DNA of 44,983 nucleotides from Candidatus Peribacteria bacterium (GTDB lineage: Bacteria > Patescibacteriota > Gracilibacteria > UBA1369 > LOWO2-01-FULL-3). The translations under genes and the position numbers were made by a program. Shown piece by piece: positions 1-44,983 of this stretch. Under the pieces are notes generated by a model. It was given only the letters and a program-made list of their open reading frames with translations, was not told where the DNA came from and did no database searches. Where the stretch lies: positions 1-44,983 of the forward strand of contig CALRGJ010000010.1 of the NCBI GenBank assembly GCA_943357285.1, read 5' to 3'. The stretch's first letter is position 1. Each line of letters starts with the position of its first letter.

Positions 1-126
1 GGAACCTCTGGAACCTCTGGAACCTCTGGAACCTCTGGAACCTCTGGAACCTCTGGAACCTCTGGAACCTCTGGAACCTCTGGAACCTCTGGAACCTCTG
101 GAACCTCTGGAACCTCTGGAACCTCT
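1..126. repeat. Perfect 9-bp tandem repeat, 14 copies seen, open to the left
   Basis: Fourteen identical copies of ggaacctct run from base 1 to 126. The next unit (ggtgcctcc) is degenerate. On the minus strand each unit encodes Pro-Glu-Val inside the gene at 1-644. The unit is a multiple of three, so slippage would change protein length without shifting frame. The array may continue past the edge. Perfect identity suggests recent expansion, or an assembly collapse point. Confidence 0.95.
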
Positions 127-644
127 GGTGCCTCCACAACTTTATTTGCCTCTGCAATTTCTGACACTTCCGGTTCAGGTTCTACTACCTCAACCTCTTC
201 ATCATTAAAAATTGGTTCATCCACCGATTCTTCCTTTACTTCATCATCTTCAAAAGAAGGAGATTCTTCAACTTTTTTAACAGGTTGGTGATAATCAAAT
301 GGCGAAACCTCGGCCTTTTTTGGCTCAACTTTTTCAGAAAAATTCTGAGCTTTTGCTTGAATTTGATTCTGAGGTTGGGCTTGAGTTTCCACCTTATTTT
401 TTTTGCGACGACGACGTCTTCTCTTTTTCTTCAAAGAAGGATCTACCTGTACTTCTTGACCATTAGCAAATTCTTGCTTAAATTCATTAATTTTATCTTT
501 TGCCACAGCACCTTCAATTTTCTGCCACATGGCAGATTTATCATGAGCATTTTTATGATGCTCTCCCTTGCGCTCGTGCTTTTGTTCACGACGCACATTG
601 TCCTGACTCTGATTACCACCTTGATTTTGACCACTATTTTGCAT
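1..644 (-). CDS. Basic low-complexity protein with a Pro-Glu-Val repeat, partial (C-terminus beyond the window)
   Basis: The frame opens at the ATG at 644-642 and stays open to the left edge, giving at least 214 residues. The N-terminus is rich in Gln, Asn and His. A basic patch with five consecutive Arg lies at about residues 72-82. An acidic Glu/Asp stretch follows, then a run of Pro-Glu-Val triplets encoded by the 9-bp repeat at 1-126. No signal peptide or membrane segment is visible in this part. The basic patch suggests binding to nucleic acid or another polyanion, but this is inference and I do not recognise the family. Small plus-strand frames here (285-671) are antisense noise. An extended -10 promoter lies at 671-679. 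Confidence 0.75.
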   Translation of the reverse strand, partial: MQNSGQNQGGNQSQDNVRREQKHERKGEHHKNAHDKSAMWQKIEGAVAKDKINEFKQEFANGQEVQVDPSLKKKRRRRRRKKNKVETQAQPQNQIQAKAQNFSEKVEPKKAEVSPFDYHQPVKKVEESPSFEDDEVKEESVDEPIFNDEEVEVVEPEPEVSEIAEANKVVEAPEVPEVPEVPEVPEVPEVPEVPEVPEVPEVPEVPEVPEVPEV

Positions 645-670
645 CAACTATTGCTTAAATATATCCTGTA

Positions 671-679
671 ATTATACCA
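671..679 (-). promoter_or_regulatory. Extended -10 promoter for the gene at 1-644
   Basis: On the minus strand TGG precedes a perfect TATAAT, 27 bases before the start codon. The 17-mer CTGTTTTATGGTATAAT (671-687) is repeated exactly at 16724-16740 before another minus-strand gene. No good -35 hexamer is visible. Confidence 0.6.
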
Positions 680-763
680 TAAAACAGTTTAAAAATAAAG
701 CGAGAGCGACAAAAGAACACATTTAAATTCTCATCTATAGCTATAGGAAAAACCTTTGAAATA

Positions 764-772
764 TGCTATAAT
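764..772 (+). promoter_or_regulatory. Extended -10 promoter for mscS
   Basis: TGCTATAAT is a perfect -10 hexamer with the TGn extension, 26 bases before the mscS ATG. The predicted leader is about 20 bases and has no Shine-Dalgarno sequence. Confidence 0.6.
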
Positions 773-798
773 ACTAAGATTAATATTAGCAAAAATAC

Positions 799-1863
799 AT
801 GGCCTCAAGCCCCGACCTAAATAACTCATTAAATAGTAGTCAAATTGACTCTAAAGGCAAAGACGTAACCAGTGCTGCAAGTGCAGACCTGGGAAATATT
901 AGCGAAACCGTAATCGAAAAATTTACTCAGTTTATTGAAGTGGCCATTGTTTTAGTAGTGATGTTTTTTATAATTCACTGGCTAAAAAAATATATCGCAA
1001 AAATTGAGACTCAACACACTCAACAACGCACCGCTCTCAATGTAGTAGAAAAATTATTGGTTGGATTTATTATAGTTGTTGGCATTACCATCTCCTTAAA
1101 AATATTTGGAATAGATATCAGTATATTAGTAGGAGTAGGACTTGTTGGCTTAAGCTACGCCTTAAAGGACATTATACAAAACTATGTAGCCGGCATTTTA
1201 ATTTTTCTCAAAGCCCCATTTAAAATTGGAGATATAGTTAAAATTAAAAAATATGTAGGCCGTGTAGATAGAATGGAATTCCAGTCCACAAGCCTCAAAA
1301 CATTTGATAATCGTGATGTAACTATCTACAACTCGGACATTATGTCTCAATCAATTGAAAATTATTCTCGCCATAATATGCGCCGTCTAGAAATAGACGT
1401 AAGTCTCGGATATGGCAGCGATATTCAGAAAGTAACTAAACTCATAAGCGTGATTTTAGATAGTAATTCTTCAGTATTAAAAGACCCTAAATATTCAATT
1501 TCCTTCAAGAGTTTCACAAACAGCAGCATGATAGTAAAAGTGAAATTTTGGGTAAGTGTACCATCAAATTTCCTAGCAATTCGCTCAGACATTGCCTGGA
1601 AAATCAATCAATCGTTCGATGAATCCACAGTGTTTGGACCATATGCACGTGGCTTCCAGACAACAAATGATTTCACACTCAATGTTGAACGCCAAAATAG
1701 AATTAAGGAATTCTACAATAATCCTCTATATTCAGGAACAGCTGCCGCCACGATTGCCACCCCTCCTACAGCTCCAATTCCTGCGCTAGACGCGAATGGA
1801 CAGCCTATCCCGGCAGAAGTAAATTCAGACATAGATGAGCCACAAATCGACGAAGATTTGTAA
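799..1863 (+). CDS. mscS: MscS-family small-conductance mechanosensitive channel
   Basis: Membrane channel that opens under membrane tension to release solutes during osmotic downshock. The 354 residues have a polar N-terminus, hydrophobic segments at about 43-62 and 85-102, and a glycine- and alanine-rich pore helix at about 107-138. The MscS beta domain follows, with the typical FKIGDIVKI stretch at 141-149. The C-terminal tail is rich in Pro, Ala and Asp. Three membrane segments match a minimal MscS. The start is the ATG just after an extended -10. Oddity: after the TAA the same frame stays open through the next gene, so only one stop codon separates the two products. Confidence 0.93.
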   Translation: MASSPDLNNSLNSSQIDSKGKDVTSAASADLGNISETVIEKFTQFIEVAIVLVVMFFIIHWLKKYIAKIETQHTQQRTALNVVEKLLVGFIIVVGITISLKIFGIDISILVGVGLVGLSYALKDIIQNYVAGILIFLKAPFKIGDIVKIKKYVGRVDRMEFQSTSLKTFDNRDVTIYNSDIMSQSIENYSRHNMRRLEIDVSLGYGSDIQKVTKLISVILDSNSSVLKDPKYSISFKSFTNSSMIVKVKFWVSVPSNFLAIRSDIAWKINQSFDESTVFGPYARGFQTTNDFTLNVERQNRIKEFYNNPLYSGTAAATIATPPTAPIPALDANGQPIPAEVNSDIDEPQIDEDL

Positions 1864-2067
1864 AAAATTTCAAGTAAGCATAAAATAAAAGGAAATTTAA
1901 TCAAACAGAATCTGAGCAATCTTAGACGTCTTGATTTTAATTATCCAGAAACAACCGACACTTCAACTCAACAAGACAAAGGAGTTGATTTTCAAAGATC
2001 TCCTCTAGAAAAATTAGCCGCTAAACATAATTCAAGACTCATACATAGCAGAGGAGAAATAAATGGC

Positions 2068-2841
2068 ATGGGTGCGAATTTTAGAGGTCTTTCCATGGGC
2101 ATACTAGGAGATTCCATAGCCATACCAGAATTGCTCACCAGTTACCTTCAAAGAAAACTGGGAGATGTCATAGCCAATATGAATGTTGGATTTGAACTTG
2201 GAGAATTTCTTCTCGGCGAAAAGCCAAAAGATAAAAGCACAAAAATAATCTTAATTCCAGGTTACGCCGCCTCTCCAAGACATTTAGAAAAACTCGCCGA
2301 CCATCTAGGCGAGAATGTAGAAACCAACCCCCATTTTGAAAAAAGAAAATTAGCAGAAAGAGTTCTGGCAGACGCCGAAATTTTAGCGAGAAATCTAATT
2401 AGAGATCAAAAACAAGTAAACATCTGCGCTCATAGCCGAGGTGGCTTAGTCACCCTCTGTGCCATGAAAATGCTAGAGGAATTACAAAAGGATGAACTGG
2501 TTAGAAAAATATTTCTCCTATCCCCAACCTCTCACGGAATAAGACCAGAAATAGCACCTATAGCCCAACAACTAGGAATAGGCGCAATCGAAGATCTTTG
2601 TTCAGGAAGCGATGCGGTAAACTATTGGCAAGGACTCAGCGCAAAAAGCAGATCAAAAATTAATATTGTCAGCCAAGAAGGAGGAGATGGATTCACCTCA
2701 CCAGATCACAGCTTTGTAGACGGCTCCACAATGTTTGTAACTCCACACTGTGGACACCAAAAAAGTATTAGAGATCCTTCAACTGATTTCTTTCGTCTCA
2801 CAATTGAACTAATACATCATTCTGTAGTAGGAACCAATTAG
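2068..2841 (+). CDS. Alpha/beta-hydrolase fold protein, lipase/esterase-like
   Basis: A 257-residue protein with an oxyanion-type strand (IILIPGYAAS, about 60-69) and a nucleophile elbow AHSRGG at 121-126, so Ser123 is the likely nucleophile. Ala replaces the usual first Gly of GxSxG. A later Asp- and His-containing segment (near PHCGH) could complete a triad. The pattern resembles lipase class 2/PGAP1-like hydrolases; the substrate is unknown. The chosen ATG has a GAGGAG at 2051-2056, one of the few Shine-Dalgarno-like sites here. The frame is open back to 1864 without ATG, GTG or TTG, and is in phase with mscS. The 3' end overlaps the next gene tail to tail by 33 bp. Confidence 0.7.
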   Translation: MGANFRGLSMGILGDSIAIPELLTSYLQRKLGDVIANMNVGFELGEFLLGEKPKDKSTKIILIPGYAASPRHLEKLADHLGENVETNPHFEKRKLAERVLADAEILARNLIRDQKQVNICAHSRGGLVTLCAMKMLEELQKDELVRKIFLLSPTSHGIRPEIAPIAQQLGIGAIEDLCSGSDAVNYWQGLSAKSRSKINIVSQEGGDGFTSPDHSFVDGSTMFVTPHCGHQKSIRDPSTDFFRLTIELIHHSVVGTN

Positions 2842-3384
2842 AATTCTTCCTAGAATAAATTGGAACACCATATAGGCCATTACACCAACTACTAAAACAA
2901 TAACGGCATTTTGTTGTGAGAGCTTTCCCCATTCCAAAAACAAATGGTAAGCAACGGCAAACATCCAAACCACACCTACTGTCCAAACCAAATCAAATAA
3001 TCCGGTAGGCTCAATAAGTCCAGTCAAAGCCAACAAAAATGGAATAGCACTCAACCACAAAAACACTGAAGAATAAGCCAAAACTTTAAAAAATGCCCAA
3101 TGACCATGCTTGCTCTCAAACATTCTTTCAGCAGCATAACTCATAGCAAAAATAGCGCCTACTATCGCCAAAGAAGGAATAACCATTGGCCAGAAAATAA
3201 ATCTTGAAGCGATAGAACCAAAGCCTGACGGAAACAACATTGAAGACAAAAGAAGATTTAAAACCGGTGGAACAGCCAACATAATAAAACCCCATTTTTT
3301 AGCTCCGCTACGAGCAGCAACAGCCGCCATAGTAGGCTTATCAAACTTTAAAATTTTAACACCGTCTTTAATTTCATTAATCAT
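2809..3384 (-). CDS. Yip1-like integral membrane protein
   Basis: A 191-residue protein whose N-terminal 30 residues are soluble, followed by about five hydrophobic helices. The layout and the mid-protein pattern (a polar stretch before helix 3, then a Pro-containing helix pair) resemble the Yip1 domain superfamily. That family is found in many bacteria without a settled function. It lies 24 bp downstream of the lipoprotein gene on the same strand, so cotranscription is likely. The family call comes from overall character, not from a catalytic motif; an unassigned polytopic membrane protein is the alternative. Confidence 0.55.
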   Translation of the reverse strand: MINEIKDGVKILKFDKPTMAAVAARSGAKKWGFIMLAVPPVLNLLLSSMLFPSGFGSIASRFIFWPMVIPSLAIVGAIFAMSYAAERMFESKHGHWAFFKVLAYSSVFLWLSAIPFLLALTGLIEPTGLFDLVWTVGVVWMFAVAYHLFLEWGKLSQQNAVIVLVVGVMAYMVFQFILGRILIGSYYRMMY

Positions 3385-3408
3385 AAAAATATTAAATTAA
3401 AAATATAA

Positions 3409-3867
3409 TTAAACTGGAGCTTCTACAGTTAACAACTTTAAAATATCGTCATAGAAAGATTTTAAAGTCTGGATATTCTTAGTATCATCCGGAGATACCG
3501 CCATGCTATAAACAGTCTTATCTGCACCTTCTACCAAAAATGTCATTGAAACAGGATCAGCAACCAAATAAGGATCTGTAGGAATTTTATAATTCTTCAC
3601 ATACTTAGTTTCAGTCTCAAAACGATCAAAATATTCTCCACCCAACTGTCCTGCAAAATCCACAGTCTTCTGTTTTTTATCAGAAAAATCTTTTTTATAA
3701 TCCACGGTCAAAGTACGCTTTGAATATTCCGGAGTCAGATTCAATACCGCCACACCACTTGGATCTCTCAACGTAATGGCAAACTTAGCCACATCCCTTG
3801 ATCCAAAACAAGCAGTCAAACCAACTGTCATCAAGGTAACAATCGCAAAATATAAAAATTTTTTCAT
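3409..3867 (-). CDS. Predicted lipoprotein of unknown function
   Basis: The 152-residue product starts with a basic n-region, a hydrophobic core and the lipobox LTAC, with the lipidated Cys at residue 20. The mature part is polar with alternating beta-like segments. It includes a region reading like a lipoprotein fold that tracks a bound peptide or lipid, but I cannot name a family. It would sit on the outer face of the cytoplasmic membrane. A lipoprotein implies prolipoprotein processing in this cell. It precedes the Yip1-like gene and follows the bL25 terminator. Confidence 0.7.
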   Translation of the reverse strand: MKKFLYFAIVTLMTVGLTACFGSRDVAKFAITLRDPSGVAVLNLTPEYSKRTLTVDYKKDFSDKKQKTVDFAGQLGGEYFDRFETETKYVKNYKIPTDPYLVADPVSMTFLVEGADKTVYSMAVSPDDTKNIQTLKSFYDDILKLLTVEAPV

Positions 3868-3942
3868 AAAAATTGGAATAAGGTTAAATCCAAAAGAGAT
3901 TATATAACAAAATTCCTAAAAAAAACAATCCATATCTGAAGC

Positions 3943-3982
3943 AAAAAAAATGACCCCCAGTACAAATCGCACATAGAGGTCA
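3943..3982 (-). terminator. Rho-independent terminator after rplY
   Basis: On the minus strand a short hairpin (TGACC at 3951-3955 pairing with GGTCA at 3978-3982, plus one inner pair) is followed by eight T. It lies just past the rplY stop. Confidence 0.65.
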
Positions 3983-4000
3983 GATTTTAAATCATTTTTA

Positions 4001-4657
4001 TTATTTCTTCTTCGCATCAGCAGCGGCATCAGCAGCAACTGGAGCAGCAACTGCAGTAGCAGGTACATCAGCAGCAGCAACAACTGGAGCAGCTTCAACT
4101 TCTTCCTTAGGTAATACAGCAGTTACTACAACTTCTTCCGGAGGATTTACAACAGTAATACCAGTCGGAACACTCAAGTCCTTAACACGTACGAAACTAT
4201 GTAAATCAACGATAGGTTCTACACTAACTTCAATAGACTGAATAAGATCTTTTGGTAAACACTTAACAGTGATTTCATCCAAGTTATAAGTCAAAATACC
4301 TCCAAAGTCTTTTACAGCTTTAGCAGTACCAATAAACTTCAATGGAATCTTAGCTGTAATAACCTGATCCATTCTTACATTAATAAAATCCACGTGGATA
4401 ATTTTGTCAGAAATAGGATCACGTTGAATATCATGAACCAACACATTGTGCTTTGCTTTACCATCAACGCTTAATTCAATAACAGTATTTTTACCGGCAG
4501 TTCTGTAAAGACGACGGAAAGGGCCATAGGCCAACTGTAAAGAAACATTCGTTACACCTTTTCCATAGAATTCTGCAGGAAGTAAATTTTGTAGAAGTAA
4601 ATCCTTACCTTTTACTTTCAAATCCCTAGTTTGTACTTCAATTGTCTGTATGTCCAT
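4001..4657 (-). CDS. rplY: 50S ribosomal protein bL25, long (CTC/TL5) form
   Basis: Ribosomal protein that binds 5S rRNA. Residues 1-95 carry the L25 fold with the usual basic face (YGPFRRLYR region). Residues 100-185 are the extra beta domain of the long form (VSVEPIVDLHSFVRVKDL). A 30-residue Ala/Val-rich tail ends in three Lys. At 218 residues it matches the CTC class rather than the roughly 95-residue E. coli form. The ATG has no Shine-Dalgarno sequence. A terminator follows. The repetitive Ala tail is common for this family. Confidence 0.93.
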   Translation of the reverse strand: MDIQTIEVQTRDLKVKGKDLLLQNLLPAEFYGKGVTNVSLQLAYGPFRRLYRTAGKNTVIELSVDGKAKHNVLVHDIQRDPISDKIIHVDFINVRMDQVITAKIPLKFIGTAKAVKDFGGILTYNLDEITVKCLPKDLIQSIEVSVEPIVDLHSFVRVKDLSVPTGITVVNPPEEVVVTAVLPKEEVEAAPVVAAADVPATAVAAPVAADAAADAKKK

Positions 4658-4793
4658 AAAAATAAGTGCTGAATATTAAATTGCCCGCCCAGTTTAGCCG
4701 AAACACCGTGTCGACGCAATAGAAATTTGACTTCTGCCTCGACCCCCCTTGGCACACGCCTCCATCTTTAAACTGTACATCCCCTTTTCAACC

Positions 4794-4802
4794 TGCTAAA
4801 AT
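4794..4802 (+). promoter_or_regulatory. Extended -10 promoter for ybaB-mltG
   Basis: TGCTAAAAT lies 26 bases before the ybaB ATG. A weak -35 candidate, TGTACA, sits at 4774-4779 with a 17-base spacer. Confidence 0.5.
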
Positions 4803-4828
4803 CGCCTAAAGAAATTAAAAAAAATCAT

Positions 4829-5119
4829 ATGTTTGATAAAGCAAAAAACCTCTACAAATTACAGAAACAAGCTCGTGAAATTAAGGAAAAACTAAAGAAT
4901 ACTCATATTGAAGCTGAAAACGAAGGAGTTTCAGTAATTATAAATGGTGAACAAGAAGTAATTGAAGTTCATGTGTCAGATGAAGCTATGCAAGATAAGA
5001 AGAAATTAGAAAGCAATCTAGTAAACTGCATGAACAAAGCAGTTAAAAAATCTCAACAGATTGGCGCTGATCTCATGAAAGATATTATGGGAGACATGAA
5101 TATGCCAGGTTTGAACTAA
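4829..5119 (+). CDS. ybaB: YbaB/EbfC family nucleoid-associated protein
   Basis: Small DNA-binding protein of the nucleoid, usually a homodimer. The 96 residues show the family layout: an N-terminal amphipathic helix (FDKAKNLYKLQKQAREIKEKL), a central beta region with the conserved NGE turn and V-I-E-V-H-V strand, and a C-terminal helix with KKLE and a Lys/Gln-rich stretch. In many bacteria ybaB lies beside dnaX and recR; here it leads mltG instead, with only 2 bp between stop and next start, so the two are probably cotranscribed. Confidence 0.88.
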   Translation: MFDKAKNLYKLQKQAREIKEKLKNTHIEAENEGVSVIINGEQEVIEVHVSDEAMQDKKKLESNLVNCMNKAVKKSQQIGADLMKDIMGDMNMPGLN

Positions 5120-5121
5120 TT

Positions 5122-6159
5122 ATGCCTTTTTACAGCTACAACAGGAACAGAAGATTTTATCGATTATTAGCAGTGCCAGTAATCGTAGCTTTTGTAATGT
5201 TAATAGGATACATGAGATATCATAGCTTTATATACGACCCTGTAGACCCTAGCGACAACACCGGGATATCCTTTCAAATAAAAAAAGGACAAAGTGTAAA
5301 GGAAATAGCAGCAAATTTAAAAGAAAAAGGACTAATAAAGAGCCCTTATTCCCTCTATTTACATGCAAAACTTAATCACTTGGGCGAAAACATCATCGCT
5401 GGACGCTTTGTTCTAACAAAAGCAATGAACGGACCAAAGATTCTAGAAGCATTAAGCGACGCCTCAAAAGCACAATTCGTCATCACGGTACAAGAAGGAC
5501 TTACTATTAGAGATATCGATGCAAAATTGGTAGACATGGAACTAACAAGAGCAGGAGAATTCATGCAAGCGGTAAAAGATTTCGACAACTGGGGAGGATA
5601 CACATTCTTAGACAAAAACACTCTTTCAAAACTAAGTCTTCCTCTTGAAGGATATTTATACCCAGACACCTACTTCATAAATCCAGATGGATTTAACTCA
5701 AATGATTTAATTTCAATGATGCTCAATAATTTTGAAAAGAAATTCTCAAAACTACAAGAAAGCATAAAAAAACATACTATACACGAGATCATAACCATGG
5801 CTTCAATTTTAGAAAGTGAAGTGAAAAGTACTAAAGATAGAAAAACAGTATCTGGAATTATGTGGAAAAGATTAGAAAGCAAATGGACACTGGGTGCCGA
5901 TGCTACACTTCTTTACGTTACTACAGACCGTAACATAGATGCTAAAGATTTAGCCCTAAACTCTCCATACAACACTCGCAAAAACCTAGGACTCCCTCCA
6001 GGACCTATTTGCAATCCAAGCGTTAACAGCATTGAAGCAGCAATGTATCCGACTTCAAGCGCTTACTGGTTCTATCTTACAACTCTCGACACCGGTAAAG
6101 TCATATATGCCAAAACTAACGACGAACAAAATGTGAACAGGGCGAAGTATTTGAAATAA
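5122..6159 (+). CDS. mltG: Endolytic murein transglycosylase MltG
   Basis: Cleaves nascent glycan strands in peptidoglycan at the outer face of the membrane. The 345 residues contain one membrane anchor (about 15-31), a LysM-like region with the typical GQSVKEIA segment, and the YceG catalytic domain. Visible signatures are LEGYLYPDTY at 175-184 and ASILESE near 227-233, with Glu231 as the likely catalytic residue. GLPPGPICNPS near the C-terminus is also typical. Its presence supports a peptidoglycan wall. It ends 2 bp from the convergent FecR-domain gene, leaving no room for a separate terminator. Confidence 0.93.
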   Translation: MPFYSYNRNRRFYRLLAVPVIVAFVMLIGYMRYHSFIYDPVDPSDNTGISFQIKKGQSVKEIAANLKEKGLIKSPYSLYLHAKLNHLGENIIAGRFVLTKAMNGPKILEALSDASKAQFVITVQEGLTIRDIDAKLVDMELTRAGEFMQAVKDFDNWGGYTFLDKNTLSKLSLPLEGYLYPDTYFINPDGFNSNDLISMMLNNFEKKFSKLQESIKKHTIHEIITMASILESEVKSTKDRKTVSGIMWKRLESKWTLGADATLLYVTTDRNIDAKDLALNSPYNTRKNLGLPPGPICNPSVNSIEAAMYPTSSAYWFYLTTLDTGKVIYAKTNDEQNVNRAKYLK

Positions 6160-6161
6160 TA

Positions 6162-7535
6162 TTAGTCTTGAGCAGGAACCACTGCAGGAGTAGTAGAATC
6201 TGTTACTAGTGCTGGCTCCGGACCACTTGGCGCTGGAGCAACCGCTTGAGGAGTGTAATTTACTTTAATTATTATACTTTCTCCCTTCTTGCCACTAGCA
6301 TCTAAACCATAAACTTCATAAGTGTTATCCCCTGCCTTCATCAAACCAAAATCTGCATTGGCAAAATAACTCCAAGCAGTTGATCCGGCTTTAAATTTAG
6401 TCAAAGTATATCCATTCACTACAACTTTATCTGCACCTTTAATTGTACCACTTAAAGTTGTAACTCTGCTTGTAACCTTATATACACCACTCGCATCAGG
6501 CTTCACGCCACCAGCAATAGAAGTAATCTCAGGCTTTGAAACACCTGTGGACTCAGCAGGAGTAGGAGTTTTTACAGTTGCATCAGCTGTAGCTGTTGTT
6601 GTCGTATCAGTTGGAGTTTTTGCAGCATCTGTCGCCGCAGCATCTACCACTGTACCATCAGGCAAAACAGTAGTTCCGGCATCAGGAACAACCACAGAAG
6701 TTTCCGGTACTACAACCTGAGGAGCTACTTTCACTAAACCAATACCGCCGGGACCAATAGTTTTCTCAAAAACTGTAGGAGTATCGTCTTCTTTAATATT
6801 CCACAAATACCAATCACTTTCTTTAAAATCATCAGCATGAGCAGCTAAAACCGTAGGACTTTGATAAGCCCAATAAGCTTTCAACACTTCACTCTTGAAA
6901 TTAATTTCTTGCCCAACACCAACAGATTCAGATTCAACAACTTTACTACCACTCTCATCCAAAACATCCACCACTAAACCATCATTTTGAGAAACAGCCA
7001 AAACTCTAACTATTTGATCACCCTGATTCTCCAATTCAAAAATGCTGGCATTATTAGATTTTGCCACAATATTATTCATAGTCACAGCTACTTCAGAAGG
7101 ACCAGCGTTTCTATTCATCATATTAAACCAAACATCACCAGCATAGAGATGCAAATCCATACTTGGAGCATCACCACTATCACTAATAACATCAAAACTA
7201 AGATCAGCATTGCCACCAATTCTCATTAGACTTCCATCGTAAAATTCCACAATAAATCTAGCATCAGCAGAAGATCTAATTCTATCTCCCTGCATCACTA
7301 CCGAATCAGTATTCAAATTAAAAAAGGACTCTGTTCCCCACGCCTTCATTTGCGCACTTCCCTCTACAATATGTAAATAAGCAGCTTTTGGCTGAGATGA
7401 AGGGAAAAAAGCACGCCACAAATTAAAAAGAAGCACTCCAATAATTCCAATACAAATTATTATTAGAAACGGCATTACATAATTAGTTTTGCCTACCTGG
7501 CGACGCGGCTGATGATAACGAGGTCTTTGATACAA
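6162..7535 (-). CDS. FecR-domain membrane-anchored protein with C-terminal Ig-like region
   Basis: The 457-residue protein has a basic N-terminus, one membrane segment at about 22-42 and a FecR domain at about 52-150 with the typical VMQGDRIRSS and YDGSLMRIGG stretches. Next come a Thr/Pro/Ala-rich linker and a beta-rich domain of about 90 residues that looks Ig-like. The acidic C-terminus is Pro-rich. The bulk should lie outside the cell. In Proteobacteria FecR senses TonB signals, but here the domain more likely serves in envelope architecture; this is inference. The assigned start is TTG; the next in-frame ATG is at residue 21, which would remove the basic leader. It follows dnaA at 68 bp. 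Confidence 0.8.
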   Translation of the reverse strand: MYQRPRYHQPRRQVGKTNYVMPFLIIICIGIIGVLLFNLWRAFFPSSQPKAAYLHIVEGSAQMKAWGTESFFNLNTDSVVMQGDRIRSSADARFIVEFYDGSLMRIGGNADLSFDVISDSGDAPSMDLHLYAGDVWFNMMNRNAGPSEVAVTMNNIVAKSNNASIFELENQGDQIVRVLAVSQNDGLVVDVLDESGSKVVESESVGVGQEINFKSEVLKAYWAYQSPTVLAAHADDFKESDWYLWNIKEDDTPTVFEKTIGPGGIGLVKVAPQVVVPETSVVVPDAGTTVLPDGTVVDAAATDAAKTPTDTTTTATADATVKTPTPAESTGVSKPEITSIAGGVKPDASGVYKVTSRVTTLSGTIKGADKVVVNGYTLTKFKAGSTAWSYFANADFGLMKAGDNTYEVYGLDASGKKGESIIIKVNYTPQAVAPAPSGPEPALVTDSTTPAVVPAQD

Positions 7536-7603
7536 TAGAATTTTTGATTAATAAAACAAATTTATTCTAGAACACAGCAAGTAAAATGTCATCATAATTT
7601 TAT

Positions 7604-9040
7604 TTATAGTCCCATCTCACGTTTAATTGCATTCACGTCTCTAACCAATCTCAAGTCTGTGCGTAACTTTCTAGCTGTCTGACTGCAAGCATGCATCACA
7701 GTAGTATGATTTCTACCACTAAAACCATCTCCAATTTTCTCATAAGACTCATTTAACTCATTCTTAATCAAATACATACAAACATGACGAGGAAGCATCA
7801 AACCCTTATGTCTGTCCTTACCCATCAATTCATCAGCACTGACTTTATAATATTCAGCAACTATGTTTAATACATCGATAGCATTCTTCACAATTGAACG
7901 ACCTTGTCTTGCTTCAATATCATAACCAATAATTTTCTGAGCTTTATTCAAACGCTTGATAATTTCTGCAACTGAACGAATAGTAGGCACACGATTGAAA
8001 AGCTGGCTCTCAGCCATAATCTGACGTAAAACTCCCTCCAATTCACGAACACTGCTCTGAACATTTGTCGCCACAAAATCAAGAACTTCAGGATCAAGCA
8101 TAAGCTGATTTTCACGGCATTTCTGGTGCAAAATAGCCAATCTAGTCTCGAAGTCTGGAAGTAAAAGCTCTACCACCATTCCCATTCCGAAACGGCTGCG
8201 AATTCTCTCATCCATACCATCCAATTCAGAAGGAGCTCTATCACTAGTAATTACGATCTGTTTATTACCATTATAAAGATCATTGAAAGTGTGGAAAAAT
8301 TCCTGCTGTGATGAATCCTTTCTAGCAAAGAATTGAACGTCATCAACCAAGAAACAATCTACTTTTCTATATTGATCCTTAAATGCCTGTGTATTTCTCT
8401 TACCAATAGCTTCAACCACTTCAGTTACAAATTTTTCAGCAGTAACATACTTCACAACCTTATCTGGAAAATTTCTCAAAATTTCATTACCAACAGCTTG
8501 TACCAAGTGAGTCTTGCCCAAACCTACTCCTCCATAGATATAAAGAGGATTATAAATTCCACCTGGCATATTAGCCACAGCACAGCAAGCCGCATGTGGA
8601 AGTCTATTGTCATGACCAACAACGAAATTATCCAAAGAATATTTATGATTCATCATCTGGCTCATAATTTTACCAGTAGAAAGACCTTTTACTACTGATA
8701 CTTCATTTGCATTACGAATCTTGCGAACCTTCTTGTCCATTTCATCAGAAAAAAGAGTTTGTACATCTACCCCATTTCCACCAGCTTGTGCATAAGTTCC
8801 TTCAACTTTAAATTCAACTTTCAAAATTTCAGCATTCATTTCCTGAGCTGCCTGTAAAACTTTTACTGCGTAATGCTGAACAACCCAATTCAAAGAAAAT
8901 TCTGTAGGCATTCCCACCGTCATAACTCCATTTTCAATGGAAACGATATTAGTGTTTTGCAACCATGTAATAAAATGAGCCTTCTTAATAGTCGGCTGTA
9001 AACGGCGCAACACAGAAACCCACAGTTCTTTGTTTGTCAT
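7604..9040 (-). CDS. dnaA: Chromosomal replication initiator DnaA
   Basis: AAA+ ATPase that opens the origin. Domain I is at 1-80. A short linker leads to the ATPase, with Walker A GGVGLGKTH at 170-178 and Walker B LVDDVQFF. The sensor region SDRAPSELDGMDERIRSRF follows. Domain IV carries the DNA-binding signature GRNHTTVMHA. All key parts are present at 478 residues. dnaN is not adjacent; a FecR-domain gene lies downstream instead. The 303-bp region upstream lacks recognisable DnaA boxes, so the origin may be elsewhere. Confidence 0.97.
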   Translation of the reverse strand: MTNKELWVSVLRRLQPTIKKAHFITWLQNTNIVSIENGVMTVGMPTEFSLNWVVQHYAVKVLQAAQEMNAEILKVEFKVEGTYAQAGGNGVDVQTLFSDEMDKKVRKIRNANEVSVVKGLSTGKIMSQMMNHKYSLDNFVVGHDNRLPHAACCAVANMPGGIYNPLYIYGGVGLGKTHLVQAVGNEILRNFPDKVVKYVTAEKFVTEVVEAIGKRNTQAFKDQYRKVDCFLVDDVQFFARKDSSQQEFFHTFNDLYNGNKQIVITSDRAPSELDGMDERIRSRFGMGMVVELLLPDFETRLAILHQKCRENQLMLDPEVLDFVATNVQSSVRELEGVLRQIMAESQLFNRVPTIRSVAEIIKRLNKAQKIIGYDIEARQGRSIVKNAIDVLNIVAEYYKVSADELMGKDRHKGLMLPRHVCMYLIKNELNESYEKIGDGFSGRNHTTVMHACSQTARKLRTDLRLVRDVNAIKREMGL

Positions 9041-9343
9041 AGGAAAATGAAATAAGATAATAAACCTTTTTGCCCCGTGCTAACGAGACATGCCCGACGC
9101 CCTAGTCGGACTCCAAACATCTCAGCCCTTTGAAATATTTGGACCCACATATTAACTATCTTTTGCCCCGTCTACAAGATACAAAACACCTAAAACACCA
9201 GGTTCAACAGGTAGACAAGACCCCCCAGTGCTCACACTATATTTAGTAAAAACTCATGAGTTAAAAAACAAAAGCCAAAACTAATCAAGGCTCCCAGACT
9301 ACAATTAGTGGGAGCCTTGCAAGTGTATTTTTTCTACACAAAA
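9041..9343. other. Intergenic region between rseP and dnaA with repeats, no clear DnaA boxes
   Basis: No gene is visible. TTTTGCCCCGT occurs twice on the plus strand (9068-9078 and 9161-9171). An inverted repeat has arms TCCAAACAT (9112-9120) and ATATTTGGA (9135-9143), 8 of 9 pairs. A second short stem, TATCTT/AAGATA, spans 9157-9181. The rseP terminator is at the right side. No TTATCCACA-like 9-mer is seen. The repeats are candidates for dnaA transcription control, which is inference. Confidence 0.5.
9279..9318 (-). terminator. Terminator after rseP
   Basis: A perfect 10-bp stem AAGGCTCCCA/TGGGAGCCTT (9287-9296 and 9309-9318) with a 12-base loop is followed on the minus strand by a T-rich stretch. 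It lies 26 bp past the rseP stop. Confidence 0.8.
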
Positions 9344-10969
9344 TTACTTCTGGAAAAACTTCATAATGTCGCTATAAGTAACAACCAAAATTAGCGCCAT
9401 AATTAAGAAATAACCTAACGCATGAATATAGTTTTCGAAGCGCTGATTTACTTTACGACCAATAACAAATTCAATAACTATAAATAAAAGTCGTCCACCG
9501 TCCAAAGCCGGAAATGGCAAAATATTAATCACCGCCAAGCTTAATGACAATACCGCCACAAATCTAAGCAAAGGAATCCATCCCTCCTGCACAAACACAT
9601 GGGTCATCTGAGCTATACCAATAGGACCAGACACAGTCGCAGGGACTTCTCCTTTACTCACGAGTCCACCAATAAACCCTGTGAACATCTGAGCAGTCGC
9701 CTTTGACATCTTCCAAGTCTCTCCCAAAGATTTATAAGCCGCAATATAGAAAGGATATTGTACATCCTTAATTTCCTTCACTGAAGCCAATTGATCAGTG
9801 TTGTAAAGACTAATTCCTTGATCATCGACATAGCTCATCAGCTCTGAAAGCATTATTCCCACACGTCCATCCACAGGTTCAATTTCATAAAACAACTGAG
9901 TCCCACCACGATCAATCATATAAGCTAGTGAATCAGACTTACTATTCTTCACAAAATCAATAACCTCCTGGCTATCGGTCATTTGCTTACCATTAATAGT
10001 CAAAATCACATCTTCATTCTTCAAACCTGCTTTTTCCGCAGGAGATTGCGGGATTATACCGGAAATAATTACCTGACGAGCTTTGGTTCTTTCAACAATT
10101 ACAGTCTGCACTAAACCTTCTCTAAACACAGTGTATTCAAGCTTTGGCACACCACGAATCAAAGTTTCAAATTGAGGAACACCAAAAACCTGCTCACCAT
10201 TAACAGTCAAAATCACATCTTCGGAACGTAAACCCGCATTATAAGCTATAGTATTAGTTTTCAAATCGTAAATACGTATGCGAGGAAAATTACCAAAATC
10301 ATAAAAAACTAAACCAAGCTTCTGAGGCTCTTTATTCAAAACATCTATTACTGGAATCTGTAAGGTCATGGATTTACCATCCCTAACCAAACTAAAGTTT
10401 TTAGATGGATTTTCCGCAATCGCAGCCAAATTATTATCATTTACTCTATCGCCATTAATAGCATAAATAAGATCTTCAGCCTCAAATCCGGCCTGAGCCG
10501 CTACGCTTCCTTCTTCAACAGATTTAATTTTCACACCTTGCTCCAAAACTATCTGGCCATCATTCACAGCTGTAAGCACATCGTCCGGTCCAAGCAATGG
10601 CTGCATTCCAGCAGTAAAACCAATAAACATTAATACCCACGCCAATAAAAAATTCATCACCACTCCGGCAACAATCACCAAAATTCTTGCTCTCATAGGC
10701 TGAGCAGCAAAAGTACGTTTATTTTTTAATAACTTAGGATCAGATTGATCTTCGCCAAGCATTCTCACAAATCCACCAAAAGGAATCCAATTTATTGAAT
10801 ATATAGTCTCACCCTTCTTCTTACCCCAAAGCCTTGGAGGTAAACCAAATCCGAATTCCTCCACCTTGATCCCAGCCCTCTTAGCCATGATAAAATGACC
10901 AAATTCATGCACAAGAATAAGTATAGAAAAAATAACTATAAAAGCTATTACTGCAAGCAAATAGGACAT
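9344..10969 (-). CDS. rseP: Site-2 zinc metalloprotease RseP with three PDZ domains
   Basis: Intramembrane protease that cuts membrane-bound regulators and remnant signal peptides. The zinc motif HEFGH is at 21-25 in the first helix and the third ligand motif LDG at about 489-491. Between them, three PDZ-like repeats are visible, each with an AGL/AGF then DxIxxxNG pattern: about 145-210, 228-295 and 300-370. The usual number is one or two, which explains 541 residues against a typical 350-450. It lies 39 bp downstream of frr. Since an ECF sigma factor with a membrane partner lies at 38752-40039, RseP could act on such anti-sigma factors, but nothing in the sequence shows this. Confidence 0.93.
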   Translation of the reverse strand: MSYLLAVIAFIVIFSILILVHEFGHFIMAKRAGIKVEEFGFGLPPRLWGKKKGETIYSINWIPFGGFVRMLGEDQSDPKLLKNKRTFAAQPMRARILVIVAGVVMNFLLAWVLMFIGFTAGMQPLLGPDDVLTAVNDGQIVLEQGVKIKSVEEGSVAAQAGFEAEDLIYAINGDRVNDNNLAAIAENPSKNFSLVRDGKSMTLQIPVIDVLNKEPQKLGLVFYDFGNFPRIRIYDLKTNTIAYNAGLRSEDVILTVNGEQVFGVPQFETLIRGVPKLEYTVFREGLVQTVIVERTKARQVIISGIIPQSPAEKAGLKNEDVILTINGKQMTDSQEVIDFVKNSKSDSLAYMIDRGGTQLFYEIEPVDGRVGIMLSELMSYVDDQGISLYNTDQLASVKEIKDVQYPFYIAAYKSLGETWKMSKATAQMFTGFIGGLVSKGEVPATVSGPIGIAQMTHVFVQEGWIPLLRFVAVLSLSLAVINILPFPALDGGRLLFIVIEFVIGRKVNQRFENYIHALGYFLIMALILVVTYSDIMKFFQK

Positions 10970-11008
10970 AAGGAATGAGGGGCTATATTTTAATAATTTA
11001 AGCTAAGA

Positions 11009-11569
11009 TTAAACCGTCATAATGTCCTGCTCTTTCTGCTTAGCAAGTTCATCAATTTTCTTATTAATCACGTCTACATTATCCTGCAAATTTTTTGTGG
11101 AACCACGCAAATCATCTTCAGTAATTTCACTCTTTGCTTCCATAGCCTTAAGTCCGTTTTGAGCATCCTGCCTAGCTGTTCTGACACCAATACGTGCTTC
11201 TTCAGACAATTTTTTCACAACTTTTGTAAGATCTGCACGACGTTCCTGAGTCAAAGCTGGAATATTGATTCTCACAACAATACCATCATTCACAGGATTT
11301 AGACCTAAACCGCTTCCAACAATTCCTTTTTCAATTGCCGCCAAAGTAGACCTATCCCAAGGAGCAATCATCAAAGTTCTTGGCTCTGGTACTGATATAC
11401 TGGCAACCGCTTTCAACGGCTGAACAGCACCGTATATCTCTACATGCACATTCTCTACCAATGATGGATTAGCACGACCTAACTGCAATCTGTTAAATTC
11501 ATCTTTTAAATGAGCTACAGCTTTTTCAAATTCTTGAGAAGCAACACTTAGTACCTGATCTGATGTCAT
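11009..11569 (-). CDS. frr: Ribosome recycling factor
   Basis: Splits post-termination ribosomes together with EF-G. The 186 residues match the standard length. Typical segments are LGRANPSLVENVHVEIYG, the SVPEPRTLMIAPWD strand region, the basic helix around LTQERRADLTK, and the C-terminal helix ending in KKIDELAKQKEQDI. pyrH lies 10 bp upstream, the common pyrH-frr pairing. Confidence 0.97.
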   Translation of the reverse strand: MTSDQVLSVASQEFEKAVAHLKDEFNRLQLGRANPSLVENVHVEIYGAVQPLKAVASISVPEPRTLMIAPWDRSTLAAIEKGIVGSGLGLNPVNDGIVVRINIPALTQERRADLTKVVKKLSEEARIGVRTARQDAQNGLKAMEAKSEITEDDLRGSTKNLQDNVDVINKKIDELAKQKEQDIMTV

Positions 11570-11579
11570 ATGATAATTG

Positions 11580-12296
11580 TTAATTTATTAGCGTTCCTAT
11601 CTTATCGCCTTTCACGGCTTTTTCAATACTACCTTTTTTATTTAAATTGAAAACAAGCATTGGAATGTTTCCTTCCTTACACATAGATGCACAAGTAAGA
11701 TCCATAACTCCCAAGCCCTTCTCAATTATTTCTTGATACTTCATTGAGGTATATTTTTTTGCATCCTTAAACTTCATCGGATCTTTGTCATACACATAAT
11801 CCACTTTTGTAGCCTTCAATAGTACATCACATTTAGTCTCCAAAGCTCTCAGAGCTGCAGCAGAATCCGTAGTAAAAAATGGACTACCTGTTCCTCCGGC
11901 AAAAATAACAATTCTACCCTTTCCTAAGTCATGCCTAGCACCTTTAATAGTATAAGTTTCCAAAGCTTTTTCTGCAGGGAAACTACTCATCGCACGCACC
12001 TCCGCACCCACAGCTTTTAAGGCTTCTTCAAAAGCTAAAGCATTCATTACAGTAGCCAACATTCCCATACTATCCGAAATAGTTCTATCAAATTTCAAAT
12101 GCTTAAAATCTCTATATCTCCAAAAATTTCCACCACCTATTACCACTCCAACCTGACAGCCAATTTTCTGCAAACCAGCGACTTCTTTCGCCAATTCCAC
12201 AATCACTTTTCCATCAATTCCTTCACCATTTTCACCACCAAAAACTTCTCCTGACAGCTTCAGCAAAATTCTTTTGTATTTTAACTTTTGAGCCAT
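11580..12296 (-). CDS. pyrH: Uridylate kinase
   Basis: Phosphorylates UMP to UDP in pyrimidine nucleotide synthesis; bacterial PyrH is a hexamer of the amino acid kinase fold. The 238 residues start with the RILLKLSGE phosphate loop. They also carry GGGNFWR, the TISDSMGMLATVMNALAFEEAL segment and FAGGTGSPFFTTDSAAALRA. These are all hallmark motifs. It sits between a tail-anchored hypothetical gene (6 bp) and frr (10 bp). The tsf-rpsB genes that often precede it are absent. Confidence 0.97.
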   Translation of the reverse strand: MAQKLKYKRILLKLSGEVFGGENGEGIDGKVIVELAKEVAGLQKIGCQVGVVIGGGNFWRYRDFKHLKFDRTISDSMGMLATVMNALAFEEALKAVGAEVRAMSSFPAEKALETYTIKGARHDLGKGRIVIFAGGTGSPFFTTDSAAALRALETKCDVLLKATKVDYVYDKDPMKFKDAKKYTSMKYQEIIEKGLGVMDLTCASMCKEGNIPMLVFNLNKKGSIEKAVKGDKIGTLIN

Positions 12297-12302
12297 AAAT
12301 TT

Positions 12303-12749
12303 TTAAGTATTAGACTTTAAAACAAGCCAAGTAACAACCACTCCAATCACAACTCCCAAAAAAATAAAGGTAGGAATTTTCTTCCCATCATCTTTTTCCA
12401 CATGTGCATTCGCAAGATCAGCAAGAAGATCAGTGCTAATAATCACATCATCATCCAAATGTTTATCGAAAATTTCTTGATAAGCATGGGTAGCAATCAA
12501 ATTCACAAATTTATCAAACTTCACTTTTACCTTGTCGCTAGCATGCATCGTGGCACTTTCGTGATCACTCAAAGGAGTTGCAGGTACGGAATGACCTGGC
12601 CGTGCAGCATCTCCCTGCATGCGTAAATTACCTCCACTTGGCTGAACATTAGTATCAGAAGTACGATTAATTTTAAATTCAGGCTCGTCTGAAGCCGCAG
12701 AAGAACCGCGCAAGTCGATCACACCATCTTCATTTTTTCTTGGAGCCAT
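12303..12749 (-). CDS. Hypothetical tail-anchored protein
   Basis: The 148-residue product has a polar, probably disordered N-terminal half. A mixed helical segment (about 75-115) precedes a single hydrophobic helix at the very C-terminus (about 125-143), followed only by a few polar residues. This predicts a tail-anchored membrane protein facing the cytoplasm. I do not recognise a family. It is the first gene of the pyrH-frr-rseP cluster and is separated from pyrH by only 6 bp. Confidence 0.6.
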   Translation of the reverse strand: MAPRKNEDGVIDLRGSSAASDEPEFKINRTSDTNVQPSGGNLRMQGDAARPGHSVPATPLSDHESATMHASDKVKVKFDKFVNLIATHAYQEIFDKHLDDDVIISTDLLADLANAHVEKDDGKKIPTFIFLGVVIGVVVTWLVLKSNT

Positions 12750-12771
12750 AAGGATTGAGTAGTTTTGCTGA

Positions 12772-12780
12772 ATTCTATCA
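12772..12780 (-). promoter_or_regulatory. Extended -10 promoter for the 12749-to-9344 operon
   Basis: TGATAGAAT on the minus strand lies 22 bases before the ATG of the tail-anchored gene, which leads pyrH, frr and rseP. Confidence 0.5.
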
Positions 12781-12821
12781 TATAGATATTAAGAATTCAA
12801 ACTTTCTGCTAAATTAAAGCC

Positions 12822-13472
12822 ATGGATAAAAGTTTCAAAAAAATACTAGCTGAGACAAAAAAGCATTTCATGAATTCCCGTGGCAGTCATGACTTTGACC
12901 ACGTAGAAAGAGTGCTAAAAATGGCGCTACACATTGGGAAAAAAGAAAAAGCTGATCTGGAAATCCTCAAACTCGCTGCAATTCTTCACGACGTACAACG
13001 AAATGACGCAGACAAAAAACATGGCAAAATTGATCACGCAATTAGTGGCGCTGAAGTAGCAGGCAAAATCTTACGTAAATACAAATACGACGAAAAAACT
13101 ATTGCAGCCGTACATCATTGCATTGCCGCTCACAGATTTCGCAACGACATAAAGCCTAAAACTCTTGAGGCAAAAGTTCTATTTGATGCTGACAAATTAG
13201 ATTCAATTGGTGCTATAGGAGTGGGCCGCGCTTTTCTTTTCGCCGGAGAACTAAAAGCAAAATTGCACAATACTAAAATGAGCGACGACAAAATTCTCGC
13301 CACAAAAGAATTCAGCAAAGAAGACACCGCCTACCGCGAATTTCTCGTAAAACTTCGCCACATAAAATCTCGCATGCAAACGAAAGAAGGTCGCAAGCTA
13401 GCCAAAGAACGCCATTCATTCATGGTCGAGTTTTTCAAAAGAATGAAAAAAGAAATGGACGGACTTATCTAG
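12822..13472 (+). CDS. HD-domain metal-dependent phosphohydrolase
   Basis: The 216 residues contain the HD superfamily metal-binding set: SHDFDHVERV at 22-31, HD at 56-57 (LAAILHDVQR), a second His cluster AVHHCIAAH near 96-104 and the downstream Asp in LFDADKLDSIG (121-130). This matches the uncharacterised YedJ-like HD hydrolases, which probably act on nucleotides or other phosphoesters. The substrate cannot be read from sequence. The gene stands alone on the plus strand and its end overlaps rlmN tail to tail by 8 bp. Confidence 0.85.
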   Translation: MDKSFKKILAETKKHFMNSRGSHDFDHVERVLKMALHIGKKEKADLEILKLAAILHDVQRNDADKKHGKIDHAISGAEVAGKILRKYKYDEKTIAAVHHCIAAHRFRNDIKPKTLEAKVLFDADKLDSIGAIGVGRAFLFAGELKAKLHNTKMSDDKILATKEFSKEDTAYREFLVKLRHIKSRMQTKEGRKLAKERHSFMVEFFKRMKKEMDGLI

Positions 13473-14499
13473 AATCTCTCGCTCTTCCCTTAGACACTCC
13501 TTTAGCACCTTTAATCGCCAACTGACCACAAGCACCTTCCACCTCTTGGCCGAAGGTATATCTTTGAGTCACAGTCACGCCATTTTTCTCCAAAATATCT
13601 TTAAACTTATTCACACTTTCTTTTGATGGAGGAGTGAATCTACCAGTAGGATTGTAAGGAATCACATTCACTACAAACAAATGTCCGAGTTCTCTTTTCA
13701 AAACATCCGCCAATTCTTTTGCAGTCTCTGGAGAATTATTGAGCTCACCAATTAGCAAATACTCAATCATCACTTTGCGATTAGTTTTCTTTATGTAATC
13801 ACCCACTGTCTTTAGCAAAAGTTCGACAGGATCACTCTTATTCACCGGCATAATTTTATCTCTCATTTCGTTGGTCGGTGCATGCAAAGAAATCGCCAAA
13901 TTAATCTGCAATGGCTCATCTGTAAGTTTCAGAATTCCCTTAATAATTCCACAAGTAGAAACCGAAATATGACGCGCCGCAATTCCTACATCTTTATTGA
14001 GAATATTAACCGCCTTCATCACTTCAGCATAATTATAAAGTGGCTCACCCATACCCATAAACACGATATTCGTAACACGCTCTTCTTCCGGTTTCAAAAT
14101 TCTTTCGAACAAAAGTACCTGCTCCACAATTTCTCCAGCAGAAAGATTTCTGAAAAATCCCATATCTCCAGTCGCACAAAATGCGCAACCCATAGGACAA
14201 CCAGCCTGAGAAGAAACACAAACAGTATTACGATTATCTTTATGACGCATCAATACAGTTTCAATCAATCTTCCATCATGCAAAGTAACCAAACCTTTCA
14301 TCGTCCCATCAATTGATTTACTAATCTTTGCGTTTACAGAAAGTGGAAACTCTTTTTCCAATCTATCCCTCAAAGGCTTCGAGAAAACAGTCACATCTTG
14401 CCACGATTGAATAAAATTTTTGAACAGAGCTTCGTACGCCTGTTTTAGGCGAAACTTTGGCTCAGCTGACAGAATTGATTCTAGCTTTTGTAAATCCAT
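13465..14499 (-). CDS. rlmN: Dual-specificity rRNA/tRNA adenine-C2 methyltransferase RlmN
   Basis: Radical SAM enzyme that methylates C2 of A2503 in 23S rRNA and A37 in some tRNAs. The [4Fe-4S] ligands are Cys101, Cys105 and Cys108 in CPMGCAFC. The two mechanistic cysteines also align: Cys94 in TVCVSSQ and Cys324 in GACGQL near the C-terminus. The glycine-rich SAM region FMGMGEPLYNY is present. At 344 residues the enzyme is complete. In CPR lineages with reduced rRNA modification this is one of the retained enzymes. Confidence 0.97.
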   Translation of the reverse strand: MDLQKLESILSAEPKFRLKQAYEALFKNFIQSWQDVTVFSKPLRDRLEKEFPLSVNAKISKSIDGTMKGLVTLHDGRLIETVLMRHKDNRNTVCVSSQAGCPMGCAFCATGDMGFFRNLSAGEIVEQVLLFERILKPEEERVTNIVFMGMGEPLYNYAEVMKAVNILNKDVGIAARHISVSTCGIIKGILKLTDEPLQINLAISLHAPTNEMRDKIMPVNKSDPVELLLKTVGDYIKKTNRKVMIEYLLIGELNNSPETAKELADVLKRELGHLFVVNVIPYNPTGRFTPPSKESVNKFKDILEKNGVTVTQRYTFGQEVEGACGQLAIKGAKGVSKGRARDSR

Positions 14500-14553
14500 A
14501 AAAAATTAGATATGGGCTTATTATACCCAAAATCAGATCATTATCCAGTCAAA

Positions 14554-16701
14554 CTAAGCTTGATATCTCTTATAAGCCCCCTTACCGTCAGCATAATCCT
14601 TAGAAACAGCACCGTTCTGAGCCATGATTTTCAACCAGCCTACCGAACCGACTTCAAAGTGCCATGCTTCCACTTCATACCTCACAAAACCTGCTTTATT
14701 CATATAAGATTCTAATCTATCATTGGCCTCCTTTTTACTTCCTGTAGCTCTATCAGCACGACCCTTAGTTGAACTCAAAACCTGTCCATTTTTTACTAAT
14801 TGATAATCCCCCGCTCCTCCAGACTGATGCCAAGACCTACCAGGAGCTGCTACCATTTTTCCTGATCTGTCCGAACGATTAAATGCAGCACTTTGAGTGC
14901 CTACACTTCTATATCCTGAACCAATTCTAATATCAAACCCATCAGCCTGAGCATACTGCCTAGCCAATTGAAAACATTTATATGGAGTTTCTCTTAATTG
15001 GAAATTTTTATTTCCACCATCATTTGTAAATCTCACGAATTTATCCTGTGGATTAAAAGTTTGTATCAAGGCCAAAGCCTCCGAACTCATAGGATATTTC
15101 AAAATTCTATCATTTGCTCTTAATATTTCTCCATTTTCAGCAAGTTCAGATGGATTTATGTCCTGCACCCCACCAGCAAAAGCTAAAGCTTCACCCATAA
15201 AAGCTGCTGATCCGTGTGCTCCAGATTTATGCAAATGTTTAAAAGATCCTTTCACTTCACCAGACTGAGCTGCTTGTTGCAAAAATTTATCAATCTTTTT
15301 TGCTCCGGCATTTGGTCTTTCCGTAGCCGTAAAAGCCATCACATTACCACCGGCCTTTACGTAATTTTCCAAAGCATCATTAATTCCCTTCCAATCATAA
15401 GTAGAATCTAGCATTGAAATAGTATTTATCTGTGCTAAATCCTTTGTTTCCTTCAAAATAGTTTCCACTGCACGATATCCTCCACTAAAAGCTACCAAAT
15501 CAAATTTTCCTTTTCCAAATTTTTCAAAACAATAGCCAAATAAACCATCCACCTTTCCTTTTAAGAAATTCCAAGAACTATTCATCTGATCTTTAACACC
15601 AGCATACTCTAAAGAAACAATCACAGCATTGATGCCAGATCTTCTCAATTTATCAGCATCTTGCAAAGTTTCATTCATAAAAGATTTTGCATTACCATAG
15701 TCTCCATGAAGACACATAATATAATGTGGCTCTCTTTGTTTTAATTCAGGATTACGAGAATAATTCATAAGCAAAGGTCTACCAGTTGGAGATTCTTTGG
15801 CCGCAACTTCTTCTGTAACATTATCCAAATTACCTTTAACCGCTTCATAATTTCTTGCAGTATTTATCACAGTATTTCTTACCGTTTCAGCAGGTCTATA
15901 ACCCCCAACATCAACTGAAGGAGATGCGCTTGGAGAATAGGATGGTCCAGCAGCAAAAGATCTTGAAGTACTAACACCTCCAGAACCACCACTACTAGCA
16001 GGCACTTCAAACAAAGAATCAGCCGCAACATCCATGCTCTTCTTCAAAGCTTTTTTGCTAGTTTCAACTAATTCTTCTTTCATCAAAGCTAAAACCTCAG
16101 CGCGAGATTTATTCTCAAGCTGATCAGGGTTAATCGTAAGCTCAGCACCTCCAGCCAAAGGCAAACTGACAGGGATATTTTTGCCCTCTTTATCTTTAAA
16201 AAAATAATTTACTTTTCCATCTTCAATTCCTCTAAAAACAACTTTTTCATCTTTTACTTCTCTCTCACCTTTATCGTTCGTCTCGTAGATTTTAAGATTG
16301 CAGGACTTCACATCGGGCGTCAAAACTTCCGTCAATTCCGCCTTTGGTAAATCCTTAAATTTAGACAAATCTAGGTCGATTTTTACTGTATTTTTATTCT
16401 TATCATCAGCGTCAGTTTTTACTTCAACTTTTTTAGCTGTATGCGCCAAATTATCTGCCATTTTTTTCAATTCTGTCTCTTCCGGAGTTTCAGAATTATC
16501 GCCACTTAATGGCTTTTCACCTGGCTTTCTATGAACAACTTTTTTACTCTTACGCTTCTCTACTCTATTAGCCAATTCAGTATCCTTTTTTGCCTTTTCA
16601 GCATCACCTAAAAACTGTCCAAAATTAAATTTTGAAAAGAATGATTCACCTTGTTTTTCTGGACCCTTCTTAGCATCCGAAACACCTCTTTCTAGAGTCA
16701 T
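14554..16701 (-). CDS. Large protein with alpha/beta-hydrolase-like region and C-terminal M15 (VanY-type) peptidase domain
   Basis: From the ATG at 16701 the product has 715 residues. The first roughly 330 are charged and low in complexity, with a Ser/Gly/Pro linker. Residues of about 340-530 look like an alpha/beta hydrolase (CLHGDYGN strand-loop; elbow AFSGGY). The C-terminus is an M15 D,D-carboxypeptidase domain. It has SGYRS, SWHQSGGAGD (His625, Asp632) and EAWHFE (Glu678, His681), matching the zinc and catalytic set of SxHxxGxAxD...ExWH. It probably trims or cleaves peptidoglycan peptides. An in-frame hydrophobic stretch begins at 16746, but the -10 promoter at 16724-16729 lies inside it, so I reject that start. 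No signal peptide remains, so export is unexplained. Confidence 0.8.
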   Translation of the reverse strand: MTLERGVSDAKKGPEKQGESFFSKFNFGQFLGDAEKAKKDTELANRVEKRKSKKVVHRKPGEKPLSGDNSETPEETELKKMADNLAHTAKKVEVKTDADDKNKNTVKIDLDLSKFKDLPKAELTEVLTPDVKSCNLKIYETNDKGEREVKDEKVVFRGIEDGKVNYFFKDKEGKNIPVSLPLAGGAELTINPDQLENKSRAEVLALMKEELVETSKKALKKSMDVAADSLFEVPASSGGSGGVSTSRSFAAGPSYSPSASPSVDVGGYRPAETVRNTVINTARNYEAVKGNLDNVTEEVAAKESPTGRPLLMNYSRNPELKQREPHYIMCLHGDYGNAKSFMNETLQDADKLRRSGINAVIVSLEYAGVKDQMNSSWNFLKGKVDGLFGYCFEKFGKGKFDLVAFSGGYRAVETILKETKDLAQINTISMLDSTYDWKGINDALENYVKAGGNVMAFTATERPNAGAKKIDKFLQQAAQSGEVKGSFKHLHKSGAHGSAAFMGEALAFAGGVQDINPSELAENGEILRANDRILKYPMSSEALALIQTFNPQDKFVRFTNDGGNKNFQLRETPYKCFQLARQYAQADGFDIRIGSGYRSVGTQSAAFNRSDRSGKMVAAPGRSWHQSGGAGDYQLVKNGQVLSSTKGRADRATGSKKEANDRLESYMNKAGFVRYEVEAWHFEVGSVGWLKIMAQNGAVSKDYADGKGAYKRYQA

Positions 16702-16723
16702 AATGATACAAATTAATCTAATA

Positions 16724-16732
16724 ATTATACCA
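16724..16732 (-). promoter_or_regulatory. Extended -10 promoter for the M15 peptidase gene
   Basis: TGGTATAAT on the minus strand, 22 bases before the ATG at 16701. The 17-base context is identical to that at 671-687. Confidence 0.6.
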
Positions 16733-16754
16733 TAAAACAGCCCCAAACGCCAGA

Positions 16755-17165
16755 TTAGGGCTCTATACCAATATTTCTACTCTTTCCATCTAAAACAACC
16801 CTGAAACGATTCACAAAACCACTTTCACCCAACAAAATATTCCTTTCATGTTCGCTAAAATAAACAAAAGACTTCCACCTCAATTTTTGCCCCTTACTCT
16901 TTATTATATGATCAATTTCAACTGGAGATTTATAAACTGTAAAAGTTTTGCCACCAGCCGCAGAAAGAACATATCGAGGTTCACGAGAAAGATCTAATCC
17001 CAAAGAGGCAGCAATGGAAATAGGCAAAAAATTATAATCAGCTCCAGAATCAATTAAAGCATAACTCTTAAAAATCTTAGTATTCACTTTTAAGATAAGT
17101 GGAATCATGGGTCTAAAAACTCTGTCTTCTGCCAAACCAAGAACTTCAGTAAAAGGAAAAATCAT
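16755..17165 (-). CDS. Retropepsin-like aspartic protease
   Basis: A 136-residue protein with the clan AA active-site motif DSGA at 39-42 in the context ALIDSGADYNFLP. Hydrophobic beta strands flank it, and GESGFVNRF lies in the flap or C-terminal strand region. One catalytic Asp per chain implies a homodimer, as in retroviral and bacterial retropepsin-like proteases. Substrates in bacteria are largely unknown. I choose the ATG at 17165 over an in-frame TTG at 17177, because the ATG follows the stop of the small upstream gene by one base, which suggests translational coupling. Confidence 0.8.
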   Translation of the reverse strand: MIFPFTEVLGLAEDRVFRPMIPLILKVNTKIFKSYALIDSGADYNFLPISIAASLGLDLSREPRYVLSAAGGKTFTVYKSPVEIDHIIKSKGQKLRWKSFVYFSEHERNILLGESGFVNRFRVVLDGKSRNIGIEP

Positions 17166-17166
17166 T

Positions 17167-17334
17167 TTATAAACCAATCAGGCCGTTAGGAATTGATGCA
17201 AAATGTAGATATTTTCTATCCTTTCTTGCTTCAACTTTCCTTGTAAGGCCATCAAAAGTTTTACTGCTTTCAACGATTTTACTGCTTTTCACAGCAACCC
17301 ATTTCCCGCAATATTTCTTTTCAATTTTTAGCAT
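17167..17334 (-). CDS. Small DUF5678-like protein, partner of the aspartic protease
   Basis: A 55-residue frame from ATG at 17334 to TAA at 17167. The N-terminal half (KYCGKWVAVKSSKIVESSKTFDGL) fits the GKWVA...GKIV pattern of DUF5678-type small proteins. The last third is basic with aromatic residues and ends in FASIPNGLIGL. It overlaps no other gene and sits 1 bp before the protease start, forming a two-gene unit. An extended -10 (TGGTATAAC, 17359-17367) precedes it. The role is unknown; a regulator or inhibitor of the protease is a guess. Confidence 0.65.
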   Translation of the reverse strand: MLKIEKKYCGKWVAVKSSKIVESSKTFDGLTRKVEARKDRKYLHFASIPNGLIGL

Positions 17335-17358
17335 AGAAGAGCTTTAAATTACTTAAAT

Positions 17359-17367
17359 GTTATACCA
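17359..17367 (-). promoter_or_regulatory. Extended -10 promoter for the small protein/aspartic protease pair
   Basis: TGGTATAAC on the minus strand, 24 bases before the ATG at 17334. Confidence 0.45.
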
Positions 17368-17420
17368 AACAATTTTTTGTAGCAAGAATTATTGTCTACG
17401 CACAGAGCCTAGCAGGCAAA

Positions 17421-17462
17421 CATTAAATTTTCTTAAATTAAAGTTAAATTAATTCTAAAATA
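17421..17462 (-). repeat. 11-bp periodic AT-rich direct repeats, candidate regulator boxes
   Basis: Read on the minus strand, AATTTAACTTT, AATTTAAGAAA and ATTTAAT follow one another in 11-bp register after TTTTAGAATT. The block lies between the groEL terminator and the promoter of the protease pair. A very similar block is at 26568-26609. Such 11-bp spacing is typical of tandem sites for OmpR/PhoB-type response regulators, but the regulator is unknown. Confidence 0.45.
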
Positions 17463-17487
17463 AAAAAGGGCCCCTTTCGGAGCCCTT
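17461..17487 (-). terminator. Rho-independent terminator after groEL
   Basis: On the minus strand AAGGGCTCC, a GAAA tetraloop and GGGGCCCTT form a strong stem (17466-17487) followed by a T run. It lies 8 bp past the groEL stop. Confidence 0.9.
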
Positions 17488-17495
17488 CACTATTC

Positions 17496-19148
<1,653 letters not shown>

Positions 19149-19180
19149 TTAAAAGTTAATAAATTAAATTTTTCGCAAAA

Positions 19181-19474
19181 TTAAGCGAGTTTTGCAAAAA
19201 CATCTACAGCAGAAACAATCAAAAGTTTTTTGCCATCTACTTTAATTTCATTACCACCGTATTTAGAAAAAATCACCACATCTCCCTCCTTAATATCCAA
19301 CGGTAAACGCTTACCATCTTCAGTCAATTTACCTGGACCCACAGCCAAAACATTACCTTTCATTGGCTTCTCCTTTGAAGCTGTATCCGGAATAATAATT
19401 CCACTAGCAGAAACCGTACTTTCATCGATAGCTTCAATCACCAAATTGTCATTTGTCGGAACAATTTTTGTCAT
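19181..19474 (-). CDS. groES: 10 kDa co-chaperonin GroES
   Basis: Heptameric lid for GroEL. The 97 residues include the mobile loop (SASGIIIPDTASKEKPMKGNV), the roof and the C-terminal strand DGKKLLIVSAVDVFA. The mobile loop carries the usual GIIIP motif for binding GroEL. It is the first gene of the groESL operon and follows a HrcA-type operator at 19502-19528. Confidence 0.97.
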   Translation of the reverse strand: MTKIVPTNDNLVIEAIDESTVSASGIIIPDTASKEKPMKGNVLAVGPGKLTEDGKRLPLDIKEGDVVIFSKYGGNEIKVDGKKLLIVSAVDVFAKLA

Positions 19475-19501
19475 AAATATAGAAAGTTAAAAATAAAAAA
19501 G

Positions 19502-19528
19502 TTAGCACCCTGTATTATAGAGTGCTAA
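19502..19528. promoter_or_regulatory. CIRCE element (HrcA operator)
   Basis: TTAGCACCC, nine bases, GAGTGCTAA. This matches the CIRCE consensus TTAGCACTC-N9-GAGTGCTAA with one mismatch. It overlaps the groES promoter -10, so HrcA binding would block RNA polymerase. hrcA itself is not in the window. Confidence 0.93.
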
Positions 19529-19541
19529 ATTTTAGCGTCAA
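19514..19541 (-). promoter_or_regulatory. groESL promoter
   Basis: Minus-strand -35 TTGACG (19541-19536), a 16-base spacer and -10 TATAAT (19519-19514), with the -10 inside the CIRCE spacer. It is one of the few promoters here with a good -35. Confidence 0.8.
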
Positions 19542-19569
19542 GAGTTTGTTTTAAATCAGATCCGAGCTT

Positions 19570-22500
19570 TTAGAGGAATTTAGTAAATAATACTTTCGCA
19601 AAGTTACTAGCAGTCCTCTTTTCTTTATTATAACTGTAAGTATAAGCCGTATGATCACCCTGTTCCAATTTCTTTGGAACCTGAACTTCAAAGTATCCGT
19701 TCGTATCAGCAATCACAGTAGAAGTAGTAAGTACACTCTTCCAAGTGACGAAAATTACACTTCCCGGCTCTGAATATCCTTTTACAGTAATTACCTCAGG
19801 GACTTTCTTTTCATCAGTAGATTTTTCTTTACTAATAACTTTAGCAGCAGCTACATGGACTAAACTCTTAGCTTCTCTAGCTAAAAGATTATTAGTTTTA
19901 GTCAGATCGATAGGAGTAACCTGATTTCCATTAACCAATGTAAGAGTCTCCAACTTCATAGCAACAGCCTTGTTCAAAGTAATATCAGTAGATGTACCCT
20001 CACCTTTCTCGTTTTGTACAACTAAGGTAAAATTCTTAATATCTTCATCCATCTTGTCAGACAAATCCACCTCTACGGCAGCCTTGTACCCATCATCAAG
20101 ATCGTACTTGCCGAGCTTATAAATCTTCCAGCTCTTTGGATTTTTCGGATCAACCTTGTCTACCGCAAACACTGAAATCTTTTCACCTGCTTTAGGACCT
20201 GCCACCCATGCTAAGAATTTTGGCGCAGTTTCCACACCGGCAATGAAATTTGTAAGCTTTGGCTTGGTAGGAATCAATTCTTCCACATTTTCAGATTCAC
20301 TAGCTAAACCTGTAATTCCATTGAAAAATATTTTTTCTGCAGCTAAAGGATCTCCAATCTTACCTCCTTGCATTACCACCAAGAGAGCGGCAACATCATT
20401 ATCACCAATAACTGTAGAAGGATTTACTACCAATGTATCCTCCCCTTTTGCATCAGCCAAATCTTGAACATCAGCAGCTTTCTTTGAATCCAAGATGAAT
20501 TTAAGCTTAGTGTCTTTAGTCAAAGTCTTAGACTTACCACTTGATGAAGTCACTTTTATTGTAGGTGCAGCACCACCAGCTTCAGCTTTCTTGAACACTT
20601 CTTGTACTGAATTCTCGATAACTTTATTAACAGTAGCCTCTACCTTTGCTGTCTGATCTTTAGTCAAATCTTTTCCATCAGCCAATTTATCCAAGGCATC
20701 CACTACTTCAGTCTGTTCCGGAGTTAATTCAACTTTAATTAATTGTTCAGGCTCGACTCCAGGAAGTGAATTATCAATATCTGAAATAATAATTTCAATA
20801 TTAATCTCTTCATTTCCGAATATAGCATCTGACGCCACATCCACCGCTTCATTTAATTTACTTTCAATTACAAAATCTCTGAAATCTCTTTCCTGCTGAG
20901 TAATTACCGGTACAACTTCATCCACAACAGAATCAGAATCGGTAGTTGTATCGGTCGATGAATCTGTTGTTGTATCTGTTGTAGTTGTAGTAGTAGTTGT
21001 AGTGTTAGTTGTTGTACTACGCGGAGTACTTGATGGCAAAGATCCACCACCTGGAGTACTAACCACGACCGCCACAGGATCAGTTTCATCCGTATCTGAA
21101 GCACTGGAACATCCACCAGTATCAGCCAAATCTATCAAACCATCACTATCATTATCATATCCATCGTCACAAGCCTTAGGACCAAATGCCGCCAAGGTAG
21201 CGCCTGAATATCTCTGCCAGAAATTATAAGTTGGAACAGCAGCATTAACCTTTGTATACCAAGTATTATCAGCAGTCATTGTACTTTCATTTGTCGGAGT
21301 CTCATCTAAATAATATGCAGCAACGTGAGTAGAATTATTAAATACATTTCCAGTAACAGTCAAAGCCCCAGTAATAGCTGTGAAATATGTTTCTGCTACA
21401 GGATATCCCATACCAATGATAGTAGCTGAATCGGTAGCATTTGGAGCGGAAGTAGTACCATCTGTTTCTACACCAATATAATTTCCCAAAATGCTTACGG
21501 CCGCCGCAGCCCGAGTCATAATTCCATAGCCCTCACTTCCAGCAATAATATTTCTACCTGCAGCCGTACCATCACCAATATTCACGGTAGCACCAGCAGC
21601 ATTAATACTAATCAACATTTGACTATCACTGAACGGTACAGTTCCGGTAGCATCTAAACCTAAGATGTTTTTCAAAAGAGTCACAGTTCCTGAAAGTTCA
21701 ATAATTATACCTACACCATCAGTGGTAGAAGGTACTATCAAATTTCCTTCATTTGTACCTGTTCCACCAACTGTAATTGTAGAACCACCAAGGAAATTCA
21801 ATCCAGAACCATTACCGACTCTAGTAGTACCAGCCCAATCCGAATTGATATAGTTATTGATAATAGTAGCAATTGGACTTGAACCGGAACGGAAATTAAC
21901 AGCAGAAGTATCGGAAGAAGAAATCACATTTCTATTTGAGGAAGCATTCACTCCTCCGGTACCACCAATGGTAACAGTAGGAGTACCGCTATAAACAACA
22001 ATAGATTCAAGATCGTTTGGCGCTGAAACATTATATGGATCATTAATTGTAGATTTAATAAGACCAATAATATTACCGCTAATAGTTACAGTAGAACTCA
22101 CCTCCAAACGCACAGCTTCACTATTATTTGAAATAACATTTCCCGTACCTAAAAGACCATCGCTCTCAATAGTATTACCAGCTCCTCCACCAATAGTAGG
22201 AGATCCATCAGCTACCGCGATACCAATACTAGCATTTGCACAAGTAACCAGATTGCCTGTTGCAATTGTACCCTTACCATATGGATCGGCACACACACCA
22301 ATATAATTTCCTTGAATTTGCACAGGAGTATTTGCAGCAGCAACATTAAAAACACTTAAGGTAACAAAACCCGCATTCGCAGCAAATACATTTCCTAAAG
22401 CCGCAGTAGCTCCACCAATAATTACAGGGATAGGTGTCAATTCCGTAGCTGCCAAAGTAACAGTATCTACAACTAAACCATACCCGGTATTACCGGCTGG

Positions 22501-24672
22501 TGTAAGGCCAGTATTAGCAGTTCCAATTTTATTACCATAAAATCCAAGACTAGTTCCTGCAGTACTCGCTCCACCTCCAATATATACAGCATCTTCAGTA
22601 GAATTTGACACCGTATTATCTTTAATAACAGTAGCGCCGGCATCAACCACCCAAATTCCGTCTAGAGCATTAGCTGCATTAGTACCATTACTCATTATAC
22701 CTATCTGATTACATTGAATAGTAAGACTTGTAGTGGTAGGAGAAGCTGTTCCCATATTATAAGCATATATACCTTCACCCTTTAGTCCGAAAAGATAATT
22801 TCTTTCAGTAGAAGAGTTAGAAGTAGCATGAGCATCAGTAGAACAATCATCACCACCAATAACAACAGAATTCAAAATCGCATCTAAAGAATTATTTATA
22901 ATAATTCCATGGCTTCCTGCAGACGGATTATTTCCGAAAATACGATTTCCGGCGATAATTAAATTTTTTACAGCACTAACCAAGGCAATCTCACCTTCTG
23001 TAGCGCTTACTCCACCGGTAGCATTCACACCTACTACATTTCCTTCACTTGCATCATTTGATCCATCTCCATTAGTACCGATTCTCACATTTGAAGTACC
23101 AATCAATCCTCCCATTTTGATACCACTCCCCACATTTGAGTAATTTGTTGAAGTACTAGCACCAACATTATTATTAGTAATCACAACTTCCGCAGGTGTT
23201 CCTGAAGTTCCTCCGGTTCCGAGAATGTTAATTCCGGCACCTGCATTATTTCCAATGGAATTTGCTCCTTGAGCAGCAACTGGAGCTACCTTACCTATAT
23301 TCACAGCAGTAGCAGAACTATAAATTTGAATACCGTCACTACCATTTCCGTCAGCACCATCCGCACTATCCAAACCAATTTTATTACCGGCAATGGTAAT
23401 AGAAGTTGTCTCAGTTCCTGTATTATCAATACCATCCAAAGTATTATTTGAAATAATATTTCCTTCTGTAGCATCAGTTACACCATTATAATCGGTACCA
23501 ATCAACACCGTCGCAGCATCTACCAAAATACCTGCTCCGGAATTACCTGCAGCAGTTGTACCATCAGCTTTTACACCAATGTAATTTCCTTGAATAGTTA
23601 CTGAATCTCCAGACCTAATGGCAATTCCAGGAATAGCTTCAATACCACCAGTATTTCCGGAAATCACGTTATTTTTAATCAACCAATCCGCAGCAGTAGC
23701 CGCACTATTTTCAACATCAATCGCACCATAAGTAGACAATCCCGTGTCGTTCGCAAGCACAGTCGCTCCATCCTTACCGACACCAATATAGTTATTTTCT
23801 ACAGTAATTGTTCCGGTAACAGCATTAGAATTCCTGACCCAAAGAGCTGGACCATTATTTCCAGAAATAATGTTTCTATCTGCGGATAAAGTACCACCAA
23901 TTGTCAAACCTGTACCTCCTGTAAAATCTCCTCCTTGAATTTCAATACCTGAACCATTGTTCTGAGTATCGGTATTACCACCAGCTGAATTCAATACACC
24001 GGCTGTCAAAAATCCATCCACACCAATTCTATTTCCCTTAATAGTAGTATCTGTTGGCTGCAAAGAATTAATAAAAATACCTGCACCGGTATTATTACTA
24101 ATAACATTATCTTCAATAATAACACCGGCCGCTCCACCATTATTAATTCCATAAGTATTACCTGTTCCTGCTCCAGCAGAGTTTAAACCAATCACATTAT
24201 CATGAATATTTGCTCCATTAGCTCCACCAGCCAATTCAACTGCATTACCAACAAAATTATAAATATGAACACCATTTAAAGTAAAACCAGTTCCAAAAAC
24301 TTTCAGATACGAAAGTGCACTACCTCCACCACTACCATTACCATCCAAATTAACAGCAAAACCTCCTGTAGCACCATCAATTGTCACATTATTTGCAGTA
24401 ATCGTGTGAGCGGTCGCTGCACCAGTAGTATCAACCACAGTTGTACTATTCAAAAATCTAATTGTTCCTCCTTCGTTCACCTGACTTACCGCATCTCTAA
24501 AAGTACAATTTCCATCATTAACAGCATCACCTGGTGCACAAGTACCAAGATCAACATCTGAGTTTGAATCTACATACCATGTAGCCGCCATTGTCGAATG
24601 TGACAAAATTGCAAACAACGCCATCAAAGCGATGAAGCGTTTCAAAGATTTCAGAGCAAGATAGTTTTTCAT
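19570..24672 (-). CDS. Giant secreted parallel beta-helix surface protein
   Basis: The 1700 residues begin with a signal peptide ending near STMAATWYVD. A short Cys-containing segment (GTCAPGDAVNDGNCTFRDAV) resembles the CSLREA-type domain found at the start of many such proteins. Roughly residues 75-1130 are right-handed beta-helix repeats, with recurring N-x-I-x-G-N and NYIGV turns. Next comes a Ca-binding-type acidic segment (YDNDSDGLIDLADTGGC), a Thr/Ser-rich linker, a long helical/mixed region and a C-terminal Ig-like domain (GYSEPGSVIFV...). No sortase motif or membrane anchor is seen at the end. It is likely an adhesin or envelope polymer binder; enzymatic lyase activity is possible but no active site is evident. 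Confidence 0.88.
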   Translation of the reverse strand: MKNYLALKSLKRFIALMALFAILSHSTMAATWYVDSNSDVDLGTCAPGDAVNDGNCTFRDAVSQVNEGGTIRFLNSTTVVDTTGAATAHTITANNVTIDGATGGFAVNLDGNGSGGGSALSYLKVFGTGFTLNGVHIYNFVGNAVELAGGANGANIHDNVIGLNSAGAGTGNTYGINNGGAAGVIIEDNVISNNTGAGIFINSLQPTDTTIKGNRIGVDGFLTAGVLNSAGGNTDTQNNGSGIEIQGGDFTGGTGLTIGGTLSADRNIISGNNGPALWVRNSNAVTGTITVENNYIGVGKDGATVLANDTGLSTYGAIDVENSAATAADWLIKNNVISGNTGGIEAIPGIAIRSGDSVTIQGNYIGVKADGTTAAGNSGAGILVDAATVLIGTDYNGVTDATEGNIISNNTLDGIDNTGTETTSITIAGNKIGLDSADGADGNGSDGIQIYSSATAVNIGKVAPVAAQGANSIGNNAGAGINILGTGGTSGTPAEVVITNNNVGASTSTNYSNVGSGIKMGGLIGTSNVRIGTNGDGSNDASEGNVVGVNATGGVSATEGEIALVSAVKNLIIAGNRIFGNNPSAGSHGIIINNSLDAILNSVVIGGDDCSTDAHATSNSSTERNYLFGLKGEGIYAYNMGTASPTTTSLTIQCNQIGIMSNGTNAANALDGIWVVDAGATVIKDNTVSNSTEDAVYIGGGASTAGTSLGFYGNKIGTANTGLTPAGNTGYGLVVDTVTLAATELTPIPVIIGGATAALGNVFAANAGFVTLSVFNVAAANTPVQIQGNYIGVCADPYGKGTIATGNLVTCANASIGIAVADGSPTIGGGAGNTIESDGLLGTGNVISNNSEAVRLEVSSTVTISGNIIGLIKSTINDPYNVSAPNDLESIVVYSGTPTVTIGGTGGVNASSNRNVISSSDTSAVNFRSGSSPIATIINNYINSDWAGTTRVGNGSGLNFLGGSTITVGGTGTNEGNLIVPSTTDGVGIIIELSGTVTLLKNILGLDATGTVPFSDSQMLISINAAGATVNIGDGTAAGRNIIAGSEGYGIMTRAAAAVSILGNYIGVETDGTTSAPNATDSATIIGMGYPVAETYFTAITGALTVTGNVFNNSTHVAAYYLDETPTNESTMTADNTWYTKVNAAVPTYNFWQRYSGATLAAFGPKACDDGYDNDSDGLIDLADTGGCSSASDTDETDPVAVVVSTPGGGSLPSSTPRSTTTNTTTTTTTTTDTTTDSSTDTTTDSDSVVDEVVPVITQQERDFRDFVIESKLNEAVDVASDAIFGNEEINIEIIISDIDNSLPGVEPEQLIKVELTPEQTEVVDALDKLADGKDLTKDQTAKVEATVNKVIENSVQEVFKKAEAGGAAPTIKVTSSSGKSKTLTKDTKLKFILDSKKAADVQDLADAKGEDTLVVNPSTVIGDNDVAALLVVMQGGKIGDPLAAEKIFFNGITGLASESENVEELIPTKPKLTNFIAGVETAPKFLAWVAGPKAGEKISVFAVDKVDPKNPKSWKIYKLGKYDLDDGYKAAVEVDLSDKMDEDIKNFTLVVQNEKGEGTSTDITLNKAVAMKLETLTLVNGNQVTPIDLTKTNNLLAREAKSLVHVAAAKVISKEKSTDEKKVPEVITVKGYSEPGSVIFVTWKSVLTTSTVIADTNGYFEVQVPKKLEQGDHTAYTYSYNKEKRTASNFAKVLFTKFL

Positions 24673-24715
24673 GATATTTTTGTTTTATTTATTTTATTTT
24701 TTTAAACATCATGAC

Positions 24716-24724
24716 ATTATACCA
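24716..24724 (-). promoter_or_regulatory. Extended -10 promoter for the beta-helix gene
   Basis: TGGTATAAT on the minus strand, 43 bases before the ATG at 24672. Confidence 0.55.
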
Positions 24725-24752
24725 CAATTACCACATTTCACCAAGACTAAAA

Positions 24753-24792
24753 TAAAAAAGACCCCACTTCAAATGAATGAAGATAGGGCCTC
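24753..24792 (-). terminator. Terminator after rny
   Basis: On the minus strand an imperfect hairpin (GAAG/CTTC and GGG/CCC with a bulge) is followed by CTTTTTT. It lies just past the rny stop. Confidence 0.6.
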
Positions 24793-24804
24793 AATTATTA
24801 TCTA

Positions 24805-26328
24805 TTATTTTGCAAATTCCTCAGCTCTAGTCTCTCTAATTACATGAACCTTTACAGGACCTGGGTGTTGCAAATCATGCTCAATCTTTCTAACTACATT
24901 ATGAGCCAATTTCACAGATTCCAAATCATCTAATTGATCAGGATCAATGAAAATTCTTACCTCGGTACCGGCCTGAATCACATAAGATTTTTTCACTCCT
25001 TCAAAACTATTACACATATTTTCAAATTCCATCAATCTTCTAATGTAAGTATCTAAATTATCTCTGCTGGCACCTGGACGAGCATTAGAAATGATGTTTG
25101 CCACCTGAACAATCTGAGCCTCAATAGTCTCTGGAGCCGGATGTCCATGATGAGCTTCAATTGCATGAACAACTTCTTGTGGAAGTCCGAATTTACGAGC
25201 AATATCCGCACCAATTTTAGAATGATGACCAGGGACTTCATGATCCACAGCTTTTCCAATATCATGCAATAATCCCGCTTTTCTACAAATTCCTTCATCA
25301 GCACCAATTTCAGCCGCAAGAGCTGCAGCAATCAAAGATACCTCCATTGAGTGACGAAGAGCATTCTGACCATGAGTAACTCTGAATTTGAGACGACCCA
25401 AAATCTTTGTAAGATTTGGATGAAGTCCAGTAACTCCTGTTTCCAAAACTGCTTTCTCTCCCAATTCTTTAATAAGAATATTTACCTCTTCCTTCATCTT
25501 TTCTACCGTTTCCTCAATTCTAGCCGGATGAATACGACCATCTTCAATCAATCTTTCCAAAGAGATTTTCGCAATATAACGACGTACCAAATCAAAACCG
25601 GAAATGATAATAGATCCAGGTGTATCGTCGATAATTACATCAACACCGGTAATCTGCTCAAATGTATTAATATTACGACCCTCACGACCGATAATACGGC
25701 CCTTCATTTCGTCATTCGGCAAATTCACGATAGTAGCTGTCGATTCAGCGGTAGTCTCCGCAGCACAACGAGAAATAGCGTCAGCAATAATCCATTTAGC
25801 TCTTTCATCAGATTTATCTTGCAAATCCTTTTCAGCCTTTTTGATTTGGATTGCAATATCCTCCTTAGCTTCTTCCTCAACTTTTTGCATCAAAACGTCC
25901 TTAGCTTCTTCTTTAGACATTCCTGCAATTTTCTCTAACTGTTGAGACTGAAGTTTATAAATACTTTCAACTTCATCCCTCAACTGTTTAATAGAAGTAA
26001 CTTTAGTGTCCAAATCCACTCTGAGTTTTTCAACATCATCGTGTTTGTGATCAAGTACTTGTTCCTTCTTCAGCAAACGCTCCTCAATCTCATCTAATTT
26101 TGCATGAGTACGTTGCTCTTCTTTTTTTACTTCATCCTGAAGTTTCATCGCTTCATTGCGAGCTTCAAAAATGACTTCTTTAGACTTGTTCTTGGCGTCG
26201 GCAAGGATTTGTTCGGATTTCATTACCAAATCTTTGTTCCTTTCCTCAACCTGTTTCTTGCGGTAGTAGTAGCCAGAAGCGCCACCAAGCGCTACCCCAA
26301 GGAGTGCTAACAAAATTGGGACAAACAT
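24805..26328 (-). CDS. rny: Ribonuclease Y
   Basis: Membrane-anchored endoribonuclease that starts mRNA decay in many bacteria. The 507 residues have one N-terminal membrane helix (about 3-21), a long coiled coil rich in Glu, Lys and Gln (about 25-190), a KH domain with GREGRNINTFEQ, and an HD domain with the metal motif GLLHDIGKA, flanked by RHSMEVSLIA and EAHHGHP. All parts of the family are present in order. The 304-bp upstream leader region contains a perfect hairpin at 26386-26406. Confidence 0.97.
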   Translation of the reverse strand: MFVPILLALLGVALGGASGYYYRKKQVEERNKDLVMKSEQILADAKNKSKEVIFEARNEAMKLQDEVKKEEQRTHAKLDEIEERLLKKEQVLDHKHDDVEKLRVDLDTKVTSIKQLRDEVESIYKLQSQQLEKIAGMSKEEAKDVLMQKVEEEAKEDIAIQIKKAEKDLQDKSDERAKWIIADAISRCAAETTAESTATIVNLPNDEMKGRIIGREGRNINTFEQITGVDVIIDDTPGSIIISGFDLVRRYIAKISLERLIEDGRIHPARIEETVEKMKEEVNILIKELGEKAVLETGVTGLHPNLTKILGRLKFRVTHGQNALRHSMEVSLIAAALAAEIGADEGICRKAGLLHDIGKAVDHEVPGHHSKIGADIARKFGLPQEVVHAIEAHHGHPAPETIEAQIVQVANIISNARPGASRDNLDTYIRRLMEFENMCNSFEGVKKSYVIQAGTEVRIFIDPDQLDDLESVKLAHNVVRKIEHDLQHPGPVKVHVIRETRAEEFAK

Positions 26329-26632
26329 AACAGTATTGGTTATATGAAGTTCCAGAGCCTAATTTGAAAAATTTTTTTAAACACAACTGGTCTATCTCTG
26401 ACCAGTAAGCCTTTCTATCTGTTCGACGACTCTTTTCATTATAATCAAATTTCGTTTTTAGTGATTAGCCTCGCAAAAAATTTTTCTTCAAAGATGCTCC
26501 AAAACTTCTATTATTTACTACAGACAATCTACTTTATCCACCCAAAATGTCAAACGCAAAGCTAAGGCTAATTTTAAGAAATTTTAGAATTAATTTAAGA
26601 AAATTTAATATTCGTATGCTTGAATATGAAAT
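26329..26632. other. Divergent intergenic region with hairpin and tandem AT-rich repeats
   Basis: No gene is visible between rny (minus) and the lamin-tail gene (plus). A perfect hairpin ACTGGTC-N7-GACCAGT lies at 26386-26406. A TATAAT is readable on both strands near 26438-26445. The 11-bp repeat block lies at 26568-26609. A single TTATCCACC (26534-26542) is one base off a DnaA box. Confidence 0.5.
26568..26609 (+). repeat. Four 11-bp periodic AT-rich repeats upstream of the lamin-tail gene
   Basis: AATTTTAAGAA, ATTTTAGAATT, AATTTAAGAAA and ATTTAATATTC follow in strict 11-bp register and end 23 bases before the ATG. The block shares TTTTAGAATTAATTTAA and AATTTAAGAAAATTTAAT with 17421-17462 read on the minus strand. 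Confidence 0.5.
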
Positions 26633-27535
26633 ATGAAAAATAAACATATTTCAAAAATAGCCAAATTCTTAGTATTTCTAGCACTTTTTTGCCAGATAAA
26701 TCAGGTTTCCTGGGCCAAAAAAACAATAATTAAAAACGGAAATCTCTCCACCAGCATTGTTATCTCAGAAATTTTCCCAAATCCCAAAGGCTCAGACACC
26801 GGTAAAGAATGGATAGAACTTTTCAACAAAGGAAATAACAACATCAATCTCGGAAATTGGTCCCTCTCAATTACAAACACAGGCAAAAACACAAAACCCA
26901 AAATAATTAAATTCAGCGATAAAACAACAATCGAAGCCAATTCATCTCTCATCGTTGAGTCACCAAAACACAAATTTTCATTATTAAACAAAAACTGCAA
27001 AATTGAACTAAAAGATTTTGTCGGAAAAAGTATCGACACCATCGCCTATCAAAATTCACAAGAAAATTTAAGCCTATCTTTAGTAAAAATCCACAATACA
27101 CCAAAGAATCTTACAACTTGGGAAACGCCAACAAAAGGAATTACCAATTCAATCTATTATGAAATTGAAGGAGAAATTAAAAAAAAGAATATTTCATCAG
27201 ACAAAAATATTCAAAGTAGCATTGAAATAAGAACAAAAGAAAATAAAACCATAAACATCCACCTCACCCAAAAAAACAACTCGGAATTAATTAATGTAAC
27301 TATAAAAGAAAAAGACCAAGTACTTTTCCTAATTGAGAAAGAAAAAAACAAAAACTATCTTCTGGATTTTAAAATCACAAAGAAAGCCTCACCAATCTCA
27401 AACAACAAAGAAAATACGGAAAACTGGCTTTATTACAGCCTAATTCCTATTATTCTCGGCACAACTTATCTATTTCACAAGACCTTTGGCCTGCATCGCA
27501 TTGTAAAGAATCTGGACAACGTCAGCTCTGGTTAA
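26633..27535 (+). CDS. Exported lamin-tail-domain (LTD) protein with C-terminal membrane anchor
   Basis: The 300 residues start with a signal peptide (about 1-28, ending near VSWA). A lamin-tail domain spans about 40-165, with the diagnostic IVISEIFPNPKGSDTGKEWIELFNKG followed by ...NLGNWSLSI. Then come a Lys/Asn-rich spacer, a single membrane helix near the C-terminus (about 267-284) and a short basic tail. This places the LTD outside the cell. LTD modules occur in many bacterial surface or nuclease proteins; no nuclease motif is seen here. The last 66 bp overlap the convergent SLH gene. Confidence 0.85.
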   Translation: MKNKHISKIAKFLVFLALFCQINQVSWAKKTIIKNGNLSTSIVISEIFPNPKGSDTGKEWIELFNKGNNNINLGNWSLSITNTGKNTKPKIIKFSDKTTIEANSSLIVESPKHKFSLLNKNCKIELKDFVGKSIDTIAYQNSQENLSLSLVKIHNTPKNLTTWETPTKGITNSIYYEIEGEIKKKNISSDKNIQSSIEIRTKENKTINIHLTQKNNSELINVTIKEKDQVLFLIEKEKNKNYLLDFKITKKASPISNNKENTENWLYYSLIPIILGTTYLFHKTFGLHRIVKNLDNVSSG

Positions 27536-28285
27536 TTCCCAATTCGGAACAAAAACAGTAGAACGCACTACCAATTTATTATCTTTAGCAGCTTGAGTCA
27601 CTCCTACATACCAATCACCAGGATGAACATCATTATAAGGCATATCTTTCACCACTTCATTTGCAGGAACTTCAAAAGCAAAAGCCTTCATAACAATTTT
27701 CAAAGCTTCAGCCTTAACTATGTTATTCAACACACCATAATCTCCACTAGCATAACCATTTACCCAGCCTTTATACTTTGCAGCACATACTGAAGGTACA
27801 TACCAAGCACCAGGATCATTTCTTAAGTCATTGAAACAATTTGTCATATCCACAGCAGGCAAAGCAGCATAATCAACATCTGAAGCCTCAGCCAACATCT
27901 TCGCAAATTCAGCTCTGTTCACTTTATTATCCGGTCTAAAAGTATTGTCCGGATAACCTCCTACTACACCCCTGTAATACAACTGAATAATTGCCTGATA
28001 TGAAGGATGTGTATCCGCTAAATCTTTGAAAGGATTTTCTTGCTGAACCTGAACCTGATTAATAGAAGATTGATCACTTGTAACATCAGCAAACATTCTT
28101 TTAATATAAGCGTTGTTTGAAGTCATGAAAGAAGTAATGGCGTACAAAGAAAATCCTGCAAATAGAACCAACACCGCCAAGAAATTTCTATGATTTCTGG
28201 AAATACCATTCTCCATAGGAGAATAAGTAGCCTTAGCAATTTTTTTCTTAACAGCTTTAGATTTTGTAGTTTTTTTAATAGCCAT
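27470..28285 (-). CDS. SLH-domain surface protein
   Basis: A 271-residue protein with a Lys-rich cytoplasmic start, one membrane segment at about 35-55 and three S-layer homology repeats. Repeat 1 includes GVVGGYPDNTFRPDNKVNRAE. Repeat 2 has GWVNGYASGDYGVLNN. Repeat 3 ends in ELTRADVVQILYNAM. SLH triplets bind pyruvylated secondary wall polymers, so this protein probably links the membrane to the cell wall or S-layer. It lies 11 bp downstream of the AI-2E-type permease gene on the same strand. Confidence 0.9.
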   Translation of the reverse strand: MAIKKTTKSKAVKKKIAKATYSPMENGISRNHRNFLAVLVLFAGFSLYAITSFMTSNNAYIKRMFADVTSDQSSINQVQVQQENPFKDLADTHPSYQAIIQLYYRGVVGGYPDNTFRPDNKVNRAEFAKMLAEASDVDYAALPAVDMTNCFNDLRNDPGAWYVPSVCAAKYKGWVNGYASGDYGVLNNIVKAEALKIVMKAFAFEVPANEVVKDMPYNDVHPGDWYVGVTQAAKDNKLVVRSTVFVPNWELTRADVVQILYNAMQAKGLVK

Positions 28286-28296
28286 AAATTTTAGAA

Positions 28297-29436
28297 TTAA
28301 TTTTTAAGAACTTTACCGTACTCTGCCTCATAAATTTGGATGAAAGACATCAAGAACATCAATACAAGAGGACCAATAATCACTCCTTGAAGTCCCAACG
28401 TCCATATTCCACCCATAATTACAAAGAAAGTAAGAAGAGGATAAGTATTTGCTTTACCACCAATTAAATAAGGTCTCACGAAATTATCTACAAGACCTAT
28501 TGCCAATGCGCCCCAAATAAAAATGAAAATTGCTGAACCATATTGTCCCATCACGGCTAAAATTATACCGGCAGGAACCCAAATCACTGCAGTTCCAAAA
28601 AGAGGAACTAAAGAGAAAAAAGCCATCGCTGTTCCCCAGAAAATTGGATTAGCAATACCCGCAAACATAAAACCAATTCCTCCAACCAAACCTTGCAAAA
28701 TCGCAGTCAAAAATACTCCAACCAAAATGGCCTTGGACATCACCGCAATTTTATCAAACAAATCTGTCTCGTATAAAGAAGGAAGTGGACTTGCAGCTTT
28801 AATTTTCTCAACAATAATTTTTCCATCTTTAAAGAAATAATACATAGAGAAAAGAAGAATAAACACATTCACAAAGAAATTTGAGATACTGGAAATCAAA
28901 GTCGCAACCTGTGACACAAGATAAGTACTCAATGATTGAGCCATATCCAAAACGGCTTGCTTAATATCAATCTTTTCCAAATCAACCACCATCTTCACAT
29001 TTTCATTCAAATCATAAAAAATACCTCCATTTTGCCACTGCAAAAATTTATCAAAAACTCCTGAATTAATTTTTGCCTGAACTAATTGATAAGTACTGGC
29101 GGCTTCACCGGCCATCAAAATCACAAAAAAAGTTAATGGCATAACAGTTAAGAAAATTACCACCAAGCATGACACAAAAGAAGCTATACCCTGTAAACCT
29201 CTGAACAATTTCAAAAGCCTTTTATATAGAGGATAAAAAGCAACGCTCAAAACAATCGCAATAAAAATAACTGTCAAAAAAGGCTGAAGTATCTGAAAGA
29301 ATAAAACAGTAGTAAAGATTAAACAAAAAAGCAAAAAATAACCCGGCAACTTGTCAATGATGATAGACCTTTTACCGGTGCCATCAGAAACATGAGGCTG
29401 ATTCTTATCTAACTTGGAATGAGATGGTTTTTCCAT
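28297..29436 (-). CDS. AI-2E/PerM family permease
   Basis: A 379-residue polytopic membrane protein. A polar N-terminus (about 30 residues) precedes several helices. The family-typical central amphipathic region (about 135-195) and C-terminal motifs follow, such as ALAIGLVDNFVRPYLIGGKANTYPLLTFFVIMGG with PLVLMF near the end. Members include TqsA, PerM and Na+/H+ antiporters, so the substrate cannot be assigned. It precedes the SLH gene. Confidence 0.9.
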   Translation of the reverse strand: MEKPSHSKLDKNQPHVSDGTGKRSIIIDKLPGYFLLFCLIFTTVLFFQILQPFLTVIFIAIVLSVAFYPLYKRLLKLFRGLQGIASFVSCLVVIFLTVMPLTFFVILMAGEAASTYQLVQAKINSGVFDKFLQWQNGGIFYDLNENVKMVVDLEKIDIKQAVLDMAQSLSTYLVSQVATLISSISNFFVNVFILLFSMYYFFKDGKIIVEKIKAASPLPSLYETDLFDKIAVMSKAILVGVFLTAILQGLVGGIGFMFAGIANPIFWGTAMAFFSLVPLFGTAVIWVPAGIILAVMGQYGSAIFIFIWGALAIGLVDNFVRPYLIGGKANTYPLLTFFVIMGGIWTLGLQGVIIGPLVLMFLMSFIQIYEAEYGKVLKN

Positions 29437-29506
29437 GAGCTAAATATATATCATATCCCCTAAAGAAAGGAAGATGAAATTTTTAGATCATGCACCATTT
29501 TTGAAA

Positions 29507-30397
29507 TTAAAAATATAAATAGGTAAAACCCAAAAATATCAGGATAAAAGAACCTCCTTTAATTAATAAATCCTCCTTTTTTATCGAATCTCTCGGAATC
29601 TCGCTGACAAACCTATGAAGAACTAATCCTGAAATCAGAGCAAACAATGGCTGTAATCCGACAATTACACTAGTCAAAGCCGCCTTACCCAAAGTCAAAG
29701 CATAAGCAAAAAACAAAGACCCTGCAGTACCAAACAAAGCAGAGAGAAAGAGTAATTTCCAACCTTTAACAGGTAATTTAAAATCCCCGAAAATAGTTCT
29801 ATACTTAGGAATAAGAAAAATAACGCCGCCAAGCAAGCTACTACCCAAGAGATCTACAGAAAAAGCTGCCCAGAAATTTGGAAAATCCCCAACGTACTTT
29901 TTGAAAAGCACATCTCCAACAGACCACAAAACATCAGCAATTAAAATTAAGACAAAAGCCTGACTAAAATGCCACTTGCTCTCCTTTTTCTTAAACGCCG
30001 CCAAAACACTACCAAATAAAATAAGTGAAAAAGCTACAATTTGGTTAACATTCAAGGTTTCTCCTATCATCACCATACCCAAAAGCAAAATCATTATCGG
30101 CTGAAACTGCAAAATCAAAACCACCCTACTCACCTCTTCAAGCTGCATTGCTTTATAATAAAAAACAAACGCCGTCATCCAAATCACTCCCGCAATAAAC
30201 ATCCATACAAAAGAAGCATCTAAAACAATCCCCTGCCCAAACAAAGCCATCAAAGCAATAGCCACAGGCAATTTCACCAAAGCAAAAATACTCATCAAAA
30301 CCAGATCATTTTTGATCCAACTTCTCCTCATCGCCGCATCCATTGGATTAGCGAAGCCCCAACAAAGAGGCGCCAAAACTGCAAATAGTAGCCACAT
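29507..30397 (-). CDS. EamA/DMT-family transporter
   Basis: A 296-residue membrane protein with ten predicted helices arranged as two EamA repeats. Repeat 1 starts at WLLFAVLAPLCWGFANP and repeat 2 near FVLILIADVLWSVGDVLF. The end of repeat 1 has the typical QFQPIMILLLGMVMIGE and repeat 2 has GLQPLFALISGLVLH. The family exports metabolites or amino acids; the substrate is unknown. It has its own promoter (30426-30434) and is separated from the permease gene by 70 bp. Confidence 0.9.
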   Translation of the reverse strand: MWLLFAVLAPLCWGFANPMDAAMRRSWIKNDLVLMSIFALVKLPVAIALMALFGQGIVLDASFVWMFIAGVIWMTAFVFYYKAMQLEEVSRVVLILQFQPIMILLLGMVMIGETLNVNQIVAFSLILFGSVLAAFKKKESKWHFSQAFVLILIADVLWSVGDVLFKKYVGDFPNFWAAFSVDLLGSSLLGGVIFLIPKYRTIFGDFKLPVKGWKLLFLSALFGTAGSLFFAYALTLGKAALTSVIVGLQPLFALISGLVLHRFVSEIPRDSIKKEDLLIKGGSFILIFLGFTYLYF

Positions 30398-30425
30398 AGA
30401 AATTTAGTACAAAAAATTCTCTCGA

Positions 30426-30434
30426 ATTTTATCA
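30426..30434 (-). promoter_or_regulatory. Extended -10 promoter for the EamA gene
   Basis: TGATAAAAT on the minus strand, 28 bases before the ATG. Its context GTTTTATGATAAAAT resembles the conserved promoter at 671 and 16724. Confidence 0.5.
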
Positions 30435-30483
30435 TAAAACAAAAACTATGATAGGATAACTATAAAGATAATAATAACTTCAC

Positions 30484-31200
30484 ATGGGCAACGATAAACT
30501 TCCACCAGAAAAACAACTTCCACCACGGGATCCGGAAAACACACCTGAGAGACTGCCAAATGCACGCGATGAAATAAAAAAAGAAGCACAAAAACTTCGC
30601 AAAGGCTTAGACGTAGAGGAAGAAAAAATTCCGTGGGGAAAAGTGGTCTTTGACGGTTTTGGCAAAGTGGAATGGGATAAAGCTACAAATAAACTTACCA
30701 TGGCTCCTAAGGCTTCTACTCAAAAACGAAAAGATCCAAAAGAATTTCAGGAAACTCACGCCTGCCTAGTAATAAGTGATGAAAAATTTAAACAGCCTTT
30801 TGCTCTTAACTATACAATGAAAACTACAAAACAGCTTCGTCAAAACGAACCTGCAAATAACTGGGAAGTAGGATGGGCAGTTTTTGGATACAAAGACGAT
30901 GGAAAGTTTAAATACACAATGCTAAAACCTGAAGGTTATGAAATGGGAGAATCACTTCTCAACGACGCTCAAGAATTTCTTGATGAAGCATCGGACAAAT
31001 TCCCAATCAACAAAGACTACAAAGTAGAAATGAAAGTTGAAAACGATACAATTTACATGAGTGTGAATGGACGCAAATATCCACCTTACAAAATGGTCGG
31101 AGAAGGAAAAAAGGACCACCTCACCGCAGACGGTAAAATAGGATTCTACACCGAAGATGCAGAAGTGGAAGTAAAGGATATCAAGATGGAACAACTATAA
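30484..31200 (+). CDS. Hypothetical protein with a DUF1080/LamG-like beta-sandwich
   Basis: The 238 residues begin with a Pro-rich charged stretch without a signal peptide. From about 50 to the end the sequence is beta-rich. It contains the pattern YKVEMKVENDTIYMSVNGR followed by GKIGFYTEDAEVEVKDIKM. That ending is typical of concanavalin-like sandwich domains such as DUF1080 (3-keto-disaccharide hydrolase) and related carbohydrate-binding folds. Catalytic residues cannot be assigned. The lack of a signal peptide is odd for a glycan-binding role. It ends 2 bp before the convergent gene at 31203. Confidence 0.6.
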   Translation: MGNDKLPPEKQLPPRDPENTPERLPNARDEIKKEAQKLRKGLDVEEEKIPWGKVVFDGFGKVEWDKATNKLTMAPKASTQKRKDPKEFQETHACLVISDEKFKQPFALNYTMKTTKQLRQNEPANNWEVGWAVFGYKDDGKFKYTMLKPEGYEMGESLLNDAQEFLDEASDKFPINKDYKVEMKVENDTIYMSVNGRKYPPYKMVGEGKKDHLTADGKIGFYTEDAEVEVKDIKMEQL

Positions 31201-31202
31201 TA

Positions 31203-31709
31203 CTACATCTTTCTGGAATCATAAGCCCAATGAAGCAAGGCTTGTCTTTGCTTTCTACGACAATTCAAATCACCAACAATACAATTCTTTTTCAGCTGCG
31301 CAATATGACGAGTCATCGCTAACCAACGCTTAATTTGTCTTTCATCATCATCCGTCCTTCTGCCCATATAATAGCGACAATACCACTGAAACCAACCTCT
31401 CGGATCTTGAGGATGAATCCAATCTTTTTTCAGCCAATATTCTAATGGCTTCGAAGCATCAACTTCAAAATAATTTAATTTTTCATCATGCCCAGGCTTA
31501 CCCTCAGGATAAAACTTTGCTCTAGCAAACCAATCATCCGGGAATTCTTTTCTACAATCTCTCATATACCTTCCGCCAAAAACACCCAGAGCAAGCATTT
31601 GCTTAGGTGTTAACTGCGGCTTAAATCTAGTATCAAAATTCTTCCCCGCTGGCTGAGAAAGCGCATAAGTACACTTCTGCATTTTATCTTTCACTACTAC
31701 CTTCTTCAT
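31203..31709 (-). CDS. Conserved uncharacterised protein (WFQWYCRYYMGRR family)
   Basis: The 168 residues carry a highly conserved block without known function: LTPKQMLALGVFGGRYM, DCRKEFPDDWF, HPQDPRGWFQWYCRYYMGRR and the C-terminal LLHWAYDSRK. I recognise this set from uncharacterised proteins in diverse bacteria and some eukaryotes. The many Trp, Tyr, Arg and Cys residues suggest a compact binding fold. No membrane helix is seen. Its ATG directly abuts the stop of the DUF2892 gene. Confidence 0.7.
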   Translation of the reverse strand: MKKVVVKDKMQKCTYALSQPAGKNFDTRFKPQLTPKQMLALGVFGGRYMRDCRKEFPDDWFARAKFYPEGKPGHDEKLNYFEVDASKPLEYWLKKDWIHPQDPRGWFQWYCRYYMGRRTDDDERQIKRWLAMTRHIAQLKKNCIVGDLNCRRKQRQALLHWAYDSRKM

Positions 31710-32024
31710 TTAGTTAATTGGACATGAATTTTTACCCATAGCAGCATACAAACCACACCAGCTAAAAATTGCTTCAAAGAAAGTAAAACCGGCAAAGAAA
31801 AACAGCACAGGACTAAAGTCAGTCATTACCGCCCACACTACAAGAGCTACACCAATCACCGCACGCAAAATGCGACCACTTACATTAATATTTCTCTGCA
31901 CTCCATATGGTGTTTTCTTAGCAAATTTCTTTAGAGCTAAACGATATAAAAATCCAAAAACAAAACCTCCAAGCAAAGCTGAAAATACATACAAAGCAAC
32001 TTCCGCAGAAAAATTATTGAACAT
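31710..32024 (-). CDS. DUF2892-type small membrane protein
   Basis: The 104 residues have an N-terminal helix (about 5-28) and then the DUF2892 pattern: RNINVSGRILRAVIGVALV, a Pro-containing second helix, and the ending FSWCGLYAAMGKNSCP with two Cys. DUF2892 is the membrane part of some rhodanese proteins (YgaP), but no rhodanese domain is present. It is followed directly by the conserved gene at 31203 and preceded by tRNA-Ser. Confidence 0.8.
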   Translation of the reverse strand: MFNNFSAEVALYVFSALLGGFVFGFLYRLALKKFAKKTPYGVQRNINVSGRILRAVIGVALVVWAVMTDFSPVLFFFAGFTFFEAIFSWCGLYAAMGKNSCPIN

Positions 32025-32050
32025 TGAAATTGGATAAGGAAATTAGCACC

Positions 32051-32059
32051 AATATAGCA
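32051..32059 (-). promoter_or_regulatory. Possible extended -10 for the DUF2892 gene
   Basis: TGCTATATT on the minus strand, between the tRNA-Ser 3' end and the DUF2892 ATG. Confidence 0.35.
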
Positions 32060-32066
32060 CGATTTC

Positions 32067-32156
32067 TGGCGGAGAGAGAGGGATTCGAACCCTCGAGGAA
32101 CTTGCGCCCCTACCGCTTTTCGAGAGCGGCGCCTTCAACCACTCGGCCATCTCTCC
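32067..32156 (-). tRNA. tRNA-Ser (anticodon CGA)
   Basis: The minus strand folds into a type II tRNA: acceptor stem GGAGAGA/TCTCTCC, D arm with GCCGAGTGGTTGAAGGC, anticodon loop CTCGAAA (CGA), a long variable arm and T arm GGTTCGAATCC. Discriminator G and CCA are encoded (32070-32067). A -10-like TGCTAGCAT lies at 32174-32182. Confidence 0.95.
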
Positions 32157-32173
32157 ATAGTGAAAACTACGAC

Positions 32174-32182
32174 ATGCTAGCA
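32174..32182 (-). promoter_or_regulatory. Possible tRNA-Ser promoter
   Basis: TGCTAGCAT on the minus strand, with TTGTCG 18 bases upstream as a fair -35. It lies 17 bases before the tRNA 5' end. Confidence 0.45.
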
Positions 32183-32248
32183 GTGTTGAAGGTAATTCGA
32201 CAACACAAAATTAATGTTAAACACAAGCTTCATAAGGCAAACTTTCCC

Positions 32249-32276
32249 TTGCACTTGTGAACAAGCCATTTATAAT
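32249..32276 (+). promoter_or_regulatory. hppA promoter
   Basis: TTGCAC (32249-32254), a 16-base spacer and TATAAT (32271-32276) lie 58 bases before the hppA ATG. Confidence 0.6.
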
Positions 32277-32333
32277 CAGCAAGGCCCTAAAAAAGCCACT
32301 TATTATAACTTTTTAATTCTTTAAAAATCACCT

Positions 32334-34340
32334 ATGGACTCTACGACACTACTTTACTCAGCCATTGGAGCAAGCATTCTAGGCTTACTCTACGCAATCT
32401 TTTTGATTGTGAGAATCTTAAAACAACCAGCAGGTTCCGGCAAAATGCTCGAAATCGCTGCAGCTATCCAAGACGGAGCAAAAGCTTATCTTTCTCGTCA
32501 ATATAAGACAGTTGGAATTGTGGCTGTTGTGATCCTAGCCTTGATGTACTTCGCAAAATTCTCTCCAAATACAATTTACGGTTTCATTCTAGGAGCTGTA
32601 TTGTCAGCTGTTGCAGGTTTTGTAGGTATGCACATTTCTGTTCGTGCCAACGTTCGTACAGCTGAAGCGGCAAGAAAAGGCTTAAAACAAGCTCTTGCTC
32701 TAGCTTTTCAAGGAGGTTCAGTAACTGGTCTATTCGTAGCAGGTTTAGGACTTCTTTCAGTTTCAGCTTTCTACCTTTTCACTAAAGACCTTTCCGCTCT
32801 TGTTGGACTTGCTTTTGGTTCAAGCTTGATTTCAGTATTTGCTCGTCTCGGTGGTGGTATCTTCACAAAAGGTGCTGACGTAGGTACAGACATGGTAGGT
32901 AAAATTGAAAGCAATATTCCTGAAGATGATCCACGTAATCCTGGTGTAATTGCCGACAACGTTGGTGACAACGTAGGTGATTGTGCTGGTATGGCTGCGG
33001 ATCTTTTCGAAACTTACGTAGTTTCTGCTATCGCTGTAATCCTTCTCGGAAGCACAGTTCTTCCAGGATATGAAAACGCTATTATCTACCCACTCGTAAT
33101 CGGTGGTGCTTCAATTCTTACAACTATTATAGGTACTTGGTTTGTACGTCTAGGAAAGAAGAAAAACATTATGGGAGCTCTATACAAGAGTCTTATTACT
33201 ACTGGTGTTCTTTCAGCTATCGCTTTCTACCCTATCACTATGCAGTTGATGGCGGACAATGGAAAATTCGACACAATGAATCTTTTCTACGCTTCTCTTA
33301 TCGGTCTAGTTGTGACTGCTGCTATCGTTGTTATCACAGAATACTACACAGATAAAAAATACGCTCCGGTTAGACAAATTGCCGAAGCTTCTAGTACAGG
33401 TCATGGTACAAACATTATCCAAGGTCTTGCTGTAGGTATGCAATCTACTGCTCTTCCAGTAATCGTTATTGTTGCTGCTATTCTCGTATCATTCCAGCTT
33501 GCAGGTCTTTATGGAATTGCACTCGCTGTAATGTCTATGCTTTCACTCACAGGTTCTATCGTTGCAATCGATGCTTTTGGTCCTATCACTGACAACGCTG
33601 GTGGTATTGCTGAAATGGCTGGTATGCCAAAAGAAGTTCGTGCAGTAACAGATCCTTTGGACGCTGTAGGTAATACTACAAAAGCGGTTACAAAAGGTTA
33701 TGCTATCGCTTCTGCAGGACTTGCTGCAATGGTACTTTTCGCTGCTTACGTTCAAGAGTTGGAGGCTAACGGAATTTCTACAGTATTTGATCTTTCAAAT
33801 CACAAAGTATTAGTTGGTCTTCTTATCGGAGGTCTTCTACCATACCTCTTCGCAAGTATGGCTATGTCTGCTGTAGGTAAAGCTGCAAAAGCTGTAGTTA
33901 TGGAAGTTCGTCGTCAGTTCAAAGAGATCAAAGGAATTATGACTGGTGAAAACAAACCTGACTATTCTCGTTGCGTAGATATCGTTACAAAATCTGCTAT
34001 TAAAGAAATGATTGTTCCAGCTTTAATTCCAGTATTAGTACCAATCGCTGTAGGTCTTGGTCTTGGAGCACAAGCTCTTGGAGGACTTCTAGTAGGTTGT
34101 ATCGTTACTGGTTTGTTTGTAGGTATTTCTATGACAACAGGAGGTGCTGCTTGGGATAATGCTAAAAAATATATCGAAGAAGGTGCTCATGGCGGTAAAG
34201 GTTCAGAAGCTCACAAAGCTGCTGTAACTGGAGATACAGTGGGAGATCCATACAAGGACACAGCTGGTCCAGCTATCAACCCAATGATCAAGATTATCAA
34301 TATCGTTGCTCTTCTTCTCGTTAAATTCTTGAAGCCTTAA
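32334..34340 (+). CDS. hppA: Membrane-bound proton-translocating pyrophosphatase
   Basis: Couples hydrolysis of pyrophosphate to ion pumping across the membrane. The 668 residues form the usual 16-helix protein with the diagnostic acidic motifs [41 protein letters not shown] and, near the end, [15 protein letters not shown]. The GNTTKA segment carries Lys where K+-dependent enzymes carry Ala, so this should be the K+-independent, H+-pumping type. In a fermentative cell it would recover energy from biosynthetic pyrophosphate. Codons here are visibly richer in GGT/GCT than in neighbouring genes, suggesting high expression. Confidence 0.97.
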
Positions 34341-34357
34341 TGCTAAAGGAATAAGAT

Positions 34358-34376
34358 GGGGGTAATTTAATCCCCC
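34358..34376 (+). terminator. Hairpin between hppA and ldh
   Basis: GGGGG, a nine-base AT loop and CCCCC, followed by TTTCT. It ends 5 bases before the ldh ATG. It could be a weak terminator or attenuator, and occupies the place where a ribosome binding site would be. Confidence 0.5.
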
Positions 34377-34381
34377 TTTCT

Positions 34382-35311
34382 ATGGAAAGAGAGTTTCCAA
34401 ATTCATTCAAAATTTCTGTAATAGGCTGTGGTAGCGTTGGCGCAACCACAGCTTATTCTTTGTTACTCGGTGGAGTACCAACTCATCTCACGCTAATAGA
34501 CGTACGCAAAGAACAAGCAGAGGGTCTAGACCTCGACCTCGAACACTCCATTCCCTTCACTTCATATTGCCGCATTAAAAATTCGGACAATGTTAAGGAT
34601 TGCAAAGGCTCAGACTTAGTAGTCATCACAGCAGGTAAACGCCAATCTCAAGGACAAACTCGTCTCGATCTCATCAAAGACAACAAAAAAATATTCGCAG
34701 ACATCATTCCCAAAATTGCTAAAGCTGCACCAAAAGCCATTCTTTTAATCGTGAGCAATCCTGTGGATGTACTTACCTACGAAGCGATAAAACTATCAAA
34801 ATTCCCATGGCAAAGAGTTTTCGGCAGTGGGACAATCCTGGATTCCGCTCGTTTCCAATTCCATCTTTCAGAAAAATTAAATATTCACCCACGTAGCATC
34901 GATGCCTACATTTTAGGAGAACATGGAGATACTTCTTTTCCTGTTTGGAGTACAGCAAGCATCTTGGGAAAACCATTATTTAAATTCAAAGATTTTAATA
35001 AAAAAGTTGGTGACCAATGTTACTCAGATACGAAAAATGCCGCTTATAGAATAATCCACGACCTCGGATATACTTGCTATTCTATTGCAACAGCCGTGAC
35101 AGAAATTGCCAAAAATATTAAAGAAGACAGCCATCAAGTATTCCCATTGTCAGTTCTTCTCCAAAATTATTATGGCCACTCTAAGGTATGCCTCAGTATT
35201 CCATCAGTTATTTGTCGCAAAGGAATCAATGAAGTCATAGAAATACCCCTCGACAAAAGTGAACAAAAAAATCTGGCTAAATCCGTATCAACATTAAAAT
35301 CCTATCAATAA
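34382..35311 (+). CDS. ldh: L-lactate dehydrogenase
   Basis: Reduces pyruvate to L-lactate with NADH, regenerating NAD+ in fermentation. The 309 residues show the NAD-binding GCGSVGATTAY (16-25), Asp40 at the end of strand 2, the substrate loop RQSQGQTR (Gln88 and Arg94) and GEHGD with catalytic His181. Gln rather than Arg at position 88 marks a lactate, not malate, dehydrogenase. SARF after GTILD is also family typical. It follows hppA by 41 bp and precedes pyrD directly, so the three may form one operon. Confidence 0.93.
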   Translation: MEREFPNSFKISVIGCGSVGATTAYSLLLGGVPTHLTLIDVRKEQAEGLDLDLEHSIPFTSYCRIKNSDNVKDCKGSDLVVITAGKRQSQGQTRLDLIKDNKKIFADIIPKIAKAAPKAILLIVSNPVDVLTYEAIKLSKFPWQRVFGSGTILDSARFQFHLSEKLNIHPRSIDAYILGEHGDTSFPVWSTASILGKPLFKFKDFNKKVGDQCYSDTKNAAYRIIHDLGYTCYSIATAVTEIAKNIKEDSHQVFPLSVLLQNYYGHSKVCLSIPSVICRKGINEVIEIPLDKSEQKNLAKSVSTLKSYQ

Positions 35312-35312
35312 A

Positions 35313-36437
35313 TTGCTAAAATCATTAATCAAAATTAGAAACTCAATTTTCGGTTTTTTCTACCGTAATGTTTTCAAAAAAATATTTTTTCTTTTTGATG
35401 CCGAAAACGTCCATGACTTTTTCACCGTTACAGGAAAAATTTTGGGTTCAAATTTTATCACTCGTGGACTCACCTGCTTTTTCTTTAATAACCCCGATCA
35501 AAAAATTCTCAATCAAAAAATTCACGGCATTCATTTCAAAAATCCATTTGGCCTTTCCGCCGGTTTTGATAAAAATGCTGAACTCACAAAAATAATTCCG
35601 GAAGTCGGTTTCGGTTTTGAAGAAATAGGATCTATCACCGGAGAATACTGTACAGGCAACGCAAAACCACGCCTTTGGCGCTTAATAAAATCACAGGCTC
35701 TAGTCGTCTATTACGGCCTCAAAAATGACGGCTGCGAAAAAATCAGCGCAAGATTAAAAGACCGAAAATTTAAAATTCCAATCGGCGTAAACGTCGCAAA
35801 AACCAATTGTAAAAACACCACCACTACCGAAGAAGGTATAGCAGACTATGTCAAAGCTTACCGTCATTTCCTTCATATTGGAGACTATTTTACCATTAAC
35901 ATCAGTTGTCCAAATACTTTTGGCGGAGAACCATTTCATGACGGAGAAAAATTAGACAAACTCTTCACGGCTTTGGGAAAATATCCGACAAAAAAACCTA
36001 TTTTTATAAAAATTTCCCCAGACCTTTCTGATTCTCAAATAGACGACATCATCAAAATATCAAAGAAGCATCATGTCTCAGGCTTCATCTGTACAAACCT
36101 CACCAAGAAGAGAGAAAACCTTAAAATAGTAGATGAAAAAGTCCCAACAAATGGAGGAATCAGCGGCAAAGCCGTCGAAGATCTCGCCAACAAAATGATC
36201 GCCAATATTTACAAAAAAACTAAAGGAAAATTCACCATCATTGGTTGCGGTGGAGTCTTCTCAGCTGCAGATGCTTACAAAAAAATTCGCCTCGGAGCTT
36301 CGCTCATAGAACTCATTACAGGCATGATTTTCCAAGGCCCTCAATTAATCAGCGAAATGAATCTGGAACTAGCTGAACTCCTAAAAAAAGACGGATTCAA
36401 AAACATCCAAGAAGCTATAGGCATAGACATCAACTAA
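35313..36437 (+). CDS. pyrD: Dihydroorotate dehydrogenase, class-2-like with a cysteine base
   Basis: Oxidises dihydroorotate to orotate in pyrimidine synthesis using FMN. The 374 residues have the N-terminal helical extension of class 2 enzymes (about 1-60), then the FMN barrel with NPFGLSAGFDKNAE (77-90). The active-site loop reads NISCPNT with Cys199, where class 2 enzymes normally have Ser and class 1 enzymes Cys. GGISGKA and IGCGGVFSAADAY bind phosphate. The start is TTG at 35313, one base after the ldh stop; no in-frame ATG precedes the barrel. The electron acceptor is uncertain. The end overlaps the gene at 36434 by 4 bp. Confidence 0.9.
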   Translation: MLKSLIKIRNSIFGFFYRNVFKKIFFLFDAENVHDFFTVTGKILGSNFITRGLTCFFFNNPDQKILNQKIHGIHFKNPFGLSAGFDKNAELTKIIPEVGFGFEEIGSITGEYCTGNAKPRLWRLIKSQALVVYYGLKNDGCEKISARLKDRKFKIPIGVNVAKTNCKNTTTTEEGIADYVKAYRHFLHIGDYFTINISCPNTFGGEPFHDGEKLDKLFTALGKYPTKKPIFIKISPDLSDSQIDDIIKISKKHHVSGFICTNLTKKRENLKIVDEKVPTNGGISGKAVEDLANKMIANIYKKTKGKFTIIGCGGVFSAADAYKKIRLGASLIELITGMIFQGPQLISEMNLELAELLKKDGFKNIQEAIGIDIN

Positions 36438-37885
36438 AGAGGCTGAGACTTTATAGTTTCAATCATTTTTTCCTCAGCAGCATGATATTTTTCTGGCATT
36501 TTCTTCAAGTCTTCAACCAATTTTTGTCTATCGGTCAAATCATCCAAAGGTACAGACTCAAACTCATGAACAGTATTAACACCTGCTTTATTAGTTTCCT
36601 TAGAAGTTAAAACTAAAGGAGTTCTTAAAATAAGAGATTTTTTCTCAGCATTTAATTCTCCATAAAAAGTGTGCTTATCAACAGTAATAACCACATTTGT
36701 TTTAATTGTATCTCTACCAAACAATCTAGTAAACCCATGAGAATCCTTATCAACCTTTATTTCATCAATTCCATTAACTGACAAAACAAATTCTTCCGCC
36801 TTACTAAACCATTCTTTAGATTCAGCTTTCTCACTAGCATCTTTTTCCTCTTTAGCAGTTGCCTTCTCAATTTCTTTATTTTTCACATATCTCTTGATCT
36901 TAGCTATAGCCTCATCTAAAGATCCAACCATAATATCAAAATTTCTCATATTACATGTAAAAAGCGCCTTGAAATTATCTCTAACAATATTAATTGCCGC
37001 CACAACCTTTTCTCCATCCATCACCCTTAAAGAAGATCCATTATTAATTATTTCAACATTGAAATTATACTTCGGATAAGTTTCTCTGATAAAATCCTGT
37101 AAATAAACCGCCCCAATATCCCTCAATTGCTCTTTAGCACTTCTCATTTGAGAATCTAGACTTTCCAGTTCCTCATCTCTCTTTTCAACCTTAGAAGTCT
37201 TTGGCACCTTAACCATCACTTCAGAATCTTTAGGTTCTACCCTCACCTTATAATCAATTTTTTCCAACTTTCTATCAGCGTTATCTTTACTAACTTCTTC
37301 AGCCTGCTTCTTACGCTTTAAAGCAGCTTTTCTTGCATTTCTATTTTTATACTCAAACCAAGTTAAACCATATTCAGCCACGCCTTTAAGTGTAGGTCTC
37401 AATGAATCACTATATAAATTGTGATTAAAAGCTTGTTCAAAAGTAAGATCTTCCACCTCCACATTACTCGCCGCAGCAACTTCAAGAATCTTCGCAGCCA
37501 ATCTGGATTCCTTAAAACTTCTTGTTCTAAAATCCTTTTTATCACTCTGCAAAACAGAGATATTATTCTTTAATTTTTGCTTCTGATTTTCAAAATCTTT
37601 TTTTAATCCAGCCACACCTTTTTCATAAATCTGTTTCAAAAAATCCTCACCACCATTTTCCTCAACATATGCATCCAAATCCCACACATTAATTTCATCC
37701 ATACTTGCATCTTCTTTATTCACAACTTCTCCTCTAATCAAACTATAACCTTTAGATTTTGCTAAAATATCATACATTTCATTTTTTAATCCCTTTCCAT
37801 CAAACTTAAGCTCATTCAATTTATTATCAAAATCCGATGCCTTCACATCATTAGACTCTGCTCTTTGTGGAATTTTTTCTGACAT
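36434..37885 (-). CDS. Hypothetical charged, partly coiled-coil protein
   Basis: A 483-residue soluble protein rich in Lys, Glu and Asp with no signal peptide or membrane helix. Residues of about 85-125 and 180-265 look helical or coiled-coil. A central domain of about 270-345 (RETYPKYNFNVEI then a VMDGEKVVAAINIV pattern) has mixed alpha/beta character. The C-terminal 120 residues alternate strands and helices. I do not recognise the family and propose no function. It has its own extended -10 promoter at 37919-37927. Confidence 0.6.
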   Translation of the reverse strand: MSEKIPQRAESNDVKASDFDNKLNELKFDGKGLKNEMYDILAKSKGYSLIRGEVVNKEDASMDEINVWDLDAYVEENGGEDFLKQIYEKGVAGLKKDFENQKQKLKNNISVLQSDKKDFRTRSFKESRLAAKILEVAAASNVEVEDLTFEQAFNHNLYSDSLRPTLKGVAEYGLTWFEYKNRNARKAALKRKKQAEEVSKDNADRKLEKIDYKVRVEPKDSEVMVKVPKTSKVEKRDEELESLDSQMRSAKEQLRDIGAVYLQDFIRETYPKYNFNVEIINNGSSLRVMDGEKVVAAINIVRDNFKALFTCNMRNFDIMVGSLDEAIAKIKRYVKNKEIEKATAKEEKDASEKAESKEWFSKAEEFVLSVNGIDEIKVDKDSHGFTRLFGRDTIKTNVVITVDKHTFYGELNAEKKSLILRTPLVLTSKETNKAGVNTVHEFESVPLDDLTDRQKLVEDLKKMPEKYHAAEEKMIETIKSQPL

Positions 37886-37918
37886 ATTTTTGTTTTAATT
37901 TTACTTCTAAGCAAACGA

Positions 37919-37927
37919 ATTATACCA
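37919..37927 (-). promoter_or_regulatory. Extended -10 promoter for the gene at 36434
   Basis: TGGTATAAT on the minus strand, 33 bases before the ATG at 37885. Confidence 0.55.
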
Positions 37928-37994
37928 CATTTTAAACAATATGGCAATGAAGCCATTTAAGATTACAAATAGCCTTTATTGAAAAACTTTCCAT

Positions 37995-38696
37995 TTACCT
38001 AGTCCTCAAAACCTTATCGGGACTAGCCATATCATCAAGAATAATCCAAAAACTTCCGTATTTCTTAATTATTTTTTTCATTTTCTTTCTGCTAGTAAAA
38101 AGTGGCTGAACCGTATAAGCCGAATTAGATTCGGCAAGCAATTTCATGTTCTTTTCATTACATTGCCAAGTAAAAACCTTCATTACGTGAATTCCATATT
38201 TCTCCACTTTTTTTAAACCTCTTCTAAAATTCATGAACCCAAAATTGTAAATATACTTATAACTATCTTCCAAATCCTCCTTCAAAAATTTAAAATATTT
38301 GAATTTATAAAAAGCCAACCAAAACTCAATTTTATAATTACGACAAATCTTATGGATTTCTCTTCCCTTTATATTTGTCTGCTTAATGTCCAAAAAAACC
38401 ACCGTTTTCCAATTAACCACATCCAAAATATCTTTCAAAACATCAACTTTCAAAAATCTTTTAATGGTCTTAAATTTAAAAAATCTCAAAAAATAAGCCA
38501 AAAAGAAAACCGGAAAATCTGGAAAACCATGATAGCAAAATAAAACACCATCCCTGCTCTTTCTCAGATCAAGTTCGAGAATATCAGGTTTATATTTACC
38601 ACAATTTCTGACTGATTTCACTGAATTTTCCTTGCCGTGTTTTTTTCCACCGGCATGAGCCATCAAATAAGGCTTTCTAGGATTCATTTTCATCAT
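37995..38696 (-). CDS. Glycerophosphodiester phosphodiesterase family protein
   Basis: Members hydrolyse glycerophosphodiesters to glycerol-3-phosphate and an alcohol. The 233 residues carry the family's N-terminal residues: His14 in AHAGG, Glu23-Asn24 in KENS, Glu41 and Asp43 in ELDLRKSRDG, and His56 in CYHG. AHAGG replaces the usual HRG, so the Arg next to the catalytic His is missing and the substrate range may differ. A TIM-barrel pattern continues (VVFLDIKQ; FTWQCNEKN; the end resembles VTDxP-type regions). No signal peptide, so it is probably cytoplasmic. Confidence 0.8.
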   Translation of the reverse strand: MMKMNPRKPYLMAHAGGKKHGKENSVKSVRNCGKYKPDILELDLRKSRDGVLFCYHGFPDFPVFFLAYFLRFFKFKTIKRFLKVDVLKDILDVVNWKTVVFLDIKQTNIKGREIHKICRNYKIEFWLAFYKFKYFKFLKEDLEDSYKYIYNFGFMNFRRGLKKVEKYGIHVMKVFTWQCNEKNMKLLAESNSAYTVQPLFTSRKKMKKIIKKYGSFWIILDDMASPDKVLRTR

Positions 38697-38751
38697 AATT
38701 CAGGCATAAGGACGCCTAGAATTTATACGCTAAATAATGACAAACATCAAT

Positions 38752-39456
38752 CTACCTAAACCTAGGCCCTCCCCTCGGCACCCTAATTGCATCTGCAAAA
38801 AACTTACCAGGCTCTATTTCTTTTCCCACAACCCTTATCTCCATTCCAACCATAATTTTTGCCCCACTTTGAACATCTGCTCGCGAAATATCCACAACCC
38901 AAACATCTTCACCAAAATCTCTCAAAATAAGCATCTTTTCTTCATCCATATCCAAAACCGTTCCGGCTAAAACACCGCTTGTTGGAGCATTCCACATCAT
39001 TTCACGCCCCATGTGCAATTCTCTATACATTGGAACTCTTCTGAATAAATTTTCCGCATATTCCGGAGTTTTCAAAAAATAGATACAAGCCCCAACCAAT
39101 AAAGAAATTAGCAAACTAACGGCAATAATAAGCACTCCTGCATATCTATATCCACCTTTAATATTTTTGAAATCAAAATACACAAAGCTAAAAAGTACAC
39201 CGGCTACAACAAGCCAAAAATACGGAATAAGTTTAAAAAATCCAAATACAGGCATTGGTGAAACCTTAGGCAACAAATCCCATTCCACATCCATCATTTG
39301 CATCATCATCATAGAAATCGCGAAAGCCGCCAATAAGATCGCCACAACCAAGGCTCCCCAAATAAAAACTCTTTTTAGCACAAATCTCCAACGAGGAATT
39401 TTCTCAATTTCTTGAGCTTTTATTTTCTTCAGAATTTTACTCGTTATATCAGACAT
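38752..39456 (-). CDS. Membrane protein cotranscribed with the ECF sigma factor, candidate anti-sigma factor
   Basis: A 234-residue protein. A charged N-terminal segment (about 1-27) faces the cytoplasm. Helices at about 30-50, 72-92 and 102-124 follow, then an extracytoplasmic C-terminal beta-rich domain of about 100 residues (GVLAGTVLDMDEEKMLIL...). It starts 4 bp after the sigma gene stop. Position and topology fit a membrane anti-sigma factor, but the N-terminus is too short for a classical zinc anti-sigma domain and lacks its His/Cys motif. Family unknown. Confidence 0.6.
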   Translation of the reverse strand: MSDITSKILKKIKAQEIEKIPRWRFVLKRVFIWGALVVAILLAAFAISMMMMQMMDVEWDLLPKVSPMPVFGFFKLIPYFWLVVAGVLFSFVYFDFKNIKGGYRYAGVLIIAVSLLISLLVGACIYFLKTPEYAENLFRRVPMYRELHMGREMMWNAPTSGVLAGTVLDMDEEKMLILRDFGEDVWVVDISRADVQSGAKIMVGMEIRVVGKEIEPGKFFADAIRVPRGGPRFR

Positions 39457-39460
39457 ATAT

Positions 39461-40039
39461 TTATTGATTAAAGGACATTAGTTCAGTTTTTAATTTAGCT
39501 TTAGCCCTATTCATCAACACAGAAACCGACCCCAAAGATCTTCGCAAAATATCGCTTATCTCCTTATAACTTTTTTCTTCAAAATAATATAAAACCAAAA
39601 CTTCCCTATACTTATCGGGGATTTTCCCTAAAGCCTTTTCCAAATTAACTACAAGATCCTTTCTCTCAAATTCTTCTTCCAAATCCACGTCAGCCGGCAA
39701 AGAATCCACCAGTTTTCTGGCAGAATCATCATTATCAATACTTACTAACACATGTTTTTGATCCATCTTTCTCAAATGACTAATAAGCACATTATGAGTT
39801 ATACGATAAATCCAACTGGAAAAAGAATATTGATCATCAAAATCATTCAAATTCTGATATAACTTTATAAAAACTTCCTGTAATACATCCTCAACTGATT
39901 CCTTACAAAGTGAATATATTCTCAAGACATATCTGGAAAGTTTCTGTTCATATCTTTCGATAATAAATTCAAAATACTTATCATCTTTCAATGATAAAGC
40001 CACGAGTTCTTGATCTGTTTTTAAACGAACATCAATCAT
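39461..40039 (-). CDS. ECF-type RNA polymerase sigma factor
   Basis: Directs RNA polymerase to stress or envelope promoters. From ATG at 40039 the product has 192 residues. Region 2 includes VLQEVFIKLYQNLNDFD and SFSSWIYRITHNVLISHLRK. Region 4 includes LGKIPDKYREVLVLYYFEEKSYKEISDIL with the helix-turn-helix. An in-frame TTG lies two codons upstream. A TATAAT at 40049-40054 places the start of transcription only a few bases before this ATG, so the mRNA may be leaderless. It lies between an exported protein gene and a membrane protein gene. Confidence 0.93.
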   Translation of the reverse strand: MIDVRLKTDQELVALSLKDDKYFEFIIERYEQKLSRYVLRIYSLCKESVEDVLQEVFIKLYQNLNDFDDQYSFSSWIYRITHNVLISHLRKMDQKHVLVSIDNDDSARKLVDSLPADVDLEEEFERKDLVVNLEKALGKIPDKYREVLVLYYFEEKSYKEISDILRRSLGSVSVLMNRAKAKLKTELMSFNQ

Positions 40040-40048
40040 ACTCAATCA

Positions 40049-40077
40049 ATTATACAAAAGAGGCTTATCATATTGAA
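40049..40077 (-). promoter_or_regulatory. Sigma gene promoter, partly inside a hairpin
   Basis: Minus-strand TTCAAT (40077-40072), a 17-base spacer and TATAAT (40054-40049). The -35 and most of the spacer fall within the stem-loop at 40056-40087. Confidence 0.5.
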
Positions 40078-40087
40078 AGCCTCTTTT
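40056..40087 (-). terminator. Hairpin between the exported protein gene and the sigma gene
   Basis: A perfect 11-bp stem AAAAGAGGCTT/AAGCCTCTTTT with a 10-base loop. On the minus strand it ends in TTTT and lies 14 bp after the exported gene stop. It should reduce readthrough into the sigma gene. Confidence 0.75.
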
Positions 40088-40101
40088 CATATTTAACCTC
40101 C

Positions 40102-40497
40102 TTATTTTTCCATCATTCCTCTATGCATACCACCTCTACCCTTTCCGAATTCAGCTTTTCCAGGACCTTTTTCAATTCCAAGTCCTTTCAAAATAGTATC
40201 AGCTTCAGCCATAAGTTTGTGAGCTCTTGAGAATTCAGCAAAATTGTCCGCAGTAATAACTTTTAATCTTTCGCCACCCATTGGCATTTCAGCAACCAAT
40301 TTAGACCATGTTGCATAATCTCCATCGAGAGTAGCCTTTTGAATTGCCTCATGGCTAACTTTCATTTCTTCCATCCTTGCCACTCTATCTTCACTGCCTC
40401 TTAAAGTATTTGTTTGAGTAGCAGCAAAAGCAGAAGTAGCAGTTAAGGTCATAATACCTACAACCAATATCGCTCCAATAGAATAGATTTTTTTCAT
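40102..40497 (-). CDS. Small exported protein next to the ECF sigma factor
   Basis: From ATG at 40497 the product has 131 residues. It has a clear signal peptide (KKIYSIGAILVVGIMTLTATSAFA, cleavage near AFA-ATQ). The mature part is helical and charged, ending in a Gly/Met/His/Lys-rich tail (RGGMHRGMM). The layout recalls Spy/CpxP/ZraP-type periplasmic helical proteins, but no LTxxQ motif is seen, so this is only resemblance. The Met/His tail may bind metal. A longer frame begins 11 codons upstream, but that would spoil the signal peptide. It may be a target or sensor of the adjacent sigma factor. Confidence 0.65.
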   Translation of the reverse strand: MKKIYSIGAILVVGIMTLTATSAFAATQTNTLRGSEDRVARMEEMKVSHEAIQKATLDGDYATWSKLVAEMPMGGERLKVITADNFAEFSRAHKLMAEADTILKGLGIEKGPGKAEFGKGRGGMHRGMMEK

Positions 40498-40570
40498 AAA
40501 ACTTAAATTAAGAAATATTTGCAGCTGCACCCATTACTACGCGTGAGCAAATAAAATCTTACAAAATAGC

Positions 40571-41668
40571 CTAATGAAAATGATGTTCCTCCACTTTTAC
40601 ACCTTTAGTACTGGTGAAAGCGGCAAGCAGTGTAGTAATTGGCACGGCAAGAATTAGGGCAATACTTCCTATCAAAGTACTCACCACATCCTGCGCAATA
40701 AACTCCAAATTCATAACCGATTTAAAATTGTTTTCATGATCCATAAACAACAACAATAAAGGCAACGAAGCGCCAGCATAAACCAATATCAAGGTATTCA
40801 CCAACGACGCAATATGATCCCTACCAACAGCCATAGCCCTGGAAAAAAGTTCCGGGAACTGAATGTTTTTCTTTGCCAATTTTAATTGCTGAACTATCGA
40901 AGCCTGTGAAATCGTAATGTCATCAAGAATTCCAAGAATTGATATCAAAATTCCGGCCAAAACAAGCCCCTGAAAATCTATATCTTTAAACGTCTCAATC
41001 TTGAGATAAATCAACTCCTCTGAAGCAAGACCGGTTAAGTGAGAATAATCAGCAAAAAATGTCGCCAGTAAGCCAGCAATAACCAAAGTCACCAAGGTAC
41101 TTACCACCGCTATATTAGTTTTCTTACTAATTCCATGAGAAGGATAAAAAGTAAGTGGAATAATCAATGCAGCCCCAAGAATTGCCACCAAAACCGGCGA
41201 ATTACCAGCAAGAATCAAAGGAAGCACCAGCTTGAAAATCACTAGAAAAGAAAGTCCCATCCCAATTAAGGCGCCGACACCCTGAGTCCCTGTAATCAAC
41301 AAGGAAACCACTATGAACAAAATAAAAAGATAGAGAAGCTGATTAAAACGCTGATATTCAGATATATAAAAAGCTTCTTGTTCCGGAAGATGCACTACCA
41401 CAACCTCATCTCCTTCCTTAAAAATTCTTTTATTTTCAGTATAAAGTTCGTCATTTTCAATAACTTTTACTTGGTCCTTCATCGGACCTTCCTGCAATTT
41501 CACCTCTAAAGTCTGATTAGTTTCAGTAGAGCTAATCACCCTAACAATCTCCGCATTGAATTCATCTTTAACATCATCAGAATCAGAAGAACTAAAAACC
41601 CCACTCATCATCAAAACCACCACAAACACCACCCCCAAAATCAGATTTGCAAACTTTTGTTTTTTCAT
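40571..41668 (-). CDS. YibE/F family membrane protein
   Basis: A 365-residue protein from ATG at 41668. It has one N-terminal helix (about 7-24), an extracytoplasmic beta domain (about 35-105, ending VVVHLPEQEAFYISEYQR) and then seven or so helices. The second part carries the family pattern LDDITISQASIVQQLKLA and RDHIASLVNTLILVYAGASLPLLLLF. This is the YibE/F-like family, of unknown transport role. The His-rich C-terminus (EEHHFH) is short. A longer frame from 41707 has extra hydrophobic residues; the ATG at 41668 gives a cleaner positive-inside start. Confidence 0.85.
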   Translation of the reverse strand: MKKQKFANLILGVVFVVVLMMSGVFSSSDSDDVKDEFNAEIVRVISSTETNQTLEVKLQEGPMKDQVKVIENDELYTENKRIFKEGDEVVVVHLPEQEAFYISEYQRFNQLLYLFILFIVVSLLITGTQGVGALIGMGLSFLVIFKLVLPLILAGNSPVLVAILGAALIIPLTFYPSHGISKKTNIAVVSTLVTLVIAGLLATFFADYSHLTGLASEELIYLKIETFKDIDFQGLVLAGILISILGILDDITISQASIVQQLKLAKKNIQFPELFSRAMAVGRDHIASLVNTLILVYAGASLPLLLLFMDHENNFKSVMNLEFIAQDVVSTLIGSIALILAVPITTLLAAFTSTKGVKVEEHHFH

Positions 41669-41746
41669 CAAAAAATGTAAAAAAATTACACAAAGATAAT
41701 AACACATTAGGAGCTGAACTGAAAAATAGTGAAATCTAGAGTATCT

Positions 41747-41820
41747 TGGCTGGGGATGAGGGATTCGAACCCCCGATGCTGCCTCCAGAGGGCAGAGCCT
41801 TACCGCTTGGCGAATCCCCA
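41747..41820 (-). tRNA. tRNA-Gln (anticodon CUG)
   Basis: The minus strand forms TGGGGAT/ATCCCCA acceptor, D arm CGCCAAGCGGTAAGGC, anticodon loop CTCTGGA (CTG) and T arm GGGTTCGAATCCC. Discriminator G and CCA are encoded at 41750-41747. Confidence 0.95.
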
Positions 41821-41830
41821 GTGTACTGGA

Positions 41831-41839
41831 CTTTTATCA
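41831..41839 (-). promoter_or_regulatory. Extended -10 promoter for tRNA-Gln
   Basis: TGATAAAAG on the minus strand, 11 bases before the tRNA 5' end, in a TTTATGATAAAA context like that of the EamA promoter. Confidence 0.45.
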
Positions 41840-41867
41840 TAAAGCAGAGCCGAATTCAACAATATCT

Positions 41868-43031
41868 CTACACTAACTCCTTCACACTCTTGTAATTATC
41901 CAACATTCCCAAATCCTTAGCCACATTCTCATAAGTAATAAAACCTTTGTAAGCATTAAGTCCACGAGCAAATCTACCATCTCCAGCCACAGAATCACGG
42001 AGCATTTTCTCTACACCTTCAGATGCAATCTTTTTCAAATACGGAAGAGTTGCAGTAGTAAGCGCAATCGTAGACTGACGACTCACCTGCCCAGGCATAT
42101 TTGGAATGCAGCAGAAAATTTTGTTGTAAATTTCGAAGACAGGTTGTGAATGACTTGTCGCTCTTGATCCCCAAATACAACCACCTTGATCAATAGAAAC
42201 ATCCACAATTACAGATCCATCTTTCATAGATTTGATTTGTTCTTCGCTCACTACACATGGAGCCTTGGTACCAGCCACAAGCACAGCACCAATCAATAAA
42301 TTTGCATCCTTCAAAGCATCATTGAAATTTTCACCTTGAGGAACAATCGCTTCAAAATTCTCACCCAACACAGGACCAAGATATTCTTTCATCTCTTTAT
42401 TCAATTCCGCACATTTTTTCTCACTAATATCAAAAAGTTTCACTCTAGAACCCATACCGGCAGCAGTTTTTGCCGCAGTAGCTCCCACATATCCACCACC
42501 AACCACCACTACGCGAGCACTAGGAATACCACTAATTTTACCGAGAGAAATTCCACGACCACCATATTTTCTCTGTAAATATTCTCCACCATACTGCACC
42601 GCAAGCACACCGGCTACTTCGCTCATAGGAGCCAAAAGTGGCAGCTTACCTGTCACATCTTCTACCGTCTCATAAGCAATAGCCGTAATATTATTCACAG
42701 CCAAAACTTTGCTAAGTCTCTTATCCACTCCAGACAAATGCAAATATGTGAATAAAATTTTTCCTTTAAATTGTTCCAATAAATTATATTCCTCAGGAAG
42801 TGGCTCCTTCACTTTCACCAAAATATCCGCCACCTTCACAATATCCTCAGGATTTCTCATCATTTTCGCCCCACACTCCTTATATTCGCTATCGGAAAAT
42901 CCACTACCAATACCAGCAGTCTCCTGCACAATCACTTCAAAACCAGCCTGTACCAATTCCTTTACTCCATATGGTGTCAGAGCGATACGGTTTTCATTGT
43001 TTTTGATTTCTTTGATGGTAGCGATAACCAT
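41868..43031 (-). CDS. ald: Alanine dehydrogenase
   Basis: Interconverts L-alanine and pyruvate plus ammonia with NAD(H). The 387 residues begin with the N-terminal substrate motif KEIKNNENRIALTP. They contain ETAGIGSGFSD, KVKEPLPEEYNLL and the NAD-binding VVVGGGYVGATAAKTAAGMGSRVKLFD. The later segment VDVSIDQGGCIWGSRATSHSQP marks alanine dehydrogenase. It is slightly longer than the usual roughly 371 residues, with a few extra residues near 150. Together with ldh it gives two NAD-linked pyruvate routes. Confidence 0.95.
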   Translation of the reverse strand: MVIATIKEIKNNENRIALTPYGVKELVQAGFEVIVQETAGIGSGFSDSEYKECGAKMMRNPEDIVKVADILVKVKEPLPEEYNLLEQFKGKILFTYLHLSGVDKRLSKVLAVNNITAIAYETVEDVTGKLPLLAPMSEVAGVLAVQYGGEYLQRKYGGRGISLGKISGIPSARVVVVGGGYVGATAAKTAAGMGSRVKLFDISEKKCAELNKEMKEYLGPVLGENFEAIVPQGENFNDALKDANLLIGAVLVAGTKAPCVVSEEQIKSMKDGSVIVDVSIDQGGCIWGSRATSHSQPVFEIYNKIFCCIPNMPGQVSRQSTIALTTATLPYLKKIASEGVEKMLRDSVAGDGRFARGLNAYKGFITYENVAKDLGMLDNYKSVKELV

Positions 43032-43069
43032 ACGTTTTAATTAGGAAATATAAAATATTTTAATCTAGC

Positions 43070-43663
43070 CTAGTATAGATCTTTTATTTCTTCAAGAATG
43101 ATTCCCTCGACATCACTCACACAAGCTTTCATTTTACCCCACTCATTATGCACTTGATAATCACAATCACCGGCTTGCGCCAATTCTTTAGCCGCACTAT
43201 CAAGACGTCTCTGCAATTCCTCAGGTTCTATTGCTCCTCTCATTTCTATTCTTCCCTTTAAATCATTCAAATTAGGCACCTTCATAAAAATAGACACCAA
43301 ACTTTCTTTTGGAATCATTTTGCGAATCGAATGAAAACCTTGAATGTCCACCTCACGAATTACCACAGCGCCTTGTCTCAAAGCATTCATAATTTCCGTT
43401 TTAGCCGTGCCATAATAATTATCCGAATGCACCACCGCGTATTCCAAAAAATCATCTTCAGCAATCATCTGCTTAAACTTTTCTTTCGTAATAAAATGAT
43501 AACTCTCTCCATCCTTCTCACGTTCACGAGGCTCACGAGTAGTATAAGAAATAGGATAAACAAAACCCCTAAACTTACTCTGTAACATCTTGATCACTGT
43601 GCCTTTTCCAGAGCCCGACGGACCTACAATTAGAAACAATTTACCAGTCAGTTTTTCAGTCAT
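43070..43663 (-). CDS. gmk: Guanylate kinase
   Basis: Phosphorylates GMP to GDP. The 197 residues carry the P-loop GPSGSGKGT at 14-22, the GMP-binding SYTTREPREREKDGESYHF and the lid region. RREVDIQG-like (here IREVDIQG) precedes the Walker B region. The gene stands 38 bp upstream of ald on the same strand, and two TATAAT-like sites lie in the 90 bp before it. Confidence 0.96.
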   Translation of the reverse strand: MTEKLTGKLFLIVGPSGSGKGTVIKMLQSKFRGFVYPISYTTREPREREKDGESYHFITKEKFKQMIAEDDFLEYAVVHSDNYYGTAKTEIMNALRQGAVVIREVDIQGFHSIRKMIPKESLVSIFMKVPNLNDLKGRIEMRGAIEPEELQRRLDSAAKELAQAGDCDYQVHNEWGKMKACVSDVEGIILEEIKDLY

Positions 43664-43763
43664 ATAGTATCTGTTAGGCTAGTTGCTAAAATGCCTAAAA
43701 TATGTTATTATATACGTGTCCTTAAGTCGTCGGAATTATACAAGAATATCCACGAATTGAGAA

Positions 43764-43792
43764 TTGAAAAAAAATCAAAATTCTGCTATACT
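43764..43792 (+). promoter_or_regulatory. Plus-strand promoter in the gene-poor region
   Basis: TTGAAA (43764-43769), a 17-base spacer ending in TGC, and TATACT (43787-43792). It is among the best matches in the window yet faces no evident protein gene, so it may drive a noncoding RNA. Confidence 0.6.
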
Positions 43793-43868
43793 TACTCAAT
43801 TACCTCGAACTGGCTCTAGGCCACATATAGCAATTTCGTTCCTTAAAAACCAAAACGCCTACTCCTAT

Positions 43869-43966
43869 TCGATAAAGTGAGGAGTATCGGGGCAGAAAAA
43901 CAAAAATAAAACATTTGCAGCCGCTTAGCGGCCTTCGTTTCCGCCCCACTACTCCTTACTTTTCGA
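43869..43966 (+). ncRNA. Long nested stem-loop, candidate structured RNA
   Basis: AAAGTGAGGAGTATCGGGGC (from 43874) pairs with GCCCCACTACTCCTTACTTT (to 43962) with three or four mismatches or wobbles. TCGA extends it on both sides (43869-43872 and 43963-43966). The loop contains a GC hairpin GCCGC-TTA-GCGGC. The left arm can instead pair locally (TACTCCT at about 43860 with AGGAGTA at 43880-43886), so two exclusive folds exist. Orientation and function are unknown; a minus-strand terminator role is also possible. Confidence 0.45.
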
Positions 43967-44298
43967 TGACAGCCAACACTGTCACCCTAAAGCATCCTTC
44001 ATTACAAAAATTTTTTGGAGGAAAAAATAAAAACAAACTCAACAAAAACAAACCTGCTCTTTCGCCTCAAAAACGGAAGGCAACCCAAACAAACAAAAAT
44101 AAAAAAGAACGGACGGTGAACAACGTTCTCAAAAAAAACACCAAAGAACGGTAGGGAGGCGCTTCGTCCACCAAAATTGACGAACAAACACCGCGAGAGA
44201 TGAACTGTTGGTTTCTCTTGCACCACCGCTCTACTAGAGTATTTCTCAGCCATATAAAATTGCGCTGATAGGAATCCTAGCTACATGAGCGATACGTT

Positions 44299-44369
44299 GG
44301 GACACTTAGTCCACCTCTGACTTTCACCATTTTTAAATGGTTGTCACGTGAAATTTGATTAGGTGTCCC
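44299..44369. ncRNA. 13-bp closing stem with inner hairpins, downstream of the reverse transcriptase
   Basis: GGGACACTTAGTC (44299-44311) pairs along its full length with GATTAGGTGTCCC (44357-44369), allowing two G-T wobbles. Inside, TTTCAC (44322-44327) pairs with GTGAAA (44348-44353), and ACCATTT with AAATGGT (44326-44341) is an alternative. It begins 13 bases past the reverse transcriptase stop. On the plus strand it ends in TTATTTTG. It may be a terminator or part of the element's RNA. Confidence 0.45.
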
Positions 44370-44381
44370 TTATTTTGTAAA

Positions 44382-44983
44382 CTAGAGCAATTTTTCATAA
44401 ACCAACCAGCTGAAATACTTTTCAGCTTTTTTGTTGCAATGCTGTTTTATCAATCCGCTGTAGCTGGAGAGATTGCTGGAATTTAGCCTAGTCTGTGCGC
44501 GCATAAAGCTTCTTTTGTTTAAATTTCTACCGTAGGACCAGAATTTTATGCCGAGAAAACGTAGGCCTTGTGAAGGTTTAAGGATTTTGTCGCTTTTTGG
44601 ATTAACGGTTAATTTTAATTCGCTGCTCAGAAAATCGACAGTGCGAGCGCGAAATAACTTCAATTTTTCCAGATCATTTTCCACAATAATAAAATCATCA
44701 CCGTAGCGCAAATAAACTTTCGCGCCTAATTTGTGTTTCACAAATCTATCCAATTCATTCAAATAAATATTGGCGAAAATTTGGCTGGTGAGATTCCCTA
44801 TTGGCATGCCGATTTTGTAGCCGCCCACCGCATTGAAACTAAAAATTATTTCTTTCAACAAATTTAAAGTTGTAATATCTTTGATGCGAAATAAAAGAAT
44901 TTTAAGCAAAATATCTTGATCCACACTGTCAAAAAACTTTTTCACGTCACATTTCCAGACGTAGCAAGATGGCTTAAACAAGC
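44382..44983 (-). CDS. Reverse transcriptase, DGR-like, partial (N-terminus beyond the window)
   Basis: About 200 C-terminal residues are visible. Finger/palm motifs are KCDVKKFFDSVDQDIL, then PIGNLTSQIFANIYLNELDRFVKH, then the catalytic box YLRYGDDF. LRFLGIKFW and a short thumb with SSYSGLIKQH follow. No maturase (X) or endonuclease domain follows the thumb, which argues against a group II intron protein. The GNLTSQ-FAN-YLNELD-FVK string is typical of reverse transcriptases of diversity-generating retroelements and close relatives. YGDD rather than YVDD is a small deviation. Accessory protein, template and target genes are not seen here and would be expected on the right. Confidence 0.8.
   Translation of the reverse strand, partial: LFKPSCYVWKCDVKKFFDSVDQDILLKILLFRIKDITTLNLLKEIIFSFNAVGGYKIGMPIGNLTSQIFANIYLNELDRFVKHKLGAKVYLRYGDDFIIVENDLEKLKLFRARTVDFLSSELKLTVNPKSDKILKPSQGLRFLGIKFWSYGRNLNKRSFMRAQTRLNSSNLSSYSGLIKQHCNKKAEKYFSWLVYEKLL

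Follow-up and report, generated by a model that had tools for sequence, protein, structure and literature searches.

DGR activity is probably phase-variable through slipped-strand mispairing, the ON or OFF state being set by the number of units in a simple repeat; from the loci compared here we put the probability of this reading at roughly 0.84. A broader formulation is likely too, if held with somewhat less assurance: in Patescibacteria, targeted hypermutation would be under stochastic genetic control via a slippable repeat in the RT (reverse transcriptase) or avd gene of most DGRs, and in a subset of these, avd and RT overlap head-to-head and would both be toggled by a single poly-G/C tract situated there, a lineage thus alternating between generating variants and freezing a successful one.

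Across Patescibacteria the length of the repeat unit is indivisible by three, and repeat number decides whether a single full-length protein can be read; in the proposed mechanism, slippage during replication would alter that number. In the ON state RT and Avd would both be produced and the target mutated at the adenines of the TR; in the OFF state full-length RT or Avd would be missing and the target sequence frozen and inherited. A clonal population could in this way alternate between diversification and fixation of the target, with some lineages switching avd and RT jointly through the single tract in their overlap. The DGR would then be a mutator governed by a contingency-locus switch. Because RT and Avd are both needed in phage BPP-1, where loss of either abolishes retrohoming (PMC12875486), OFF alleles would be expected to stop retrohoming.

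The DGR of the Window Genome Is Split between Two Contigs

The window analyzed here is an entire contig (C10; 44,983 bases), one of 25 that make up the 1.21-Mb genome. Its last ORF is open at the contig end and matches the Pfam model RVT_1 (e value 1.5e-13). The encoded piece begins shortly ahead of motif A, extends to the C-terminus, and includes the active site YGDD and, within LTSQIFAN, the DGR "SQ" dipeptide, both residues of which are invariant across 30 aligned RTs; this dipeptide is described as a hallmark of DGR RTs (PMC3521204). By sequence the nearest solved structure is the Bordetella DGR RT (8ub7; e value 3e-19), ahead of group II RTs (2e-13), and the model of the intact RT of a close relative (L038; mean pLDDT 91) likewise has 8ub7 as its top fold match (e value 2.7e-20, TM 0.81). 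The RVT_1 match and this ranking above group II RTs bear out the resemblance to DGR enzymes noticed earlier from the DNA alone. Against the NCBIfam models for group II, retron, Drt, and Abi RTs, the window RT scored far under every cut-off, and we rejected a group II intron, retron, Abi, or DRT identity because the top match both in sequence and in fold is a DGR RT and because TR, VR, and avd are present. The ORF is therefore a genuine DGR RT truncated by the contig end, and the TTG "start" listed for it is spurious, produced by that cut. Named relatives of this RT come from Candidatus Peregrinibacteria/Peribacteria in the Patescibacteria; the host is a Peregrinibacteria-like member of the Patescibacteria, and the DGR is chromosomal.

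Using the RT N-half and the VR protein of the closest relative (L036) as queries, we located the remainder of the DGR in the terminal part of contig C17 (19,449 bases), which carries the target gene, VR, TR, avd, and the N-half of the RT (table 1). Over the first 110 nt, TR and VR of this genome differ at 18 template adenines and at one other position (G-to-T); a complete DGR does exist. The Avd-like gene that it proposed to look for was also found: in L036 the product matches PF22296 (bAvd) above the cut-off (e value 4.4e-10), and the avd of the window genome itself was assigned on C17 by synteny and sequence reading. The uncut order in L036 is target gene with VR, TR, avd on the opposite strand and head-to-head with RT, RT, the RNA gene described below, and gmk. 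A divergent avd upstream of RT was seen for 136 ORFs in cellular loci, unlike the viral DGRs scanned, in which avd lies upstream on the RT strand (59 ORFs). The target protein has no Pfam domain above cut-off, and structure prediction, tried with two sequences, gave models of low confidence (pLDDT 33.5). Between ssb and the target gene, L036 additionally has a minus-strand ORF (2601-3677) whose C-terminal stretch looks HNH endonuclease-like by eye and which is perhaps a mobile element beside the DGR.

Table 1. Coordinates of the DGR and of the neighbouring RNA gene in the window genome (G000); C10 is the window
Feature	Contig	Position	Strand	Basis or remark
Target ORF	G000:C17	17518-18405		~295 aa; VR at 3' end
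VR	G000:C17	18286		TR/VR alignment
TR	G000:C17	18692		TR/VR alignment
RT N-half	G000:C17	19121-19447		Search with L036 RT N-half
gmk (guanylate kinase)	C10	43070-43663	-	Conserved neighbour of the RNA
Promoter TTGAAA-17-TATACT	C10	43764-43792	+	Read from sequence; kept in homologues of the RNA
Structured non-coding RNA between ssb and gmk	C10	43797-44376	+	Fold, homologues, synteny, alignment
A-rich linker and H-type pseudoknot (GAACG/CGTTC, GGTG/CACC) inside the RNA	C10	44090-44137 (limits approximate)	+	
Terminal hairpin GGGACAC...GTGTCCC, then TTATTTT	C10	44299-44376	+	Sequence, fold, alignment
DGR RT C-terminal half	C10	44382-44981	-	Cut by contig end
Contig end	C10	44970-44983	-	RT breaks off here

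A Frame-Shifting Repeat inside the RT Gene

The RT of L036 occupies two reading frames, and the change of frame is located at an (AC)10 array; in relatives the frame-shifting repeat immediately precedes the part of the gene that C10 carries. About 95 nt of L036, this array included, span the gap equivalent to the ends of C17 and C10. In another genome (G009) the RT gene is interrupted within this array, and each of the two contig ends carries repeat units. Because the L036 array and the G009 cut fall at the equivalent site, we place the C17/C10 break of the window genome at this tract site, and the tract itself would lie in the assembly gap.

Arrays at this site differ among relatives. Reading the states from assemblies, in which repeat length can be misassembled, the gene is OFF with (AC)10 in L036 and L037, (AC)14 in L014, (CA)7 in L040, (CT)18 in L019, and C8 in L043, and ON with (AC)13 in L038 (344 aa) and (AC)11 in L041 (339 aa); a (CA)15 array also occurs at the site. 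The two halves of the RT are thus in different frames in most of these genomes and in one frame in two, and related genomes hold in-frame and out-of-frame alleles that show no lesion other than the tract. Five genomes of the window's family have no (AC) array of at least seven units besides the one in the RT. The genome of L038 encodes a second DGR RT (L027) that is without the repeat insert. In the L038 model the loop encoded by the repeat (residues 130-143) falls below pLDDT 50, and such a disordered loop is compatible with tolerating in-frame changes of length. A same-genus genome (G003) shows a different arrangement: the C-terminal part of the RT is present alone (L042 6001-6432 and L018), joined to unrelated upstream DNA, and its DGR is rearranged or lost.

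Tracts Are Widespread in DGRs of Patescibacteria

We surveyed 253 distinct RT genes, 29 of which need two frames to be read. In 25 of the 29, a tract lies where the two ORFs overlap, which means that repeat number alone could restore a single frame; in L242 the tract lies between the two aligned halves. Three sites recur, namely two loops of the RT, one ahead of motif A and one between motifs A and B, together with the N-terminus of avd. Frequencies were taken from loci unselected for broken frames, excluding L231-L260, which had mostly been chosen for short frames. Either the RT body or the N-terminus of Avd carries a tract in 40 of 58 Patescibacteria loci from the genome collection and in 34 of 54 loci from the phylum sample, these 54 unpicked loci being biased towards full-length RTs, compared with 1 of 12 in DPANN archaea, 0 of 3 in other bacteria, and 0 of 71 among DGR RTs on viral contigs (Fisher p values of 1e-19 and 7e-17 for the two Patescibacteria sets against the viral one). 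About a third of Patescibacteria DGRs have no tract at the thresholds used.

The tracts are concentrated at DGRs and are uniformly frame-shifting. Their density is 0.65 per kb in the RT zone versus 0.027 per kb in the remaining long ORFs at these loci, and all 108 tracts counted have a unit that is not divisible by three, with zero tri-, hexa-, or nonanucleotide repeats. In 30 genomes every (AC) array of at least seven units is found at a DGR RT or avd, and among the (GA) arrays of at least seven units that were listed, roughly two thirds are at DGRs. When the loci are labelled by tract position (none, 5', site 1, or site 2), the label changes at least 35 times on the RT tree, a FastTree tree with many weak nodes; tracts therefore seem to arise or move repeatedly and to keep striking RT and avd.

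Longer units also occur in or beside DGR RTs, including (GTCA)23 (L068 5903-5994), (AGCC)12 (L106 6146-6193), (CTTG)8 (L247 913-944), (CTGTC)7 (L101 5560-5594), and (GATG)13 just past the RT stop codon (L058 6642-6693). The single case among the 12 DPANN RTs is a Woesearchaeota DGR RT with an in-frame G9 in the RT body (L082 6123-6131), which is perhaps the same device in archaea. Several long (GA)n/(CT)n arrays lie away from the listed DGR RT matches: L315 (G207:C11:4133 and 6408), L303 (G022:C96:5-30), G174:C6:68861, G174:C13:32370, G179:C1:90196, G216:C47:9460, G362:C75:3435, and G362:C82:232. These arrays, with a check for RT and avd run for L303 and L315, are candidates for other phase-variable genes or for missed DGR fragments.

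Tracts at the Start of avd

Sixty tracts are located in the N-terminus of avd, where they encode PPP, HTHTHT, SLSLSL, or RERERE ahead of the conserved body. For 59 of them an upstream ATG within 90 nt is in a frame open into the tract, compared with 50% at random positions. That ATG is in the Avd frame in 13 cases and in another frame in 46, making the ON class (13/59) rarer than the expected one third. At about half of these loci the RT start comes after the tract, and only avd would switch. At the remainder the RT has no in-frame start past the tract, so one tract would govern avd and RT together; in L064, L067, and L098 the shared tract reads in frame on both strands.

Selection on OFF Copies and Alternative Explanations

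Both halves of the OFF copies of RT are under purifying selection (dN/dS 0.04-0.15). Furthermore, 21 of the 29 broken loci have a nearby TR/VR pair in which non-A mismatches number no more than one in every 50 nt, and this adenine specificity suggests that their RTs were functional recently. It is improbable, then, that the broken RTs are decaying pseudogenes in which repeats merely happen to be the easiest places for a frameshift. Inactivation of DGR RTs by frameshift, nonsense mutation, or insertion is reported by Schillinger et al. 2012 (PMC3521204), and a few of our loci do carry further lesions: a second frameshift in L246, a deletion in L033, a nonsense codon in L020, and the rearranged RT of L018/L042. 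Decay, however, does not account for 25 of 29 breaks falling inside a tract, for dN/dS of about 0.1 on either side of the break, for TR/VR pairs almost free of non-A changes, or for tracts that persist at the same site across divergent lineages, ON copies included.

A frame change could also be bypassed during expression, with programmed ribosomal or transcriptional slippage yielding a fixed fraction of full-length protein and the repeat acting as a dosage device. Homopolymer tracts such as poly-G/C can promote slippage, and many alleles are out of frame. Tracts in the RT body, however, are mostly AC, GA, CT, or tetranucleotide repeats, none of which is, to our knowledge, a slippery site; their lengths vary widely, with in-frame alleles among them, and both the kind of unit and its location vary among related RTs, so that we regard a dosage device as no more probable than decay. 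Less probable still is that the frame split is an artefact of assembly or sequencing. Short-read assemblers do break or miscount at repeats, and two of the RTs are cut exactly at the repeat site, but errors of this kind change the length of an array; they can neither create long arrays at conserved positions in most Patescibacteria DGRs (0/71 in viral DGRs) nor make every unit frame-shifting. A reversible switch by slipped-strand mispairing remains our preferred reading.

A Conserved RNA Gene between ssb and gmk

The earlier note had read 44041-44160 as a DGR template RNA on the strand opposite to the enzyme, citing 59 A and 12 T and a good plus-strand promoter that points into the block. The count is exact, and few stretches of the window are comparable, ten overlapping 120-nt segments on either strand reaching the same A-rich/T-poor threshold; the promoter is conserved among homologues (table 1). 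Under relaxed thresholds, a further strongly A- or T-skewed stretch appears near 30506 (30506-30626). A DNA search of the 1.21-Mb genome found no near-repeat of the block with adenine-biased mismatches, and a scan allowing only adenine mismatches against the DGR-bearing end of C17 gave no partner. The actual TR/VR pair sits on C17, with the TR on the RT strand and on the 5' side of the RT, as in relatives.

The 718 bp described as having no clear gene hold a conserved structured RNA gene instead. Of 79 related genomes, 21 have a homologue of the block 43680-44380, and most of those with both flanks available have the order ssb-RNA-gmk; this conservation spans the family and reaches into parts of the order. 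The stretches around these homologues gave no RT match except in the window genome and G002, where the DGR lies between ssb and the RNA. Compared with the closest relative, the RNA is 86% identical, with unchanged stretches of about 100 nt, while the neighbouring RT has diverged strongly at its synonymous positions (dS about 0.85). Its fold is more stable than that of shuffled sequence (z of -5.68 on the plus and -3.98 on the minus strand). In the alignment of homologues the terminal hairpin with its T-run, a probable terminator, is conserved, as is the A-rich core. The pseudoknot covaries, being paired in 97.2% of cells with five double changes, versus at most 46% in slid controls.

Candidate identities for this region were examined as well. 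Matches to Rfam at loose thresholds were at chance level, and ARAGORN found nothing in the region. RNase P and tmRNA were rejected, being located elsewhere in the genome (G000:C19 and G000:C5, respectively). Two ORFs over the A-rich block, one of 83 aa on the minus strand without a Pfam match and one of 79 aa on the plus strand, were rejected as genes because conservation there follows the RNA. The RNA of ~580 nt may represent a novel class of RNA particular to this lineage. It is unrelated to the DGR and is found in relatives without a DGR at the site. With the adenine-biased repeat absent from the assembled genome, the true TR/VR pair on C17, the RNA kept between ssb and gmk in relatives showing no RT on the stretches compared, and the A-rich core conserved rather than variable, we assign the template reading next to no probability.

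Relation to Known Systems and Implications

The DGRs described here share the RT family, adenine-specific TR/VR, Avd, and a chromosomal target with the Patescibacteria DGRs of clade 2 (Roux et al. 2021, PMC8144416), and add to these, as published, a frame-shifting repeat in RT or avd. Bordetella phage BPP-1 (bRT-Avd, PDB 8ub7) offers the best match for the predicted RT fold, and differs in that our scan of viral DGR RTs yielded no tract (0/71). With simple-sequence contingency loci they have in common non-triplet repeats in coding sequence, the presence of both ON and OFF alleles, and purifying selection on both parts of the gene. Contingency loci usually switch a surface antigen, an adhesin, or a modification enzyme, whereas the gene switched here would be a dedicated mutator. 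A broken RT alongside VR and TR that differ only at adenines is likewise described by Schillinger et al. 2012 (PMC3521204), where, in the portion available to us, the breaks appear as isolated recent inactivations with no tie to repeats or reversibility.

We found no regulation of DGRs by repeats in the published DGR literature searched, and a full-text search of the open literature, the coverage of which does not extend to the principal paper on DGRs of Patescibacteria (Paul et al. 2017), returned no report tying DGR RT or avd to phase variation. Both the retroelement and the type of switch are known; their combination is not described in the literature searched.

According to Roux et al. 2021 (PMC8144416), target residues change at a slower pace in the cellular DGR clades, that of Patescibacteria included, than in the viral clades; these authors could not decide between a more tightly controlled RT and stronger selection as the explanation. 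How DGRs are regulated in the wild was named an exciting frontier by a study from 2026 (PMC12875486). Switching of RT or avd by a repeat would provide a concrete and readable control for DGRs. If the switch operates as proposed, tract length in any metagenome would reveal whether the mutator can be ON, and DGR RTs of this phylum recorded as "truncated" or "pseudogene" may be reversible alleles. A second-order mutator, slippage, would then govern a first-order one, retrohoming.
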